Program-made: the position numbers and the translations under genes
Notes under the pieces: model-generated
The model's input: only the letters and a program-made list of their open reading frames with translations
What the model was told of the DNA's origin: nothing
Databases searched by the model: none
In this document: one piece after another, positions 1-64,000 of the stretch
Position numbering within the stretch: the first letter of the stretch is position 1
How the letters are laid out: each line of letters starts with the position of its first letter
Assembly: GCF_019212185.1 (NCBI RefSeq)
Contig: NZ_CP078138.1
Location: 2,524,501-2,588,500 of the forward strand
Source: Pseudomonas fluorescens
GTDB taxonomy: Bacteria; Pseudomonadota; Gammaproteobacteria; Pseudomonadales; Pseudomonadaceae
Direction: 5' to 3'
DNA: 64,000 nt

Positions 1-1140
1 CTGGCTTTCCGGCCGTTTTTCCTCGCCGGTTGCCTGCTGGCGCTGCTGGCGATCCCGCTGTGGCTGGCGGCTTTCAGCGGTTCGATCAGCGACTGGCAGC
101 CGGCGGGTGGCTGGTTGGGCTGGCATCGGCATGAGCTGCTGTTCGGCTTCGGCCTGGCGATCATCGCCGGCTTCCTGCTGACCGCAGTACAGACCTGGAC
201 CGGCCGCCCCGGACTCAGCGGCCGACCCCTGGCCGCCCTGGCGCTGGTGTGGTTACTGGCGCGGGTGGCCTGGTTGGTCAATGCGCCCTGGGCGCTGCTC
301 GCCGTCCTCGAACTGGCTTTCCCGCTGGCGGTGGCGGCACTGATGGGCATCAGCCTGTGGCAGGTGCGGCAGAAGCGTAACTACCCGATTGTCGTGGTCC
401 TGCTGTTGCTGGCGTTGGCCGACGGCTTGTCCCTGTATGGGCTGAGCGCCGGCCATGAAGGCTGGCAGCGTCAGGGTGTGTTGAGCGGCATCTGGCTGGT
501 GGCGGCGATGATGGGCCTGATCGGTGGCCGGGTGATTCCGTTTTTCACCCAGCGTGGTCTCGGTCGGGTCGACGCCGTTGCGCCATGGCCGTGGCTCGAC
601 TGGCTGCTGTTGATCGGCTCGCCGCTGGTGGCGTTCCTCTACGCCGCAGGTCCTGCACTGAGCCCGAACCTGTGGGTTGGCGTGCTGTTCGCGGTGCTAG
701 GGGTCGGTCACCTGATCCGCCTGCTGCGTTGGCAGGACCGCGCCCTGTGGCGCGTGCCGCTGTTGTGGTCGCTGCACCTGGCCTACGCCTGGTTGGCGGT
801 GGCGTGCCTGGGCATGGCGCTGTGGCATTTCGGCGTGGCGATCAACCCGAGCCTGGCGGTGCACGCCCTGACTATCGGCGCCATGGGCGGCCTGGTGCTG
901 GCGATGATCGCGCGGGTCACCCTCGGCCACACCGGCCGGCCATTGCAGCCGCCTGCGGGGATGAGCCTGGCGTTCATTCTGCTCAACCTGGCGTGCCTGA
1001 GTCGGGTTGGTCTGATCCTGTGGTTGCCGATGCCGGCGTTGTGGCTGGCGGGTGTGTGCTGGGCCGTGGCCTTCGCGCTGTACGCCTGGCGTTATGGGCC
1101 GATGCTGCTGCGCACCCGGGTCGATGGACATCCGGGTTAA
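1..1140 (+). CDS. nnrS: NnrS family membrane protein (5' partial)
   Basis: The frame is open from base 1, so the N-terminus lies outside the window; about 379 codons remain. NnrS is a polytopic membrane haem/copper protein that helps denitrifying bacteria survive nitric oxide. The visible start (FRPFFLAG) and the WHRHELLFGFGLAIIAGFLLTA stretch, split here as WHRHELLFGFG then IAGFLLTA, are family hallmarks, with the conserved TWTGRPG just after. About ten hydrophobic segments follow. It is 28 bp upstream of a small membrane gene and close to ytfE and norR, which fits NO stress. The TTG at 115 is an internal codon, not the start. Confidence 0.9.
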   Translation: MAFRPFFLAGCLLALLAIPLWLAAFSGSISDWQPAGGWLGWHRHELLFGFGLAIIAGFLLTAVQTWTGRPGLSGRPLAALALVWLLARVAWLVNAPWALLAVLELAFPLAVAALMGISLWQVRQKRNYPIVVVLLLLALADGLSLYGLSAGHEGWQRQGVLSGIWLVAAMMGLIGGRVIPFFTQRGLGRVDAVAPWPWLDWLLLIGSPLVAFLYAAGPALSPNLWVGVLFAVLGVGHLIRLLRWQDRALWRVPLLWSLHLAYAWLAVACLGMALWHFGVAINPSLAVHALTIGAMGGLVLAMIARVTLGHTGRPLQPPAGMSLAFILLNLACLSRVGLILWLPMPALWLAGVCWAVAFALYAWRYGPMLLRTRVDGHPG

Positions 1141-1168
1141 GCCCGCACACTCAAGGAGAGGCTCGTTC

Positions 1169-1606
1169 ATGTATCCCTATCTACTGGTCACCCATCTGCT
1201 GGCGGCCATTGCTTTCATCGGCACGTTGTTCTTCGAAGTGGTGATCTGGCACAACGCTCGCCGGCAACTGTCGGACACCTCGCAAGCAGGCGCCGAGCAA
1301 GCCATCGCCGTGCGTTCGCGCAAGGTCCTGCATGGGGTGGTAGTGCTGTTGTATGGCGCCGGCATTGGTCTGGCCTGGCAGTACCGCGGCGCCCTGAGCC
1401 AGCCGCTGGCCAGCAGTTTCGGCACCTTGTTGAGCCTGAAAATAGTGTTGGCGCTAAGCATCATCGGCCACTACCTGCTGCTCGCGTACTGGCTGACCCA
1501 CGGACGCCTGAGCGCCACTCGGGCCACCTGGATCCGCCGCAGCATCCTCGGGCACATGGTGCTGATCGTGGTGCTCGCCAAGGCGATGTTTTATTGGCAG
1601 TGGTGA
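1169..1606 (+). CDS. small four-helix membrane protein beside nnrS (CopD-like)
   Basis: This 145-residue protein consists almost entirely of about four transmembrane segments (near residues 5-25, 50-70, 80-100, 120-140). Proteins of this size beside nnrS are usually annotated as CopD-like or conserved membrane proteins, and the exact function is unknown to me. The ATG at 1169 is chosen because AAGGAGAG lies 9 bases upstream; the frame is open further 5' but that part overlaps nnrS and looks non-coding. Probably co-transcribed with nnrS. Confidence 0.75.
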   Translation: MYPYLLVTHLLAAIAFIGTLFFEVVIWHNARRQLSDTSQAGAEQAIAVRSRKVLHGVVVLLYGAGIGLAWQYRGALSQPLASSFGTLLSLKIVLALSIIGHYLLLAYWLTHGRLSATRATWIRRSILGHMVLIVVLAKAMFYWQW

Positions 1607-1637
1607 ACTGTCTCAAGGCTGGCGCCCACAGGGTTTT

Positions 1638-1658
1638 GTGGGGCCCTACAGGCCCCAC
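1638..1658. terminator. inverted repeat between convergent genes (possible terminator)
   Basis: GTGGGGCC, five bases, then GGCCCCAC form a perfect 8-bp stem between the convergent 1169-1606 gene and ytfE. No T-tract follows on either strand, so intrinsic termination is only possible, not shown. Confidence 0.35.
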
Positions 1659-1676
1659 AGATTCATCGATAGCCGA

Positions 1677-2351
1677 TCAATGCCGCGCCTCAAGCGCATT
1701 GACGAACAACACATTGTTCTCCAGATGAATATGCTGCATCAGGTCATCACGAAATTCCGCCAGTCCGCGATACAACGCGCGCCAGGTGTTACAGGCATCC
1801 GCCGGCGGCGTGATCTGGTGGGTCAGGCCCAGCAGTTTTTCCAGGCTTTCACCGTGTTGATCATGCTCGAAACGCAGCACCTGGATCGGCGGTGCCGCAC
1901 GCGGGCCGAGGCCGTGTTGCAGCATCGGGAACAGCACCTGTTCTTCCTTGCACATGTGCCCTTCGAGTTCCTGCTGCATTTCGCAGAGCAGTTCGGCCAG
2001 GCCGTTGGGGCAGGTGCTGCGTGCGCCGTGAACCTGCTCGACGCGCCGCGCCAGGCGGATCAGTTCCGGCAGTTGCTCGCGGTGGCGGGCGTGATAACGC
2101 GACAGCAGATGGGCGATCAATTGTTCCAGCGGCGCCTGGCGCCAGTCGTCCTGGCTTTCGCCGCTGTCTTGCAGGATCTGCAGGGCATCGGCGATCAATT
2201 GCGGGTCGAGTTGTTTGCCCAGGGCGGCGTCGCGCAGGCTCTTGTGGCCGCCGCAGCAGAAGTCGAGGTTGAAGGTGTGAAAGATCCGCGTGGCACCGGG
2301 AATGTCGCAGGCCAGTTGGCCCAGGCTTTGTTCCAGCAGGTTGTGGCTCAT
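1677..2351 (-). CDS. ytfE: iron-sulfur cluster repair di-iron protein (RIC/YtfE/ScdA/DnrN family)
   Basis: The 224-residue protein matches YtfE-type di-iron proteins, which repair iron-sulfur clusters damaged by nitric oxide. The N-terminal ScdA domain carries the diagnostic LDFCCGG motif (near residues 29-35). The hemerythrin-like part supplies histidines and glutamates in helices (HARHREQLPEL, LEGHMCKEEQVLFP, FEHDQHGESL, HIHLENNVLF). The length equals the family norm (about 220). It is divergent from norR, with an FNR-type box in the 150-bp gap. In denitrifying pseudomonads the same family is called DnrN. Confidence 0.93.
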   Translation of the reverse strand: MSHNLLEQSLGQLACDIPGATRIFHTFNLDFCCGGHKSLRDAALGKQLDPQLIADALQILQDSGESQDDWRQAPLEQLIAHLLSRYHARHREQLPELIRLARRVEQVHGARSTCPNGLAELLCEMQQELEGHMCKEEQVLFPMLQHGLGPRAAPPIQVLRFEHDQHGESLEKLLGLTHQITPPADACNTWRALYRGLAEFRDDLMQHIHLENNVLFVNALEARH

Positions 2352-2414
2352 CAGGGGTTCCTCTCGGTTTGTAACGGTTCCCCAAGCTCATTGCACAGCA
2401 GATGCCAAATTTAA

Positions 2415-2428
2415 CTGATTGATATCAA
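2415..2428. promoter_or_regulatory. FNR/Anr/Dnr-type box between ytfE and norR
   Basis: CTGATTGATATCAA fits TTGAT-N4-ATCAA with one mismatch. Placed at -41.5 for ytfE it would put the transcript start near 2380, a 29-base leader. The -10 on that side is weak, so assignment to ytfE rather than norR is an inference. Confidence 0.55.
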
Positions 2429-2504
2429 TGGAATAATTTTTAACGGTGGTGAACTGAACCCTGAGGCATTAGGGTGAATCCCACCATAGAGGGTGATAAC
2501 TACC

Positions 2505-4034
2505 ATGCTGCGTGAAAGCCTGGCCGCCGACCTGATTGTCGAGTTGCCCAATGCCGTGCGGTTGCAACGTCTGGTGCAGACCCTGCGCGAATACTTCAAC
2601 AGTGGCGCCGTGGGCCTGCTGCGCCTCGACGAGGACAGCCTGCGGCCGGTGGCGACCGTCGGCCTGGTCCACGAGGCCCTGGGCCGGCGCTTCGTGATCG
2701 CCCAGCATCCACGTCTGGCGGCGATCATGGCCTCCCGCGAGCCAACCTGGTTCGAACCCGACAGTCGCCTACCGGATCCCTACGACGGCCTGCTCGAAAA
2801 CCACGTCGGCGAATCCCTGCCGGTCCACGATTGCATGGGCGTGAGCCTGTATGTGGAAGGCCGGATCTGGGGCGCGATCACCCTCGACGCGCTGCACGCC
2901 GGCACCTTCGACAGCCAGGCCCGCGAGGAGCTCAAGCGCTGCACCCTGCAGATCGAAGCCGCCGTGCGGGTCACCCGGCTGGAACAGGAAAACCGCAGCC
3001 TGCGCATGTCGCGCAGCGATCCTCAGGATCAACGGATGCCGGTCGAGGAGGGCGAGATCCTCGGCCAGAGTGAGGTCCTGCACAGCCTGCTCAACGAACT
3101 GGACGTATTGGCCGACGCCGATTTGCCGGTGTTGCTGCTGGGCGAAACCGGGGTCGGCAAGGAACTGTTTGCGCGGCGCCTGCATCGCTTGTCGCGGCGC
3201 AGTCACAAGCCGCTGATCCAGGTCAACTGCGCGGCGCTCCCCGAATCGCTGGCCGAGAGCGAGCTGTTCGGCCACGTCAAAGGCGCCTTCTCCGGCGCCA
3301 GCAGCGACCGCGCCGGGCGCTTCGATGCGGCCAACGGCGGCACGCTGTTTCTCGATGAAGTCGGCGAACTGCCCCTGAGCGTGCAGGCCAAATTGCTGCG
3401 TACTTTGCAGAACGGCGAGATCCAGCGCTTGGGTGCGGACAAGCCGCTGCACGTCGATGTGCGAATCATCGCCGCGACCAACCGCCACCTGCCCGACAGC
3501 ATCCGCGATGGCCTGTTTCGCGCCGACCTGTACCACCGGTTGTCGGTGTACCCGGTGCCGATTCCGCCCCTGCGCGAGCGCGGCAACGACGTATTGCTGC
3601 TGGCCGGGCACTTCCTCGAACTCAACCGCGCACGCCTCGGCCTGCGCGGCTTGCGCCTGTCACCGGCGGCGGAACGGGCGCTGCTGGGATACAGCTGGCC
3701 GGGCAACATCCGCGAGCTGGAACACGTGATCAGCCGCGCCGCGCTCAAGCAACTCAGTCGCGGCAGCAGTCGTGCGGCGATCCTGACCCTGGAGCCGCAG
3801 GTGCTCGATCTCGACAGTGCGGCGAGCAATCAGCCTGCGCCGGTCGAGCGCGCGCAGGCATTGCCCGCCGACGCGCCGTTCCAGGCCCTGGGCGATGCGG
3901 TGGATGAGTGTCAGCGCGAAAAGGTGCGCCAGGCCCTGGATCTGTCGGCCGACAACTGGGCCAGCGCCGCGCGACTGCTGCAGATCGACCCCAGCAACCT
4001 GCACAAATTGGCCCGACGTCTGGGCATGAAATAA
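2505..4034 (+). CDS. norR: nitric oxide-sensing sigma-54 activator NorR
   Basis: This 509-residue protein has an N-terminal GAF domain (about 1-170) with the NO-iron region LPDPYDG and VHDCMG as in NorR, a central AAA+ domain (about 185-420) with Walker A GETGVGKE and Walker B GTLFLDEVG, and a C-terminal Fis-type helix-turn-helix (WASAARLLQIDPSNLHKLARRL). NO bound at the iron relieves repression of the ATPase, which opens sigma-54 promoters for NO detoxification. The sigma-54 contact loop reads GAFSGA instead of GAFTGA. ATG 2505 is preferred to the in-frame GTG at 2493 because its N-terminus aligns with known NorR; GAGGG precedes it. Confidence 0.92.
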   Translation: MLRESLAADLIVELPNAVRLQRLVQTLREYFNSGAVGLLRLDEDSLRPVATVGLVHEALGRRFVIAQHPRLAAIMASREPTWFEPDSRLPDPYDGLLENHVGESLPVHDCMGVSLYVEGRIWGAITLDALHAGTFDSQAREELKRCTLQIEAAVRVTRLEQENRSLRMSRSDPQDQRMPVEEGEILGQSEVLHSLLNELDVLADADLPVLLLGETGVGKELFARRLHRLSRRSHKPLIQVNCAALPESLAESELFGHVKGAFSGASSDRAGRFDAANGGTLFLDEVGELPLSVQAKLLRTLQNGEIQRLGADKPLHVDVRIIAATNRHLPDSIRDGLFRADLYHRLSVYPVPIPPLRERGNDVLLLAGHFLELNRARLGLRGLRLSPAAERALLGYSWPGNIRELEHVISRAALKQLSRGSSRAAILTLEPQVLDLDSAASNQPAPVERAQALPADAPFQALGDAVDECQREKVRQALDLSADNWASAARLLQIDPSNLHKLARRLGMK

Positions 4035-4124
4035 GCCCGCAACCCAGGTAGGGATTGATGGCGGTCAAGGTGATTTGACCCGGTGCCTCGCACACTGGGC
4101 CAAACCTTTTCGGAGACCATCGAC

Positions 4125-4772
4125 ATGCCGCTTTCCCTCGCCGAGATGCGCCGCAATTACACCCTGCAAGGCCTGCAGGACGAACAGGCCCTGGACGACC
4201 CGCTGGCGATGTTCGGCCAATGGCTGCAGCAGGCCCGCGACACCGAGCAGCCTCCGGTGGAGGCCAACAGCATGATGCTCGCCACCGTCGACAGCGCCGG
4301 CCGCCCCCATTGCCGGGTGCTGCTGCTCAAAGGCCTGAGCGACGCCGGCCTGATCTTCTTCGGCAACTACCACAGCGACAAGGGCCAGCAACTGACAGCC
4401 AACCCCCACGCGGCGATGACCTTCTTCTGGCCCGCCATGGAGCGTCAGGTGCGCATCGAAGGCCAGGTGGTGCCACTCGATCCGGCATTGTCCGACGCCT
4501 ACTTCGATTCCCGCCCCCTGGCCAGCCGCCTCGGCGCCTGGGCCTCACCGCAAAGCCGCATGCTCGCCAGTCGCGCTTCGCTGGAATCGATGCTGGAACA
4601 GACGGCCCAACGTTTTCTCGACCAACCGATCCCGCGCCCCGAGCATTGGGGCGGCTGGTGCTTGCAGCCGGAGCGGGTGGAGTTCTGGCAGGGGCAGGCG
4701 GATCGCTTGCATGATCGGCTGGATTATCGGTTGCTTAATGGGGGGTGGTGTCGGAGTCGGTTGGCGCCTTGA
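4125..4772 (+). CDS. pdxH: pyridoxamine/pyridoxine 5'-phosphate oxidase
   Basis: PdxH oxidises pyridoxine or pyridoxamine 5'-phosphate to pyridoxal 5'-phosphate using FMN and oxygen. The 215-residue length matches the family (218 in E. coli). Conserved parts include the N-terminal [10 protein letters not shown], the FMN-binding [10 protein letters not shown], the YHSDKGQQL segment, and the C-terminal signature [20 protein letters not shown] with RLHDR. The ATG at 4125 has CGGAG 8 bases upstream. It follows norR by 90 bp in the same direction, without an obvious functional link. Confidence 0.95.
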
Positions 4773-4897
4773 GGGGGAAGTGCATCTGCCTTGTCCAGTG
4801 ACCAATGGGCTATCCAGATCGCCAGCCGCGTGGCAGTCTCGCGGCTGGCATTTTCCGCGAGATGCCCGGGGTTATCGTCGATGGGTGTAGGGGTAGC

Positions 4898-5386
4898 ATG
4901 AAAAAAGTGAAGTTGGATCGTATCAATCGGGCAATCCTCGAAAATCTGCAAAGCAATGCGCGGATCAGCAATCTCGAACTGGCCGAGAAGATCAATCTCT
5001 CCCCCAGCGCTTGCCTGCAAAGGACCAAGGCGCTTGAGGATGCCGGTTACATTCGCGCCTACATGGCATCGATCGATATCGACGCAATCTGTATCAACGT
5101 CATGGCCTACGTGATGTTCAGCCTGCGCGATCACGCCGGCCACCTGCGGGTGCAATTCGAACGTTTTATTGCCAAGCGTCGTGAGCTGGTGGACTGCCTG
5201 AAGGTCGATGGCGAGTACGACTACATTGCCCTCGCCACCTGTTCCACCGTGAGCGATTTCAACTTGCTGTGCGAACAGCTGCTGGATGAAAACCCCAACA
5301 TCCTGAAAATCAGCAGCAACATCATCCTCGACAAGACCAAGTGGTTCGCCGGCTATCCGCTGGAAAATCTAATGTGGCGGGAGTGA
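4898..5386 (+). CDS. Lrp/AsnC family transcriptional regulator
   Basis: This 162-residue protein has an N-terminal winged helix-turn-helix (LDRINRAILENLQSNARIS..., then LSPSACLQRTKALEDAGYI) and a C-terminal ligand-binding RAM domain ending in SSNIILDKTKWFAGYPL. Lrp-type proteins sense amino acids and regulate nearby transport or catabolic genes. It is the first gene of a co-directional run that includes a cyclophilin, an X-Pro aminopeptidase, a permease and a hydantoinase pair, so it probably controls them. ATG 4898 is chosen because homology begins there and GGGG precedes it. Confidence 0.88.
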   Translation: MKKVKLDRINRAILENLQSNARISNLELAEKINLSPSACLQRTKALEDAGYIRAYMASIDIDAICINVMAYVMFSLRDHAGHLRVQFERFIAKRRELVDCLKVDGEYDYIALATCSTVSDFNLLCEQLLDENPNILKISSNIILDKTKWFAGYPLENLMWRE

Positions 5387-5504
5387 ACAATCTGCGGTAA
5401 ATGCCCGCGCATCCCGCAGCAAGTGCACGGCACACCGCCTATCTCAATCTTTTGCATTGCCGTCTTTGCCCACAATGGGGGTTTTCCCAAGGCAGAGAAC
5501 AACC

Positions 5505-6044
5505 ATGACTGCAACGGCATACGTCACCCTGGAAACCGTACTGGGCGCCTTCACCCTCGAGTTGTTTGGCCAGCAGGCACCGCTGACCACCGCGAATTTC
5601 CTGGCTTATGTGGACAGTGGTCGGTATGACGGCAGCAGCATTTTCCGCATCGTCAATCCGTCCAACCAGCAAGCGGAAGATCCTGTGCGCATCAATGTCG
5701 TGCACGGCGGCACGCGACCGCTGGCGGCGAGTAATTTGCCGATGATCGTGCTGGAAACCACCCTGCATACCGGCTTGCGCCACCGCCACGGCTGCTTGTC
5801 GATGGGCCGTGAGGAGGCCAACAGCGCCGAAGGTGATTTCTTCGTCTGCATCGGCGATCAACCGCACTTCGACCACGGCGGCGCGCGCCATCCGGACGGC
5901 CTGGGGTTTGCCGCGTTCGGACAGGTCTGCGCGGGCATGGAGGTGGTCGAAGCGATCTTTGCCCAGGCCGGGGCGCAGGAATACCTGGCACCTGAGGCGG
6001 AGATCGGCATCCTGCGCGCCTACCGTCAGCCACGAGGTGTGTAA
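5505..6044 (+). CDS. divergent cytoplasmic cyclophilin (peptidyl-prolyl isomerase)
   Basis: The 179-residue protein is a single cyclophilin fold: VTLETVLGAFTLELFGQQAPLTTANFLAYV at the start (key residues T, F, L, P, NF), SIFRIVN with the catalytic arginine, GCLSMGREEANSAEGDFFVCIGD, and a closing AFGQVCAGMEVVEAI. The usual FMIQGGG segment carrying the catalytic glutamine is absent, so activity may be altered. There is no signal peptide. Its stop overlaps the next start (TAATG at 6042-6046), coupling it to the X-Pro aminopeptidase; both handle proline bonds. Confidence 0.85.
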   Translation: MTATAYVTLETVLGAFTLELFGQQAPLTTANFLAYVDSGRYDGSSIFRIVNPSNQQAEDPVRINVVHGGTRPLAASNLPMIVLETTLHTGLRHRHGCLSMGREEANSAEGDFFVCIGDQPHFDHGGARHPDGLGFAAFGQVCAGMEVVEAIFAQAGAQEYLAPEAEIGILRAYRQPRGV

Positions 6045-7816
6045 TGGGGCGCTGTGACTGGGTCCGAAAGCTAATGAGCGCGCGTCGCTACGACGCTTTT
6101 CTGCTACCGCGCAGTGATGCCTACCTCAACGAAGACCTGGCCCCGGCTGACGAAGCCTTGCATTGGCTGAGCGGTTTCACCGGTAGCGTCGGCCTGGCGG
6201 CGTTGACGCAGAAGGGCGCGGCGCTGCTGGTGGACGGCCGTTACACCGAGCAGGCCCGCCACGAGTGCCCGCGTTTCGAGACCCTGATGCTCGACGACAG
6301 CAGCCTGTTCGACTGGCTGCGCGGCCAGTTGCCTGCGGGCGCGACCATCGCCTGCGACGCCAGGCTGCACAGTATCGACGAGTGCGCCCGCTGGCAGGCC
6401 CTGGCGACGCAATCGGACTTCAACTGGCACGCGTCTGCGGATAATCCGGTGTACCAATCCTGGCGCAATCGCCCGGACGCACCCAACAGCCCGGTGCTGG
6501 CCTGGGCGCTGGAGTACGCCGGCATGACCGCGCAGGCCAAGCTCGATCAACTCACCGCCAGCGTGCGTGGCGCGCAGTGCGATGCCCTGTGGTTGCCGGC
6601 GCCGGACATGTTGGCCTGGCTGTTGAACGTGCGCGGCGGGGATATCGCCATCGCGCCATTGCCGTTCAGCAATGGTCTGCTGTACGCCGATGGTCGGCTG
6701 GACTGGTTCATCGATGCCGAGCGCCTGCAATTGCCCGAGGAGTGGCTGCCCGCTACGGTCTCCGTGCGTGCTCCGCGACGGCTTGAGCAATGCATCGCCG
6801 AGCTGCAGGGCCAGCGGGTGTGGATTGATCGGCGGATGTGTACGGCGGCGGTTTACCGTCAGTTCGAGTCCGCTGCCTGTGTCTTGCATGAGGCGCCCAA
6901 TCCGCTGCTGCTCCAGCGGGCCTGCAAGCAACCGGCCGAGTTGTGCGGCAGCCGTGAAGCCCATCGCATCGATGGTCTGGCGCTGTGCCGCTTTCTCTAT
7001 GAGTTTCACTGCCGCTGTGAGCGGTTTATCGGGCAGAGCGAATTGTCGATTGTCGAATCCCTGGAGGGCTGGCGTTCCCGGCATCCCGACTACCGGGGTG
7101 TGAGTTTCGAGACCATCGCGGCCACCGGTGCCAACGGCGCCCAACCCCATTACTTGCCCAAGCCGGGGCAGGCGGCAAAACTGCGGCGCGGCGAGTTGCT
7201 GCTGATCGATTCTGGCGGCCAATACACCCAGGGCACCACCGATGTGACCCGGGTCCTGGCCTGCAGCCCGCCGAGCGCCTGGCAACGTGAGCTCTACACC
7301 ACGGTGCTGCGGGCTCATATCGCCCTCGCCAGTTGCCTGTTCCCGATGGGCACCAGCGGCCAACAGCTGGACAGCGTGGCGCGCCAGGTGATGTGGCGAG
7401 AGGGGCTGGACTACGGCCATGGCACAGGACACGGGGTGGGCAGCTACCTGCATGTGCATGAGGGCCCTCACCGGATTGCCCCCCACGCCAGCGCGGTGCC
7501 GCTGCAGGCGGGCATGGTCACCTCGATCGAACCGGGGGTTTATCTGCCAGGTGAACTGGGAATCCGCATCGAGAACCTCTACGAAGTCATCGAGGTCGAG
7601 GCGCATCCGGGATTCCTTGGGTTCCGCGTCCTGACCCTCGCGCCATTCGCCAATGAACTGATCGACCGCGAACGACTGAGTCCGGCCGAAGCCTGTTGGC
7701 TCGATGAGTATCACCGGACGGTTCAGGCCGCGTTGATCGACGCTTTGGAGCCAGACGTCGGCGCCTGGTTGCTGTGCCAGACCCAGCCGAACAACCTGCA
7801 GTTTCAGGGGCAATAA
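6044..7816 (+). CDS. Xaa-Pro aminopeptidase (M24B, three-domain type)
   Basis: The 590-residue protein resembles the long cytosolic X-Pro aminopeptidases, with two creatinase-like N-terminal domains and a C-terminal M24 pita-bread domain (about 310-570). Metal ligands are visible: LLLIDSGGQY and GTTDVTRV (Asp, Asp), HGTGHGVGSYLHVHEGP (His), SIEPGVYLPG (Glu) and GIRIENLYEV (Glu). It removes an N-terminal residue that precedes proline. The ATG at 6044 overlaps the cyclophilin stop and has GAGGTG upstream; ATG 6074 is the alternative start and has no good ribosome site. It is cytoplasmic. Confidence 0.9.
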   Translation: MGRCDWVRKLMSARRYDAFLLPRSDAYLNEDLAPADEALHWLSGFTGSVGLAALTQKGAALLVDGRYTEQARHECPRFETLMLDDSSLFDWLRGQLPAGATIACDARLHSIDECARWQALATQSDFNWHASADNPVYQSWRNRPDAPNSPVLAWALEYAGMTAQAKLDQLTASVRGAQCDALWLPAPDMLAWLLNVRGGDIAIAPLPFSNGLLYADGRLDWFIDAERLQLPEEWLPATVSVRAPRRLEQCIAELQGQRVWIDRRMCTAAVYRQFESAACVLHEAPNPLLLQRACKQPAELCGSREAHRIDGLALCRFLYEFHCRCERFIGQSELSIVESLEGWRSRHPDYRGVSFETIAATGANGAQPHYLPKPGQAAKLRRGELLLIDSGGQYTQGTTDVTRVLACSPPSAWQRELYTTVLRAHIALASCLFPMGTSGQQLDSVARQVMWREGLDYGHGTGHGVGSYLHVHEGPHRIAPHASAVPLQAGMVTSIEPGVYLPGELGIRIENLYEVIEVEAHPGFLGFRVLTLAPFANELIDRERLSPAEACWLDEYHRTVQAALIDALEPDVGAWLLCQTQPNNLQFQGQ

Positions 7817-7867
7817 CCGTTGATTGTTTTTCCTGGTCGGCGCAAAAGCGCAGTTTGATTTCGAGGG

Positions 7868-7889
7868 CGCTGGCACTATGTGTCCAGCG
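7868..7889. promoter_or_regulatory. inverted repeat upstream of the permease (operator candidate)
   Basis: CGCTGG, ten bases, CCAGCG lies in the 160-bp gap before the permease. It may be an operator for this block, but I see no further support. Confidence 0.25.
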
Positions 7890-7976
7890 TTCGCGAGCGC
7901 CTCACTACAATTCTAATAATCGGTTTGCCTCCTGTTTATGGGCGGGAGAGCAGACATTGCCAGTCGAGAGGCGAGC

Positions 7977-9266
7977 ATGAGCAGTACAGAAAATGTGATT
8001 CCCGATGGCTACGACCGCCGGCCCGTGCCCCAGTCCGAAACGGTCTCTGGCGTTGGTCTGGCGCTGATCACCTTTGGCATCGGGATGACCCTGCCGGTGT
8101 TCTGGCTCGGGGCCGACGTTACGCAGAAAGTCGGGTTCGCGAGCGCCGCGCTGATTTTCGCCGGGGTTTGCGGGGCGCTCGGTTTGCTCTGTGCATTGAC
8201 CGCGATGGTCGGCGTGCGGACGCGGCTCAGCACCTATATGGTCCTGCAGTTTTCATTCGGTCGGCATGGCGCCAAGCTGATCAACCTGATCATGGCGGTG
8301 ACCTTGCTGGGGTTCTATGCGGCCACCGCCGATATATTCGGCAGCACCGTGGCCAGCGCCTTGCAAAGTTCCTGGGATATCGTCACGCCGGCCTGGGTGC
8401 ACAGCGTGTGGGGCAGTGTGCTGATGACCTTGATGGCGATCTATGGATTGCGCGGGCTGGATCGGCTGTCGATTGTCTCGGTGCCGCTGATGGCGCTGTT
8501 CATGTTGTTTGCCTTGTACCTCGGCGTGCAACGTGCGGCGCCCGGCCAGTTGGGCGGGTTCGTCGGGGCCGGCGACAGCCTGGCACTGGCTATTGCCAGC
8601 ACCATCGGCATGGTGGTGCTGACACCCGTCCTGATGCCCGACTTCACCCGTTACGCCCGTACTGAACGTGACGCCTTGATCGCTATTCTGGGCATGGTCA
8701 TCGGCTTTCCCTTTGTGCTGATTGTCGGCGGCTTGTTGTCGATCATCACCGGCCAAAGCGAAATCATGCTGATCATGGCGAGCCTCGGCGTGCTGCTGCC
8801 GGCGCTGGCCGTGCTGGTGTTCTCCACCTGGATCACCAACACCGCGAATCTGTATTCGGCGACGCTGACCCTGGCGACCGTCAGCCGCACCCCGAGCTGG
8901 AAACTGACCGTGGCAGGCAGCGTGCTGGCGACGGGCTTGGCCGTGGGTGGCTTCATGAGCCATTTCCTCGATTTCGTGATGACCCTGAGCATCGTGATCC
9001 CGCCATTGGCAAGCATCTATGTCGCGGATTTCTTTGTGGTCCGCCAGCAACGCTACGACGTCGATGCGCTGGCGCAGTCCGGCGCCTTCGGTTGGCCGGC
9101 ACTGGTCAGTTGGGCCTTGGCCAGCCTGGTCGCCTGGATGACCACCTTTGCCGGCTGGACCCTGACCACGCAGCCGACACTGGACTCTCTGCTGGTGGCC
9201 CTGGTCGCGTACCTGCTGCTGCAGCGCTTGAGCCGCGTTTCCACGGTTGCGCCCTCGCACTCGTAA
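7977..9266 (+). CDS. NCS1-family permease (cytosine/hydantoin type)
   Basis: The 429-residue protein has about twelve hydrophobic segments and aligns with CodB-like NCS1 transporters; the opening is PVPQSETVSGVGLALITFGIGMTLP. NCS1 carriers import nucleobases, hydantoins, allantoin or related cyclic amides by cation symport. Position ahead of a porin and hyuA-hyuB suggests it brings in the substrate of those enzymes. ATG 7977 is preferred to ATG 7938 because GAGAGGCGAG precedes it and homology starts there. The exact substrate cannot be read from the sequence. Confidence 0.86.
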   Translation: MSSTENVIPDGYDRRPVPQSETVSGVGLALITFGIGMTLPVFWLGADVTQKVGFASAALIFAGVCGALGLLCALTAMVGVRTRLSTYMVLQFSFGRHGAKLINLIMAVTLLGFYAATADIFGSTVASALQSSWDIVTPAWVHSVWGSVLMTLMAIYGLRGLDRLSIVSVPLMALFMLFALYLGVQRAAPGQLGGFVGAGDSLALAIASTIGMVVLTPVLMPDFTRYARTERDALIAILGMVIGFPFVLIVGGLLSIITGQSEIMLIMASLGVLLPALAVLVFSTWITNTANLYSATLTLATVSRTPSWKLTVAGSVLATGLAVGGFMSHFLDFVMTLSIVIPPLASIYVADFFVVRQQRYDVDALAQSGAFGWPALVSWALASLVAWMTTFAGWTLTTQPTLDSLLVALVAYLLLQRLSRVSTVAPSHS

Positions 9267-9426
9267 GTCGCCAACCCCTTAGCCAATGCGTTGACCCGGA
9301 ACAAGCCGGGAGGGCGAAGCCATGTCTGTTTTTACTCAAGCGAACACTGCGTTTGCCGGGCGCGCTCGCCTTTTGTCTGCACGGTTCAACGCCGATAAAA
9401 CCATAAGAAATTCAGGAGCAGTTTCA

Positions 9427-10140
9427 ATGAAGATCATCCGACTCATAGCCCTGGCCGCACTCGGCTGCAGTGGTGCCGCTCAGGCGCAGGTGTCCAGCAC
9501 GGTGGCCCTGACCACTGAATACCAGGTGCGCGGCATCGGCTACTCCGGCAACGATCCGGCATTGAGCATGAGCCTGGACTGGGCCGGCGAGAATGGCGTG
9601 TTCGTCGGCGCCTGGGCGTCAAACACCGACAGCTTCGCCAGCGGCGATCCCTACGACGATGGCGCGAATATCGAGATCGACTTCTACGGTGGTTACAACG
9701 GCCAACTGGAAAACGGCTTGCGCTACGGCGTGATCGGCTACTACTACACCTTCCCGTCAACCAATTACAACATCAACTACCCGGAGATCGGCGTCAGCCT
9801 TGGCTACGGCAACTTCAATGCCTATGCCTATTACTCCAACGACATGATCAGCACCTCGCAGTCGTCGCAGTACCTGGCGGCCGACTACACCTTCAACTTG
9901 CCGTATCAAGTCGACCTGTCGTTGATGGCCGGGCACTCCTTTGGCGAGTACTTCCGCCAGACCGAACTGACCGGCGCCCATGAATACTCGAACTGGGAAG
10001 TCGCACTGAAACGCAGCTTTGGCCCGATCAATACCAAACTGAGTTGGGTCGATACGGACCTGTCGGGGCGTTACTACAACGATGGCGAGTACCTGCGCAA
10101 CGACGGCCGTCTGATCTTCACTGTTTCCCACACCTTTTGA
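9427..10140 (+). CDS. TorF-family putative porin
   Basis: The 237-residue protein has a clear signal peptide (MKIIRLIALAALGCSGAAQA, cleavage before QVSS) and a run of alternating, aromatic-rich beta strands ending in a C-terminal Phe (FTVSHTF), typical of outer-membrane barrels. The sequence matches the short TorF-like porin family (TTEYQVRGIGYSGNDPAL, GVFVGAWAS). AGGAGCAG precedes the ATG at 9427; the upstream part of the frame is not homologous. It probably provides outer-membrane entry for the substrate of the adjacent permease and hydantoinase genes. Confidence 0.82.
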   Translation: MKIIRLIALAALGCSGAAQAQVSSTVALTTEYQVRGIGYSGNDPALSMSLDWAGENGVFVGAWASNTDSFASGDPYDDGANIEIDFYGGYNGQLENGLRYGVIGYYYTFPSTNYNINYPEIGVSLGYGNFNAYAYYSNDMISTSQSSQYLAADYTFNLPYQVDLSLMAGHSFGEYFRQTELTGAHEYSNWEVALKRSFGPINTKLSWVDTDLSGRYYNDGEYLRNDGRLIFTVSHTF

Positions 10141-10196
10141 GACAACAGCCGGCGGCCCCGCGGCTGGCCGGCTTCTGCGTGATTGCCGGAGGACTT

Positions 10197-12248
10197 ATGA
10201 CAATCCGTGTGGCTACCGATATCGGTGGCACTTTTACTGACCTGGTTTACCTGGAAAACGGCGTGATCAACGCGGTGAAGGCCGACACCACACCGCCTAA
10301 CTTCGAACAGGGGCTGCTCAACGCCGTCGCCAAAAGTGGCGTCAGTTACGCCGATATCGAATTCTTCGCCCATGGCTCGACGGTGGTGATCAACACCCTG
10401 ACCGAACGCAAGGGCGTCAAGACCGCCTTGCTGACCACCCGAGGCTTTCGCGATGTGCTGGAAATTGCCCGGGGCAACACACCGGATATTTTTAACACCT
10501 ACTACCGCAAGCCACCGCCTTTCGTGCCGCGGCACCTGCGCGTGGAAATCAGCGAGCGCCTGAACTATCGCGGTGAAGTCGTCACCCCGCTGGACCTCGA
10601 GGGCCTGCCGGCAATCCTCGCCACCTTGCGCGAAGAGGGCGTCGAGGCGATCGCGATCTGCCTGCTGCATGCCTACTGCAACCCCGCGCATGAAGCGCAA
10701 TTGATGACCGCCGTCAGCGAGTTGTGGCCGCAGGTGGCGGTGATCGCGTCCCATCAGGTCAGCCGCGCACTGCGTGAATATGAGCGCACCAACACCACGG
10801 TGCTGTCGGCGTATGTGATGCCGGCCACCCGCGACTACCTGGACAACCTGTCGACGCATCTGACCGACAACGGTCTGCAATCGGCGCCCTTCATCATGAA
10901 GTCCAACGGTGGCATTTCCCCGGTCAAGGCCGCCAAGCAGGACCCCATCAGCCTGGTGGAGTCCGGCCCGGTGGGCGGCATCCTCGGGGCGCAGGCTTAC
11001 GGCCAGTTGATCGGCGAACAGCAGTTGTTGGCCCTGGACATCGGCGGCACCACCGCCAAGTGCTCGCTGATCCACGATGGCAAGGTCGAGATCAGCAACG
11101 ATTACGTGATCGAGAAAACCGCGATCAGTGCCGGTTACCCGATCATGACCCCGGTGGTGGACATCGTTGAAATCGGCAATGGCGGCGGCAGCCTGGCCTG
11201 GGTCGATGCCGCCGGCAGCCTGCGGGTCGGCCCGCAAAGTGCCGGCTCCACGCCAGGGCCGGTGGCCTATGGTCGCGGCGGCCTGGCGCCGACCACCACC
11301 GACGCCAACCTCTACACCGGGCGGATAAATCCCGATGACTTCGCCGGTGGCGAAATCCAGCCGGACATCGACGGCGTGCATGCAGCCTTCGCTCGGCTCG
11401 GGGAGCAAATCGGCGTCTCGGCCAAGCTGCTGGCCCATGGCGTATTGCAGATTGCCAACGCCAACATGGTCAACGCGTTGAAGCTGATTTCGGTCAACCG
11501 TGGCCACGATCCACGGGATTTCGCGCTGATGGCCTTCGGCGGCGGCGGAGCCTTGCATGCCACCGCCCTGGCAGCCGAGCTGGGGATCCCGAAAGTCATC
11601 ATTCCGCCCTTCGCCGGGGTGTTTTCGGCCTGGGGGATGCTGATGCTCGATTCGCGACGCGATTACATCCAGACCCACCTGCAACGTCTCGATGAGCAGG
11701 GGCTGCCCAGTTTGATCGGGGCTTTTACCGCACTGCAGGCGACGGCCGAAACGCAGTTTGCCGACGACGGCATGACACGCGACAAGCTGCGCTTCGAATG
11801 GCACATCGACGCCCGCTACAACGGTCAGGAACACACGGTCAAAGTCGTCCTCGATGAGCTGCAACTGGCGTCAATCATCGAGCGCTTCCACGCACAGCAT
11901 GAACAGGCCTACACCTTCCGCCTGGAACTGCCGATCGAGGTGGTCAACCTGCACCTGGTGGCTTTCGGCGAAGTCCCGAAATCACCCATGGCGCCGATCG
12001 GCGTGAGCACCGGAGCCTCAGCCGAAACCGCGTTAAGTGGCCGGCGCTGGGTCGAGTTCGAGCCCGAGCAAGCGGTGCAGACCGCGCTTTATCAACGCTC
12101 GGCGCTGCTCAGCGGGATGCGCATCGAAGGCCCGGCGATCATCGAAGAGGCGACCACCACCACCGTCGTCCGTCCGAGCGATCGCCTTGAAGTCGACCCC
12201 TACGGCGGTCTTCACATCCATATCAACGTGCAGGAGGTGTCGGCATGA
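10197..12248 (+). CDS. hyuA: hydantoinase/oxoprolinase subunit A
   Basis: The 683-residue protein is HyuA of the ATP-dependent hydantoinase/5-oxoprolinase/acetone carboxylase superfamily. It has the N-terminal phosphate-binding motif VATDIGGTFTDLVY, the second ASKHA-type motif LALDIGGTTAKCSLI (about residue 279), and a glycine-rich MAFGGGGALHA. The enzyme opens cyclic amides such as hydantoins, N-methylhydantoin or 5-oxoproline at the cost of ATP, together with HyuB. GGAGG precedes ATG 10197. The stop overlaps the hyuB start by 4 bases. The substrate is undetermined. Confidence 0.9.
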   Translation: MTIRVATDIGGTFTDLVYLENGVINAVKADTTPPNFEQGLLNAVAKSGVSYADIEFFAHGSTVVINTLTERKGVKTALLTTRGFRDVLEIARGNTPDIFNTYYRKPPPFVPRHLRVEISERLNYRGEVVTPLDLEGLPAILATLREEGVEAIAICLLHAYCNPAHEAQLMTAVSELWPQVAVIASHQVSRALREYERTNTTVLSAYVMPATRDYLDNLSTHLTDNGLQSAPFIMKSNGGISPVKAAKQDPISLVESGPVGGILGAQAYGQLIGEQQLLALDIGGTTAKCSLIHDGKVEISNDYVIEKTAISAGYPIMTPVVDIVEIGNGGGSLAWVDAAGSLRVGPQSAGSTPGPVAYGRGGLAPTTTDANLYTGRINPDDFAGGEIQPDIDGVHAAFARLGEQIGVSAKLLAHGVLQIANANMVNALKLISVNRGHDPRDFALMAFGGGGALHATALAAELGIPKVIIPPFAGVFSAWGMLMLDSRRDYIQTHLQRLDEQGLPSLIGAFTALQATAETQFADDGMTRDKLRFEWHIDARYNGQEHTVKVVLDELQLASIIERFHAQHEQAYTFRLELPIEVVNLHLVAFGEVPKSPMAPIGVSTGASAETALSGRRWVEFEPEQAVQTALYQRSALLSGMRIEGPAIIEEATTTTVVRPSDRLEVDPYGGLHIHINVQEVSA

Positions 12249-13945
12249 GCAACGCCAATCCATTTACCCGCGAAATCATCAAGAACGCCCTGGTGGCGAT
12301 TGGCGAAGAGATGTTCATTGCCCTCAAACGCACCAGCATGAGCCCGATCATCTACGAGGCGCTGGACTATGGCATTGGCCTCACTGATGCGCGAGGCCAG
12401 TTGATCTCCCAGGGCAACGGCATTCCGGGGTTTATCGGCACGCTGGATGGCGCGGTGCGCAGCGTGATGGAGAAATTTGCTCTGGAAGATATTCTCCCGG
12501 GCGACATGTTCATCACCAACGACCCTTACGGCGGCGGTGGCACCCACCTTTCGGACGTGTCGATGATCATGCCGGTGTTCCATCAGGAACGGCTGATCGC
12601 CTGGACGGCGAACAAGGCGCACTGGACCGAGGTCGGCGGCAAGGACCCGGGCAGCTTCAGCTCCGACGCCTCGGAGATTTACCAGGAAGGCTTGCAGTTT
12701 CCCACCGTGCGCATCTACGACAGGGGCCGGATCAACCAGGCCGTGGTCGACATCATTGCCGCCAACGTGCGCCTGCCGGAAATGACCCTGGGCGACCTGC
12801 ATGCCTGCGCCGCAGCGTTGCGCGTGGGCGAACGGCGGTTGCTGTCGATCGTCGCCAAGTATGGCGAGGAGACCACCCTGGACGCCATCGAACGCCTGCT
12901 CGAGCACGGCGAGGCGATGACCCTGGCGGCCTTTGCCGACCTGCCCAAAGGGGTGTTCCATGCCGAGGACGTGATCGATGAAGATGGCCTGGGCAACGGT
13001 CCGTTCACTGTCAAAGTCAGGGTCGAAATCAGCGAGGGCCGCTTCGTCGCCGACTTCACCGGCTCAAGCCTGCAAGCCCAGGGGCCGATCAACAACACCC
13101 TGTGCGGCCTGCAGTCGGCAGTGCGCGAAGTGTTCATGGGCGTCGTGCGCCCAGGCATCGCCGCCAACGCCGGCTGCTTCCGCCCCATCGAAGTCATCTG
13201 CCCACCCGGCACCATCTGCACCGCCCAGCGTCCTGCACCGGTGTCGGCCTACTTCGAGTCAATGGTCGCAGCCGCCGACGTGATTCGTCGGGCACTGGCG
13301 CAGGTCTTGCCGGACCGCCTGATCGCCGGACAACTGGGTTCCGTGTGCTCCATGGTCCTCAACGGCCGTCACTCCGAGACCAACGATGAATACCTGCTGG
13401 TGCAGCCCTTGGTCGGCGGCTGGGGCGCCGGGCACGACAAGGACGGCGAGAGCGGCCAGTTCTGCGTGGGTAACGGCGAGACCAGCAACATTCCCGTCGA
13501 GTTGACCGAGCGTTGTTATGAAGTGCTGGTGGAGCGCTATGGCTTTCATCAGGAAGACGGCGGTGCGGGCCGTCACCGGGGTGGCCGAGGCGTCACGCTC
13601 GACTACCGGATCCTGTCGCCCAGGGCCTGGGTGTCGACCTTCTTCGGCCGGGGTATTACGCCGCCGTGGGGCATCGACGCCGGGCATGAGGGCTCGTGTA
13701 ACTATGCCGAGGTTATCCGCGCAAAAGGGTCGACCGAACGCTTTAGCCGCGCTAATCGGGTGGCGTTGGAAAGGGGTGATTTGCTGCGGCTGGTGACGGC
13801 CAATGGCGGCGGCTGGGGGCCGGCGAAAGAGCGGAGTGTGGCGGCGGTTTTGGAGGATGTGAAGAACGGGTATATCTCGGGGGAGCAGGCGCGGCGGGAT
13901 TATTCGGTACAGATGTCTGCAGGGGAGGGTAGCGCCGGGGTTTGA
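12245..13945 (+). CDS. hyuB: hydantoinase/oxoprolinase subunit B
   Basis: The 566-residue protein is the HyuB partner; it starts inside the hyuA stop (ATGA), indicating translational coupling. Family landmarks are the N-terminal ALKRTSMSPIIYEALDYG, the segment FITNDPYGGGGTHLSDV (near 93-109), and the C-terminal GAGRHRGGRGV. It forms the complex with HyuA that hydrolyses cyclic amides such as hydantoins or 5-oxoproline. The nearby permease and porin fit uptake of such compounds. Local base composition becomes G-rich and purine-biased near the 3' end, but the frame is intact. Confidence 0.9.
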   Translation: MSNANPFTREIIKNALVAIGEEMFIALKRTSMSPIIYEALDYGIGLTDARGQLISQGNGIPGFIGTLDGAVRSVMEKFALEDILPGDMFITNDPYGGGGTHLSDVSMIMPVFHQERLIAWTANKAHWTEVGGKDPGSFSSDASEIYQEGLQFPTVRIYDRGRINQAVVDIIAANVRLPEMTLGDLHACAAALRVGERRLLSIVAKYGEETTLDAIERLLEHGEAMTLAAFADLPKGVFHAEDVIDEDGLGNGPFTVKVRVEISEGRFVADFTGSSLQAQGPINNTLCGLQSAVREVFMGVVRPGIAANAGCFRPIEVICPPGTICTAQRPAPVSAYFESMVAAADVIRRALAQVLPDRLIAGQLGSVCSMVLNGRHSETNDEYLLVQPLVGGWGAGHDKDGESGQFCVGNGETSNIPVELTERCYEVLVERYGFHQEDGGAGRHRGGRGVTLDYRILSPRAWVSTFFGRGITPPWGIDAGHEGSCNYAEVIRAKGSTERFSRANRVALERGDLLRLVTANGGGWGPAKERSVAAVLEDVKNGYISGEQARRDYSVQMSAGEGSAGV

Positions 13946-13964
13946 TTGTCAAGGGCGGGATACA

Positions 13965-14000
13965 CCGAACGCGACAGGAAAATTTATCCATTGCGTTCGG
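13965..14000. repeat. inverted repeat downstream of hyuB
   Basis: CCGAACGC and GCGTTCGG form a perfect 8-bp stem with a 20-base loop just after hyuB, before the scar region. It could be a terminator or a border remnant; no T-tract is evident. Confidence 0.35.
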
Positions 14001-14039
14001 CATCGGTGTCACCCCACGGCTCGTGGACAGACTATCGAA

Positions 14040-14225
14040 TCAAAGCGACGCGTCCGCTTGATAGGCGGGATAGTCGGTGTAGCCACGGGTGACGGCGCCG
14101 TTGACGCCATAGAACGATCGTGCGATCGCCCTCAGCCAACGGCCAGTCGTGCCGCATGCGTTCGACCAGGTCCGGGTTGGCGATGAAGGGGCGACCGAAG
14201 GCAATCAGGTCCCGATTGCCGCCGA
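14040..14225 (-). pseudogene. 3' fragment of an old-yellow-enzyme (NemA-like) gene, frameshifted
   Basis: On the minus strand the bases encode DLIAFGRPFIANPDLVERM and WPLAEGDR in one frame, then YGVNGAVTRGYTDYPAYQ in another, ending at a TGA (14040-14042). Together these are the C-terminus of an alkene/xenobiotic reductase of the old yellow enzyme family, interrupted by a frameshift near 14110. The rest of the gene is absent upstream, where the DUF3396 remnant begins. It is a dead fragment and marks a deletion or insertion border. Confidence 0.8.
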
Positions 14226-14991
14226 CAAGGCGTCTAGCGTGTCCAGCAGGAAGCGCTGACGGTTGGCCTGGGAGTTGTTGGATTTGTCGTCAGAGTTTCG
14301 GTTGAGGAATGCATCAAACATCTGCTTGCTGGCATCTAACCGCTGTTGTTCCTCCATCGATACACGGCGGAAGAATGGTGAAGGCTTGGGCTTCGGGCTG
14401 TCTTTGGGGAGGTCGAAGCGGCGCATCCATTGGTTGCTGGTACGCTCGTTGAGCCGTATTTCACCGGCAATCGAGCCGTAATGCAGTGAGCCGATATTGT
14501 TGACGCGCAATGGTTTGAGTACTTCATTGACCATCACATACAACTCCGGACGTGGATCGATAGTGGCTTTGCCTAAAGCTGGCCAGTTTCCGGCACGAAA
14601 AATCGTGCCCCACTCGTAAGGCAGGACGCCTATGCGTACGTCATCAAGTTGGGTAAGTAGATCCTCGGTTGTGCCTAACTTGCTGACCCAGTGGTGAGCC
14701 AGGTAGGTGTACCAGTTGAGGTTGGTGTAGCCGGTGCGCCATTTTTTATTGCCGCTAGGTGAGCATAGGTCTACACCTCGGTATTCTTGTATGAGTTCGT
14801 ACTCAATGTGCTGGTAATTTTCCCATTCGTAGCTGTGCTGAATACCTAGCCCCGCAGCACCGTGCAGTGGACGTAAAATATTGCACAGTGAAAAAATCAA
14901 GGTTTCAAAATTTTGTTTTCCCGCGCCTTTCAGTTCATTAATTGGAAGGTAAAGTCTTACGATTGTAATTGATTGGTGAACTTGCTCGCTG
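14205..14991 (-). pseudogene. 5'-truncated DUF3396 (type VI immunity family) gene
   Basis: About 262 codons remain, from the IS border to a stop that falls in old-yellow-enzyme debris. The segments AAGLGIQHSYEWENYQ, TGYTNLNWYTYLAHHWVSKLG and ELYVMVNEVLKPLRV fit the DUF3396/type VI immunity family, which neutralises secreted toxins. The family usually has roughly 110 more residues at the N-terminus; these are missing. The tail (rich in K, N, S, Q) and lower GC differ from the neighbours, suggesting transfer. Removing the IS and one target copy would restore the frame only as far as a GTG at 16390, so the N-terminus was lost before the IS arrived. Confidence 0.72.
14984..14991. repeat. left 8-bp target duplication of the IS
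   Basis: GCTCGCTG immediately precedes the left IS end and is repeated at 16366-16373. Eight to nine bases is the usual duplication size for IS256-family elements. Confidence 0.88.
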
Positions 14992-16365
14992 GGGGGTGTC
15001 AGAAATTTTGTGTTCGGGCATAACATGAGTAAGAGGTGCATGTATGCCAACCAAAAAGAAATCTGAGCGCCAACCGGTGCGGGAGCTGCCGAAGCTTCCA
15101 AAGGAACTGCTGGATCAACTCCCTCAAACACTGATGACCGCTGAGGCGATCGAAGAGGCTTCTGCGGCCTTCAAGAAAGCGCTGATTGAACGCGCCCTAA
15201 ATGCCGAGCTTGGCCACCATTTGGGTTATCCATCGGGCGCGCAGCGCCCGGAGGACGAAACCAACCAGCGCAACGGCAAGAGCGGCAAGACGGTGCTCAC
15301 CGGCGATGGCCCGATACGCCTGGATATTCCGCGCGACCGCAACGGCAGTTTCTCGCCGATTCTGATCCCCAAGCATGAGCGCCGTTATACCGGTTTCGAT
15401 GACAAGATCATCGCCATGTACGCCCGTGGAATGACGGTCAGAGAGATTCGTGCGTTTCTTTCTGAGCAGTACAGCACGGACGTCTCGCCCGATTTCATCA
15501 GCTCTGTGACCGACGAGGTCATGGAAGAGATTGGCGCGTGGCAACAGCGCCCGCTGGAGCCGATGTACCCGGTCATTTTCTTTGATGCGCTACGGGTGAA
15601 GATCCGCGAAGAAGGCTTGGTACGCAACAAGGCCATTTACCTGGCGTTGGGTGTTTTACCCGACGGGACGCGCGATATCCTGGGCATCTGGATCGAGAAC
15701 ACCGAGGGTGCGAAGTTCTGGATGAAGGTGTTCAACGACCTCAAAACGCGAGGCGTCGAGGACGTGCTGATTGCCGTGACCGATGGCCTCAAGGGCATGC
15801 CAGAGGCCCTCAGCGCAGTGTTTCCAGAAACAACACTGCAGACATGCATTGTGCATCTGATTCGCAACAGCCTGGACTACGCGGCTTGGGACAAGCGTCG
15901 AGCACTGGCCAAGGCGCTGAAGCCGATTTATCAGGCCATCAACGCAGAAGCGGCTGAGCAGGCCTTGGATGAGTTTGAAAACGGGCCTTGGGGCAAACAG
16001 TATCCAACGGTCGTGGCCGCCTGGAGACGCGCTTGGGATCGAGTGATTCCATTCTTTGTTTTCCCGCCCGCCATCCGGAAGGTGATCTATACCACCAACG
16101 CGATTGAGAGCATCAATGCTCAGCTACGTAAGATCATAAAGACCCGTGGCCACTTCCCGAACGACGATGCAGCGACCAAACTGATCTGGTTGGGGCTACG
16201 AAACATCACGGCAAACTGGGGTTCAGCGGCCCATGACTGGAAAAGTGCGATGAATCAATTTGCGATTCTGTACGGAGATCGGTTCATCAGGCCGACCTGG
16301 TGAAAATCAGGGCCTGCCTGACGGCAGGCCATTACCGGCCCGCACACAAAAAAACTGACAGTCCC
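14992..16365 (+). mobile_element. complete IS256-family insertion sequence
   Basis: The 1374-bp element has 28-bp imperfect terminal inverted repeats (14992-15019 and 16338-16365, 22 of 28 matching, with the shared core TGTCAG...TTTTGTGT.CGGGC) and one transposase gene. An exact 8-bp target duplication, GCTCGCTG, flanks it. Both ends and the gene are intact, so it is probably recent and could still be mobile. It lies between the 3' end of the ECF sigma gene and a truncated immunity gene. Confidence 0.93.
15044..16303 (+). CDS. IS256-family (mutator-type) transposase
   Basis: The 419-residue protein is a full-length mutator-type transposase. The DDE triad is visible in FFDALRVKI (Asp), AVTDGLKGMPEA (Asp) and TTNAIESINAQLRK (Glu). 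The family motif with a C-rich helix, LQTCIVHLIRNSLDYA, is present. AAGAGGTG precedes ATG 15044. It cuts the inverted repeats at 14992-15019 and 16338-16365 and inserts the element elsewhere. No frameshift or stop is seen. Confidence 0.96.
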   Translation: MPTKKKSERQPVRELPKLPKELLDQLPQTLMTAEAIEEASAAFKKALIERALNAELGHHLGYPSGAQRPEDETNQRNGKSGKTVLTGDGPIRLDIPRDRNGSFSPILIPKHERRYTGFDDKIIAMYARGMTVREIRAFLSEQYSTDVSPDFISSVTDEVMEEIGAWQQRPLEPMYPVIFFDALRVKIREEGLVRNKAIYLALGVLPDGTRDILGIWIENTEGAKFWMKVFNDLKTRGVEDVLIAVTDGLKGMPEALSAVFPETTLQTCIVHLIRNSLDYAAWDKRRALAKALKPIYQAINAEAAEQALDEFENGPWGKQYPTVVAAWRRAWDRVIPFFVFPPAIRKVIYTTNAIESINAQLRKIIKTRGHFPNDDAATKLIWLGLRNITANWGSAAHDWKSAMNQFAILYGDRFIRPTW

Positions 16366-16373
16366 GCTCGCTG
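16366..16373. repeat. right 8-bp target duplication of the IS
   Basis: GCTCGCTG directly follows the right inverted repeat and matches 14984-14991 exactly. Confidence 0.88.
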
Positions 16374-16394
16374 ATCTCAACCAACCCCACCCCC

Positions 16395-16913
16395 TCAAAG
16401 CACCCGCCGCCGACAATGCAAAACCGCCTCACTGATCATCCCATGCACCAACGCCGGCGAAACGCCCAAAATCCGCGCAATCTCATTCTGCTTCATCCCA
16501 TGAATCCGGCACATTTCAAACGCATACCGCGTACGCTCCGGCAGATCCGACAGCGCGCCGCAAACCCTCTCCAGCACCTGCTGATCCGACACCAACGCTT
16601 CCGGCGTTTCCGCCTGGGGGCCGGACACTTCGCTGCTGTCGTCGTCGTGGGCGATCAGGCGTTCTTCGAATTGGCGGCGGCGGTAGTGGTCGATCGACAG
16701 GTTGCGCACGATGCGGGTGAGGTAGGAGGCTTGGGAGCGGATTGGGCCGCTGGCGTCGGCTTCGCCCATTTTCAGGAAGGCTTCGTGGACGATGTCTTCG
16801 GCGTGGCTGCGGCAGCCGGTGATGCGCGCGGCGAGTGCAATCAGGCGTAGGCGCCGCTCGAAGAACACTTCCAGCAATTGGGAGCCGCTCCCCGCCGTAC
16901 TGGGCTTTTGCAT
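16395..16913 (-). CDS. FecI-type extracytoplasmic-function sigma factor
   Basis: The 172-residue protein has sigma region 2 (RLIALAARITGCRSHAEDIVHEAFLKM and YLTRIVRNLSIDHYRRR) and region 4 (LSDLPERTRYAFEMCRIHGMKQNEIARILGVSPALVHGMI), the FecI-like layout. It directs RNA polymerase to iron-uptake genes when a siderophore receptor signals through the FecR protein. Unusually it is divergent from fecR (17118) rather than upstream in the same operon. A Fur-like palindrome lies in the 204-bp gap. The IS element begins 30 bp past its stop. Confidence 0.92.
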   Translation of the reverse strand: MQKPSTAGSGSQLLEVFFERRLRLIALAARITGCRSHAEDIVHEAFLKMGEADASGPIRSQASYLTRIVRNLSIDHYRRRQFEERLIAHDDDSSEVSGPQAETPEALVSDQQVLERVCGALSDLPERTRYAFEMCRIHGMKQNEIARILGVSPALVHGMISEAVLHCRRRVL

Positions 16914-16959
16914 GGTGCACCTGGGTTGTTTTTATGAATCAGCCAGCGAGGGGTGGGAA

Positions 16960-16985
16960 TTTATTCTTATTAAGAATTATTTGCA
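16960..16985. promoter_or_regulatory. Fur-box candidate before the sigma factor
   Basis: The palindrome ATTCTTA-T-TAAGAAT (16963-16977) lies inside an AT-rich stretch that continues into AATTATTTGCAATC. It resembles degenerate Fur boxes in front of Pseudomonas fecI-type genes, about 50 bp upstream of the sigma ATG. Repression by Fe2+-Fur is inferred. Confidence 0.55.
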
Positions 16986-17117
16986 ATCAGTCCTCCGGGC
17001 AGATCAGCCTAAATGCCATCATTCAACGCTTAAGGCGCTCACAGCCTGGTGTTGGAACTGGACTCAAACCGCCGGACATGGAGTAAGCTTGGCGAAATTT
17101 TCTGTCTACCCGCCAAG

Positions 17118-18083
17118 ATGACCCATCCTTCCAGCCCGCAGAAATCCACTGATGAAATCGCCGCCGACTGGTGTGTGCGCCTGCATTTTGGCGAGAGCAC
17201 GGCGGCCGATCGTGCCGAGTTTCGGCGTTGGCATGACGCGGATCCGTCCCATGCGGCGGAGTACGCGAACATGTGCCGGATCTGGCAGGTCAGCGAGCAA
17301 CTGCCCGCCACATTCGAGGTCGAACGCTCGGAGCGCTCGCGTTGGCGCGGGCCTTTGCCGTTGCTGGCGCGCGCGGCGGTGCTGGTGGCTGCAGTGGGTG
17401 CCATTTGGGGGGCAGGGTGGTCGGCGGGCGTGCTGCCAGGCAGTGTTCGCTACTACATGGCGCAGGAAGTCCGGCGCTCGGTGCAGTTGCCGGATCACAG
17501 CCAGGTGCAACTCAATCAGCGCACGGGTCTGGTCTATCTCGGTTTTCGCGATCAGCGCCAGGTACTGCTGCGCGATGGCGAGGCGTTTTTCGATGTGCAG
17601 CGCGACTTTGACAAGCCGTTTGTGATTCGCGCCGATAACGCCGATGTCAGGGTTACCGGGACTCACTTCAACGTCTGGACCGGGCCGGAGCAAACCACGG
17701 TGACCGTCACCGAAGGTTCGGTACTGGCTTCGCGCAGTGAAGGCAGCAGCGACAATAATCAGGGGGCCGTGCTCACCGCCGGCATGCAAGCGGCGTTCAG
17801 CCCGGAGCAAATGGTCCAGCTAGCGCGCATTGATCCGTCCCGGGCCGCGGCCTGGCGCGAGGGCAAGCTGATGCTCGATGACGTCAGCGTGCGCGACGCA
17901 CTGCCGCTGATCAATCGCTACCTCGACGTGCCGTTGCAGCTGGCGACCAGCGATGTCGGCGACCTGCGCTTCGGCGGCACCTATGACACCGCCGAGCTGG
18001 CGCAATTGGTCAGCGCGCTGCCGAAAATCCTCCCGGTCAACGTGCGCCACACGGATCAAGCGACGCTGCTGTTGCGCCGCTGA
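17118..18083 (+). CDS. fecR: FecR-family anti-sigma/transmembrane signal protein
   Basis: The 321-residue protein has the cytoplasmic DUF4880-type domain (DEIAADWCVRLHFGESTAADRAEFRRWHDADPSHAAEYA), one transmembrane helix near residues 84-104, and the periplasmic FecR domain (RSVQLPDHSQVQLNQRTGL, LLRDGEAFFDVQRD..., VTGTHFNVW). It relays the state of the TonB receptor to the ECF sigma factor. ATG 17118 is chosen over an upstream GTG at 17049 because family homology starts there, though no strong ribosome site is visible. It precedes the receptor gene on the same strand. Confidence 0.9.
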   Translation: MTHPSSPQKSTDEIAADWCVRLHFGESTAADRAEFRRWHDADPSHAAEYANMCRIWQVSEQLPATFEVERSERSRWRGPLPLLARAAVLVAAVGAIWGAGWSAGVLPGSVRYYMAQEVRRSVQLPDHSQVQLNQRTGLVYLGFRDQRQVLLRDGEAFFDVQRDFDKPFVIRADNADVRVTGTHFNVWTGPEQTTVTVTEGSVLASRSEGSSDNNQGAVLTAGMQAAFSPEQMVQLARIDPSRAAAWREGKLMLDDVSVRDALPLINRYLDVPLQLATSDVGDLRFGGTYDTAELAQLVSALPKILPVNVRHTDQATLLLRR

Positions 18084-18180
18084 AACCGGTCCTGTGAATT
18101 TCTTTTCAGTGATTTGCTGAACAAATCACCCGCTCATTCGTCGATCCGGCATGCCCTTAAATCACGCCACCGGAAGCACT

Positions 18181-20556
18181 ATGAGCGCCTATCCACTGAA
18201 TCGACCCGCCCTGCGTCTGCGCACCTGCATCGCCGCCATCCTCGGCCTGACACTGCTGACCGCCGTGCCGGCAATCGCCGCCCCGGTCCAGGTCAACATC
18301 CCTTCGCAGGCACTGTCGTCGGCGCTTGCCGATCTGGCCCGGCAGGCCAATCTGCAGATCATCTACAGCCAGGACACAGTGTCTGGCATTCGCAGTCGTG
18401 ACGTCGCCGGCGCGATGGAGCCGGAGGCGGCGCTGCGGCAGTTGCTGGGCGGGGCGAAGATTGTCTATCAGATCGATGGCAATCACGTGACCTTGCAGGG
18501 CAGCAGTGAGGGTTCAGTGATGGCCTTGCCGGCAACCAGCGTCGTTGGCCAGGCCTACAGCTCCGTGGACCCCAACGACGGCTATGTCGCCACCCGCGCG
18601 TCGGCGGGCACCAAGACCGACACACCGCTGGTTGAAACGCCGTATTCGGTGTCGGTGGTCACCCGCGAGCAGATTGAAGCCCAGCAGCCGAAGACCGTCG
18701 CCCAGGCGCTGCGGTATACGCCGGGGGTCAATGCCGAAATTGCCGGCCCGCAGTTCGTCACCGATCAGTTGACCATTCGGGGCTTTCAGCAGGGCACCGG
18801 GCGCATGTTGCGTGACGGTACGCGCACTTTCCTGCCCGATTTTCTCGGCTGGGACGCCCCCGAGCCTTACGGCCTGGAACGCATCGAGGTGCTGCGGGGT
18901 GCCAGTTCGGTGCTCTACGGCGCCTCCGACCCGGGCGGACAGATCAACCTGGTGACCAAGCGGCCGACGCTCGAGCCGCTGCATGAAGTGCAGTTGCAGA
19001 TGGGCAACCAGAACTACCAGCAGGGCGCCTTTGACCTGGGCGATGCGCTGGACGAGGAGGGCATCTGGAGTTACCGGCTGACGGGGCTGTTCCGCGAGGG
19101 TGATGCGCAGACCGAGCACATCACCAACCGTCGTCAGTACATCGCCCCCGCCATCAGCTACCGGCCCAGCGACAACACCGAGCTGACCTTCCTCGGCGAG
19201 TACCAGAAACAGACCGGCAACTTCGCCAACCCGTTGCCGGCCCAGGGCACGGTGTTTCGCGATCCCCGTGGACGCCTGGACCGTGACACCTACGTCGGCG
19301 ACACCGCCTATGACTTCATGACCAACGAAAAGACCTCGTTGGGCTACGTCTTCGAGCACCACTTCGACGAAGTCTGGACTGCGCGGCAGAACCTGCGTTA
19401 CAGCGACTACCGTCAAGCCAGTTCCGAAATCGCCATCTTCGGACCGGTGGGCGACCAGTACTCACGCTACAACGATCAACGCCAGGGCGACGGGCATCTG
19501 TTCACCATGGACAACCAGATTCAGGCCAACTTCGCCACGGGCCCGCTGGAACACACGCTGTTGACCGGCGTCGACTACAACAACGGCACGTTTGATCAGG
19601 ACCAAGCGCTGAACTTCATCCTCGAAAGCTTTGACGCGTTCAACCCGGTCAACGGCCAGCCACTGACGTTCGTGCCGTTCAGTGCCAGCAGCTATGAACA
19701 GAAAATGTCGCAGACCGGTGTCTACCTGCAGGACCAATTGAAGGTCGACCAGTGGGTGTTCCTCCTCGGCGGTCGTTACGATTGGGCCAGCAACCAGAAG
19801 GACGATCGCGCACCGCAAACCCAGAAGGATGAGAAGTTCAGCGGTCGCGCCGGCATTGTCTACCTCTTCGAGAATGGCCTGGCACCCTATGCCAGCTACA
19901 GCGAATCGTTCCTGCCGGTGATGGGGGTGACCGCAAACAACTCGCAGCTGGATCCGGAAATCGGCAAGCAATACGAAGTCGGTCTCAAGTACGAGCCGCC
20001 GGGCAGCAACAGCCTCTACACCATTGCCTGGTTCGACCTCACCAAAGAGAACGCCACGGAGAGCGTCAACGGCTTCTCCCGCCAGGAAGGTGAAGTGCGT
20101 TCCCAGGGTATCGAGTTGGAGGCCAAGACTGAAATCACCGAGGGTTTCAACCTGATCGGCAGCTACACCTGGAACGATGTCGAAGTCACCCAATCGGACG
20201 TCGGCAACAAGGGCAATACGCCGTTCCGGGTACCCGAGCACATGGCGTCGCTGTGGGGCGACTACATCGTCCAGAGTGGCGCATTGGCCGGCTTGCGCCT
20301 GGGGGCGGGGACCCGTTACGTGGGCATCACCTTCGGTGATTCGGCCAACAGTTTCAAAGTCGACAGCTACACCGTGGTCGACGCACTGGTCGGCTACCAG
20401 TTGGGTAAGCTCGATGCCTCACTGGACGGCATGGAAGTTTCGTTGAATGCCACTAACCTGTTCGACGAAGAGTATGTGGCCGGTTGCTTCAGCAATGTTG
20501 GCTGCCAATACGGACAGCAGCGCACGGTCTACGGTACCGTGAGTTACAACTGGTAA
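18181..20556 (+). CDS. TonB-dependent siderophore receptor with signalling domain
   Basis: The 791-residue protein has a signal peptide (ending TAVPAIAA), an N-terminal STN signalling domain (about 35-110, VNIPSQALSSALADLARQA), a plug (DTPLVETPYSVSVVTREQI, GLERIEVLRGASSVLYG, GGQINLVTKRP) and a 22-strand barrel ending in VYGTVSYNW with terminal aromatic. The layout is that of FhuA/FoxA/FiuA hydroxamate receptors. With the FecI, FecR and PepSY neighbours it resembles the ferrioxamine (Fox) locus, but the ligand is not proven. ATG 18181 follows GGAAG; ATG 18151 is an alternative. Confidence 0.93.
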   Translation: MSAYPLNRPALRLRTCIAAILGLTLLTAVPAIAAPVQVNIPSQALSSALADLARQANLQIIYSQDTVSGIRSRDVAGAMEPEAALRQLLGGAKIVYQIDGNHVTLQGSSEGSVMALPATSVVGQAYSSVDPNDGYVATRASAGTKTDTPLVETPYSVSVVTREQIEAQQPKTVAQALRYTPGVNAEIAGPQFVTDQLTIRGFQQGTGRMLRDGTRTFLPDFLGWDAPEPYGLERIEVLRGASSVLYGASDPGGQINLVTKRPTLEPLHEVQLQMGNQNYQQGAFDLGDALDEEGIWSYRLTGLFREGDAQTEHITNRRQYIAPAISYRPSDNTELTFLGEYQKQTGNFANPLPAQGTVFRDPRGRLDRDTYVGDTAYDFMTNEKTSLGYVFEHHFDEVWTARQNLRYSDYRQASSEIAIFGPVGDQYSRYNDQRQGDGHLFTMDNQIQANFATGPLEHTLLTGVDYNNGTFDQDQALNFILESFDAFNPVNGQPLTFVPFSASSYEQKMSQTGVYLQDQLKVDQWVFLLGGRYDWASNQKDDRAPQTQKDEKFSGRAGIVYLFENGLAPYASYSESFLPVMGVTANNSQLDPEIGKQYEVGLKYEPPGSNSLYTIAWFDLTKENATESVNGFSRQEGEVRSQGIELEAKTEITEGFNLIGSYTWNDVEVTQSDVGNKGNTPFRVPEHMASLWGDYIVQSGALAGLRLGAGTRYVGITFGDSANSFKVDSYTVVDALVGYQLGKLDASLDGMEVSLNATNLFDEEYVAGCFSNVGCQYGQQRTVYGTVSYNW

Positions 20557-20569
20557 GCCGAGTACGAAC

Positions 20570-21721
20570 ATGACCGCCCGAGCCTTGCGCACCTGGTATC
20601 TGGTCCATAAATGGACCAGCCTGATTGCCACCGTCTTTTTGTTGTTGCTGTGCCTGACGGGGTTACCGCTGATCTTTCAGGAAGAGATCGAGCATTACTT
20701 CGAACCGCACCCGCCGTTGCCTGCGCTGACGGCGCAAACGCCGAAAATCGACTACGACCAGGTGATCGCCGGTGCCTTGGCCGCGCGGCCGGGTGAGGTC
20801 GTGCGCTTTGTCGGTTTCGATCCGCACGACCCGATTGGCGTGGTGATCACGGCCACGAGCCTGGTGCCGCCGCCGATTGACGGGCACTTTCAGTCGTTCG
20901 ATATGCGCACCGGCGAGCTGTTCCCGGCGGAGCCGCCCGACAAGGGTTTCATGAACCTGATGTTGCGCCTGCATACCGATCTGTTCCTCGGTCTGCCGGG
21001 CTATCTGTTTCTCGGCTTCATGGGCCTGCTGCTGGTGGCGTCGCTGGTGTCCGGGGTGGTGGTGTACACGCCGTTCATGCGCAAGCTGGACTTCGCCACT
21101 GTGCGCAGCGAACGCAGTCAACGACTGAAATGGCTGGACCTGCACAACGTGCTCGGCATCGTCACCCTGGCCTGGGTATCGGTGGTGGGCATCACCGGCG
21201 TGATCAATACCCTGTCGCTGCCCATCCAGGGTATGTGGCAGAGCGGCCAGTTGGCGGAGATGACCGCGCCCTACAAGGACGCACCGCCGCTGCAAAGCCT
21301 CGGCTCGTTGCATAAGGCGCTGGAAACCGCTCGCAAGGCGGCGCCGGACATGGAGCCGAGTTTCGTCGCCTTTCCCGGGACCCAATTCAGCAGCCAGCAC
21401 CACTACGCGGTGTTCATGCGCGGTACCACGCCACTCACGGCGCGCCTGCTCAAGCCGGCCCTGGTGGACGCCCGGACCAGTGAGTTGACGGACATGCGCG
21501 AGATGCCCTTGTACGTGAAAACCCTGCTGATCTCCCAACCCCTGCACTTTGGCGACTACGGCGGCCTGCCGTTGAAAATCATCTGGGCCCTGCTCGACCT
21601 GGTGACCATTGTCGTCCTCGGCAGCGGCCTGTACCTCTGGCTCGGACGGCGCAAGGTGCCGCTGGAAAAACGCCTTGCCGAACTGAACGCCAGCGGCCTG
21701 TCAACGGAGGGCAGGGCATGA
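20570..21721 (+). CDS. PepSY-associated membrane protein (FoxB-like)
   Basis: The 383-residue protein has four main transmembrane segments (near 15-35, 140-165, 190-215, 335-360) and conserved intramembrane histidines (LVHKWTSL, LRLHTDLFLG, DLHNVLG, HFGDYGG), the PepSY_TM arrangement. Such proteins next to hydroxamate receptors, for example FoxB, are thought to reduce or process ferric siderophore at the inner membrane. It follows the receptor by 13 bp and overlaps the next gene by 4 bp. The length agrees with FoxB (about 380). Confidence 0.85.
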   Translation: MTARALRTWYLVHKWTSLIATVFLLLLCLTGLPLIFQEEIEHYFEPHPPLPALTAQTPKIDYDQVIAGALAARPGEVVRFVGFDPHDPIGVVITATSLVPPPIDGHFQSFDMRTGELFPAEPPDKGFMNLMLRLHTDLFLGLPGYLFLGFMGLLLVASLVSGVVVYTPFMRKLDFATVRSERSQRLKWLDLHNVLGIVTLAWVSVVGITGVINTLSLPIQGMWQSGQLAEMTAPYKDAPPLQSLGSLHKALETARKAAPDMEPSFVAFPGTQFSSQHHYAVFMRGTTPLTARLLKPALVDARTSELTDMREMPLYVKTLLISQPLHFGDYGGLPLKIIWALLDLVTIVVLGSGLYLWLGRRKVPLEKRLAELNASGLSTEGRA

Positions 21722-21981
21722 GGCGCGGGCTCTGGATGATCTTTCGCTGGCCGTTGGCGCTGGCGCTGCTGAGCCTGTTCGGTCTGCTGTCGGCGCTGAT
21801 TGGCGATGAGGTCTATGACCTGCTGTCGTGGCTGACCCTGGGGGTGCCACTGCTGCTGGTCGGGGTGGTGTGGATTCGCCTGCGCCGGATAACCCGGTTG
21901 AGAGACCGAATGCAACGGCCTGATCAGCGCCGATTGGCAACTACCACCGCACCCAACCGAGATACCTCCATGGAGGAATAG
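21718..21981 (+). CDS. small membrane protein in siderophore locus
   Basis: The 87-residue protein starts inside the preceding stop (ATGA). Two hydrophobic helices (residues 9-27 and 36-53) are followed by a basic tail (RLRRITRLRDRMQRPDQRR). I do not recognise a named family. Translational coupling to the PepSY protein suggests an accessory role in siderophore processing. Confidence 0.7.
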   Translation: MRRGLWMIFRWPLALALLSLFGLLSALIGDEVYDLLSWLTLGVPLLLVGVVWIRLRRITRLRDRMQRPDQRRLATTTAPNRDTSMEE

Positions 21982-22039
21982 TCCCCGCCAGCGTTCCGGT
22001 TCAGGCTTGCGCCATCCTCATCTACGGGAAGGCTTGAAC

Positions 22040-22594
22040 ATGTCCCATCTGGCGCAACGCACCTTCGAACCCTTGAACATTGCCGTGCTCACCATCAGCG
22101 ATACCCGCACCTTCGACACCGACACCTCGGGGCAGACCCTGGCGGATTTGCTGCAAACCGCCGGGCATCAGTTGATCGACCGCGGGCTGGTCAAGGATGA
22201 CATTTATCAGATCCGCGCCATCGTTTCGCGCTGGATCGCCGACCCCCAGGTGCAGGTGGTGCTGATGACCGGCGGGACCGGCTTCACCGCGCGGGACAAC
22301 ACGCCGCAGGCGGTGCTGCCGTTGCTGGACAAGCATGTCGAAGGCTTCGGTGAGCTGTTCCGCCAGGTGTCGCTGGAAGAGATCGGCATGTCCAGCCTGC
22401 AGTCGCGGGCGCTGGCCGGGATGAGCAACGGCGTGCTGGTGTGCTGCGTGCCCGGGTCGCCAGGCGCCTGCCGTACCGCGTGGAACAAGATCCTCCTCGG
22501 TCAACTCGACAGCCGCACCGGCCCGTGCAATTTCGCCCCGCATTTGAAGCCCCAGGCGCAGCGAGAGATTGCAGCGTGCGAGTCGCGCTCATGA
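22040..22594 (+). CDS. moaB: molybdenum cofactor biosynthesis protein MoaB
   Basis: The 184-residue protein is a MoCF-domain molybdopterin adenylyltransferase-type protein; SDTRTFDTDTSG and the LMTGGTGFTARD loop are diagnostic. It acts on molybdopterin before metal insertion by MoeA. GGGAAGG precedes ATG 22040. The stop overlaps the moeA start (ATGA). It is the first gene of a moaB-moeA-ubiUVT run, also found together in P. aeruginosa, which serves nitrate respiration. Confidence 0.94.
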   Translation: MSHLAQRTFEPLNIAVLTISDTRTFDTDTSGQTLADLLQTAGHQLIDRGLVKDDIYQIRAIVSRWIADPQVQVVLMTGGTGFTARDNTPQAVLPLLDKHVEGFGELFRQVSLEEIGMSSLQSRALAGMSNGVLVCCVPGSPGACRTAWNKILLGQLDSRTGPCNFAPHLKPQAQREIAACESRS

Positions 22595-23826
22595 GCGCCG
22601 GGGTGTGTGACCTTGGCCACCTGATGCCGGTGGATGACGCCATCGCTCATCTGCTCGATCAGGTGCCGCCACCGCCGGCGGCGCAGATGATTGCCTTGGA
22701 ACAGGCCATGGGCCGGGTGCTGGCGGCGGACATTCACTCGCCGTTGAACCTGCCGGGCTGGGACAACAGCGCCATGGACGGTTATGCCCTGAGGGCTGCC
22801 GACCTGCCTGCAGACGGCGGATACCTGCCGGTAGGCGGGCGAATTGCCGCAGGCGATCAGGCGGCTATACCGTTGCCGGCAGGGCAGGCGGTGCAGATTT
22901 TTACCGGTGCGCCGTTGCCGCCGGGGGCCGACACGGTGGTCGCGCAGGAGCGTTGCAAGGTCGAGGGCGAGCGGGTGTGGTTTCCTCCCGTCACCTTGGG
23001 CGATCACGTGCGCAAGGAGGGCGAAGAGCTTCGGCGCGGTGATCTGCTGTTCAGCGCGGGCAAGCGTCTGCGTGCTCAGGAAATCGGTTTGCTGGCCGGT
23101 GCCGGCGTGGCCCGGGTCGAGGTCTATCGGCCGCTGCGGGTGTGCCTGCTGAGCAGCGGCAATGAGCTGCGTGAGCCGGGCGAAGCCTTGGCGCCGGGGC
23201 AGATCTACAACAGCAATCGTTACTGCCTCGCCGCGTTGTTGAAGGGCTGGGGCGTTGAGGTGCATGACTACGGGGTGATGGTCGACGAGCTGGCGGCCAG
23301 CCGCCACGCCCTGAGCCTGGCGTCTTCGGAATGCGACCTGCTGCTGAGTTCCGGTGGCGTGTCGGTGGGCGAGGAAGACCACCTCAAGCAGGCGATCAAG
23401 GAACTGGGCAGCGTGGATTTCTGGCGCCTGGCGATCCAGCCCGGCAAGCCGTTGGCCTTTGGCGAAGTGGGTGGCAAGCCGTGGATTGGCATGCCGGGCA
23501 ATCCGTCGGCGGCGCTGATCACCGCGCTGGTGGTGGTGCGACCGTTCCTGCTGCGCGCCCAAGGCATGACCGACGTGCTGCCAACGCCTGTGGCCGTGCC
23601 GGCCGGATTCGACTGGCTGCAGCCGAACAAGCGCCGCCAGTACCTGCGCGCCCGACTGACCGCTGACGCCGGTGGCGCGTTGCAGGTGGAACTGCACCCG
23701 CAGCAAAGCTCGGCGATGTTGACTGCTGCGTGCTGGGCTGACGGGTTGGCGGTGATTGAACGCGAGCAGGTGGTGCACAAGCATGACCAAGTGCTGTTCC
23801 TGCCGTTTGCCGGGCTGATGCAGTGA
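22591..23826 (+). CDS. moeA: molybdopterin molybdenumtransferase MoeA
   Basis: The 411-residue protein contains MoeA motifs in order: NSAMDGYALR, TGAPLPPGADTVV, LSSGNEL, LSSGGVSVGEEDH, IQPGKPLAFG and GMPGNPSAAL, with a C-terminal domain IV. It inserts molybdate into adenylylated molybdopterin. The ATG at 22591 overlaps the moaB stop. The cofactor is needed by the nitrate reductase NarG encoded downstream in this window. Confidence 0.96.
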   Translation: MSAGVCDLGHLMPVDDAIAHLLDQVPPPPAAQMIALEQAMGRVLAADIHSPLNLPGWDNSAMDGYALRAADLPADGGYLPVGGRIAAGDQAAIPLPAGQAVQIFTGAPLPPGADTVVAQERCKVEGERVWFPPVTLGDHVRKEGEELRRGDLLFSAGKRLRAQEIGLLAGAGVARVEVYRPLRVCLLSSGNELREPGEALAPGQIYNSNRYCLAALLKGWGVEVHDYGVMVDELAASRHALSLASSECDLLLSSGGVSVGEEDHLKQAIKELGSVDFWRLAIQPGKPLAFGEVGGKPWIGMPGNPSAALITALVVVRPFLLRAQGMTDVLPTPVAVPAGFDWLQPNKRRQYLRARLTADAGGALQVELHPQQSSAMLTAACWADGLAVIEREQVVHKHDQVLFLPFAGLMQ

Positions 23827-23832
23827 CGGCAA

Positions 23833-23846
23833 TTGATTGCGGTCAA
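23833..23846 (+). promoter_or_regulatory. FNR/Anr/Dnr-type box before ubiUVT
   Basis: TTGATTGCGGTCAA matches TTGAT-N4-ATCAA at 9 of 10 positions, starting 7 bp after moeA. Placing it at -41.5 gives a start near 23881 with TAAACT (23868-23873) as -10. UbiUVT works without oxygen, which fits. Confidence 0.6.
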
Positions 23847-23888
23847 GGCCGTTACTTTCGGGCTGCATAAACTGGCCTTTGAATTCCT

Positions 23889-23974
23889 CTGTAGGAGCGA
23901 GCCTGCTCGCGATGGGGCCCGTAAGACATGCATCGCCTGTAAGGTCGCCATCGCGAGCAGGCTCGCTCCTACAG
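23889..23974. repeat. REPIN (two inverted REP sequences) in the moeA-ubiU gap
   Basis: CTGTAGGAGCGAGCCTGCTC at the left end is mirrored as CGAGCAGGCTCGCTCCTACAG at the right end, around a 35-base middle. If transcription starts near 23881 this REPIN lies in the ubiU leader. Confidence 0.88.
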
Positions 23975-24009
23975 GTGATCTGCGTCTTCGTTTTACATGA
24001 GGATCACCC

Positions 24010-25005
24010 ATGCAACTGGTCTGCCCCGCAGGGAATCTGCCTGCGCTGAAAGCGGCGGTGCGCCAAGGCGCGGATGCCGTGTATGTCGGCTTTCGCGATG
24101 ACACCAACGCCCGGCATTTCGCCGGCCTGAACATGGACGACAAGCAGTTCGATGCCGCCGTCGCCCACATCCGCCAGCACCAACGCAAACTCTATGTCGC
24201 GGTCAACACCTACCCGCAGCCCAAGGGCTGGGAGCGTTGGCAGCGGGCAGTGGATCGTGCTGCGGATTTCGGCGTCGACGCGCTGATCGCCGCCGACCCC
24301 GGGGTGCTCAATTACGCCAGCCAGCGCCATCCACAACTGGCCCTGCACTTGTCGGTCCAGGGTTCGGCGACTCAGGCGGCGGCACTGGAATTCTATGCCC
24401 AGCGCTATGGCATCCGTCGCGCCGTGCTGCCGCGCGTGCTGTCGCTGGCCCAGGTGCGCCAGGTCGCGGCGAGCAGTTCGGTGCCGATCGAAGTCTTCGG
24501 TTTCGGCAGCCTGTGCATCATGGCCGAAGGGCGCTGCCACCTGTCTTCCTATATCACCGGCGAGTCGCCGAACCTGTGTGGCGTCTGCTCGCCGGCCAAG
24601 GCCGTGCGCTGGAGCGAGGACGCCGAGGGTTTGAGTGCACGCCTCAGCGAAGTGCTGATCGACCGTTACGGCGCCGATGAGCCGGCCGGCTATCCGACCC
24701 TGTGCAAGGGCCGTTTCCTGGTCAATGGCAAACGTTTCCACGCGCTGGAAGAACCCACCAGCCTCGACACCCTGGACCTGCTCCCGGAGCTCACCGCCAT
24801 CGGTGTCGAAGCCGTGAAAATCGAGGGTCGGCAACGCAGCCCGGCCTATGTCGAGCAGGTCACCCGGGTCTGGCGCGCGGCACTCGATGCGCACCGCAGT
24901 GCGCCGGGCGGGTTCCGGGTCAAGGACGAATGGCGCCAGGTGTTGGCCGGTTTGTCCGAAGGCAACCAGACCACCCTGGGTGCTTATCATCGATCGTGGC
25001 AGTGA
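24010..25005 (+). CDS. ubiU: oxygen-independent ubiquinone hydroxylation protein UbiU
   Basis: The 331-residue U32-family protein has the N-terminal MQLVCPAGNLPALKAAV and four cysteines at 169, 176, 193 and 232, the same spacing as the [4Fe-4S] ligands of UbiU. With UbiV it hydroxylates ubiquinone precursors without oxygen, using prephenate as donor in E. coli. The ATG at 24010 follows GAGGAT. The ubiU-ubiV-ubiT order is intact. This makes ubiquinone available during nitrate respiration. Confidence 0.93.
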   Translation: MQLVCPAGNLPALKAAVRQGADAVYVGFRDDTNARHFAGLNMDDKQFDAAVAHIRQHQRKLYVAVNTYPQPKGWERWQRAVDRAADFGVDALIAADPGVLNYASQRHPQLALHLSVQGSATQAAALEFYAQRYGIRRAVLPRVLSLAQVRQVAASSSVPIEVFGFGSLCIMAEGRCHLSSYITGESPNLCGVCSPAKAVRWSEDAEGLSARLSEVLIDRYGADEPAGYPTLCKGRFLVNGKRFHALEEPTSLDTLDLLPELTAIGVEAVKIEGRQRSPAYVEQVTRVWRAALDAHRSAPGGFRVKDEWRQVLAGLSEGNQTTLGAYHRSWQ

Positions 25006-25015
25006 GGGAGGGAGC

Positions 25016-25906
25016 ATGAAGTTAAGCCTTGGACCGGTCCTGTTCTACTGGGACAAAGAGCAGCTCAGCAGCTTTTACGCCGAGATGTCGGCGCTGCCCC
25101 TGGACGTGATTTACCTGGGGGAAACCGTGTGTTCGAAACGCCGGGCGTTTTCCCTCGATCAATGGCTGGGCCTGGGTCGTGAGTTGCAGGAGTGCAGCCA
25201 GGCGCAGTTGGTGATTTCCAGCCTCACGCTGATCGAAGCCGCGTCCGAACTGTCGAGCCTGCGCCGTCTGTGTGACAACGGCCAGTTGCTGGTGGAAGCC
25301 AACGACCTGGGCGCGGTGCAGTTCCTCGCCGAGCGCAAGCTGCCGTTCGTTGGCGGGCCGGCGCTGAATCTGTACAACGGCCATTCGCTGGCGCAATTGC
25401 TCGACAGCGGTATGGTCCGCTGGGTGCCGCCGGTGGAGTGTTCGGCGGCGCTGATCCGCGATGTGATCCAGCAGGTCGGTGAACTCGGGCACGCGCTGCC
25501 GGAGGTGGAAATCTTCGCCTACGGGCATTTGCCGCTGGCTTATTCCGCGCGCTGCTTTACCGCGCGGGCGGAAAACCGGCCCAAGGATGACTGCCAGTTC
25601 TGCTGCATCAACTACCCCGATGGGTTGGCTCTGACTAGCCAGGAAGGCCAGGCGTTGTTCACCCTCAATGGCATCCAGACCATGTCCGCCGAGGTGACCA
25701 ATCTGCTTGCCGATTACGCCGGATTGCAGGCCTGTGGTGCCGATCTGGTGCGCCTGAGCCCGCGTGCCGAGGGCATGGCGCAGGTGGTCGAAGCCTGGCA
25801 GCAGGTGCGCGAGGGCGCGACGCCGCCGTTGTTTGTCGAAGGCTGCAACGGCTACTGGCATGGCCAGGCCGGGATGCTGCGGGTAGAGGAGATGGGCCTG
25901 TGCTGA
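25016..25906 (+). CDS. ubiV: oxygen-independent ubiquinone hydroxylation protein UbiV
   Basis: The 296-residue U32-family protein carries C39, C180, C193 and C197, matching the UbiV cluster ligands (motifs ETVC, SARCFTARAE, CQFCCI). It pairs with UbiU for anaerobic ring hydroxylation of ubiquinone precursors. GGGAGGGAG precedes ATG 25016, 10 bp after ubiU. Its last codons overlap the GTG start of ubiT. Confidence 0.93.
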   Translation: MKLSLGPVLFYWDKEQLSSFYAEMSALPLDVIYLGETVCSKRRAFSLDQWLGLGRELQECSQAQLVISSLTLIEAASELSSLRRLCDNGQLLVEANDLGAVQFLAERKLPFVGGPALNLYNGHSLAQLLDSGMVRWVPPVECSAALIRDVIQQVGELGHALPEVEIFAYGHLPLAYSARCFTARAENRPKDDCQFCCINYPDGLALTSQEGQALFTLNGIQTMSAEVTNLLADYAGLQACGADLVRLSPRAEGMAQVVEAWQQVREGATPPLFVEGCNGYWHGQAGMLRVEEMGLC

Positions 25907-26370
25907 AGCGTAAACAATGGCTGTTGAAAGGCGCCGACCGGGTGCTGCCGCTGGTGCGTCGCGTGCCGTTCGTGGTGCAGCGCCTGGCGTTGCAACAGAC
26001 CCTCAATCGCTGCCTCGCCGAGCCCTTGCGCGACGGCGAATTCGAGGTGCTGCGCGGCCGTTGGTTGTGCCTGCGCATCAACGATCTCGGCCTGTCCTGG
26101 TACATCACCCGCAGCCGCGACGGCTTGCAGATCGCCCGCGAGGCTCCGGCCGACGTGACCATCAGCGGCAACTGGCGCGAGTTCCTGTTGCTCGCCAGCC
26201 GTCAGGAAGACCCCGACACCCTGTTCTTCCGGCGCCGGCTGGTGATCGAGGGTGATACTGAGTTGGGGCTTACCCTGAAAAACCTGATCGACAGCCTTGA
26301 TCCGGACGTATTGCCGGTATGGCTGTGGCGCAATCTGGAGCGAGCAGGGAAGGGCTTGGCGGCGAGCTGA
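25900..26370 (+). CDS. ubiT: SCP2-domain lipid-binding protein UbiT
   Basis: The 156-residue protein is an SCP2-type lipid carrier (core about 30-125, WLCLRINDLGLSWYITRS, ADVTISGNWREFLLLAS). UbiT assists UbiUV with hydrophobic quinone intermediates, like UbiJ in the aerobic pathway. It uses GTG at 25900 and overlaps ubiV by 7 bp, so translation is coupled. Confidence 0.9.
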   Translation: MLKRKQWLLKGADRVLPLVRRVPFVVQRLALQQTLNRCLAEPLRDGEFEVLRGRWLCLRINDLGLSWYITRSRDGLQIAREAPADVTISGNWREFLLLASRQEDPDTLFFRRRLVIEGDTELGLTLKNLIDSLDPDVLPVWLWRNLERAGKGLAAS

Positions 26371-26393
26371 ACCAGATCTACCTGGCAAACATC

Positions 26394-26435
26394 ATCATCG
26401 CGAGCAGCGGTACGCCGCCCGGGCTGCTCCTACAG
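26394..26435. repeat. REP-like sequence after ubiT
   Basis: CGCGAGCAGCGG...GGGCTGCTCCTACAG resembles half of the REP units seen elsewhere here, with a divergent stem. It lies in the 211-bp gap between ubiT and the lysR gene, which holds nothing else I can identify. Confidence 0.5.
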
Positions 26436-26581
26436 GTTTTGTGAACTGCGCCCCAGAGGTAGGACACCCATCCAATATCCGGGGGTGGGGTGCCCTCGGT
26501 ATTGCTGCCCGCATTGTCCAGCCCCTGCGCCACCCGCTAGACTCACGGGATAAAACCAAAATATCGACGTGACCCTGCCTG

Positions 26582-27499
26582 ATGAAAATCCACCCCTTAC
26601 CGCCACTCAACAGTCTGGTCGCCTTCGAAGCCGCCGCGCGGCATTTGAGTTTTACCCTGGCCGCGCACGAATTGAACGTGACTCAGGGCGCTATCAGTCG
26701 CCAGGTGCGGCTGCTCGAAGACTACCTGGGCAAGGTGTTGTTCGAACGCACCACCCGCACCATCCACCTGACCCCGGCGGCCGCTGCCTACTACGAAATC
26801 GTCCGCGCCGCGCTGCTGCAAGTGGCCCAGGCCACCGGGGAAATTCGCCATTGGCAGGGCGCCGAACAGGTCACGGTGGCCACCAGCACGGCGATGGCCT
26901 CGTTGTGGTTGCTGCCGAAAGTCTCCGAGTTTCAGCGGGAGAATGAAGAGATCGATCTGCGGATCATTGCCCATGACCACGTCAAGGATTTCTCCCGCCT
27001 CGATTGCGACCTGGCGTTGTATTACTGCAGTACGCCACCCAGGGATATGCAGGTCACGCCGCTGTTTTCCGAGGAGGTGTTCCCGGTCTGCAGCCCACAA
27101 TACCTGCAAAAACACCCCGCGTTGAACAAGCCCGAAGACCTCGCGGCCTGCACCTGGCTGGTGCTCGACGACCCGCAGCGTGACTGGCTGGGCTGGTCCG
27201 AATGGTTCAACAGCCAGGGGCTGAAAAATGTCGACCCCAAGCGCCGGATCAATATCAACAGTTACTCGATGGTGATCCAGTCGGCCATGGGGGGGCAGGG
27301 CGTGGCGCTGGCCTGGTCGAGACTGGTTGACGATCACCTGCGCAGTGGTGCCCTGGTACGTCCGCTCGACGCCGTGTTGCGCACTGACGCGCAGTTCTGC
27401 CTGCTGGAGCCGCTGTCCCGTGGCGGCATGCGCCAAAGCGTCAAGCGTTTTCGCAGCTGGTTGCTGAACCAACTGCCGGTTGCTTCCGGTACCCCATAA
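26582..27499 (+). CDS. LysR-type regulator, GcvA subgroup
   Basis: The 305-residue protein starts LPPLNSLVAFEAAARHLSFTLAAHELNVTQGAISRQVRLLE, the winged helix-turn-helix of GcvA-like LysR regulators, followed by a periplasmic-binding-like sensor domain (about 93-295). It is 198 bp upstream of the Rieske oxygenase cluster, on the same strand, and likely controls it. The gap contains the inverted repeat at 27558-27580 with a T-N11-A-like core, a plausible binding site. Confidence 0.9.
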   Translation: MKIHPLPPLNSLVAFEAAARHLSFTLAAHELNVTQGAISRQVRLLEDYLGKVLFERTTRTIHLTPAAAAYYEIVRAALLQVAQATGEIRHWQGAEQVTVATSTAMASLWLLPKVSEFQRENEEIDLRIIAHDHVKDFSRLDCDLALYYCSTPPRDMQVTPLFSEEVFPVCSPQYLQKHPALNKPEDLAACTWLVLDDPQRDWLGWSEWFNSQGLKNVDPKRRININSYSMVIQSAMGGQGVALAWSRLVDDHLRSGALVRPLDAVLRTDAQFCLLEPLSRGGMRQSVKRFRSWLLNQLPVASGTP

Positions 27500-27557
27500 G
27501 TCAAGCGACCTCCCCCTGTACAAGCCCATTCCCACAGGGGGGGCACACCGCGTCCAT

Positions 27558-27580
27558 ATTCATGATCAAAAGTCATGAAT
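27558..27580. promoter_or_regulatory. LysR-type operator candidate
   Basis: ATTCATGA-N7-TCATGAAT is a perfect 8-bp inverted repeat 118 bp upstream of the Rieske oxygenase ATG. Its position suits a LysR activator site for this cluster. Confidence 0.5.
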
Positions 27581-27697
27581 CCCGCCCGAAATATCGTTTG
27601 TCGACCCTGCTCCGGTTTTTCCAGAATTGCCGCCAACGGACTGGGCCAACGTGCCCTGCCGATCTTTCCGAACCGTGCCCAGCAGGGGAAAACAATA

Positions 27698-28885
27698 ATG
27701 ACCACCCTCCAACAGATTCCAGTGCAGAACCTCGAAACCGTGCTCAACCCGATCCATGAAGCGACCGGCCTGAGCAACGAGTTCTACACCGATCAACGTT
27801 ACTTCGAACTCGAGCGCGATCAGGTCCTGGGCAAGACCTGGGCCTGCGTCGGTTTCGCCAGCGACCTGGCCAAGGCCGGCTCGGTCAAGCCCATCGACTT
27901 CATGGGCCTGCCGCTGCTGCTGATGCGCAACCGTGAAAACCTGGTGCAGGTGTTCCATAACGTTTGCAGCCACCGTGGCATGAAACTGGTGGAGGAGGCC
28001 GGTGAGGTGCAAGGGGTGATTCGCTGCCCTTACCACTCCTGGACCTACGATCTGAATGGCGGCCTGCGTGGCACGCCGCACGTCGGCGGCATCGACAAGC
28101 ACAAGGACGAACGCTTCGCCTGTGAAAAACACGGCCTGAAGGCGATCCGCAGCGCGATCTGGATGGACATGGTGTTCATCAACCTGTCCGGCGAAGCCCA
28201 GCCGCTGGAAGAGATGCTTGCACCCCTGACCGCACGCTGGAGCCAGTTCCTCGGCGAAGACGGCATGAGCCTGCTGAGCCGTCGTCCAGGCCATGACGCC
28301 ACGGTGCTGGACATCAACTGCAACTGGAAGCTGGCGGTGGAGAACTACTGCGAGGCCTACCACCTGCCGTGGGTCCACCCGAGCCTGAACTCCTACTCGC
28401 GCCTGGAAGACCACTACAACATCATCGTCGGCGAACACTTCTCGGGTCAGGGCAGCTACGCCTACAACCTGTCCGACGTCGCTGGGACGCACTTGCCGAA
28501 ATTCCCGGCCTGGCCGCTGGACCGCCTGCGCAACGCCGAATACGTGGCGTTTTTCCCTAACGTGCTGCTCGGCATCCAGGCCGACCACGCCTTCGCCATG
28601 CAGCTTGAGCCGGTATCGCCGGGCCGCACTATCGAGCACCTGCGCCTGTTCTATGTCGGTGACGAAGCCGCCAGCAGCGAAGAGTTCAGCGCCTGCCGCG
28701 AAGCGATCCTGGAATCCTGGAAAGTGGTATTCGCCGAAGACATCAGCTCGGTCGAAGGCATGCAGAAAGGCCGTTATTCCCCTGGCTACAAGGGCGGCGC
28801 GTTCTCCCCGGAAATGGACATCCCGACGCACTTCTTCCACCAGTGGGCCGCACGCCAACTGCTGGCTACCACCGAGTCGGTCTGA
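27698..28885 (+). CDS. Rieske non-haem iron oxygenase alpha subunit (CntA-like)
   Basis: The 395-residue protein has a Rieske [2Fe-2S] domain with C90-S-H92 and C110-P-Y-H113, and a catalytic domain with the iron ligands H222 and H227 in NYCEAYHLPWVH. The residue bridging the Rieske and iron centres is Glu219, where ring-hydroxylating dioxygenases have Asp; Glu is known in carnitine oxygenase CntA. Adjacent genes encode an aldehyde dehydrogenase, a rubredoxin reductase and a BCCT transporter, so the substrate is probably a quaternary ammonium compound. There is no beta subunit or CntB-type reductase nearby. Confidence 0.88.
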   Translation: MTTLQQIPVQNLETVLNPIHEATGLSNEFYTDQRYFELERDQVLGKTWACVGFASDLAKAGSVKPIDFMGLPLLLMRNRENLVQVFHNVCSHRGMKLVEEAGEVQGVIRCPYHSWTYDLNGGLRGTPHVGGIDKHKDERFACEKHGLKAIRSAIWMDMVFINLSGEAQPLEEMLAPLTARWSQFLGEDGMSLLSRRPGHDATVLDINCNWKLAVENYCEAYHLPWVHPSLNSYSRLEDHYNIIVGEHFSGQGSYAYNLSDVAGTHLPKFPAWPLDRLRNAEYVAFFPNVLLGIQADHAFAMQLEPVSPGRTIEHLRLFYVGDEAASSEEFSACREAILESWKVVFAEDISSVEGMQKGRYSPGYKGGAFSPEMDIPTHFFHQWAARQLLATTESV

Positions 28886-28896
28886 GGAGCGTTGCC

Positions 28897-30342
28897 ATGT
28901 ATCCGATAGCCTCCCACTGGCTCAACTACATCGACGGGCAATGGGTCGACAGCACCCAGCGCCTGACGGTCAACAATCCCGGCACCGGCGAGCCATTGGC
29001 GAGCATCGCCCAGGCTAGCGTGGCCGATGCCGAACGCGCATTGCAGGCGGCCCGACGCTGCGCCGACAGCGGCGAGTTGACCCGTGCCCGTCCCGCACAG
29101 CGGGTCACCTGGCTGCTGCGCATCGCCGAAGAAATTCGCGCGGTGGCGGATGAGGGCGCCTGGGTGTTGTGCCAGGAAAACGGCAAGCGCCTGGTCGACG
29201 CCAGAGACGAGTTCACCGAAGCGGCGCGCTACTTCGAGTACTACGCCGGCATGGCGGACAAGATCGAGGGCACCTCGATCCCGCTGGGCAACGGCTACAT
29301 GGACTTCACCCTGTACGACCCGATGGGCGTTTCGGCGCAGATCGTGCCGTGGAACTTCCCGGTGTCGATCTGTGCCCGGTCCCTGGCGCCAGCGCTGGCG
29401 GCCGGTAACGCGGTGGTGATCAAGTCACCGGAACTGTCGCCACTGGGCATGTGCGTATTGATCCGCGCCATTGCCAAGGCCGGTCTGCCAGACGGTGCGG
29501 TGAACCTGATTTGTGGTCGTGGCCGCGAAGTCGGCTCGCACCTGGTCCGTCATCGCGGCGTCGACCAGATTGTCTTCACCGGCTCGGTGCCCACCGGCCA
29601 GACAATCCTGCGCGATGCCGCCGAGCATGCGATTCCCAGCGTGATGGAGCTGGGTGGCAAGTCGGCGGCGATCGCCTTCGCCGATGCCAATCTGGAGCAA
29701 CTGCTGGCCAGCGTGCAGTCGGGGATTTTCTTCAATGCCGGCCAGGTCTGTTCGGCGATGTCGCGGCTGCTGGTGCAGCGCGAAATCTATGAGCAGGTGG
29801 TCGAGGCCGTGGTGGCCATGGCCGAAGGCCTCAGCGTGGGTCTGGGCCAGGACAACGCCGACCTGACGCCGGTGGTCAGCGCCGGGCAGCTGGCGGGCAT
29901 CGAAGCCTTGTGCCGCCGGGCCATCGAAGAGGGCGCGGTAGCCGTCACCGGGGGCGAAGCCTTTGCCGACCGCGCCGGACATTTCATGCGCCCGACGGTG
30001 TTCCGCGACGTCACGCCCGACATGTGCATTGCCCAGGAAGAAGTGTTCGGCCCGGTGTTGGCAATCATGCCCTTCGACACTGAAGAACAGGCGATTGCCA
30101 TCGCCAACGGCACCGATTTCGGCCTGGTGGCCGGGGTCTTCACCCAGGACATCAGCCGCGCCATGCGCTGCACCCGCCGCCTGAAATCCGGCCAGGTATT
30201 CGTCAACGAGTGGTACGCCGGCGGTATCGAAACGCCATTCGGCGGGGTCGGCTTGTCGGGCTTTGGTCGCGAGAAGGGCCAGGAAGCGCTGTACAGCTAC
30301 GTGCGCACGAAAAACGTGGCGATTCGGGTCGCCGGGGAGTGA
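28897..30342 (+). CDS. NAD(P)-dependent aldehyde dehydrogenase
   Basis: The 481-residue protein is a standard ALDH: IVPWNFPVSI and KSPELSP in the cofactor site, FTGSVPTG, the general-base ELGGKSA and the catalytic cysteine in FNAGQVCSAM. It probably oxidises the aldehyde released by the Rieske oxygenase. GAGGAGCG precedes ATG 28897, 11 bp after the oxygenase stop, so both are in one operon. The glycine betaine/succinate/malate semialdehyde preference cannot be read from sequence. Confidence 0.93.
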   Translation: MYPIASHWLNYIDGQWVDSTQRLTVNNPGTGEPLASIAQASVADAERALQAARRCADSGELTRARPAQRVTWLLRIAEEIRAVADEGAWVLCQENGKRLVDARDEFTEAARYFEYYAGMADKIEGTSIPLGNGYMDFTLYDPMGVSAQIVPWNFPVSICARSLAPALAAGNAVVIKSPELSPLGMCVLIRAIAKAGLPDGAVNLICGRGREVGSHLVRHRGVDQIVFTGSVPTGQTILRDAAEHAIPSVMELGGKSAAIAFADANLEQLLASVQSGIFFNAGQVCSAMSRLLVQREIYEQVVEAVVAMAEGLSVGLGQDNADLTPVVSAGQLAGIEALCRRAIEEGAVAVTGGEAFADRAGHFMRPTVFRDVTPDMCIAQEEVFGPVLAIMPFDTEEQAIAIANGTDFGLVAGVFTQDISRAMRCTRRLKSGQVFVNEWYAGGIETPFGGVGLSGFGREKGQEALYSYVRTKNVAIRVAGE

Positions 30343-30347
30343 GCAGC

Positions 30348-31751
30348 ATGTTCAAGACTTGGCTGTGCATCGTTTGCGGTCTGATTTACGACGAGGCGCT
30401 GGGCTGGCCCGAGGATGGGATCCTCGCTGGTACGCGCTGGGAAGACGTGCCCGAAGACTGGATCTGCCCGGAGTGTCACGTCGGCAAGGCCGACTTCGAG
30501 ATGCTCGATATCAGTGAATACACCCAGGCCGTGACGGCACCGATCAGCGTGCCGCCGGCAGTGCTCGCGGTGCCCGTGGTGGCACCGGTTAGCGTTGCTG
30601 CGCCACGCCAGCCGATCGTGATCATCGGCAGTGGTTACGCCGGTTACGGCTTGGCCCAGGCGTTGCGCAAGGCCGACCCTAAGGTCGAGATCCGCGTGCT
30701 GACCCAGGAATCCGGTCATCTGTATTCCAAGCCGGCGCTGTCGATCGGCTTGTCCCAGGGCAAAAGTGCCGAAGCGCTGTCCGGCGAGTCGCCCCTGGCG
30801 ATTGAGCAGCGCCTGAACATCCGCGTCTATCCGCACTGCACCGTGCAATCCATTGACAGCTCGGCGCGGGTATTGCGCACCAGTTTCGGCGACATGGCGT
30901 ACGGGCAACTGGTGATCGCCAGCGGCGCGCAACCGATCCGTCTGCCGATCGAGGGTGACGGGGCGATGGTCAGCGTCAACAACCTGCAGGATTACCACGG
31001 CTTCCGCCAGCGCCTGAGCGGCATGCGGCGCGTGGCGATCCTCGGTGATGGCCTGATCGGCTGCGAGTTTGCCAATGACCTGGCGCACAACGGTTTCGAG
31101 GTCGACGTGATCGGCCTCGGCCGCTGGCCCATGGAGCGGCTGTTGCCCGCCGAAGCAGGGCAGCTATTGCAAGCGGCGCTGTGCGATCTGGGGGTCAAGT
31201 GGTACCTGCAAAACACCGTCGAGGCCATCGAGTCGAGCGGGCCGGGCTACCGGCTGAAACTCGCTGGCGGCCAGACCCTCGAGGCTGACCTGGTGTTGTC
31301 GGCGGTCGGCCTGCGCCCGGACCTGAGCCTGGCACACAGTGCGGGACTGGCGGTGGGGCGCGGCATTCAAGTCAACCCGCAGTTGCAGACCTCGGTACCG
31401 GGCATTTATGCGCTGGGCGATTGCATCGAGATCGACGGCCAGTTGCTGCCGTATCTGGCGCCGATCAACCAGGGTATCCAGGCACTCAGCAAGACCCTGC
31501 TTGGACAACCGACCGCCGTCGCTTACCCGCTGATGCCAGTCACCGTGAAAACTCCGGCCGCACCCCTGTGTCTGCTGGCTCCGACGGGAGCCGGGGAGTG
31601 GCGTTGCACGCCAACCCCGGACGGCTTGAGCGGCGGTTTTTACGACGCCGAAGGCCGACTCAACGGCTTTGTGCTGTTGGGTCGCCAGGCACAAACACAG
31701 CGCAGCGCATTGCTGCAGTCCTGTCAGAACTCTCAGCAGGCGGTCGCCTGA
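30348..31751 (+). CDS. rubredoxin fused to rubredoxin reductase
   Basis: The 467-residue protein has an N-terminal rubredoxin (about 1-55; iron ligands C7, C10, C40, C43 in CIVCG and CPECHVGK), a Pro/Val-rich linker (about 60-85), and a C-terminal FAD/NADH reductase with IVIIGSGYAGYGLA and VAILGDGLIGCEFA Rossmann motifs and AVGLRPDL...YALGDC. It moves electrons from NADH through FAD to its own rubredoxin iron. Location between the ALDH and amine oxidase genes suggests that it feeds the Rieske oxygenase, replacing the usual flavin-ferredoxin partner. Confidence 0.9.
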   Translation: MFKTWLCIVCGLIYDEALGWPEDGILAGTRWEDVPEDWICPECHVGKADFEMLDISEYTQAVTAPISVPPAVLAVPVVAPVSVAAPRQPIVIIGSGYAGYGLAQALRKADPKVEIRVLTQESGHLYSKPALSIGLSQGKSAEALSGESPLAIEQRLNIRVYPHCTVQSIDSSARVLRTSFGDMAYGQLVIASGAQPIRLPIEGDGAMVSVNNLQDYHGFRQRLSGMRRVAILGDGLIGCEFANDLAHNGFEVDVIGLGRWPMERLLPAEAGQLLQAALCDLGVKWYLQNTVEAIESSGPGYRLKLAGGQTLEADLVLSAVGLRPDLSLAHSAGLAVGRGIQVNPQLQTSVPGIYALGDCIEIDGQLLPYLAPINQGIQALSKTLLGQPTAVAYPLMPVTVKTPAAPLCLLAPTGAGEWRCTPTPDGLSGGFYDAEGRLNGFVLLGRQAQTQRSALLQSCQNSQQAVA

Positions 31752-31761
31752 GGCGGTACAC

Positions 31762-33090
31762 ATGAACACTTCAATCAAGCTGCCTTACGACGATAACAGT
31801 TGCGGCTGGTACGCCGCGCTGCCTGAACAGCCGGCGGTCAAGCGCCTGGCTGGCGAGCAACGGGCGGATTACGCGGTGATCGGTGCGGGCTTCGCCGGTC
31901 TGGCGGCGGCCCGGCGCCTGGCCGAACATCATCCGCAGGCGCGGATTATCCTGGTGGACGCCCAGCGCGTCGCCCATGGAGCCTCCGGGCGCAACTCGGG
32001 TTTCGTCATCGACCTGCCGCACAAATTTGCCCTGGAACATCCGGACCCGGCGCACAAGCAACGCCTGCTGTCGCTCAACCGCGCGGCCATTGCCCAGTTG
32101 CAAGGGCTGGTGCAGAGCCGGGGCATCGAGTGTCAGTGGTCCCATGCCGGCAAGTATCAGGGCGCCGTCGGTGCCCGAGGGCTGGCCTATCTGGATCACT
32201 TCGAGCGCTTGATGAGCGACCTTGGCGAGCCGTTCCGCCGGGCTGATTCTGCCGAACTGGCCAAGGTCCTGGGCACGCAACATTACAGCGGTGCGATCTA
32301 CACCCCGGGTTGCTACCTGATGCAGCCGGCGGCGTTGGTCACTGGCCTGGCGCGCACCCTGCCGGATAACGTCGAGCTGCTGGAGGAATCACCGATCCAG
32401 CGCCTGGAACGTGACGGTCGCGGCGGCTGGATCCTGCAGGGCAGCAACGGGCTGATCCGCACCCCGCAACTGCTGCTGGGCACCAGCATCTTCACCCAGG
32501 AGTTCGGTTACCTGCGCAACCGCCTGTTGCCGGTGATGACCTTCGCCAGCTGGACCCGTCCGCTGACCGATGCCGAACTGGCCACCTATGGCGGCCAGCT
32601 GGATTGGGGCCTGACCCCGGCGGACCATGCCGGGACCACGGTGCGCATGACCCAGGACCGCCGGCTGATCATCCGCAACACCTACAAGCACGTGCCCAAG
32701 TATGGGCGCAGCACCAGCGACGGCATGCGCCTGAAGATTCGCGAGTCCCATCGCAAGGCGTTCAAGGCGCGTTTCCCACAGTTGGCCGAGGTGCCGTTCA
32801 GCCACACCTGGGGTGGGGTCTATGCGATCTCGCGCAACTTCACCAACTTCTTCGGCGAGTTGGAGCCGGGGGTTCACGCCTCGGCTTGCGACAACGGCGT
32901 CGGCGCGGCGTGGGGCACGATCTCCGGGACGATGCTCGCAGACCAGGTGGTGGGCGCCGAGTCCTCACAGTTGAACGACATTCGTGCCGTGACCGGCATG
33001 CCGTCGCTCAACCCGCCGGAACCCTTCCTTGGCCTGGGTGTGCGTTCGCGCATTCACCTGGCGGCCTGGAACAGCCGGAGCGAGCTATGA
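31762..33090 (+). CDS. FAD-dependent amine oxidase/dehydrogenase (DAO, PuuB-like)
   Basis: The 442-residue protein is a DAO-family flavoenzyme. The N-terminal ADYAVIGAGFAGLAAARRL binds FAD; HGASGRNSGF is the family's second signature. It resembles gamma-glutamylputrescine oxidase and related amine oxidoreductases, which oxidise C-N bonds. It sits between the rubredoxin reductase and a cupin gene that overlaps its stop by 4 bp. It may remove the methylated or primary amine part of the substrate; this is inference. Confidence 0.85.
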   Translation: MNTSIKLPYDDNSCGWYAALPEQPAVKRLAGEQRADYAVIGAGFAGLAAARRLAEHHPQARIILVDAQRVAHGASGRNSGFVIDLPHKFALEHPDPAHKQRLLSLNRAAIAQLQGLVQSRGIECQWSHAGKYQGAVGARGLAYLDHFERLMSDLGEPFRRADSAELAKVLGTQHYSGAIYTPGCYLMQPAALVTGLARTLPDNVELLEESPIQRLERDGRGGWILQGSNGLIRTPQLLLGTSIFTQEFGYLRNRLLPVMTFASWTRPLTDAELATYGGQLDWGLTPADHAGTTVRMTQDRRLIIRNTYKHVPKYGRSTSDGMRLKIRESHRKAFKARFPQLAEVPFSHTWGGVYAISRNFTNFFGELEPGVHASACDNGVGAAWGTISGTMLADQVVGAESSQLNDIRAVTGMPSLNPPEPFLGLGVRSRIHLAAWNSRSEL

Positions 33091-33458
33091 CTGCCGGCGT
33101 GAAACCCTCGGTGCGGGTGCTGCAAGTCGATCACCGCGACCTCGACTTCAGCGTGCGCGGTGGCCCACCCGGTGGCGCCTTCGTGGCCCGGGCCCTGAGC
33201 AATGAAGTCTCGCCGAATATCGGCGTCGGCTTTGCTCGCTGGGAGGGTGCCCAGGTGGCCTGGACGGTGCTTTATGACGAAGTGATTTTCGTCATTGAAG
33301 GCTGCTTCGAGCTGCAGGTCGGCGCCGAGCTGTTCCAGGTCACCCCGGGCCAGTTGCTGTGGATCCCCGAAGGCACCGAACTGGTATACGGCGGGCACGC
33401 CTTGTTCGGCTATGTCGTGCACCCGGGCAACTGGAAAGAGCTGCACGGTTTGAGCTGA
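33087..33458 (+). CDS. cupin-domain protein (EutQ-like)
   Basis: The 123-residue protein is one cupin barrel: WTVLYDEVIFVIEGCFELQVG (Glu at the metal-site position), VTPGQLLWIPEGTELVYGG. EutQ-type cupins accompany ethanolamine and other amine pathways. The ATG overlaps the upstream stop (ATGA at 33087-33090). An enzymatic or binding role in the amine pathway is inferred. Confidence 0.8.
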   Translation: MTAGVKPSVRVLQVDHRDLDFSVRGGPPGGAFVARALSNEVSPNIGVGFARWEGAQVAWTVLYDEVIFVIEGCFELQVGAELFQVTPGQLLWIPEGTELVYGGHALFGYVVHPGNWKELHGLS

Positions 33459-33535
33459 GCCATCGACCCTTGGCGCTTGGCCGATGGCTGCGCGCCAGGG
33501 GTTTTGCATCCGCACTTTTTTCTGGAATCGGCACC

Positions 33536-34771
33536 GTGTTTGGACTGACGAAGACCTTCGGCGCGCTGTATTTGGCCAGCTCGATGATGCAGCTGGGATC
33601 GATGATGTTGATGACCTACCTGGCGTTGCGCCTGAACGATTCGGGAGCCAGCGAAACTGCTGGCGGTGCGTTGATGGCCGCCAATGCCCTGGGCATGGTG
33701 CTGGGCGGCTGGGTGGGGCGCAGCCTGATTGCGCAGGTCGGGCATATTCGCACTTACGCGGCCTGTGCCGGGATCATTTGTGCGGCGGTGCTGGGCCATG
33801 AATTCAGTGCATCGCTGCCGTTCTGGCTGGTGCTGCGGGCGCTGGTGGGACTGGCGATGATGTGCCAGTTGATGGTGGTGGAAAGTTGGCTCAACGACCA
33901 GGCCAGGACCGAGCAACGCGGCAAAGTCCTGGCGCTGTACATGGTCGCCAGTTACGTCGGCATGATGCTGGGTAACCTGGCCCTGAGCCTGGATGAAGGC
34001 TTGGGCATCCGCGCGCTGCTTGGCGTGGCGATGGTCTTCGCCCTTGGTTCGGTGCCGGTGGCGCTGACCCGCAGCATGCATCCCACGGCGGTGCCGGCGG
34101 CGCCGATTGACCTGCGCTTATTCCTGCGGCGGATCCCGCAGTCGCTGGTCACGGTGCTGGTGTCCGGCGTGCTCAACGGCAGCTTCTACGGCCTGGCAGC
34201 GATCTACGCCAGCAAGCAGGGGCTGGCGACCGCGCAGGTCGGCCAGTTCATGGCCCTGTCCATCGCTGCCGGATTGTTGGCCCAGTTGCCCCTGGGCTGG
34301 CTTTCGGATCGCTTGCCACGGGCGAGCCTGATCCGCGCGGTGGCGCTGCTGTTGATCGTCATCAGTCTGCCGTTGGCGTTCAACCAGGCGCCTGGGTTCG
34401 TCACCTTGCTGTGGTTTGGCGCGGGCATCGGCTTCCTGCAGTTCTGCCTGTATCCGTTGGGCGTGGCGCTGGCCAACGACAATATGGAACCGGCGTTGCG
34501 AGTGTCGCTCTCCGGCATGCTGCTGATCACCTTCGGCGTCGGCGCCTGCATCGGGCCGCTGATGGCCGGTGCCCTGATGGAGCACCTCGGTGCGGCGAGT
34601 TTTTACTTCTTCTATACCGGCACCGCGCTGTTGCTCGCCCTCTGTGTGGGCCAGGCAAAAGTCACCGGCGAACACTTGCGCAGCGATGCGCCGTTGCAGC
34701 ATCCGGTGACCCCCAACGGGATTGCCAGCTGCAACCTGATGACGGTGGAGGAGGGCACTGACCGGCCCTAG
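33536..34771 (+). CDS. MFS transporter (YcaD-like)
   Basis: The 411-residue protein has about twelve hydrophobic segments and resembles YcaD-type MFS carriers (MVVESWLNDQARTEQRGKVLALYMVASYVGMM is conserved, with the loop arginines). The start is uncertain; GTG 33536 is chosen as the first plausible codon before the first helix, with only a weak GGA upstream. It probably exports or imports an intermediate of the amine cluster. Confidence 0.8.
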   Translation: MFGLTKTFGALYLASSMMQLGSMMLMTYLALRLNDSGASETAGGALMAANALGMVLGGWVGRSLIAQVGHIRTYAACAGIICAAVLGHEFSASLPFWLVLRALVGLAMMCQLMVVESWLNDQARTEQRGKVLALYMVASYVGMMLGNLALSLDEGLGIRALLGVAMVFALGSVPVALTRSMHPTAVPAAPIDLRLFLRRIPQSLVTVLVSGVLNGSFYGLAAIYASKQGLATAQVGQFMALSIAAGLLAQLPLGWLSDRLPRASLIRAVALLLIVISLPLAFNQAPGFVTLLWFGAGIGFLQFCLYPLGVALANDNMEPALRVSLSGMLLITFGVGACIGPLMAGALMEHLGAASFYFFYTGTALLLALCVGQAKVTGEHLRSDAPLQHPVTPNGIASCNLMTVEEGTDRP

Positions 34772-34987
34772 CACCATGGTTTTATTGATGCGTTTTTCTC
34801 ATGAGTCGGTGACTAAATATGGTTTGAACGGTAGTGGGGCTTCAAGCAAATTGGCACGGCTGCCAAAACCGAGATGGACCTGAATTAACCTGCAGATGAA
34901 CACTGCCCTGATGTCGCTCGATATCAGGCAATAAGCACCCTGCGGACAGCAACTACACCCTTAAACAAAAACAAAAGGGGAATAACA

Positions 34988-36643
34988 ATGCGTGCGCAAT
35001 CCGGCATGTTGAAGGGCCTTAATCCGACTGTGACAGTGCTCTCGATAGTGGGCGTTATCTTGTTCGTTTTATTCTGTGCCTTCAAAGATCAACAGGCAGC
35101 CAAGGCTTTTGAAGCGGCTTCCACCTTTATCCTGCATAACTTCAAGTGGTATTACCTGGCGCTGATCACCGGTGTCCTGGGTTTGCTGCTGTATATCTCC
35201 ATGAGCCGTTTCGGCAATCTGAAACTGGGCACCGAACATGACCGCCCCGAGTTCAGTTTCGCCTCCTGGATTGCCATGCTGTTCAGCGCCGGGATGGGCA
35301 TCGGGCTGATTTTCTGGTCGGTGGCCGAACCCATGCTGCACTACGCCGACAACCCGTTCTCCAAGGGCCTGACCGATGAATCGGCGACCCTGGCGATGCG
35401 CATTACCCTATTCCACTGGGGCCTTCACCCTTGGGCGATCTTTTCCATGATCGGCCTGGGCCTGGCCTACTTTGCCTACCGCAAGGGCTTGCCACTGGCC
35501 TTGCGCTCGCTGCTGTATCCGCTGATCGGCGAACGTATTTATGGCTGGATCGGGCATGTGGTCGACATCATGGGCGTGATCATTACCGCCTTTGGTGTTT
35601 CCCAATCGCTGGGTCTCGGCGTCGTGCAGATCAATACCGGTATGCATAACGTATTTGGTTTGCCGATCAGTGTCGGTCTGCAGTTATCGATCATTCTCTT
35701 TGTCAGTATTGTTGCCTGTATTTCGTTGTTGGCCGGTTTGTCCAAAGGCATGAAGCGTATCTCCACGCTTAATATGTATTTGTCGTTCGCTCTGATGTTG
35801 GCGGTATTGGCGATCGGTCCGACCCGTTACATTCTTAATCTGATGTTTGAATCCACCGGGGACTATGTGCAGAACATTGTCGGCCTGAGTTTCTGGATGG
35901 ACACCCAGAAAGACAGCGAATGGCAGAACTGGTGGACGGCGTTCTACTGGCCGTGGTGGATGACCTGGGGGCCGTTCGTGGGCCTGTTCATTGCGCGTAT
36001 CTCCAAGGGCCGGACCATTCGCGAACTGGTGATCGGTGCGCTGGTGGTGCCGACCATGGTCACCATTTTGTGGATGTCGGTGTTCGGTGGTGCTGCGCTG
36101 AAGAATGAACAGCAGGACCGTCAGGCTTACCAGGCCTCTGTTGCCACGCAGCAGGTCGGCACGGAACAGGCGAAATTCGAAGGCGGGACGATTCTGCAGG
36201 CGACCAAGAAAGAAACCACTGCGGCGATGTTTACCCTGTTGCAGTCCCTCGATGGCCCGACCATTGGCGCGGCGTTGTCGATCCTCGTCTGTGTGTTGCT
36301 CGGGGTGCATTTTGTCACCACCGCCGATGCCGGGACTCAGGTGCTCTGTACCTTGTGCGCTCTGGGCAGCACCAATCCGCCGAACTGGATCAGAGTGCTC
36401 TGGTGCCTGCTGGAAGGGGCGATTGCTGCGGGGCTGCTGCTGGCCGGGGGGCTGAAGGCGATACAGATGGCAAGCATCGTCGCCGGACTGCCGATTGCCA
36501 TGCTGTTGCTGGTGATGTCGTACACCCTGATTCACAGCCTGCGCAAGGAAATGCCAAGCACCCCGGCCTGGACCCCGGCGGCTGTGCCGCAGCACGAGGC
36601 CGAGCGCCGTGACCGGCAGCCAGAGTCCTTGGCCGCCGCCTGA
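34988..36643 (+). CDS. BCCT-family transporter (betaine/carnitine/choline type)
   Basis: The 551-residue protein has about twelve helices and family motifs: GMGIGLIFWSVAEPMLHY, the HWGLHPWAIFSMIGLGLAYFAYR segment and WWMTWGPFVGLFIARISKGRTIRE. BCCT carriers import quaternary ammonium compounds such as betaine, carnitine or choline. It has AAAAGGGG upstream and a 216-bp leader region after the MFS gene in which I see no further gene. Its presence at the end of the Rieske cluster is the best hint of substrate class. Confidence 0.93.
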   Translation: MRAQSGMLKGLNPTVTVLSIVGVILFVLFCAFKDQQAAKAFEAASTFILHNFKWYYLALITGVLGLLLYISMSRFGNLKLGTEHDRPEFSFASWIAMLFSAGMGIGLIFWSVAEPMLHYADNPFSKGLTDESATLAMRITLFHWGLHPWAIFSMIGLGLAYFAYRKGLPLALRSLLYPLIGERIYGWIGHVVDIMGVIITAFGVSQSLGLGVVQINTGMHNVFGLPISVGLQLSIILFVSIVACISLLAGLSKGMKRISTLNMYLSFALMLAVLAIGPTRYILNLMFESTGDYVQNIVGLSFWMDTQKDSEWQNWWTAFYWPWWMTWGPFVGLFIARISKGRTIRELVIGALVVPTMVTILWMSVFGGAALKNEQQDRQAYQASVATQQVGTEQAKFEGGTILQATKKETTAAMFTLLQSLDGPTIGAALSILVCVLLGVHFVTTADAGTQVLCTLCALGSTNPPNWIRVLWCLLEGAIAAGLLLAGGLKAIQMASIVAGLPIAMLLLVMSYTLIHSLRKEMPSTPAWTPAAVPQHEAERRDRQPESLAAA

Positions 36644-36655
36644 TCGTTCACAGAC

Positions 36656-36759
36656 CTGTAGGAGCAGCCGGGCAGCGTTCCGCTGCTCGCGATGGTGGTG
36701 GGGCAGCTGATATCCCTGTCGGATGGGCTGCCGTCATCGCTAGCAGGCTAGCTCCCACA
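36656..36759. repeat. REP-type inverted pair after the BCCT gene
   Basis: CTGTAGGAGCAGCCGGGCAG at the left and GGCTAGCTCCCACA at the right form a degenerate REPIN. It opens a 644-bp gene-free stretch (36644-37287) that contains only repeats. Confidence 0.65.
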
Positions 36760-36803
36760 TGAATCTGCGGCGAACACCCATATCGCAAACACCTCAAACC
36801 CCT

Positions 36804-36893
36804 TGTAGGAGCGAGCCTGCTCGCGATTGTGGTGGGGCAGTCGACACCCATGCTGGATGTGCTGCCGTTATCGCTTCAAGCCAGCTCCCACAG
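36804..36893. repeat. REP-type inverted pair
   Basis: TTGTAGGAGCGAGCCTGCTC at the left and CCAGCTCCCACAGG at the right mark a second, diverged REPIN in the same stretch. Confidence 0.7.
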
Positions 36894-36921
36894 GGGTTTG
36901 AGCTGCGCCGGTTTTCCTGAA

Positions 36922-37242
36922 CAGGCCGGCCGGTAGGCCGCCTCGGTTGCTTTTGATTTTGATTCACCGGCCCCGTTACAGAAGGCTGAGTGGAGGCATT
37001 CATCCGAGGGGAGCGCGTAGCGCGCTGCGGCGCAGCCGCAGTCATCGAGAGGAGGTGCCAGCGAAGCCAACCGGAGGCGATGACCCGCGGATGGATGCTG
37101 GAGCGAAGGTACCCCGAGCCTAGGCGAGGGGGCCGGATGTTGGGGCAAAGCCTTTTGCTTACTTTTCGGCGTTTGGAAAAGTGAGTCGCCGTAAGGGCGA
37201 AACCATAGGTGGCCGTTACCGCAGGAATGGATATGTACACCG
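36922..37242 (+). repeat. 320-bp dispersed repeat, copy A
   Basis: The segment begins CAGGCCGGCCGGTAGGCC and ends ATGGATATGTACACCG. It is closely matched at 54487-54806 and 55013-55332 and, more diverged and inverted, at 52751-53070. It contains short GC-rich hairpins but no convincing gene or terminal inverted repeats; the short frames inside it shift between copies. Function is unknown to me. Confidence 0.85.
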
Positions 37243-37248
37243 AAAAAA

Positions 37249-37278
37249 TGCCATCGCGAGCAGGCTCGCTCCTACAGG
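37249..37278. repeat. single REP sequence
   Basis: CATCGCGAGCAGGCTCGCTC followed by CTACAG is one REP half immediately after repeat copy A. Confidence 0.75.
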
Positions 37279-37287
37279 GCGGTGTGT

Positions 37288-37647
37288 TTACCCTTTCAGC
37301 AACCGCCTGATCCCCTCAAACAACTCATCACTCTGCTCCTGCGTGCAATCCTCGCCATAGCGCTTGCGCAACCCGTAATGGCTCAGGATCACATGCACAT
37401 CGGCATGCAGGCCATGCTGTTGCAGGCAGTTTTCCACGCATTGCAGCGGGCAGCCGTCGAGGGCGAGGATCTTGCGTCCGGAGCGCGCCTTGTTGACCAG
37501 CGACGGCACATGCCCGCCGAGGCCGGCGATGCACGACATTTCTGCGACGCCACTGCGATCCAGGCGCACGGCCAGGGTGTTGGCCAGTTGCGCAACGTTG
37601 GAGCAGCCGGAGCAGGAGTAGACCAGGGGCAGGCTTGGGGCGGGCAT
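37288..37647 (-). CDS. DGC-domain putative zinc-binding protein
   Basis: The 119-residue protein has an N-terminal YSCSGCSNVAQLAN, then EMSCIAGLGG, and the family signature ALDGCPLQCVENCL; these cysteines are likely metal ligands. Members are conserved but their biochemical role is unknown. ATG 37647 is chosen over the longer frame because GGAG precedes it. A perfect FNR-type box at 37703-37716 is placed for a start near 37668, so it appears to be an Anr/Dnr target of its own, immediately downstream of dnr. Confidence 0.82.
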   Translation of the reverse strand: MPAPSLPLVYSCSGCSNVAQLANTLAVRLDRSGVAEMSCIAGLGGHVPSLVNKARSGRKILALDGCPLQCVENCLQQHGLHADVHVILSHYGLRKRYGEDCTQEQSDELFEGIRRLLKG

Positions 37648-37702
37648 TGACGATCTCCATGAATGGGCCGGACCAGTGTGCAAGGCCACTGGCGCCGGGC
37701 AA

Positions 37703-37716
37703 TTGATGGCAATCAA
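37703..37716 (-). promoter_or_regulatory. perfect FNR/Anr/Dnr box before the DGC gene
   Basis: TTGATGGCAATCAA is a perfect TTGAT-N4-ATCAA, extended to the 18-bp palindrome AATTGATGGCAATCAATT. It lies between the dnr stop and the DGC ATG. At -41.5 on the minus strand it predicts a start near 37668 and a 21-base leader. Confidence 0.8.
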
Positions 37717-37722
37717 TTCTGC

Positions 37723-38400
37723 CTAGTGGAATGTCGCCAGCGCGTCTTCTGCGGCGAGCAGGTGGATGGTGCGGCGGTCCATCGCGATCATGTCGCTCTC
37801 CACCAGGCGATGCAGGATCCGCGAAAAGGTCTCCGGCTGGATCCCCAGTTTCGACGCCACCAGGCGCTTGGAGACTTGCAGGACGATCTCCCCGGTCACC
37901 GGGTGGCGCTCCTGCAGCAGGAAATTGATCACCCGCCGGCTGGCGCTGGCGATAGTCAGGGTGTCGATGTCGCGCAGGCGCAGGTGCAAGTGCATGCTCA
38001 TGCTGGCGAGGATCGCCAGGCAGACTTGCGGCGCGTCTTCCAGGGCGTTGCGATAGTGCTGGCCTTCGATGCTCACCAGCACGCTGTCCTTGAGCGCGGT
38101 GGCGCTCACCGGGTAGCAGCGGGCCTGGCTGAACAGCAGGGCTTCGGCAAAGGTCTGCCCGGGCTGGATGATTTCCATCAGGTTTTCCTGGCCTTCACCG
38201 GTCAGCCGGTACAGCTTGATCTGGCCACTGACCAGCAGAAAAAAACGCTTGGCCGGGTCGCCCTGGTGCACCAGCGTGCCGTGGCAGTCCAGGCGCCTGA
38301 GCGTGGCCAGGGCGCAGACTTCCTTGAACACCTGCTCCGGCAGTTGGCTGAACAGGTGATGACGACGCAACGTTTGAACAGTAGATGGGTGGGTCAGCAT
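37723..38400 (-). CDS. dnr: Crp/Fnr-family denitrification regulator Dnr
   Basis: The 225-residue protein has a cyclic-nucleotide-type sensor domain (GTLVHQGDPAKRFFLLVSGQIKLYRLTGEGQENLMEIIQPGQTFAEALLF), a long dimer helix, and a DNA-binding helix (QVSKRLVASKLGIQPETFSRILHRLVE) whose E..SR pattern reads TTGAT sites. It aligns closely with P. aeruginosa DNR and lacks the N-terminal Cys cluster of Anr/Fnr, so it is a haem-based NO sensor by family. The upstream region has a NarL-type site. Confidence 0.93.
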   Translation of the reverse strand: MLTHPSTVQTLRRHHLFSQLPEQVFKEVCALATLRRLDCHGTLVHQGDPAKRFFLLVSGQIKLYRLTGEGQENLMEIIQPGQTFAEALLFSQARCYPVSATALKDSVLVSIEGQHYRNALEDAPQVCLAILASMSMHLHLRLRDIDTLTIASASRRVINFLLQERHPVTGEIVLQVSKRLVASKLGIQPETFSRILHRLVESDMIAMDRRTIHLLAAEDALATFH

Positions 38401-38464
38401 GGCGTACCTCCGCTGCCGCGCATTTTAGAACGCGCGGCCCGTCAGACCTATGCCTCTGCCGGCC

Positions 38465-38480
38465 TACCTCGAAGGAGGCA
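38465..38480 (-). promoter_or_regulatory. NarL 7-2-7 site before dnr
   Basis: TACCTCG-AA-GGAGGCA is an inverted repeat of NarL heptamers, 65 bp upstream of the dnr ATG. NarL control of dnr is known in P. aeruginosa. I see no TTGAT-N4-ATCAA in the 86-bp gap. Confidence 0.6.
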
Positions 38481-38486
38481 GTTGCC

Positions 38487-39131
38487 TCAGTGGTTGCGCA
38501 AATGCTCCATGGCCCACACGGCGGCCTCGACTCGCGAGCGCAGGCCGAGCTTGTGCAGCAAGTTTTTCACATGCACCTTGACCGTGCCTTCGGTGATCCC
38601 CAGCTTGTGCCCGATCACCTTGTTGCTGAAGCCAGCGGCGATGGTCTTCAGCACCTGGCGTTCGCGCTCGGTCAGCTCCACCACCGCCTGGCGCGGCGGC
38701 GAGCGCAGGGCCTGGGCCATGACCCGGGTCAGGCCGGGGCTAACCACCAGGTTGCCGTCGAGGGCATCGCGGATGTACTGGATCAGCAACTCCGGCTCCA
38801 TGTCCTTGAGCAGATAGCCGTCGGCATCCAGGCGCAGGGCATCGCGAATGTCGTCTTCGGCGTCCGATACGGTGAACAGCAGCACCTTGCCGGCATAGTC
38901 CATGGCCCGCAGGCGGCGCAGGGTCTCGATGCCGTTCAGCTGCGGCATATTGTTGTCCAGCAGGATCAGGTCCGGTTGCAGCGGCTCGATCAGGGTCAGC
39001 GCCTCCTCGCCATGATTGGCTTCGCCGACGATCAAAAAATCCTCTTCGAGTTCGAGCATCTGGCGGATGCCTCGGCGCATCATCGGATGATCGTCGACCA
39101 GCAGAATGCGGTGCTGTGGGGTGGTGCTCAT
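38487..39131 (-). CDS. narL: nitrate-responsive response regulator NarL
   Basis: The 214-residue protein has a receiver domain (phospho-acceptor Asp59 in LILLDNNMP, acidic pair DDHP) and a C-terminal LuxR-type helix-turn-helix (LTERERQVLKTIAAGFSNKVIGHKLGITEGTVKVHVKNLL). Phosphorylated by NarX in response to nitrate, it activates nar genes. The start overlaps the narX stop by 4 bp. Confidence 0.96.
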   Translation of the reverse strand: MSTTPQHRILLVDDHPMMRRGIRQMLELEEDFLIVGEANHGEEALTLIEPLQPDLILLDNNMPQLNGIETLRRLRAMDYAGKVLLFTVSDAEDDIRDALRLDADGYLLKDMEPELLIQYIRDALDGNLVVSPGLTRVMAQALRSPPRQAVVELTERERQVLKTIAAGFSNKVIGHKLGITEGTVKVHVKNLLHKLGLRSRVEAAVWAMEHLRNH

Positions 39132-40930
39132 GTGACGCTACCTTCTGTGTGCCGGCCGAGAAACTCCGGCAGGAATTCAAGCTGGACCAGGGTGCCCTGG
39201 GGCTCCCGGGAGAATATTTTCAGCTGCCCGCGCAAGCTGCGCGCCCGCTCATCCATGATGTTCAGGCCGTGGTGTTCGCGCTGGTCGACGTTGCCGCTGA
39301 AGCCACGGCCGTCGTCTTCCACCAGCAGGCGTACCGTCTCGCCGTCCTGTCGCAGCTCCAGCCAGGCGTTCTGCGCATGGGCGTGGCGCAGGCAGTTGGA
39401 GAGGGCTTCGCGGGTGATCTGCAGGATGTGGATCTGTTCGCTGGCCGACAGCTCGAAAGCCAGGGTGTCGAGGTGCAGGTGTACGGCGAATTCGCCACGG
39501 CGGGAGAATTCGGCGGCGGTGTCCTTGAGCTCCTGCACCAGGCCGGCGTCGTCGATCTGCAGGCGGAAGGTGGTGAGCAATTCGCGCAACTGGCGGTAGG
39601 CATTGTTCAGGCCTTCGCGCAGTTCGCCGGTGACCTGCTCCAGGGTCTGCACCGGTTCGCCACGGCGCATCAGGGTCTGCATGCGGCTGACTTGCAGCTT
39701 CATGTAGGACAGCGCCTGGGCCAGGGAATCGTGAAGTTCGCGGGCGATGATCGTGCGTTCGTCGAGCAGCAGCAGGCGGTGATCCTGTTCGCGTTGGCGT
39801 TTCAGCGACAGCGAGGTGCCGATCAGGTTGGCCAGGGCCTGGATCAATTGGGTTTCCCAGGCCTGGGCGGTGTGGCCGTCGACAAAATGCGCCTTGAGCT
39901 CTCCCAGTTCGCTGCCCTGGTTGCTGATGCTGAAAGTCTGCAGGCTGCTGCTGTGATGTTTCTGGCAGCCGGCGCAATCGCTGCTGGCGCACACATCGCG
40001 GGTGCTCGCACCGTGCAGGGCGAGCAGTTGCTGGGCCGGTGCCTGCTGCTGGCCTTGCAGGCACAGGGTCAGGCGCAGGCCCGGCAGGCGTTGCTGGAAG
40101 CGCCGGATCAACTCATCGAGGCCTTCGGCATTGGCCAGGCGGGTCGCCAGGCTGCCGCTGCTTTGATAGAGCAATTCGAGGGCGGCGTTGGCCTGTTGCA
40201 GGTTCAGGGTCTTCTGCCGGACCTGGCTTTCCAACGTGCGGTGGGACTCTTCGATGGTCTCGGCCATGGCATTGAAGCTGGTCGCCAGCTGACCCAGTTC
40301 GTCCTCGGACTGGTGATTGACCCGCGCGCGATAGTCGCCGCGACGAAAGCGCTGGGTAGCTTCCACCAACTCCTTGAGCGGCGAGACCACGCCGTACTGC
40401 AACTCATACAGACCGACCAGCAGGACAATCATGGTGGTGAACAACGCCAGGCCCTGGATCACCTGCTGCCAGCTCTGCTTTTCCTCGCTGTGGCGCTGCA
40501 GCAGATTGACGAACTGGTTCAGTTGCTCGACGAAGGGCTGGGTGTGGACCTGGAACGCCGCGGCATCGCCACGCTCCAGCGCCGGGCGCAACACGTCATT
40601 CCACTGATCGAGGATCTGCTTATAGCTGGTTTGCAACGCGGTGCTCGGGCCATCGTCCAGCACTGCCTTGAGGGGCTGGCTGTCGAGACGCCGTTGCAGG
40701 CTGTCGCGCACGGCATTGAGTTGTTCACGATCGGCGCCGGCGGCGAGCTTCCAGCTCAGGTGGTAGGTCTCCATGCGCACCGAGCCGGCGGTGTTGATGG
40801 CGGCTGCATCGCCCTGGCTGAACCAGGCGATCAACCCGGCGCTGAGGGAGCTGGCCAGGGCCAGCATGGCAATCAGGATCACCGCGAGCCCGGCGCGAGC
40901 GGGCAGGGAACTGCGCAGCCAGCGAAGCAT
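39128..40930 (-). CDS. narX: nitrate/nitrite sensor histidine kinase NarX
   Basis: The 600-residue protein has two transmembrane helices (near 14-33 and 160-180) around a periplasmic sensor with the nitrate-binding P-box (AAAINTAGSVRMETYHLSWK), a HAMP domain, a central region with Cys-rich CASSDCAGC, and the HPK7-type kinase core (ARELHDSLAQALSYMKLQ, with His, then the ATP-binding NCLRHAHAQ and VEDDGRGF). It phosphorylates NarL and is divergent from narK1. Confidence 0.96.
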   Translation of the reverse strand: MLRWLRSSLPARAGLAVILIAMLALASSLSAGLIAWFSQGDAAAINTAGSVRMETYHLSWKLAAGADREQLNAVRDSLQRRLDSQPLKAVLDDGPSTALQTSYKQILDQWNDVLRPALERGDAAAFQVHTQPFVEQLNQFVNLLQRHSEEKQSWQQVIQGLALFTTMIVLLVGLYELQYGVVSPLKELVEATQRFRRGDYRARVNHQSEDELGQLATSFNAMAETIEESHRTLESQVRQKTLNLQQANAALELLYQSSGSLATRLANAEGLDELIRRFQQRLPGLRLTLCLQGQQQAPAQQLLALHGASTRDVCASSDCAGCQKHHSSSLQTFSISNQGSELGELKAHFVDGHTAQAWETQLIQALANLIGTSLSLKRQREQDHRLLLLDERTIIARELHDSLAQALSYMKLQVSRMQTLMRRGEPVQTLEQVTGELREGLNNAYRQLRELLTTFRLQIDDAGLVQELKDTAAEFSRRGEFAVHLHLDTLAFELSASEQIHILQITREALSNCLRHAHAQNAWLELRQDGETVRLLVEDDGRGFSGNVDQREHHGLNIMDERARSLRGQLKIFSREPQGTLVQLEFLPEFLGRHTEGSVT

Positions 40931-41009
40931 CAGCGCAGGTCTCGATTGAAGATGAAAAAGCCCAGCATGTGCAGCTCCAGGGTGGGGAAGGGCGGCGATT
41001 GGCGGGCGC

Positions 41010-41025
41010 TACCTCTAAAGAGTTG
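41010..41025 (-). promoter_or_regulatory. degenerate NarL 7-2-7 site toward narX
   Basis: TACCTCT-AA-AGAGTTG matches the NarL pair with two mismatches in the second half. It may serve narXL autoregulation; the evidence is only the pattern. Confidence 0.4.
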
Positions 41026-41106
41026 TCGAGGTGCCGTGGTCGACAGAAAACCCCACCTGAAAGGTCAAGTTGCTGATAAACAAAGGCTTTACCGCTATTT
41101 GCGCTC

Positions 41107-41122
41107 TACCTCCTTGGAGGTA
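41107..41122 (+). promoter_or_regulatory. perfect NarL 7-2-7 palindrome before narK1
   Basis: TACCTCC-TT-GGAGGTA is a perfect 16-bp inverted repeat of NarL heptamers, centred 53 bp upstream of the FNR box centre, about -94 from the predicted start. This arrangement suits nitrate activation of narK1K2GHJI. Confidence 0.78.
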
Positions 41123-41160
41123 GACAGCACAAGCATAGCCCTGGAAGGCTTTGGCGGACG

Positions 41161-41174
41161 TTGATGTGGATCAA
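41161..41174 (+). promoter_or_regulatory. perfect FNR/Anr/Dnr box of the nar operon
   Basis: TTGATGTGGATCAA fully matches TTGAT-N4-ATCAA. At -41.5 it predicts a start near 41209, with TACTCT (41197-41202) as -10. Any start codon before 41209 is therefore excluded. Confidence 0.9.
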
Positions 41175-41232
41175 GTTTTTCCGGGGTCTCGCTCTCTACT
41201 CTGCCGGCATGGCTAACCGACTGGAGCGCATT

Positions 41233-42525
41233 GTGATCCGACCCCGTGTACAACAAGGCTTGGTGCTGGGCATGAGCACGCTGGCCTTCACCGTCTGCTT
41301 CATGGTCTGGATGATGTTCGCCGTGCTCGGCGTGCCGATCAAGGACCTGCTCCAGCTCAACGAAACCCAATTCGGCCTGCTGGCCGCCACCCCGGTCCTG
41401 ACCGGCTCGCTGGTGCGTCTACCCCTGGGCCTGCTGACTGACCGCTTCGGCGGGCGCACGGTGTTCTTCCTGCTGATGCTGTCCTGCGTCGCACCGCTGT
41501 ACCTGATCAGCCACGCCACGGCTTATTGGCAATTCCTGGTGCTGGGCCTGTTCGTCGGCCTCGCCGGCGGTTCGTTCTCGGTGGGCATCGCCTACGTCGC
41601 CAAGTGGTTCGACAAGGACAACCAGGGCTTCGCCATGGGCGTCTTCGGTGCCGGTAATGCTGGCTCGGCGGTGACCAAATTCCTCGCCCCGGCGCTGATT
41701 GCCGCCGGCAGCTGGCAACTGGTGCCGAAAGTCTTCAGCGCGATCCTGTTCATCACCGCGCTGCTGTTCTGGTTCCTCAGTGCCGACAACAAATCCCACC
41801 GCAGCGCCTCGGGCGCCAGCCTGCGTGAGCAGTTGAGCTCGCTGAAGGATCCGGCGGTGTGGCGCTACTGCCAGTACTACTCGATTGTCTTCGGCGGCTA
41901 TGTCGCCCTGGCGTTGTGGATGACCAAGTACTACGTCCAGGAATACGGCTTCAGCCTGCAAAGCGCGGCGCTGCTGGCGGCCTGTTTCTCCCTGCCCGGC
42001 GGCGTGCTGCGTGCGGTGGGCGGCTGGATGTCGGATCGCTGGGGCGCGCAGAGCGTGACCTGGTGGGTGCTGTGGGTCAGCTGGATCTGTCTGTTCCTGC
42101 TCTCCTACCCACAGACCCAACTGCAAGTGCAGACCATCAATGGCCCGGTGGATTTCCACCTCGGCCTCAACCCCGTGCTGTTCACCGTGCTGCTGTTCGT
42201 CATGGGCATCGCCTTCGCGTTCGGCAAGGCCTCGGTCTTCAAATACATCGCCAACGACTACCCGACCAACATGGGCGCGGTGTCCGGCATCGTCGGCCTG
42301 GCCGGCGGCCTCGGCGGGTTCGTGCTGCCGATCATGTTCGGCGCCCTGGTCGACCTCACCGGCGTGCGCTCGTCCTGCTTCATGTTGCTGTACGGCGTGG
42401 TCTGGGTGTCCCTGATCTGGATGTACCTCAGCGAAGTGCGCAAACGCCCGCTGCTCGGTAAAGCGTCGACCCCGAATTCCAGCATTGCCCAAGGAGACAA
42501 CCATGTCCGTTCTGCAAAAGCCTGA
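41233..42525 (+). CDS. narK1: nitrate/nitrite transporter NarK1
   Basis: The protein (430 residues from GTG 41233) is an NNP-family MFS carrier of type 1 with STLAFTVCFMVWMMFAVLG, the FG nitrate signature GLAGGSFSVGIAYVAKWF and the second GNAGSAVTKFLAPAL. It moves nitrate and proton inward. GTG 41233 has GGAG 7 bases upstream. ATG 41209 would sit on the predicted transcript start, and 41161/41164 lie in the FNR box. It overlaps narK2 by 23 bp. Confidence 0.92.
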   Translation: MIRPRVQQGLVLGMSTLAFTVCFMVWMMFAVLGVPIKDLLQLNETQFGLLAATPVLTGSLVRLPLGLLTDRFGGRTVFFLLMLSCVAPLYLISHATAYWQFLVLGLFVGLAGGSFSVGIAYVAKWFDKDNQGFAMGVFGAGNAGSAVTKFLAPALIAAGSWQLVPKVFSAILFITALLFWFLSADNKSHRSASGASLREQLSSLKDPAVWRYCQYYSIVFGGYVALALWMTKYYVQEYGFSLQSAALLAACFSLPGGVLRAVGGWMSDRWGAQSVTWWVLWVSWICLFLLSYPQTQLQVQTINGPVDFHLGLNPVLFTVLLFVMGIAFAFGKASVFKYIANDYPTNMGAVSGIVGLAGGLGGFVLPIMFGALVDLTGVRSSCFMLLYGVVWVSLIWMYLSEVRKRPLLGKASTPNSSIAQGDNHVRSAKA

Positions 42526-43900
42526 CAAAGGCCCGGTCATTCATGACTGGCGCCCCGAGGACCCAGCGTTCTGGGGCAAAAGCGGCAAACAGACCGCCAC
42601 GCGCAACCTGTGGATTTCGATCCCGGCGCTGCTGTTGGCCTTCGCTGTGTGGATGGTCTGGAGCACGGTGATCGTGCGCTTGAACGCCATCGGCTTTACG
42701 TTCACCACCGACCAGTTGTTCTGGCTGGCAGCGCTGCCGGGGTTGTCCGGCGCTACCTTGCGAGTGTTCTACTCGTTCATGGTGCCGATTTTCGGTGGCC
42801 GTCGCTGGACCGCCCTGAGCACCGCGTCGCTGCTGATCCCGTCGATCTGGATGGGCTTCGCGGTGCAGGACACCAGCACCTCCTACAGCGTGTTCGTGAT
42901 CATCGCCTTGCTCTGCGGTTTCGGCGGTGGCAACTTCGCCTCGAGCATGTCCAACATCAGCTTCTTCTATCCGAAGTCGCAGCAGGGCACGGCGCTCGGG
43001 TTGAACGCCGGCCTGGGTAACCTCGGGGTCTCGGTGATGCAGTTCTGCGTGCCGCTGGTGATCACCTTCGGCGTGTTCGGCTTCCTCGGCGGCAACGCCC
43101 AGGTGCTGCCGGACGGCACTCAACTCTGGCTGCAGAACGCCGGCTTCATCTGGGTCCCGTTCATCATCCTGGTGACCCTGCTGGCCTGGTTCGGCATGAA
43201 TGATCTGTCCAGCGCCCGTGCCTCGTTCAGCGAGCAGGCGGTGATCTTCAAGCGCAAGCACAACTGGCTGATGTGCTGGCTGTACCTGGCGACCTTCGGC
43301 TCGTTCATCGGCTTCTCTGCTGCCTTCCCGATGCTGATCAAGACTTCGTTCCCGGACGTCATCGCCCTGAAATTCGCCTTCCTCGGCCCACTGGTGGGTG
43401 CCCTGGTACGCCCATTGGGCGGCTGGCTGGCGGACAAGCTCGGTGGTGCGCGAGTGACCCTGTGGAACTTCGTGGCGATGATCGTGATGGTCTTCGCGGT
43501 CATGCACTTCCTGCCGCAGGACGGCAAGGGCGGCAACTTCTACGGCTTCCTCGGCATGTTCATGCTGCTGTTCATCACCACCGGCATCGGCAACGGCTCC
43601 ACCTTCCGCATGATCCCGGTGATCTTCCGCACCCAGCATGAAAAAGCCGCCGCCGGCAAATCCGCCGCGGTGCGCGAACAGGCGCTGAAAGATGCCGGTA
43701 AAGAGTCGGCCGCCGTGCTCGGCTTCAGTTCGGCCATGGGCGCCTTCGGTGCGTTCTTCATTCCCAAGACCTTCGGCTCGTCAATGGCGCTCACCGGCAG
43801 CCCGGCGATGGCCTTCTACATGTTCGTCGGCTTTTACCTGAGCTGCATCCTCGTGACCTGGTGGTGGTACGCGCGCAAAGGCGCCGCGACACCCTGCTGA
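42503..43900 (+). CDS. narK2: nitrate/nitrite transporter NarK2
   Basis: The 465-residue protein is the second NNP-type carrier, with WRPEDPAFWGKSGKQTATRN at the start, TFTTDQLFWLAALPGLSGATLRVFYSF, and GFGGGNFASSMSNISFFYPK plus GLNAGLGNLGVSVMQ as nitrate signatures. It is thought to exchange nitrate for nitrite. AAGGAG precedes ATG 42503. The paired narK1-narK2 order is as in P. aeruginosa. Confidence 0.94.
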   Translation: MSVLQKPDKGPVIHDWRPEDPAFWGKSGKQTATRNLWISIPALLLAFAVWMVWSTVIVRLNAIGFTFTTDQLFWLAALPGLSGATLRVFYSFMVPIFGGRRWTALSTASLLIPSIWMGFAVQDTSTSYSVFVIIALLCGFGGGNFASSMSNISFFYPKSQQGTALGLNAGLGNLGVSVMQFCVPLVITFGVFGFLGGNAQVLPDGTQLWLQNAGFIWVPFIILVTLLAWFGMNDLSSARASFSEQAVIFKRKHNWLMCWLYLATFGSFIGFSAAFPMLIKTSFPDVIALKFAFLGPLVGALVRPLGGWLADKLGGARVTLWNFVAMIVMVFAVMHFLPQDGKGGNFYGFLGMFMLLFITTGIGNGSTFRMIPVIFRTQHEKAAAGKSAAVREQALKDAGKESAAVLGFSSAMGAFGAFFIPKTFGSSMALTGSPAMAFYMFVGFYLSCILVTWWWYARKGAATPC

Positions 43901-43969
43901 GACGACCTGAATCCAACCATTGCGTGGGCGGGGCGCAGAACCCCGCAGCAAGCCTGAGAGGACTACACC

Positions 43970-46900
43970 GTGAGTCATTTACTGGATCAACTGCGGTTTT
44001 TCAACCGCAAGCAAAACGAGTTTTCCGAAGGCCATGGCGAGACTCGCAAAGAGTCCCGCGACTGGGAGAACGTCTACCGCTCGCGCTGGCAGTATGACAA
44101 GATCGTGCGCTCGACCCACGGGGTGAACTGCACCGGTTCGTGCTCGTGGAAAATCTACGTGAAGAACGGCCTGATCACCTGGGAGACCCAGCAGACCGAC
44201 TACCCGCGCACCCGTAACGACCTGCCCAACCACGAGCCTCGTGGCTGCCCGCGTGGCGCCAGCTACAGCTGGTACATCTACAGCGCCAACCGCCTCAAGT
44301 ATCCGAAAATCCGCAAGCCGCTGCTGAAATTGTGGCGCGAGGCACGGCGGACCCTGGCGCCGGTCGAGGCCTGGGCGAGCATTGTCGAGAACAAGGCCAA
44401 GGCCGACTCGTATAAAAGCAAGCGCGGCATGGGTGGTTTCATTCGTTCCAGCTGGGACGAAGCCAACGAGATCATCGCGGCGTCCAACGTCTACACCATC
44501 AAGCAATATGGCCCGGACCGCATCGTTGGCTTCTCGCCGATCCCGGCCATGTCGATGGTCAGCTACGCCGCCGGCGCCCGTTACCTGTCGCTGATCGGCG
44601 GCGCCTGCCTGAGCTTCTACGACTGGTACTGCGACCTGCCACCGGCCTCGCCGATGGTCTGGGGCGAGCAGACCGACGTGCCGGAATCGGCCGACTGGTA
44701 CAACTCCAACTACATCATTGCCTGGGGCTCCAACGTCCCGCAGACCCGTACGCCGGATGCGCACTTCTTCACCGAAGTTCGTTACAAGGGCACCAAGACT
44801 GTATCGATCACCCCGGACTATTCGGAAGTCGCCAAGCTCACCGACCTCTGGCTCAACCCGAAACAGGGCACCGACGCCGCACTGGCCCAGGCCTTCAACC
44901 ATGTGATCTTCAAGGAATTCCACCTCGACAAGCCGAGCGCCTATTTCACCGACTACGCCAAGCGCTACACCGACTTGCCGGTGCTGGTGCTGCTCAAGCC
45001 CATGGGCGATGCCGGCTACCAGCCTGACCGCTTCCTGCGCGCCAGCGACCTGACTGACAACCTCGGCCAGGACAACAACCCGGAATGGAAAACCATCGCC
45101 CTCGATGCCTACGGCGAACTGGTATCGCCGCAAGGTTCGATCGGTTATCGCTGGGGCGAGAAGGGCAAGTGGAACATCCTGCCCCGTGAAGGCGGCGAAG
45201 GCCGCGAGATCGACCTCAAGCTCAGCCTGATCGGTGAAGACGTCGCCGAAGTGGCCTTCCCGTATTTCGCCGGCGAAGCCCACGACTACTTCCAGCATGT
45301 TGCCGGTGATGCCGTGCAATTTCGCCGGGTGCCGGTGCACAGCCTGACCCTGGCCGACGGCAGCGTGGCCAAGGTCGCGACAGTGTTCGACCTGTCCGCC
45401 GCCAACCTGGCGATCGACCGTGGCCTGGGTGGCGACAACGTCGCCAAGGACTACAACGACGCCTCGGTGCCCGGCACCCCGGCCTGGCAGGAAAAAATCA
45501 CCGGCGTCAGCCGTGAAAAAGCCATCCAGATTGCCCGTGAGTTCGCCGACAACGCCGACAAGACCCGTGGTCGCTCGATGATCATCGTCGGCGCGGCGAT
45601 GAACCACTGGTACCACATGGACATGAACTACCGTGGGCTGATCAACATGCTCATGCTCTGCGGTTGCGTCGGCCAGACCGGTGGCGGCTGGGCGCACTAC
45701 GTCGGCCAGGAAAAACTGCGTCCGCAGTGCGGCTGGCTGCCCCTGGCGTTCGGCCTGGACTGGAACCGTCCATCGCGGCAAATGAACGGCACCAGCTTCT
45801 TCTATGCCCACAGCTCGCAATGGCGCCACGAGAAAATGAACATGCACGATGTTCTCTCGCCGTTGGCCGATAAATCCCAGTTCCCCGAACACGCGCTGGA
45901 CTACAACATCCGCGCCGAACGCGCCGGCTGGTTGCCGAGTGCGCCGCAACTCAACACCAACCCGCTGCACATCTGCCGCGACGCGGCGGCGGCCGGCATG
46001 GAACCCAAGGACTACGTGGTCAAGTCGCTGCAGGACGGCTCGCTGCGCTTTGCCTGCGAACAGCCGGACAGTCCGGTGAACTTCCCGCGCAACATGTTCA
46101 TCTGGCGCTCCAACCTGCTGGGCTCCTCGGGCAAGGGCCACGAGTACATGCTCAAGTACCTGCTCGGCACCAAGAACGGGGTGATGAACGAAGACCTTGG
46201 CAAGACCGGCGACTGCAAGCCGCAAGAGGCGGAATGGGTCGACGAAGGCGCCATCGGCAAGCTCGACCTGGTGACCACCCTGGACTTCCGCATGTCCTCG
46301 ACCTGCATGTACTCCGACATCGTCCTGCCGACCGCTACCTGGTACGAAAAAGACGACATGAACACCTCGGACATGCACCCGTTCATCCACCCCTTGTCGG
46401 CGGCCATCGACCCGGCGTGGGAATCCCGTTCCGACTGGGAAATCTACAAAGGCATCGCCAAAGCCTTCTCGGCCATGTCCGAGGGGCACCTGGGTGTGGA
46501 GAAAGACCTGCTCACCGTTCCGCTGATGCACGACAGCGTCGGCGAACTGGCGCAACCCTTCGGCGGCACCGACTGGAAAAGCGCCGGCGTCGCTCCGCAA
46601 CCGGGCAAAAACGCGCCGAACCTGCAAGTGGTCGAGCGCGACTACCCGAACATCTACAAGCAGTTCACCTCGCTCGGCCCGATCCTCGAAAAACAAGGCA
46701 ACGGCGGCAAGGGCATCAACTGGAACACCGAGGATGAAGTGAAATTCCTCGGCGAACTCAACCACCACGAAACCGCCGCCGGGATCAGCAAAGGCCGGCC
46801 AAAAATCGACAGCGCCATCGACGCCGCCGAAGTGATCCTCTCCCTGGCCCCGGAAACCAACGGCCAGGTCGCGGTCAAGGCGTGGGCGGCGCTGTCGGAA

Positions 46901-47731
46901 TTCACCGGCATCGACCACAGCCACCTGGCGCTGTCCAAGGCTCACGAAGCGATTCGCTTCCGCGACATCCAGGCACAGCCGCGCAAGATCATCTCCAGCC
47001 CGACCTGGTCGGGGCTCGAAGACGATCACGTCAGCTACAACGCCGGCTACACCAACGTTCACGAGAACATCCCATGGCGCACCATCACCGGCCGCCAGCA
47101 GTTCTACCAGGATCACCCGTGGATGCAGGCGTTCGGCGAGCAATTGATGAGCTATCGGCCACCGGTCAACACCCGGACCATCGAGGGCGTCAAAGGCAAA
47201 CGCAGCAACGGCGAGACCGAAATCGTCCTGAACTGGATCACTCCGCACCAGAAATGGGGCATCCACAGCACCTACAGCGACAACCTGCTGATGCTCACCC
47301 TGAGCCGTGGCGGACCGATTGTCTGGCTCTCGGAGAACGACGCCAAGCGCGCCAACATCGAGGACAACGATTGGATCGAGTGCTTCAACGCCAACGGCGC
47401 ATTGACCGCCCGGGCGGTGGTCAGCCAGCGGGTCAAGGACGGCATGGTGATGATGTACCACGCCCAGGAGCGGATCGTGAACGTGCCCGGCTCTGAGACC
47501 ACCAAGACCCGTGGCGGCCACCATAACTCGGTGACCCGCGTGGTGCTCAAACCGACCCACATGATCGGCGGCTATGCCCAGCAGGCCTACGGTTTCAACT
47601 ACTACGGCACCGTCGGCTGCAACCGCGACGAGTTCGTCGTAGTGCGCAAAATGTCGAAAATTGACTGGCTCGATGGCTCAACCGGCGATGACCTGCCGCG
47701 TCCGTTGCCGACCGATATCGAGGAGAACTGA
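43970..47731 (+). CDS. narG: respiratory nitrate reductase alpha subunit
   Basis: The 1253-residue protein is the molybdenum subunit of the membrane-bound nitrate reductase. HGVNCTGSCSWKIYVKNG holds the His-Cys3 [4Fe-4S] ligands near residue 50, and the molybdenum Asp lies in YDWYCDLPPASP. Length and motifs match E. coli NarG (1247). GTG 43970 is chosen because GAGAGGA precedes it and homology begins there. It reduces nitrate to nitrite on the cytoplasmic side. Confidence 0.98.
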   Translation: MSHLLDQLRFFNRKQNEFSEGHGETRKESRDWENVYRSRWQYDKIVRSTHGVNCTGSCSWKIYVKNGLITWETQQTDYPRTRNDLPNHEPRGCPRGASYSWYIYSANRLKYPKIRKPLLKLWREARRTLAPVEAWASIVENKAKADSYKSKRGMGGFIRSSWDEANEIIAASNVYTIKQYGPDRIVGFSPIPAMSMVSYAAGARYLSLIGGACLSFYDWYCDLPPASPMVWGEQTDVPESADWYNSNYIIAWGSNVPQTRTPDAHFFTEVRYKGTKTVSITPDYSEVAKLTDLWLNPKQGTDAALAQAFNHVIFKEFHLDKPSAYFTDYAKRYTDLPVLVLLKPMGDAGYQPDRFLRASDLTDNLGQDNNPEWKTIALDAYGELVSPQGSIGYRWGEKGKWNILPREGGEGREIDLKLSLIGEDVAEVAFPYFAGEAHDYFQHVAGDAVQFRRVPVHSLTLADGSVAKVATVFDLSAANLAIDRGLGGDNVAKDYNDASVPGTPAWQEKITGVSREKAIQIAREFADNADKTRGRSMIIVGAAMNHWYHMDMNYRGLINMLMLCGCVGQTGGGWAHYVGQEKLRPQCGWLPLAFGLDWNRPSRQMNGTSFFYAHSSQWRHEKMNMHDVLSPLADKSQFPEHALDYNIRAERAGWLPSAPQLNTNPLHICRDAAAAGMEPKDYVVKSLQDGSLRFACEQPDSPVNFPRNMFIWRSNLLGSSGKGHEYMLKYLLGTKNGVMNEDLGKTGDCKPQEAEWVDEGAIGKLDLVTTLDFRMSSTCMYSDIVLPTATWYEKDDMNTSDMHPFIHPLSAAIDPAWESRSDWEIYKGIAKAFSAMSEGHLGVEKDLLTVPLMHDSVGELAQPFGGTDWKSAGVAPQPGKNAPNLQVVERDYPNIYKQFTSLGPILEKQGNGGKGINWNTEDEVKFLGELNHHETAAGISKGRPKIDSAIDAAEVILSLAPETNGQVAVKAWAALSEFTGIDHSHLALSKAHEAIRFRDIQAQPRKIISSPTWSGLEDDHVSYNAGYTNVHENIPWRTITGRQQFYQDHPWMQAFGEQLMSYRPPVNTRTIEGVKGKRSNGETEIVLNWITPHQKWGIHSTYSDNLLMLTLSRGGPIVWLSENDAKRANIEDNDWIECFNANGALTARAVVSQRVKDGMVMMYHAQERIVNVPGSETTKTRGGHHNSVTRVVLKPTHMIGGYAQQAYGFNYYGTVGCNRDEFVVVRKMSKIDWLDGSTGDDLPRPLPTDIEEN

Positions 47732-47732
47732 G

Positions 47733-49271
47733 ATGAAGATTCGCTCACAAATCGGCATGGTCCTGAACCTGGACAAATGCATCGGCTGCCACACCTGCTC
47801 GATCACCTGCAAAAACGTCTGGACCAGCCGCGAAGGCATGGAATACGCCTGGTTCAACAACGTTGAAAGCAAGCCTGGTATTGGTTACCCGAAAGAATGG
47901 GAAAACCAGGACAAGTGGAAGGGCGGTTGGGTGCGCAATGCCAACGGCAGCATCAACCCGCGCATCGGCGGCAAGTTCCGGGTGCTGGCGAACATCTTCG
48001 CCAACCCTGATCTGCCGAGCATCGACGACTACTACGAGCCGTTCGACTTCGACTACCAGCACCTGCACACCGCACCGCTGGGCGAGCACCAGCCGACCGC
48101 GCGGCCACGTTCGGTGATCTCCGGCAAGCGCATGCAGAAAATCGAGTGGGGCCCGAACTGGGAAGAAATTCTCGGCACCGAGTTCGCCAAGCGTCGCAAG
48201 GACAAAAACTTCGACAAGATCCAGGCGGACATCTACGGCGAGTACGAAAACACTTTCATGATGTACCTGCCGCGCCTCTGCGAGCACTGCCTCAACCCGG
48301 CGTGCGCGGCGTCCTGCCCGAGCGGCGCGATCTACAAGCGTGAAGAGGACGGCATTGTCCTGATCGACCAGGAGAAATGCCGCGGCTGGCGGATGTGCAT
48401 CAGCGGCTGCCCGTACAAGAAAATCTACTTCAACTGGAAGAGCGGTAAATCCGAGAAGTGCATTTTCTGCTACCCACGGATCGAAGCCGGCATGCCCACC
48501 GTCTGTTCGGAAACCTGCGTCGGACGTATTCGCTACCTCGGCGTACTGCTTTACGACGCCGACCGCATCAGCGAAGTGGCGAGCACCGCCAACGAGCACG
48601 ACCTCTATGAGAAGCAACTGGAGATCTTCCTCGACCCGAACGACCCGGCAGTGATTCGCCAGGCCCTGAAAGACGGCGTACCGCAGTCGGTGATCGACTC
48701 CGCCCAGCGTTCGCCGGTGTACAAAATGGCCGTCGACTGGAAACTCGCACTGCCGCTGCACCCGGAATACCGCACCTTGCCAATGGTCTGGTACGTGCCG
48801 CCCCTGTCGCCGATCCAGAACGCTGCCGAGGCCGGCACCGTCGGCATGAACGGGGTGATCCCGGACGTCGACAGCCTGCGTATTCCGCTGCGCTACCTGG
48901 CCAACCTGCTGACCGCCGGCGATGAAAAACCGGTCAAGCGCGCGCTGAAACGCTTGCTGGCGATGCGTGCCTACAAACGCTCCGAGCAGGTCGATGGCCT
49001 GCAGGATCTGCAAGTGCTCAAGGATGTCGGCTTGAGCGTGGAACAGGTCGAGGAGATGTACCGCTACCTGGCCATCGCCAACTACGAAGACCGCTTCGTG
49101 GTGCCGAGTGCCCACCGTGAAGACGCCATGAGCGACGCCTTCGCCGAACGCTCCGGTTGTGGTTTCAGCTTCGGCAGTGGTTGCAGCGGCGCTTCCGACA
49201 CCAACATGTTCGGCGCGAAGAAAGCCAACCGCCGCGACGTTCTGAAAACCGTACAGTTGTGGGAGGACTGA
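47733..49271 (+). CDS. narH: respiratory nitrate reductase beta subunit
   Basis: The 512-residue protein carries four Fe-S clusters; visible ligands are CIGCHTCSITCK, CEHCLNPACAASCP, CRGWRMCISGCPYKK (Trp in place of one Cys gives the 3Fe-4S cluster) and KCIFCYPR. It passes electrons from NarI haems to NarG. It starts 1 bp after the narG stop. The C-terminal SGCGFSFGSGCSG is normal in the family. Confidence 0.98.
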   Translation: MKIRSQIGMVLNLDKCIGCHTCSITCKNVWTSREGMEYAWFNNVESKPGIGYPKEWENQDKWKGGWVRNANGSINPRIGGKFRVLANIFANPDLPSIDDYYEPFDFDYQHLHTAPLGEHQPTARPRSVISGKRMQKIEWGPNWEEILGTEFAKRRKDKNFDKIQADIYGEYENTFMMYLPRLCEHCLNPACAASCPSGAIYKREEDGIVLIDQEKCRGWRMCISGCPYKKIYFNWKSGKSEKCIFCYPRIEAGMPTVCSETCVGRIRYLGVLLYDADRISEVASTANEHDLYEKQLEIFLDPNDPAVIRQALKDGVPQSVIDSAQRSPVYKMAVDWKLALPLHPEYRTLPMVWYVPPLSPIQNAAEAGTVGMNGVIPDVDSLRIPLRYLANLLTAGDEKPVKRALKRLLAMRAYKRSEQVDGLQDLQVLKDVGLSVEQVEEMYRYLAIANYEDRFVVPSAHREDAMSDAFAERSGCGFSFGSGCSGASDTNMFGAKKANRRDVLKTVQLWED

Positions 49272-49273
49272 GC

Positions 49274-50029
49274 ATGCAAATTCTTAAAGTGATTTCGCTG
49301 TTGCTCGATTACCCGACCGAACACCTGGTCACTGGCCGTGACGAACTCGAGCAAGCGATTCTGCAGTCGCGGGAAATCAGCCCGAAACAGCGCGGCGCCT
49401 TGTTCGAGTTGCTCGAGCTGATCTGCGGCAACGACTTGATGGATGGCCAGGAGCACTACGGTGCGCTGTTCGGCCGTGGCCGCGCGCTGTCGTTGCTGCT
49501 GTTCGAACACGTGCACGGCGAGTCCCGCGACCGTGGCCAGGCCATGGTCGACATGATGGCCCAGTACGACGCCGCCGGTTTCGCCATCGGCGTCAAGGAG
49601 CTGCCGGACTACATCCCGCTGTACCTGGAATACCTCTCGACCTGCGACGACCTCGATGCCCGCGAGGGCCTGGCGGATATTTCGCACTTGCTGGCGTTGC
49701 TCGCGGCGCGTCTGGAGGAGCGTGAAAGCGCCTACGCCAGCTGCTTCCGCGCGCTGCTGCAGATTGCCGGCGCCGAGCCTCATCAGGCGGTGGCCGATTT
49801 GCGCGAGCAAGTGGCCGCCGAGGTGCGCGACGACTCCCTCGAAGCCCTCGACAAGATCTGGGAAGAGGAGGCCGTGGACTTCCTCAAGGCCGAGCAGCAG
49901 GACCGTTGCAGTTCGCTGCCAAGCGCCCCGGGCAAGGCCCGGGAAGAAAGCGCGGTGCCGTTGCACTGGGTGGATTTTCAGCATGAAGGGCTGGCCGCCG
50001 CGCCGGCCAAGGAGGCACGCAATGTCTAA
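49274..50029 (+). CDS. narJ: nitrate reductase assembly chaperone NarJ
   Basis: The 251-residue protein is a TorD-like chaperone (LLDYPTEHL, LFEHVHGESRDRGQAM, YIPLYLEYLS) that inserts the molybdenum cofactor and clusters in NarGH. GGGAGGACTG precedes ATG 49274, right after narH, and it overlaps narI by 8 bp. Confidence 0.96.
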   Translation: MQILKVISLLLDYPTEHLVTGRDELEQAILQSREISPKQRGALFELLELICGNDLMDGQEHYGALFGRGRALSLLLFEHVHGESRDRGQAMVDMMAQYDAAGFAIGVKELPDYIPLYLEYLSTCDDLDAREGLADISHLLALLAARLEERESAYASCFRALLQIAGAEPHQAVADLREQVAAEVRDDSLEALDKIWEEEAVDFLKAEQQDRCSSLPSAPGKAREESAVPLHWVDFQHEGLAAAPAKEARNV

Positions 50030-50702
50030 GTGGAATCTGTTGGCGTTCGGGATTTATCCCTATGTCGCCCTGGCGATTTGCCTGATCGGCAGCTGGGCCC
50101 GGTTCGACCTGTCGCAGTACACCTGGAAGGCCGGGTCCAGCCAGATGCTCAGCGGTCGCGGAATGCGTGTGGCAAGCAACTTCTTCCACATCGGCGTGCT
50201 GTTCGTGCTGGCCGGACACTTTGTCGGCCTGCTGACCCCGGCCTCGGTCTATCACCACGTGATCAGCACCGAGCACAAGCAGTTGCTGGCGATGGTGTCC
50301 GGCGGCTTCTTCGGCCTGCTGTGCCTGATCGGCTTGCTGATGCTGGTCAACCGCCGTCTCAGCGACCCTCGGGTGCGGGCCACGTCCAGTACTTCGGACA
50401 TCCTGATCCTGCTGGTGCTGCTGGCGCAGTTGGTGCTCGGCCTGCTGACTATCGTCGCCTCGACCTCGCACATGGACGGCTCGGTGATGGTGATGCTTGC
50501 TGACTGGGCGCAGAACGTGGTGCTGCTGCGGCCGATCGAGGCGGCGCAATCGATCGCCGAGGTGGGCCTGGTCTACAAGCTCCACGTGTTTCTTGGCTTG
50601 ACCCTGTTCGTGCTGTTCCCGTTCACCCGCTTGGTGCACATCGTCAGCGCGCCGATCTGGTACCTGGGACGTCGTTATCAAATCGTTCGGCAGAAATTCT
50701 GA
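50022..50702 (+). CDS. narI: respiratory nitrate reductase gamma subunit (cytochrome b)
   Basis: The 226-residue protein has five transmembrane helices and the haem b histidines (FFHIGVLFVLAGHFVG, KLHVFLGLTLFVLFPFTRLVH). It oxidises quinol at the membrane and passes electrons to NarH. GGAGG precedes ATG 50022. Confidence 0.97.
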   Translation: MSKWNLLAFGIYPYVALAICLIGSWARFDLSQYTWKAGSSQMLSGRGMRVASNFFHIGVLFVLAGHFVGLLTPASVYHHVISTEHKQLLAMVSGGFFGLLCLIGLLMLVNRRLSDPRVRATSSTSDILILLVLLAQLVLGLLTIVASTSHMDGSVMVMLADWAQNVVLLRPIEAAQSIAEVGLVYKLHVFLGLTLFVLFPFTRLVHIVSAPIWYLGRRYQIVRQKF

Positions 50703-50712
50703 GGAGAACATC

Positions 50713-51663
50713 ATGTCAGGTGGATGTGGATGTGGCGGCGGTAACGGCGGCAGCGGTGGTTGCGGTTCTTCGGCCAAGGCCGAGGCGCTTGCGCCGGTCG
50801 TTGAGCCAGTGGTTGTGGCGCAGTTCGAAGGCTTAGCGGTCGAACCCGAGACACCCGCGCAGTTGATCGCCAGCAGTGAGCAGGAATGGCCGATCATCAG
50901 CGTCAACGAAGTCTCGATCAGCCCCGAGGCAATGGCCCAGGAGCTGCAGTATCACCCGGCTGACAGCCGCGAGGAGGCGGTGTACCAGGCCGCCAGCGCG
51001 CTGGTGATCCGCGAGCTGTTGCAGCAGCGGGTGGCCGAGCTCGGCGTGTCCCTGGAGATTGGCGCCGGCGAGAACGAAGAGGAGGCGGCGACCCGCTTGC
51101 TGCTCGAACGTGAAGTGCAGGTGCCGGAATGCGACGAGCCAACCTGCCTGCGCTTCTTCGAAAACAACCGTGCGCGTTTTCACAGCGCGCCGTTGCTGGC
51201 GGTGCGGCACATCCTGCTCGAATGCGCGCCGGATGATGCCGAGGCGCGGGGCATGGCCCACGATCAGGCGGAAGTGCTGTTGCAACGGCTGGCGGATTTC
51301 CCCGACAGCTTTGCCGAGCTGGCCGAGAAGTATTCGGCCTGTCCGTCGAAGGCCCAGGGCGGTTCGCTGGGGCAGATCAGTAAGGGCCAGACAGTGCCTG
51401 AGCTGGAGCGTCAGCTGTTCACCTTGCAGGCAGGGCTGGCGGCCAAACCGCTGGAAAGTCGTTATGGCTGGCACGTGATCAGTGTCGACCAGCGCATCGA
51501 CGGCCAGCCTTTGCCGTATGAGGCGGTGGCGACGGCGATTCGCACGCAGTTGCAGCAGGGCGTCTGGCAAAAAGCCCTGGTGCAGTACCTGCAAACCCTG
51601 ATTGGCGCGGCCGATATTCGCGGCATTCGCCTGCAGGGCGCCGACTCACCGCTGGTGCAGTAA
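50713..51663 (+). CDS. PpiC-type peptidyl-prolyl isomerase of the nar operon
   Basis: The 316-residue protein begins with the Gly/Cys-rich [19 protein letters not shown], then a helical SurA/NifM-like region and a parvulin domain (about 155-275; [54 protein letters not shown]). No signal peptide is evident. The same gene follows narI in P. aeruginosa. It probably helps fold or mature a nitrate reductase part; NifM is the analogy. Confidence 0.88.
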
Positions 51664-51680
51664 GAAAACCGGGAGCTGTG

Positions 51681-52673
51681 ATGGACGCTGTGATGCTGGA
51701 TGGAATTGGGCGGCAAATCGATTATCTGCGGATGTCGGTGACGGATCGTTGTGATTTTCGCTGTGTGTATTGCATGGCGAAAAACATGACCTTCCTGCCC
51801 CGTCAGCAGGTGCTCACCCTGGAAGAGTTGCAGCGCCTGGCGACGCTGTTCGTCGGCATGGGCGTGCGCAAGATCCGCCTCACCGGCGGCGAGCCGCTGA
51901 TCCGTCCGGGCATCGTCGACCTGTGTCGCAACATCGCAGCCTTGCCGGGCCTGCGCGAACTGGTGATGACCAGCAACGGCTCGCAACTGGGGCGCCTGGC
52001 GCGGCCCCTGGTGCAGGCCGGGGTCAAGCGCATGAACATCAGCCTCGACAGCCTCGATCCGGAGAAATTTCGCGCGATCACCCGCAACGGTGATCTGGCC
52101 CAGGTGCTCAACGGCATCGAAGCGGCGCGGGAGGCCGGGTTCGAGCGGATCAAGCTCAACTGCGTGGTGATGAAAGGCCGCAACTTCGACGAAGTGCCGG
52201 CGCTGGTGCAGTACGCCATCGACCAGGGCATCGATATCAGCTTTATCGAGGAGATGCCGCTGGGCGATGTGGGTCGTTCCCGGGGTGAATCCTTTTGTTC
52301 CAGCGATGAAGTCCGGGCGCTGATCGCCACCCGCCACAGCTTGCTCGATAGCACCGAAAACAGCGGCGGCCCGGCGCGCTACGTGCGCCTGGCACAACAC
52401 CCCGAGACCCGCATCGGTTTCATCTCACCCAGCAGCCACAACTTCTGCGCCAGCTGCAATCGGGTGCGGATGACGGTCGAAGGTAAGTTGCTGCTGTGCC
52501 TCGGCCAGGATAATGCCCTCGACTTGCGTGGGCTGTTGCGGCGTTACCCGCTGGATGATCAGCCGGTGATCAAGGCGATCCACAAAGCCTTGCGTGGTAA
52601 GCCGCTGCGGCATGATTTCAATCCGCAGGGGGAGGTGCAGGTGGTGCGGTTTATGAATATGAGTGGGGGGTGA
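51681..52673 (+). CDS. moaA: GTP 3',8-cyclase MoaA
   Basis: The 330-residue protein is a radical SAM enzyme for the first step of molybdenum cofactor synthesis. The N-terminal cluster motif is CDFRCVYCM, the second is [10 protein letters not shown]...LLLCLG, and the C-terminus is the GG needed for catalysis. GGGAG lies 5 bases before ATG 51681. The nar operon thus supplies its own cofactor enzyme. No obvious terminator follows. Confidence 0.96.
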
Positions 52674-52750
52674 GTTTAAGTCTTGTGAGCGCTCGCTCAA
52701 CAGTGAGAGCTGGCCTGTCGGGCCGCCGCATCGCAGCGATGGCTTAATTC

Positions 52751-53070
52751 CGGTGTACATATCCATTCCTGCGGTAACGGCCACCTATGGTTTCGCCCTT
52801 ACGGCGAGTCCCTTTTCCAAACGCCGAAAAGTAAGCAAAAGGCTTTGCCCCAACGTCCGGCCCCTCGCCTAGGCTCGGGGTCCCTTCGCTCCAGTATCCA
52901 TCCGTGGGTCATCGCCTCCGGTTGGCTTCGCTGGCACCTCCTCTCGATGACTGCGGCTGCGCCGCAGCGCGCTACGCGCTCCCCGCGGATGAATACCTGC
53001 GCTCAGCCTCCCGACGGGGCCTGTGAATCAAGATCAAAAGCGGCAGGCGAGCTAACGCTCGGCCTGTTGA
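52751..53070 (-). repeat. 320-bp dispersed repeat, copy B (diverged)
   Basis: The bases from CGGTGTACATATCCATTCC to CGGCCTGTTG are the reverse complement of copies A, C and D, with more changes near the end. It opens the 2.9-kb gene-free region 52674-55530, which contains only repeats and the nrdD promoter. Confidence 0.82.
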
Positions 53071-53129
53071 GTGGTAACGACGAACGAGGCGGCCTGCCAG
53101 CCGACCTGATTGTTTGCGCCGTTCACCCC

Positions 53130-54483
53130 CTGTAGGAGCGAGCCTGCTCGCGAAAAACCTGAGGTCGCCGCGTGCATTCTGGATGCACGCGTTATCGTTA
53201 ACGATCTTCGCGAGCAGGCTCGCTCCTACAATTTCCGTGGCCGATCGCAAAATCTGCATGCACCGCAGATCCACTGTAGGAGCGAGCCGGCTCCGGGCGG
53301 CGTTCCGACGAAAAACCTGAGACCGCTGCGTGCATTCTGAATGCACGCGTTGTCGTTGACGTCCATCGCGAGCAGGCTCGGTCCTACAATGTTCGTGGTC
53401 GATCGCAAAATCTGCGTGCACCGCAGATCCACTGTAGGAGCGAGCCTGCTCGCGAAGAACCTGAGACCGCTGCGTGCATTCTGAATGCACGCGTTGTCGT
53501 TGACGTCCATCGCGAGCAGGCTCGCTCCCACAATTTCCGTGGCCGATCGCAAAATCTGCATGCACCGCAGATCCACTGTAGGAGCGAGCCTGCTCGCGAA
53601 AAACCTGAGACCGCTGCGTGCATTCTGAATGCACGCGTTGTCGTTGACGTCCATCGCGAGCAGGCTCGGTCCTACAATGTTCGTGGTCGATCGCAAAATC
53701 TGCGTGCACCGCAGATCCACTGTAGGAGCGAGCCTGCTCGCGAAGAACCTGAGACCGCTGCGTGCATTCTGAATGCACGCGTTGTCGTTGACGTCCATCG
53801 CGAGCAGGCTCGCTCCCACAATTTCCGTGGCCGATCGCAAAATCTGCATGCACCGCAGATCCACTGTAGGAGCGAGCCGGCTCCGGGCGGCGTTCCGACG
53901 AAAAACCTGAGACCGCTGCGTGCATTCTGAATGCACGCGTTGTCGTTGACGTCCATCGCGAGCAGGCTCGCTCCTACAATGTTCGTGGCCGATCGCAAAA
54001 TCTGCATGCACCGCAGATCCACTGTAGGAGCGAGCCTGCTCGCGAAAAACCTGAGGTCGCCGCGTGCATTCTGGATGCACGCGTTGTCGTTGACGATCTT
54101 CGCGAGCAGGCTCGCTCCTACAATTTCCGTGGCCGATCGCAAAATCTGCATGCACCGCAGATCCACTGTAGGAGCGAGCCGGCTCCGGGCGGCGTTCCGA
54201 CGAAAAACCTGAGACCGCTGTGTGCATTCTGAATGCACGCGTTGTCGTTGACGTCCATCGCGAGCAGGCTCGCTCCTACAATGTTCGTGGTCGATCGCAA
54301 AATCTGCGTGCACCGCAGATCCACTGTGGGAGCGAGCCGGCTCCGGGCGGCGTTCCGACGAAAAGCCAGAGGCCACCTCGTACATTCAGGACAGCTGCGT
54401 CATCGTTGACGACCATCGCCAGCAGGCTGGCTCCCACAATGTCCTGGTCGTTCGAAAGATTTTCATCCACCGCATAGATCCTC
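53130..54483. repeat. tandem REPIN array, nine units of 144 or 158 bp
   Basis: Units begin (CTGTAGGAGCGAGCC or close) at 53130, 53274, 53432, 53576, 53720, 53864, 54022, 54166 and 54324; the last is degenerate. Each has a REP, a palindromic middle (GCGTGCATTC and GAATGCACGC around one base), an opposite REP and a 42-bp spacer ending GCAGATCCA. The 158-bp kind has 14 bp more after GAGCC (GGCTCCGGGCGGCG). Units 3 and 5 look the same, so the array grew by block duplication. Long reading frames here exist because 144 is divisible by three; they are not genes. Confidence 0.9.
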
Positions 54484-54486
54484 AGT

Positions 54487-54806
54487 CAGGCCGGCCGGTA
54501 GGCCGCCTCGGCTGCTTTTGATTTTGATCCACCGGCCCCGTTACAGAAGGCTGAGTGGAGGCATTCATCCGAGGGGAGCGCGTAGCGCGCTACGGCGCAG
54601 CCGCAGTCATCGAGAGGAGGTGCAGCGAAGCCAACCGGAGGCGATGACCCGCGGATGGATGCCGGAGCGAAGGTACCCCGAGCCTAGGCGAGGGGGCCGG
54701 ATGTTGGGGCAAAGCCTTTTGCTTACTTTTCGGCGTTTGGAAAAGTGAGTCGCTGTAAGAGCGAAACCATAAGCGGCCGTTACCGCAGGAATGGATATGT
54801 ACACCG
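54487..54806 (+). repeat. 320-bp dispersed repeat, copy C
   Basis: Same family as copy A, with a few differences (for example CTGCTTTTGATTTTGATCC). It lies in the first unit of the tandem duplication. Confidence 0.85.
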
Positions 54807-55012
54807 ATAAATAGCCATCGCTGCGATGCGGCGGCCCGACAAGCCAGCTCCCACAGGGGATCAACGGTGGCTGCGGAATTTAGCAAGACTTCTCCAGGCC
54901 ACCTCGTACATTCAGGACAGCTGCGTCATCGTTGACGACCATCGCCAGCAGGCTGGCTCCCACAATGTCCTGGTCGTTCGAAAGATTTTCATCCACCGCA
55001 TAGATCCTCAGT

Positions 55013-55332
55013 CAGGCCGGCCGGTAGGCCGCCTCGGCTGCTTTTGATTTTGATCCACCGGCCCCGTTACAGAAGGCTGAGTGGAGGCATTCATCCGAGG
55101 GGAGCGCGTAGCGCGCTACGGCGCAGCCGCAGTCATCGAGAGGAGGTGCAGCGAAGCCAACCGGAGGCGATGACCCGCGGATGGATGCCGGAGCGAAGGT
55201 ACCCCGAGCCTAGGCGAGGGGGCCGGATGTTGGGGCAAAGCCTTTTGCTTACTTTTCGGCGTTTGGAAAAGTGAGTCGCTGTAAGAGCGAAACCATAAGC
55301 GGCCGTTACCGCAGGAATGGATATGTACACCG
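55013..55332 (+). repeat. 320-bp dispersed repeat, copy D
   Basis: Appears identical to copy C, offset by 526 bp, in the second unit of the tandem duplication. Confidence 0.85.
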
Positions 55333-55430
55333 ATAAATAGCCATCGCTGCGATGCGGCGGCCCGACAAGCCAGCTCCCACAGGGGATCAACGGTGGCTGC
55401 GGAATTTAGCAAGACTTCTCCCACCCAATC

Positions 55431-55444
55431 TTGACATCCATCAA
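55431..55444 (+). promoter_or_regulatory. FNR/Anr/Dnr box before nrdD
   Basis: TTGACATCCATCAA matches TTGAT-N4-ATCAA at 9 of 10 positions (TTGAC is an accepted half-site). It is 87 bp upstream of the nrdD ATG. Anaerobic induction of nrdDG is expected. Confidence 0.75.
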
Positions 55445-55472
55445 TTCCAACCCCGCACTTTCTCCGTACCCT

Positions 55473-55519
55473 GCACCGCATGTTGTGTTTTTAAACGATT
55501 AAGAACCTATATGTAGTGT
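55473..55519 (+). promoter_or_regulatory. pair of NrdR boxes before nrdD
   Basis: AACCTATATGTAGTGT (55504-55519) matches the NrdR box ACACWATATATWGTGT at 13 of 16 positions. A weaker partner, GCACCGCATGTTGTGT (55473-55488, 11 of 16), lies exactly 31 bp upstream, three helical turns, the usual NrdR spacing. Confidence 0.6.
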
Positions 55520-55530
55520 TTGGGGGCTGA

Positions 55531-57546
55531 ATGCACAGTACGTTGATCTCAACCGGATGCAACCGTTTGCACAAGCGCAATGGCGACGTGGTTGCCTTTG
55601 ATGCCGACAAGATCCGCCAGGCGTTGATCGCTGCCGGCAAGGCCACCGGCGACTACACCGAGCTGGAAGTCGAGGGCTTGTTGCCGGCGGTGCTGGCGCG
55701 CTTGGAGGGTATGAGCCGGCTGCATGTCGAGCAGGTCCAGGACCGGGTCGAGCGAGTGTTGATGGACGCCGGTTACTTCAACGCGCTGCGCGCCTACATC
55801 GTCTACCGCGAACAGCACGGACGCATGCGCCGCGACCGGCGGACCATGGTCGAGGTCGCGACGTCGATGAACGAGTACCTCAATCGCGAAGACTGGCGCG
55901 TCCAGGCCAACGCCAACCAGGGCTATTCCCTCGGCGGCCTGGTGCTCAACGTCTCGGGCAAGGTCACTGCCAACTACTGGCTCGACGAGGTCTACAGCGA
56001 AGCCATCGGCCAGGCCCATCGCGAGGCGGATCTGCATGTGCATGACCTTGACATGCTCGCCGGCTACTGCGCCGGCTGGTCGCTGCGCACCCTGTTGCAC
56101 GAGGGCCTCAACGGCGTGCCGGGACGGGTCGAAGCCGGGCCGCCGAAGCACCTGAGCAGCGCCCTGGGGCAGATGGTCAACTTCCTCGGCACCCTGCAGA
56201 ACGAATGGGCCGGCGCCCAGGCCTTCAGTTCATTCGACACCTACCTGGCGCCCTACGTGCGCAAGGATCAGTTGCCCTATGACGAAGTGCGCCAGGCCAT
56301 CCAGGAGTTCATCTACAACCTCAACGTGCCCTCGCGCTGGGGCACCCAGACACCTTTTACCAACCTGACTTTCGACTGGGTCTGCCCGGAGGATTTGCGC
56401 GAACAGATCCCGGTAATCGGCGGTGAGGAAATGCCCTTTGCCTATGGCGAACTGCAAGTCGAAATGGACCTGCTCAATCGCGCCTACATCGAAGTGATGC
56501 AGGCCGGCGACGCCAAGGGCCGGGTGTTCACTTTTCCGATCCCGACCTACAACATCACCCACGACTTCCCCTGGGATAGCGAAAACGCCGACCGCCTGTT
56601 CGAAATGACCGCGCGCTACGGCCTGCCGTACTTCCAGAACTTCCTTAACTCGGACATGCAGCCCAACCAGGTGCGCTCGATGTGCTGCCGCCTGCAGCTG
56701 GACGTGCGCGAGTTGCTCAAGCGCGGAGGCGGGTTGTTCGGCTCGGCGGAACAGACCGGTTCGCTGGGGGTGGTGACGATCAACTGCGCGCGCCTGGGTT
56801 ATCTATTCAAGGGCGACAGCAGCGGTTTGCTGCAGCGCGTGGATGAGCTGATGGAGCTGGCGATGGAGAGCCTGGAGGTCAAGCGCAAGGTGATCCAGCA
56901 CCACATGGACGCCGGCCTGTACCCCTACACCAAGCGCTACCTGGGCACCTTGCGCAATCACTTCTCGACCATCGGCCTCAACGGCCTGCATGAAATGCTG
57001 CGCAATTTCAGCGGCGACGAGGAGGGCATGCACACCGAACAGGGCCGGCACTTCGCCGTGCAGTTGCTGGACCATGTGCGCGCGACCCTCGTGCGTTTCC
57101 AGGAAGAAACCGGCCACCTCTACAACCTCGAAGCCACCCCGGCGGAAGGCACCACCTACCGTTTCGCCAGGGAAGATTTGAAGCGCTACCCGGAGATTCT
57201 CCAGGCCGGCTGCCGCGAGGCGCCGTACTACACCAACTCTTCGCAGTTGCCGGTGGGCTACACCCAGGACCCGTTCGAGGCCCTGGAACTGCAGGACGAA
57301 CTGCAGTGCAAATACACCGGCGGCACCGTGCTGCACCTGTACATGGCCGAGCGGATTTCCTCGACCCAGGCCTGCAAGCAACTGGTGCGCAAGGCCCTCG
57401 GGCGCTTCCGTCTGCCGTACCTGACCGTGACCCCGACCTTCTCGATCTGCCCGGTCCACGGCTACCTCGCCGGCGAGCACGAGTTCTGCCCGAAATGCGA
57501 CGAAGCCCTGCTGTTGCAGGCGCAGAAAACCGCCAGCGTCCACTGA
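55531..57546 (+). CDS. nrdD: anaerobic ribonucleoside-triphosphate reductase, catalytic part
   Basis: The 671-residue protein is class III NrdD: an N-terminal ATP-cone (about 10-100), active-site cysteines C180 (LAGYCAGWS) and C385/386 (RSMCCRLQ), and a C-terminal metal site CPVHGYLAGEHEFCPKC. It stops straight after this site, so the glycyl-radical loop normally at the end (RVCGYLG in E. coli) is missing. That loop is encoded by the next small gene. ATG 55531 follows GGGGGC and homology starts near it. It makes dNTPs without oxygen. Confidence 0.94.
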   Translation: MHSTLISTGCNRLHKRNGDVVAFDADKIRQALIAAGKATGDYTELEVEGLLPAVLARLEGMSRLHVEQVQDRVERVLMDAGYFNALRAYIVYREQHGRMRRDRRTMVEVATSMNEYLNREDWRVQANANQGYSLGGLVLNVSGKVTANYWLDEVYSEAIGQAHREADLHVHDLDMLAGYCAGWSLRTLLHEGLNGVPGRVEAGPPKHLSSALGQMVNFLGTLQNEWAGAQAFSSFDTYLAPYVRKDQLPYDEVRQAIQEFIYNLNVPSRWGTQTPFTNLTFDWVCPEDLREQIPVIGGEEMPFAYGELQVEMDLLNRAYIEVMQAGDAKGRVFTFPIPTYNITHDFPWDSENADRLFEMTARYGLPYFQNFLNSDMQPNQVRSMCCRLQLDVRELLKRGGGLFGSAEQTGSLGVVTINCARLGYLFKGDSSGLLQRVDELMELAMESLEVKRKVIQHHMDAGLYPYTKRYLGTLRNHFSTIGLNGLHEMLRNFSGDEEGMHTEQGRHFAVQLLDHVRATLVRFQEETGHLYNLEATPAEGTTYRFAREDLKRYPEILQAGCREAPYYTNSSQLPVGYTQDPFEALELQDELQCKYTGGTVLHLYMAERISSTQACKQLVRKALGRFRLPYLTVTPTFSICPVHGYLAGEHEFCPKCDEALLLQAQKTASVH

Positions 57547-57578
57547 TTTCGATCCACCCAACCGCAAGGAGCTACACC

Positions 57579-57746
57579 ATGACTGCATCGACAACACTGC
57601 CCCAGGCGCAACGTCAACGCTGTGAAGTCTGGACCCGGGTGATGGGCTATCACCGCCCGGTCTCGGCCTTCAACCCGGGCAAACAATCGGAGCACCGCGA
57701 GCGCGTACATTTCACTGAAAGCGCGGCGCTGGCCGGGCGCCAATGA
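57579..57746 (+). CDS. free-standing glycyl-radical peptide of NrdD
   Basis: The 55-residue peptide has CEVWTRVMGYHRPVSAFNPGK (here the loop WTRVMGYHRP then FNPGKQSEHRER), which lines up with the RRVCGYLG...PFNAGKQEEVKRRV end of E. coli NrdD; the Gly of VMGYH is the likely radical residue. CAAGGAG precedes ATG 57579, 32 bp after nrdD, and its stop overlaps the nrdG ATG (ATGA). It seems to complement NrdD in trans. It is too short for many gene finders. Confidence 0.85.
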   Translation: MTASTTLPQAQRQRCEVWTRVMGYHRPVSAFNPGKQSEHRERVHFTESAALAGRQ

Positions 57747-58441
57747 GCCGAATGCTCAGGGTCGGGGGCCTGTTGCCCCTGACCACCATCGACTATCCGG
57801 GGCTACTCGCCTGTGTGCTGTTTTGCCAGGGGTGCGCCTGGCGTTGTCGTTACTGCCATAACCCGCAACTGATCCCGCCTCGGGGTACCGAGGAAATGGA
57901 CTGGCTGCGGGTTCTGGCGTTTCTGCAGCGCCGTCAGGATTTGCTCGATGCAGTGGTGTTCAGTGGTGGCGAGCCGACCTTGCAGCACGGCCTGCGGGGT
58001 GCCATGGATGAAGTGCGCGAGATGGGTTTTCGCATCGGTTTGCACAGCGCCGGGATCAAGCCGCAGGCGTTCGCCAAGGCGGTGGATGGGGCGGATTGGG
58101 TGGGCTTCGACGTCAAGGCGTTGCCTGAAGATACCCAGCTGATTACCCGGGTCGGCGGCAGCGGCGCGGCCAATTGGTGCAGCCTCGATTATCTGCTGGC
58201 CAGCGGGGTCGACTATGAATGTCGCACCACGGTGCACTGGCACCTGATCGATCCGACGCGGCTGCTGACCCTGGCCCGGCGTTTAAGCGAGCGCGGGGTC
58301 AAGCGCTACGCGGTGCAACTGGTGCGCACCGAGCAGATGTTCGATCCCTTGCTGCCAAGCCTTTCGGTCCATGGGGCAGCGCTACCGGAGTTGTGGCAGG
58401 CACTGCGTGAGTTGTTCCCGGTGTTTGTCTTGCGCGGATGA
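57743..58441 (+). CDS. nrdG: anaerobic ribonucleotide reductase activase NrdG
   Basis: The 232-residue protein is a radical SAM activase: the TTIDYPGLLACVLFCQGC start and the cluster motif CAWRCRYCHNP are typical. It generates the glycyl radical on the reductase using SAM and a [4Fe-4S] cluster. The start overlaps the stop of the glycyl-radical peptide gene, so both are made together. Confidence 0.95.
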   Translation: MSRMLRVGGLLPLTTIDYPGLLACVLFCQGCAWRCRYCHNPQLIPPRGTEEMDWLRVLAFLQRRQDLLDAVVFSGGEPTLQHGLRGAMDEVREMGFRIGLHSAGIKPQAFAKAVDGADWVGFDVKALPEDTQLITRVGGSGAANWCSLDYLLASGVDYECRTTVHWHLIDPTRLLTLARRLSERGVKRYAVQLVRTEQMFDPLLPSLSVHGAALPELWQALRELFPVFVLRG

Positions 58442-58455
58442 CGGGGCAGGGCGAT

Positions 58456-59835
58456 TCAGGCCCAGCCCCAGAACTGCAGCCACCAACCCACACCGATCAT
58501 GCCAACGGCCAGCAGCAGACAGGCGCTGGCCGCGAGTTGCCGTTGCAAAGGCAGACGCGCGCTGTTCAGACGTTGCCAGCCCAGCAGCAGACTCCAGGCC
58601 ATCGCCGCCAGCAGCAACGCCGCTCGGGCCGGCTGCACCCAGTCCAGGATCAGGCCTTCATAGCGCAGCAATTTCACCGTGGTCGCCGACAGGCCGAGAA
58701 ACAGCCCGGCGCCACCCAGGGGTGTGAGTGTCAGGGCCAGCGGCCAATAGAGTGTTCGATCTCCCGCCAAACGCGCCGCCATCCTTGTTATCAGAACCAG
58801 CGCGCCGCCGAGCAGCAGCGAACTCAGCCCCAGGTAGGCGACGATGCTGAAACCGTCGAGCCAGCTGAAACTGTCGTTGAGTTGCGGGTAGTGAGTAAGC
58901 AGCCACCAAGGCGCGTTATCGGCCAGGGCCCAGAGTTGATCGTGCTCCACCAGCCATTGCGCGAGGCTCTGTTTGAGGGTGATGAACCACGGGCTGACCG
59001 TCCACTGGAACGCGCCCATGGCCAAGCCGATCACCCCGAACAGCAGCAGGCGCGCGTCCCAGGGTGAGAGGTTCTGCGCGCTCGCCTGGACAATCTCCTG
59101 ATTGCTCGAACGGGCGATCAATTGCACCGCCCCGCGTTGCCCGCTGCAGCGTCCGCAGGCGTGGCAGTCGCTGGCGCCGCGCATGCGGCGGATATCCAGC
59201 AGCGGCGCGCAATTGGGCGGTGGCAAGCGCGCGGCGGAGTTTTCCAGCCAGCGCTGTTCATCGACCCGAAAATGCACCGGCGCCAGGCGTGCCAGCAGGC
59301 CGAACACGCCGCTCACCGGGCACAGGTAGCGGCACCAGATGCGTTTGCCGCGGGCGAACAGAAAACCCACCAGTACCGCCGCCACGGTGGATCCGCCGAG
59401 AATCAGCAGCGCCGCCTGGGCGTAGTCGTAGACGCTGATGAGTTGGCCATAGAGGGTGGTCAGGTAGAACGCCAACGTCGGCCAGCCGCCCCAGCGCAAC
59501 CAGCGCGGCACTCGCAGGCCCTTGCCATGCTGGCTGGCCCACTCGCTGAGTGAGCCTTCGGGGCACAACACGCCGCACCAGAGCCGACCGAACAGCACAA
59601 TCGACAGCAGCACGAACGGCCACCAGATGCCCCAGAACAGAAACTGCGCGAGCAGGGTCAGGTTATCGAGGATCCGCGCCTGGCTGTCCGGCAGCGGCAG
59701 CATCGCCGGGAGTAGCAACAGCACGGCGTAGAACAGCACCACCAGCCATTGCAGCCCACGAATCACTCGCGCGTGCCGGCGCATGCCGTCGCCCAGGCGT
59801 TGCAGCCAGCGATTGTGCGCACTCAGCCCAGGCAT
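58456..59835 (-). CDS. ftrD: polyferredoxin membrane protein of iron uptake (FtrD/NapH-like)
   Basis: The 459-residue protein has about ten transmembrane segments with cytoplasmic cysteine motifs WCGVLCPEG, WCRYLCPVSG and NC...CHACGRC, the NapH/FtrD layout. In ftr systems it is thought to supply or remove electrons during Fe2+ passage. ATG 59835 follows AGGAGCC and overlaps ftrC by 13 bp. It converges on nrdG with only 14 bp between stops. Confidence 0.85.
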   Translation of the reverse strand: MPGLSAHNRWLQRLGDGMRRHARVIRGLQWLVVLFYAVLLLLPAMLPLPDSQARILDNLTLLAQFLFWGIWWPFVLLSIVLFGRLWCGVLCPEGSLSEWASQHGKGLRVPRWLRWGGWPTLAFYLTTLYGQLISVYDYAQAALLILGGSTVAAVLVGFLFARGKRIWCRYLCPVSGVFGLLARLAPVHFRVDEQRWLENSAARLPPPNCAPLLDIRRMRGASDCHACGRCSGQRGAVQLIARSSNQEIVQASAQNLSPWDARLLLFGVIGLAMGAFQWTVSPWFITLKQSLAQWLVEHDQLWALADNAPWWLLTHYPQLNDSFSWLDGFSIVAYLGLSSLLLGGALVLITRMAARLAGDRTLYWPLALTLTPLGGAGLFLGLSATTVKLLRYEGLILDWVQPARAALLLAAMAWSLLLGWQRLNSARLPLQRQLAASACLLLAVGMIGVGWWLQFWGWA

Positions 59836-60677
59836 GGCAGCGGCTCCTCGCGGCGTTGTCGCAGCCAGCCGGCGATCAGCAGCCAGTAACCGAGCCACAC
59901 CGCCAGGGTCAGGGCGCTGGGAGTCGCCCGATAGCCGGCGAATCCCGCGAGGAAACCGCCGATGCCATGGCTGTCATTGAGCCAATGGCTGCTGTCCCAC
60001 AGCGCGTCGCCGACGCTGCCGTAGACCCATTCCGGCAGGTCCATGGCCAGCAGTTGACCGCCGATGCGCTCGCTGGCGCTGACCAGCAATGCGGCGCCGA
60101 GCATCAGCAGCACGGCTTCGCTGAGGGCGAAGAAACGCCGCCAGGAAATAAACCGTCGACTGCTGTGCAGCAAGACAATGGTCAGCGCCGACAGCACCAG
60201 GCCCAACAGCCCGCCAACGGCGAACAGCCCCAGCTCCGGCCCGCGCAACCGCGCCCCGGCGCCATAGAGGAAGACCACGGTTTCACTGCCTTCGCGGCTG
60301 ACCGCCAGCAGCGCCAGCAGCATCAGGCCCAGGCCACCCCGGCGAGCCAGATGCTGGTCGGCGTGGCGCTGCAGGTCCTGCTTGAGGCTGCGGCCGTGGC
60401 GATGCATCCAGCCGACCATCTGCACCATCAGCAAACTGGCGATCAGCGCCATCCCGGCCTGGAACCATTCGTTCAGCGCGCCGCTCATGGCGTCGCCGGC
60501 AAACATGATCAGCAGCGCCAGCAGGCCCGAGAGCAACAGCCCCAGCAGCACACCGCTCCAGAGGAATTTACTCAGCCGGTGGCTTTGGCTCTGCTGGCTG
60601 ATCCAGGCCTGAAGAATACCGATGACCAGCAGCGCCTCGACGCTTTCACGCCAGACGATGAACATTGATTGATTCAT
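59823..60677 (-). CDS. ftrC: FTR1-family iron permease
   Basis: The 284-residue protein has seven hydrophobic segments and the two REXXE motifs of FTR1 permeases (FIVWRESVEALL and LAVSREGSETVVF). It carries iron through the inner membrane. ATG 60677 is chosen because CGGAGC precedes it. It lies in a four-gene operon with ftrB and ftrA upstream and ftrD downstream. Confidence 0.93.
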   Translation of the reverse strand: MNQSMFIVWRESVEALLVIGILQAWISQQSQSHRLSKFLWSGVLLGLLLSGLLALLIMFAGDAMSGALNEWFQAGMALIASLLMVQMVGWMHRHGRSLKQDLQRHADQHLARRGGLGLMLLALLAVSREGSETVVFLYGAGARLRGPELGLFAVGGLLGLVLSALTIVLLHSSRRFISWRRFFALSEAVLLMLGAALLVSASERIGGQLLAMDLPEWVYGSVGDALWDSSHWLNDSHGIGGFLAGFAGYRATPSALTLAVWLGYWLLIAGWLRQRREEPLPCLG

Positions 60678-60699
60678 GCAAGCTCCGTAGGTCAACGGC

Positions 60700-61029
60700 T
60701 CACTTGGCGAGGATGCCGCCTTCTGGCAGCTGGGGGTTGAACTCGTCGAAGAAGGGGTAGTGACCGGGTTTGAGGGGATGAATGACGACGAAGGTGGTGA
60801 CCCCGGGCGACAGGACTTTCTCCACCCGCAACGGCGTGCTTTCGAATTCGGCGGGCCCCTGGCCGATGTTTTTCAGGACGATCTTGAAGCGCTGCCCCGC
60901 CGGCACTTCGAGCACGGCGGGGGAGAAGTGGCCGTCGTTCAGGCTCAGTTCATAGCTGGGCAATTCGGCCAACGCCGGCAGCGGCAGGGCGGCGGCCAGC
61001 AGCAGCCAGGCGATCGGCGGGCGTTTCAT
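60700..61029 (-). CDS. ftrB: cupredoxin-like periplasmic protein FtrB
   Basis: The 109-residue protein has a signal peptide ending ALA before ELPSY, then a cupredoxin fold (PAVLEVPAGQRFKIVLKNIGQGPAEFES, HPLKPGHYPFFDEFN). The usual copper cysteine is absent; acidic residues stand there, as in the FtrB/EfeO-like group. It may oxidise or hand over Fe2+ to the permease. Its ATG directly follows the ftrA stop (TAAATG). Confidence 0.85.
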   Translation of the reverse strand: MKRPPIAWLLLAAALPLPALAELPSYELSLNDGHFSPAVLEVPAGQRFKIVLKNIGQGPAEFESTPLRVEKVLSPGVTTFVVIHPLKPGHYPFFDEFNPQLPEGGILAK

Positions 61030-61560
61030 TTAATAGCCGCCTTTTTTACCGATGCCGGCGTAGACGAACTCGTAGTGCAGTTCGCAGCGTTCGAACCAGG
61101 GCGCGACGCCGGTTTCCTTGTCGGTGTGACGGCCCAGTGAGCCATGGCCGCCGGGTGGCAGCAGGGTGAAGGTCAGTTGGTATTTGCCTGGGCCGAGCAG
61201 CTTGACGTTGTCACCGTAGTGCGGCCCGTCGTTGGCGACCATGGCGTGGAAATCGCCCTGGATCTGCTCGTCGCTGCCCTGTTTTTTCAGGTTGAACGAG
61301 ACGTTGAGGTAAGGCACGAAACTGCCTTCCTGAAAGCCCTGGCGATTGTCGGCGGTGGCGCGGATGTCGGCTTCCAGGTGGACATCGGAATCGGCGGTGG
61401 CGCGCATCATCCCCGCCGGTTCCATTTCGATCGGCTGCAAATACACCGCCCCGACTTCCAGCCCCGGGCACAACTGCGGCGCACCGATCGGGTATTCCTT
61501 GGCCTGCGCCAGCGGAGTGAGCAGGAACAGGGCGAGTGACAGCGAAAACGCGGTACGCAT
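61030..61560 (-). CDS. ftrA: periplasmic iron-binding protein of the P19/FtrA family
   Basis: The 176-residue protein has a signal peptide (ending LAQA before KEYPIGAP) and P19 metal residues: PIEMEPAGMM, DVHLEADI and GDFHAMVANDGPHYGDNVKL. P19 proteins collect Fe2+ and copper in the periplasm for FTR1 uptake. It heads the operon; an FNR-like box and -10 lie upstream. Confidence 0.9.
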   Translation of the reverse strand: MRTAFSLSLALFLLTPLAQAKEYPIGAPQLCPGLEVGAVYLQPIEMEPAGMMRATADSDVHLEADIRATADNRQGFQEGSFVPYLNVSFNLKKQGSDEQIQGDFHAMVANDGPHYGDNVKLLGPGKYQLTFTLLPPGGHGSLGRHTDKETGVAPWFERCELHYEFVYAGIGKKGGY

Positions 61561-61593
61561 GGTGGATTCCTGAGACGGCGGAGTGGGAAGCCG

Positions 61594-61635
61594 AGTCTAG
61601 GAAGCTTTGTTGTAAACAATAATGATTGTGATCAA
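61594..61635 (-). promoter_or_regulatory. FNR-like promoter of the ftr operon
   Basis: On the minus strand TTGATCACAATCAT (61622-61635) fits TTGAT-N4-ATCAA with one mismatch. Spaced for class II activation, TAGACT (61594-61599) serves as -10 and the start would be near 61587, 27 bases before the ATG. The AT-rich flank may also include a Fur site. Confidence 0.6.
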
Positions 61636-61647
61636 GTTTTGAAGAAA

Positions 61648-61995
61648 TCAGCCGGCCGGGTCTTCCCGCCGCTGAAAGCGTTCGGCGCGCTCCACACTGT
61701 GGACCATCTGCTGCGCCGCATGCAGGGTCAGCGGATGTTGGGTGAAACCGGGGCGCGGCGAAATGTACTCGGCCATCTCCCGGGCCACCTCGCGCTGGCG
61801 CTCCGAACCCTCGGCCAGCAGCGCGACTACCAGGTTTTCCAGGGCAATCACCCGCACCCGCAGGTGCACCAGTTCGGCATGGGTCAGGGCCGGTGGGGTG
61901 GTAAAGGCCTCGTTGTCGAGGGTGCTGACAATGCCCTGGTCGTCCCAGGTCGACAGCGGCGGCACAGTGTTTGGAGCAGGATTCTTGTTGAGCAT
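61648..61995 (-). CDS. conserved hypothetical protein
   Basis: The 115-residue protein (ATG 61995 with GGAG upstream) has a Pro/Thr-rich start, then a helix-forming stretch (LTHAELVHLRVRVIALENLVVALLAEGSERQREVAREMAEYI) and a basic tail. No signal peptide or transmembrane segment. I do not recognise a named family, though similar short proteins are common in Pseudomonas. Confidence 0.65.
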   Translation of the reverse strand: MLNKNPAPNTVPPLSTWDDQGIVSTLDNEAFTTPPALTHAELVHLRVRVIALENLVVALLAEGSERQREVAREMAEYISPRPGFTQHPLTLHAAQQMVHSVERAERFQRREDPAG

Positions 61996-62098
61996 CGGGT
62001 TATCTCCAGGTGACGTTTATTCAGGATATACGCGTTGTCGGCTATCGCTAGCAGCGGAGCTCCCACAGAGATCACAAGAACTGCGGTCACAGCGAAAC

Positions 62099-62198
62099 AT
62101 GTAGGAGCTGGCTTGCCAGCGAAGAACTCAGCGACACCGCGTCATCCAGAATGAACGCGGTGTCTGGGCGTTTTTCGCGAGCGAGCTCGCTCCTACAA
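62099..62198. repeat. REP-type inverted pair
   Basis: TGTAGGAGCTGGCTTGCCAG at the left and GAGCGAGCTCGCTCCTACA at the right enclose a hairpin, in the 418-bp gap between the hypothetical gene and the DUF3079 gene. Confidence 0.7.
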
Positions 62199-62250
62199 TG
62201 GTGTGTTGTATTGCCGCGGCCACCGCCGGCCTTGTGGTCGACCACAAAAC

Positions 62251-62326
62251 CTGTAGGAGCCAGCCTGCTGGCGATGAGGCCATCAGCTCACACCGCATCA
62301 ACTTCATCGCTAGCATGCTCCCCCAG
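62251..62326. repeat. REP-type inverted pair (diverged)
   Basis: CTGTAGGAGCCAGCCTGCTG and CGCTAGCATGCTCCCCCAG form a weak pair, close to the FNR box of the next gene. Confidence 0.55.
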
Positions 62327-62344
62327 AGGTGCTTCCCCAGATTC

Positions 62345-62386
62345 TTGATTTGCATCAAGGCCGGCAGCACGCGAGAGGATTAGATT
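62345..62386 (+). promoter_or_regulatory. perfect FNR/Anr/Dnr box and -10 of the DUF3079 gene
   Basis: TTGATTTGCATCAA (62345-62358) is a perfect match. TAGATT (62381-62386) is correctly placed as -10 for a start near 62393, a 26-base leader to the ATG. Confidence 0.82.
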
Positions 62387-62418
62387 GAACCTGCGCCCCT
62401 CACTTCCCGGAGATCGGC

Positions 62419-62640
62419 ATGGCCAAGCATTTCCCCGACAACCCCAGCCACCCCGAGCGCATCTGCTGGGGCTGTGACCGCTATTGCCCGGCCAAATCCC
62501 TGGCCTGCGGCAACGGTGCCGACCGGACCATGCATCCGGTGGAGGTGTTTGGCGAGGATTGGAATGCGCCGAACGACTGGGGCCTGGCCGCAGCCACCTC
62601 CGAGCAGGCTGCAGAAGCCCCGTTGATCGTCAAATCCTGA
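62419..62640 (+). CDS. DUF3079 small cysteine-rich protein
   Basis: The 73-residue protein has four cysteines in ICWGCDRYCPAKSLACGNG, possible metal ligands, and the family's MHPVEVFGEDW. It is a DUF3079 member; no role is established. GGAG precedes ATG 62419, and a perfect FNR box lies at the right distance, so it should be made at low oxygen. Confidence 0.83.
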   Translation: MAKHFPDNPSHPERICWGCDRYCPAKSLACGNGADRTMHPVEVFGEDWNAPNDWGLAAATSEQAAEAPLIVKS

Positions 62641-62707
62641 GCGTCGCCCCCCCGTAAATCGCCCGCCAACATCCCTTCTCGCCATCACCACTCGGCGTTT
62701 CATTGCA

Positions 62708-63796
62708 TCACCCGTGAGGGTTTGGAGCAGAAGAGCACGGTGAGTCGGTTTTTGCAGGTGTTGGTGGTTTGCCGGTGGCCGGGTCGAGGACCATGGCGTT
62801 GGCCAGTTGCTGGATCAGCGCCGGGCTGGGCTTTTCCGGGGGGATGTTGGCGAGGCGTTCTTCGAGCCATTGCAGTTTGCCGTCCCAGGCGGGGAGTTTG
62901 GCGGGGGGCAGGGGGACGATGTCGTTGAGTTCCGGGACTTTGGGATTGACGTAGGAATAGCCATAGAGCACTTTCCAGATCTTCTCGTAACGTTCGGCAC
63001 GTTCGAGATCTTCGGTTTGAGCGAGGTAATGCAGTTGATCATCTGGCTTGGGGCCTCGGAAACTTTTTGCCAGGAAAGAAGCAGAGGTACTATCACCGGC
63101 CGCAACTCCTAACTGAAAGGCTTCCATTGCCTCTTGATATTGTCCATCAGTCGATAGGTGAACACCCAACACTCTTGCTGCTATGCCGTGACCTTGCGCT
63201 GCAGCACATTGGCGCATTGATAAGGCTACTGTTGGCGCAATACTGATCGGTGCCAACTTCTCGGCTATGTCGTACTGAGCCTGGGCATTGCCCTCATCAG
63301 CGGCTTTTCGGAAATAACGCAAGGCCATCTCCGGATCCTGTTGCAGGCCGGCCGAACCCTGCTTCAAAAAAATCCCCACGAAGTAGTAACCCGTCGCCAC
63401 ATTCTTATCGATCAGTTGTTGGCTGAGGCGCAGGTGCTCTTGGCCACGTAAGCTGAAGTTGCCGCGCATCGCGCCGTTCTGCAGGTTGATATTGGCCTTG
63501 AAGTGGCCGTTCTCGGCGGCAATGCGATACAGACGCTCAATCTCGGTATCAACAGTTTTATCTTGCTTGAGCACGTTGTTTTTTTGCAGCCAGCGAGCGT
63601 ACTGGAACAGCACATCAGCCTCGGCAGAAGCCGCGGGAATCTGCTCATGGGCGCAGGTGAAATCCAGCTTGGCCTTGATTTCACTCAGTGGATTCAAGGT
63701 TACTTCCGGGGTCGAACGGCCGCTGTCGCAAGCAACCAACAGCAGGCTCGACAACAGGAGTAACCCGCTCATCCGGCATACACGGTGGACGGTCAT
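62708..63796 (-). CDS. Sel1-like repeat lipoprotein
   Basis: The 362-residue protein has a lipobox (LLLLSSLLLVAC) and tandem helical Sel1/TPR-like units (ALRYFRKAADEGNAQAQYDIAEKL, AMEAFQLGVAAGDSTSASFL). Similar lipoproteins accompany type VI secretion effectors in Pseudomonas, and the upstream gene, cut by the window edge, may be its partner; this is inference. ATG 63796 follows GAGGAG by 10 bases. Confidence 0.75.
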   Translation of the reverse strand: MTVHRVCRMSGLLLLSSLLLVACDSGRSTPEVTLNPLSEIKAKLDFTCAHEQIPAASAEADVLFQYARWLQKNNVLKQDKTVDTEIERLYRIAAENGHFKANINLQNGAMRGNFSLRGQEHLRLSQQLIDKNVATGYYFVGIFLKQGSAGLQQDPEMALRYFRKAADEGNAQAQYDIAEKLAPISIAPTVALSMRQCAAAQGHGIAARVLGVHLSTDGQYQEAMEAFQLGVAAGDSTSASFLAKSFRGPKPDDQLHYLAQTEDLERAERYEKIWKVLYGYSYVNPKVPELNDIVPLPPAKLPAWDGKLQWLEERLANIPPEKPSPALIQQLANAMVLDPATGKPPTPAKTDSPCSSAPNPHG

Positions 63797-63813
63797 ATCC
63801 GAATCGCTCCTCA

Positions 63814-64000
63814 TCATCCGAGCAACTTCCAACCCGGGTAGATAAGGGTGGGGGTTTTCTGCGGGGACAGCGGCCACATGCGTGTGCGGTAGTAAGAGCA
63901 GGCCACGGGCGGCAGGATCTCGCCTTGTTTGAAGTAGCGAGTGTCGGGGTGCACATCCAGGATGTAGCGCTCATAGTTGAACGAATCGACCGTCCAATAA
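63814..64000 (-). CDS. unidentified protein, C-terminal 61 residues (partial)
   Basis: The frame is open to the window edge and ends at a TGA (63814-63816) 17 bp before the lipoprotein ATG. The visible part (VDSFNYERYILDVHPDT and IYPGWKLLG) has many aromatic residues; I do not recognise it. Close spacing suggests an operon with the Sel1-like lipoprotein. Confidence 0.6.
   Translation of the reverse strand, partial: YWTVDSFNYERYILDVHPDTRYFKQGEILPPVACSYYRTRMWPLSPQKTPTLIYPGWKLLG

What the first reader, a model, noticed from the sequence alone, without database searches (positions are those of the whole stretch)
55531..57746. Class III ribonucleotide reductase split into a catalytic protein and a 55-residue glycyl-radical peptide
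nrdD ends directly after its C-terminal metal site, and the loop that normally carries the radical glycine (VMGYH followed by FNPGK) is a separate gene with its own ribosome site and a stop overlapping nrdG. This resembles the spare radical peptide GrcA of pyruvate formate-lyase, but here no full-length copy exists in the window. The peptide may work in trans and be exchangeable after oxygen damage. Other pseudomonads may share this; I could not check.
Basis: partly seen in the sequence, partly recalled or inferred. Interest (0 to 1): 0.72.

Follow-up and report, generated by a model that had tools for sequence, protein, structure and literature searches.

The report
Radical enzyme in two separate pieces
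In this Pseudomonas and many relatives, the enzyme that makes DNA building blocks without oxygen is encoded as a large body plus a separate tiny protein carrying its essential glycine radical site, and many phage contigs carry only the tiny piece, which makes the idea of a swappable radical part for this enzyme testable.

Summary
Confirmed and extended. nrdD (55531-57546, 671 aa) stops 15 residues after its C-terminal metal site. The missing glycyl-radical loop is a separate 55-aa gene (57579-57746, radical Gly23) with its own ribosome site, overlapping nrdG by 4 nt. The complete genome has no other NrdD or glycyl-radical domain match. It is not a sequencing error: hand counts over three genome searches give 114 split genomes, each with the peptide region, and 50 fused genomes, none with a stand-alone peptide match. 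The peptide lies in all three frames relative to nrdD; in one genome it sits about 9 kb away with nrdG. It is under strong purifying selection. A second split occurs in a distant NrdD branch. Terminase or tail genes flank several. Best reading: an obligate two-chain class III ribonucleotide reductase whose radical sits on a trans-acting, mobile peptide, which phages probably supply to the host enzyme. Trans activity, exchange after oxygen damage and the phage role are inferred, not shown.

The parts
55431..55444 (+). FNR/Anr/Dnr-type box TTGACATCCATCAA, 86 nt upstream of the nrdD start; fits anaerobic control
   Evidence: pattern match, (9 such matches in the window against 0.15 expected); the consensus is recalled; Dnr control of the P. 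aeruginosa nrdDG promoter from passages of PMC5645315, though PMC4860495 failed to find Anr/Dnr/NarL control of nrdD (passage)
55531..57546 (+). nrdD: catalytic chain of class III ribonucleotide reductase without the glycyl-radical loop (671 aa)
   Evidence: NF006126 and TIGR02487 matches stop before the glycyl loop; predicted fold matches solved NrdD structures
55573..55821 (+). ATP-cone of NrdD (residues 15-97)
   Evidence: PF03477 E 5e-17
56680..56691 (+). finger-loop motif MCCR (residues 384-387), which holds the cysteine that should receive the radical
   Evidence: invariant in the 36-row alignment; role inferred from the family, passages of PMC9669993
57448..57498 (+). C-terminal metal site C-x2-H ... 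C-x2-C of NrdD (C640, H643, C653, C656)
   Evidence: sequence; invariant; metal binding inferred from the family
57566..57571 (+). ribosome-binding site AAGGAG of the peptide gene
   Evidence: sequence; SD-like motif of 4 or more bases in 145 of 149 relatives, (start chosen to favour ATG and SD)
57579..57746 (+). glycyl-radical peptide gene (55 aa): Cys15, radical Gly23, FNPGK anchor; trans-acting part of the reductase
57645..57647 (+). codon of the radical glycine (Gly23 of the peptide, RVM-G-YHRP)
   Evidence: match to NrdD C-termini; that it bears the radical is inferred by homology
57743..58441 (+). nrdG (NrdG2 type): radical SAM activase, start overlaps the peptide stop by 4 nt
   Evidence: TIGR02495 E 6e-62

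Best explanation
nrdD, the 55-aa peptide and nrdG form one operon for a class III ribonucleotide reductase made of two chains. NrdD folds into the usual barrel with ATP-cone, finger-loop cysteines and metal site, but has no radical glycine. The peptide is translated from its own start, docks by its FNxGK...E...R segment where the C-terminal tail of a normal NrdD lies, and puts its RVMGYHRP loop into the barrel next to the finger-loop cysteine. NrdG, whose gene overlaps that of the peptide, makes the glycyl radical on the peptide (free or docked), which then passes to the NrdD cysteine to start nucleotide reduction. Because the radical site is on a cheap separate chain, oxygen cleavage at the glycine should cost a 6-kDa peptide rather than a 75-kDa enzyme, and any source of the peptide could serve the same NrdD. 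Phage contigs and a plasmid carry the peptide gene alone, and phages probably use it to keep the host enzyme supplied. Shown: the split, its conservation, its independence of frame and place, and the phage-borne genes. Inferred: docking, radical on Gly23, trans activity, exchange, and the phage benefit.
For: Pfam coverage splits between the two ORFs. No other NrdD or glycyl domain match in the genome. Co-occurrence, counted by hand from the tables: 114 of 114 genomes with a split-type NrdD also have the peptide region (G453 with an internal stop), 0 of 50 with a fused NrdD have a stand-alone match at E<=1e-3, and no listed genome has the peptide without NrdD. In 149 loci: Cys(-8), Glu(-7), Arg(-3), Met(-1), Arg-Pro(+3,+4), Asn9, Gly11, Lys12, Glu15 and Arg19 invariant; frame relative to nrdD 0/1/2 = 31/54/64. 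Median dN/dS 0.06 over 1591 pairs of 72 loci. Peptide and nrdG lie about 9 kb from nrdD in G792. Natural fused relatives carry the same loop at the NrdD end (L182, L196), which shows where the peptide belongs. Viral: in 80 of 80 kept loci the peptide is not in an NrdD frame and no NrdD or NrdG is in the locus; 48 of 49 contigs searched whole match only in the peptide; phage genes adjoin it in several. P. aeruginosa has a peptide record, and its nrdD mutant grows poorly without oxygen (passages of PMC4860495).
Against: No experiment shows the peptide, its radical or trans activity. In P. aeruginosa only the protein record was seen, not its gene position, and that record has Gln at the Lys12 place. 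The 149 cores were located by a pattern that itself demands the Gly, so Gly invariance there is by construction (L133 lacked it and was dropped). Fused enzymes exist inside or near the clade (L196, L182), so the split is not required for function. In G453 the peptide frame has an internal TAG. The model of fused L182 had low confidence at the glycyl loop and no two-chain model was possible. Viral loci were found with patterns that include the radical motif, so its constancy among them is partly selected; viral records may be fragments. Among 50,697 phage records only ANMV-1 and MT835493 matched.
Confidence: 0.88

Rival explanations
1. The two chains form a stable, permanently assembled enzyme; the split is a neutral accident fixed early in the lineage and the peptide is never exchanged. 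Phage copies are passengers.
For: Gene order nrdD-peptide-nrdG is kept in most split loci and the peptide overlaps or adjoins nrdG, as expected for subunits made together. No exchange was measured.
Against: Peptide genes on viral contigs without an nrdD match, a second copy about 620 nt from a RecT gene in G237, an orphan on an Allochromatium vinosum plasmid and placement apart from nrdD in G792 fit a freely supplied part better.
Confidence: 0.35
2. A programmed frameshift, readthrough or sequencing error joins the two frames into a normal full-length NrdD.
For: The genes are 32 nt apart here, and in 7 family genomes the peptide is in frame with nrdD behind one or more stops. In the separate L172/L189 branch it is also in frame behind one TAG.
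Against: Frames 0, 1 and 2 all occur (31/54/64), the stop-to-start gap runs from overlap to 483 nt with a ribosome site in 145 of 149, and in G792 long ORFs on the other strand lie between. The split is seen in 114 genomes.
Confidence: 0.02
3. The phage peptides are not helpers but decoys: they take the radical from NrdG or block host NrdD, limiting host DNA synthesis.
For: They are encoded without NrdD and NrdG; 4 of 61 distinct cores lack Cys(-8) and nine loci carry an extra cysteine-rich N-terminus.
Against: They keep the radical Gly and Asn9, Lys12, Glu15 and Arg19 in 61 of 61 distinct full cores, though a locus needed to match only one of six seed patterns; this is what a working part should keep, and phages need dNTPs.
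Confidence: 0.12
4. The peptide is a spare like GrcA, and NrdD has a radical site of its own somewhere else.
For: It is a small stand-alone glycyl-radical protein, like YfiD/GrcA (passages of PMC8683613).
Against: NrdD ends shortly after the metal site in the split rows of the alignment and there is no other glycyl domain match in the genome.
Confidence: 0.02

Closest known systems
Class III (anaerobic) ribonucleotide reductase NrdD/NrdG, e.g. E. coli, phage T4, Thermotoga maritima, Prevotella copri
   Same: Barrel, ATP-cone, finger-loop cysteines, C-terminal metal site, glycyl loop sequence and radical SAM activase in the operon
   Different: The described members and the E. coli-type genomes seen here carry the radical glycine on the NrdD chain; here it is on a separate peptide
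GrcA/YfiD and phage T4 Y06I, spare parts of pyruvate formate-lyase
   Same: Small stand-alone glycyl-radical protein acting on a large enzyme, also phage-encoded (passages of PMC8683613)
   Different: A different family (this peptide matches only PF13597 above cut-off; no PF01228 in the genome); there the enzyme has its own glycine and the spare repairs it, here the peptide is the only radical site. PMC8683613 says that only YfiD and Y06I were validated and speculates about spares for other enzymes
Split class II reductase NrdJa/NrdJb of P. aeruginosa
   Same: A reductase divided over two polypeptides in a pseudomonad (passage of PMC4860495)
   Different: Other enzyme class, no glycyl radical; [quoted passage not shown]
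PHROG phrog_4132 (unknown function)
   Same: The window peptide and all five phage peptides tested match its columns 108-166
   Different: The family has no function assigned; this work suggests one (glycyl-radical peptide of class III reductase). The ANMV-1 protein matches phrog_487 (NrdD-like) instead

Membership tests
Class III ribonucleotide reductase (NrdD) | NRDD family sequence and barrel fold | tested here: met
Class III ribonucleotide reductase (NrdD) | Finger-loop cysteine and C-terminal metal site | tested here: met
   MCCR and C-x2-H/C-x2-C invariant in 36 rows
Class III ribonucleotide reductase (NrdD) | Radical glycine on the same chain | tested here: not met
   NrdD stops at profile position 528 of 562; the loop is a separate ORF
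Class III ribonucleotide reductase (NrdD) | Partner radical SAM activase | tested here: met
   NrdG2, TIGR02495 E 6e-62, overlapping the peptide gene
Class III ribonucleotide reductase (NrdD) | Reduces ribonucleotides with a glycyl radical | not testable with these tools
   needs assay and EPR
GrcA/YfiD spare part | Small stand-alone glycyl-radical protein | tested here: met
   55 aa with the glycyl loop; the radical itself not testable
GrcA/YfiD spare part | Gly_radical family PF01228 | tested here: not met
   the peptide matches only PF13597 above cut-off; no PF01228 match in the genome
GrcA/YfiD spare part | Target enzyme has its own radical glycine which the spare replaces after oxygen cleavage | tested here: not met
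   No full-length NrdD in the genome
GrcA/YfiD spare part | Works in trans on the large enzyme | not testable with these tools
   inferred only

The most novel reading that the evidence does not exclude
The glycyl radical of class III ribonucleotide reductase is a replaceable, mobile cofactor protein in much of Pseudomonadota: cells swap the ~50-residue peptide after oxygen damage, and phages of anoxic habitats carry the peptide alone to keep or take over the host's anaerobic dNTP supply with a ~150-nt gene. Some phages add a metal-binding N-terminus of their own.
Probability: 0.5. Interest if true: 0.9.

Novelty: new variant of a known kind. Interest (0 to 1): 0.8.

Why it matters
In the papers seen, the class III ribonucleotide reductases described carry the radical on the catalytic chain. 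Here the chain that holds the radical is a separate, ~50-residue, readily made protein. That allows direct tests of what a glycyl loop needs in order to be activated and to dock, and of whether glycyl-radical enzymes other than pyruvate formate-lyase use separate radical parts, which the authors of PMC8683613 left as speculation (passages). It could help explain why class III activity was hard to measure in pseudomonads (recalled: Jordan 1999 did not detect it; paper not held), since a small peptide is easily lost. The phage-borne copies suggest a function for an unassigned phage family (phrog_4132) and a minimal way to support or control host dNTP supply without oxygen.

Tried and rejected
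Sequencing error, frameshift or readthrough: rejected by mixed frames, gaps and an unlinked case. Decayed gene: rejected by low dN/dS and invariant residues; G453 has an internal stop. A full-length copy elsewhere: no match. The two loci first scored as lacking a peptide among the 80 are L013, whose genome carries it on another contig, and L057, a MAG whose contig ends 74 nt after nrdD and whose genome showed none. The 128-against-3 viral pattern counts were not used as a ratio, because the NrdD patterns came from less conserved stretches; the whole-record search was used instead. The Elusimicrobia label of L085 was not taken as spread outside Pseudomonadota, because its NrdD nests among Pseudomonadota and it is a metagenome bin. 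Other phyla were not searched. Modelling of the fused L182 did not help: low confidence at the loop. In ten literature searches (lists capped in 65, 93 and 102) and passages of 12 papers I found no mention of a separate NrdD glycyl chain. Subscription papers are mostly not held: the 1999 Pseudomonas report was looked up in vain, the 1999 Alcaligenes eutrophus megaplasmid report (recalled) was not looked up by id, so prior notice there cannot be excluded.

Full report
OBSERVATION. The window holds nrdD at 55531-57546 (671 aa), a 55-aa ORF at 57579-57746 and nrdG at 57743-58441. NrdD matches PF13597 from position 2 to 528 of 562 (E 5e-173) with an ATP-cone in front; the peptide matches positions 531-562 (E 2.3e-9), so the family profile is covered almost exactly once by the two genes together. 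NrdG is of the NrdG2 type (TIGR02495, E 6e-62). NrdD ends 15 residues after its last metal-site cysteine. The peptide has an AAGGAG site 7 nt before its ATG and the RVMGYHRP motif with Gly23. Against PDB sequences the peptide alone gives only a non-significant hit (E 1.8), but at the C-terminal radical loop of Thermotoga maritima NrdD. The genome (one contig, 100% complete) has no second NrdD piece and no PF01228 glycyl-radical domain match. Its only match to PF02867, the class I/II reductase barrel, is a 969-aa frame; reading that as class I is mine, and then NrdD/NrdG would be its only oxygen-independent reductase.

CONSERVATION. Of the 80 named genome loci nearest to the window NrdD, 78 have the peptide as a separate ORF and none is fused; of the other two, one carries the peptide on another contig and one is at a contig end. 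They include Pseudomonas, Stutzerimonas, Halopseudomonas, Thioalkalivibrio, Sedimenticola and a Methylococcaceae MAG. Profile searches of 370 genomes of the class, 198 of the family and 397 of the phylum (overlapping samples) give, by hand count without double counting, 114 genomes with split NrdD and 50 with fused NrdD. The 114 all have the peptide region, none of the 50 has a stand-alone peptide match at E<=1e-3, and no listed genome has the peptide without NrdD; weaker matches would have been missed. Left out of the count: G445 and G203 (NrdD fragments), and G149 and G816 (weak matches that I do not take as NrdD). G453 is counted although its peptide frame has an internal TAG. Other named split cases are Cupriavidus necator H16 pHG1 (676, 66 and 239 aa for NrdD, peptide and NrdG), Bradyrhizobium diazoefficiens pNK6c and two Paracoccus plasmids. 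Pseudomonas aeruginosa has a 48-aa record (P0125), with Gln in place of the otherwise constant Lys12. Public records often name such proteins 'anaerobic ribonucleoside-triphosphate reductase', so they are annotated but, as far as I could search, not described.

NOT A FRAMESHIFT. In 149 split loci (152 without L192, a re-fetch, L194, whose NrdD is broken over frames, and L133, which has no intact loop; some species may be present twice through the two collections) the peptide lies in frame 0, 1 or 2 relative to nrdD 31, 54 and 64 times; apart from G792 the gap runs from overlap to 483 nt (median 32), with an SD-like motif of 4 or more bases in 145 and ATG in 148 (the script chose the start to favour ATG and SD, so these two figures are generous). 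In G792 the peptide and nrdG lie about 9 kb from nrdD with long ORFs on the other strand between. The 36-codon core shows median pairwise dN/dS 0.06 in 72 of the loci L007-L080. Cys-8, Glu-7, Arg-11, Arg-3, Met-1, Arg3, Pro4, Asn9, Gly11, Lys12, Glu15 and Arg19 are invariant in 149 of 149; the Gly is too, but the cores were located by a pattern that demands it.

EVOLUTION. A tree of 73 NrdD rows, built without the C-terminal columns (quick method, several long branches flagged), puts 57 split rows in one group (support 90) with the fused Acidiphilium L196 nested among them and the fused, long-branched L182 near its base; fused L087, L088, L089 and L112 lie outside. The split L172 and L189 (one genus) lie on the far side with the E. 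coli-type enzymes: there NrdD ends in TAG and a 60-aa ORF with RRITGYLVGT follows behind AAAGGG, in frame with nrdD, then an NrdG-like ORF; readthrough is not excluded for this pair. Starred branches force at least two changes of state. So a split probably arose twice and a secondary fusion is likely; the tree cannot by itself order gain and loss.

PHAGES. A search of IMG/VR viral contigs with the peptide found 128 encoding stretches, 80 kept. In 80 of 80 the peptide is not in an NrdD frame, and no NrdD or NrdG was found in the fetched locus, up to 4 kb a side; two (L222, L246) are cut by the contig end, 76 had a start codon in the range searched and 59 of these an SD-like motif of 4 or more bases. 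Fifty records were searched whole: 48 of those 80, chosen by hand mostly for length, L208 and the ANMV-1 virus. In 49 of 50 only the glycyl region matches (48 IMG/VR contigs of 6-108 kb plus ANMV-1); the other (G920 = L208, 203,584 bp) has NrdD ending after CPKC, NrdG and, after nrdG, a separate peptide. Such records may be fragments. Neighbours scanned in PHROGs include terminase (L235, L255), portal and head protease (L255), tape measure (L221), tail fibre (L211, L271) and integrase (L248); proteins tested from L249 and L283 gave no hit, and those of L287 matched mostly families of unknown function. The window peptide and the five phage peptides tested match phrog_4132, unknown function. The phage collection of 50,697 records has no match at E<=0.01 but ANMV-1 and MT835493, tested with five peptides. 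A second peptide in G237 sits about 620 nt from a RecT gene, and Allochromatium vinosum plasmid pALVIN01 has an orphan peptide. Viral cores reach a median 81% identity to the nearest host core, so they are not fresh copies; their median dN/dS is 0.26. Nine viral loci carry an N-terminal extension with four cysteines, perhaps a metal site of their own.

MECHANISM. Established for the family: NrdG makes a glycyl radical which is passed to a finger-loop cysteine (passages of PMC4493059 and PMC11226230). From the anatomy I infer that the peptide takes the place of the missing tail. Genetic support: in P. aeruginosa the nrdD mutant grows poorly without oxygen; the text says it was complemented with nrdD, the figure legend with nrdDG (passages of PMC4860495); the passages seen do not mention the peptide. 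Recalled, not read: the A. eutrophus H16 report gives NrdD as about 76 kDa, which fits the short chain.

NOVELTY AND LIMITS. Ten literature searches and passages of 12 papers did not mention a separate glycyl chain for NrdD; this is no proof of absence. PMC8683613 (passages) says only YfiD and T4 Y06I are validated and speculates on spares for other enzymes. I file it as a new variant of class III ribonucleotide reductase that works like, but is not a member of, the GrcA family.

Noticed in passing
L176:2134-4896, L177, L208:3914-6955: nrdD genes interrupted by intein-like inserts: with a LAGLIDADG domain at PF13597 position ~157 (L176; L177 has the same break), and in a viral contig, by sight, between the two finger-loop cysteines (SMC|...|CRL).
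   Followed up: partly
L172:3412-3594, L189: Second split in a distant NrdD branch: stop TAG, AAAGGG site, then a 60-aa ORF with RRITGYLVGT in frame with nrdD, then an NrdG-like ORF.
   Followed up: partly
L214, L215, L224, L237, L245, L255, L256, L260, L285: Viral peptides with an N-terminal extension of 34-50 aa holding four cysteines, in several PCxH...C...C-x2-C like; perhaps a metal site of their own.
   Followed up: no
L200:3186-3620 (ANMV-1 virus): Archaeal virus encodes a 144-aa stand-alone glycyl-radical domain with two CxxC pairs; no other NrdD match in the 38-kb record.
   Followed up: partly
L174:3303-7001 (G237:C3): Second peptide copy about 620 nt from a RecT gene; a further ORF there weakly resembles the end of the class I/II reductase barrel (E 0.009, under cut-off). 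Possibly a prophage.
   Followed up: partly
L195:3501-3710 (Allochromatium vinosum pALVIN01): Orphan peptide gene on a plasmid with no nrdD or nrdG beside it; the chromosome was not seen.
   Followed up: partly
peptide residue Cys15 (57621-57623): Cys eight residues before the radical Gly is invariant in 149 split peptides but absent in 3 of 6 fused relatives (L089, L112, L182); role unknown (tether or redox?).
   Followed up: no
window 53130-54474: Tandem array of ~144-nt units (also found as period 302), 84-93% matches, in the intergenic stretch before nrdD.
   Followed up: no
window 54518-54748 and 55044-55274: Identical 76-aa translations from two copies of a longer repeated stretch upstream of nrdD.
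   Followed up: no
window 4055, 23833, 37703, 41161, 55431, 62345: FNR/Anr/Dnr-type boxes: 9 matches on both strands (6 places) against 0.15 expected, so the window looks like an anaerobic gene region.
   Followed up: no
L013:7016-7564: Repeats directly after nrdD in a P. lini genome, where the contig ends; the peptide lies on another contig.
   Followed up: partly
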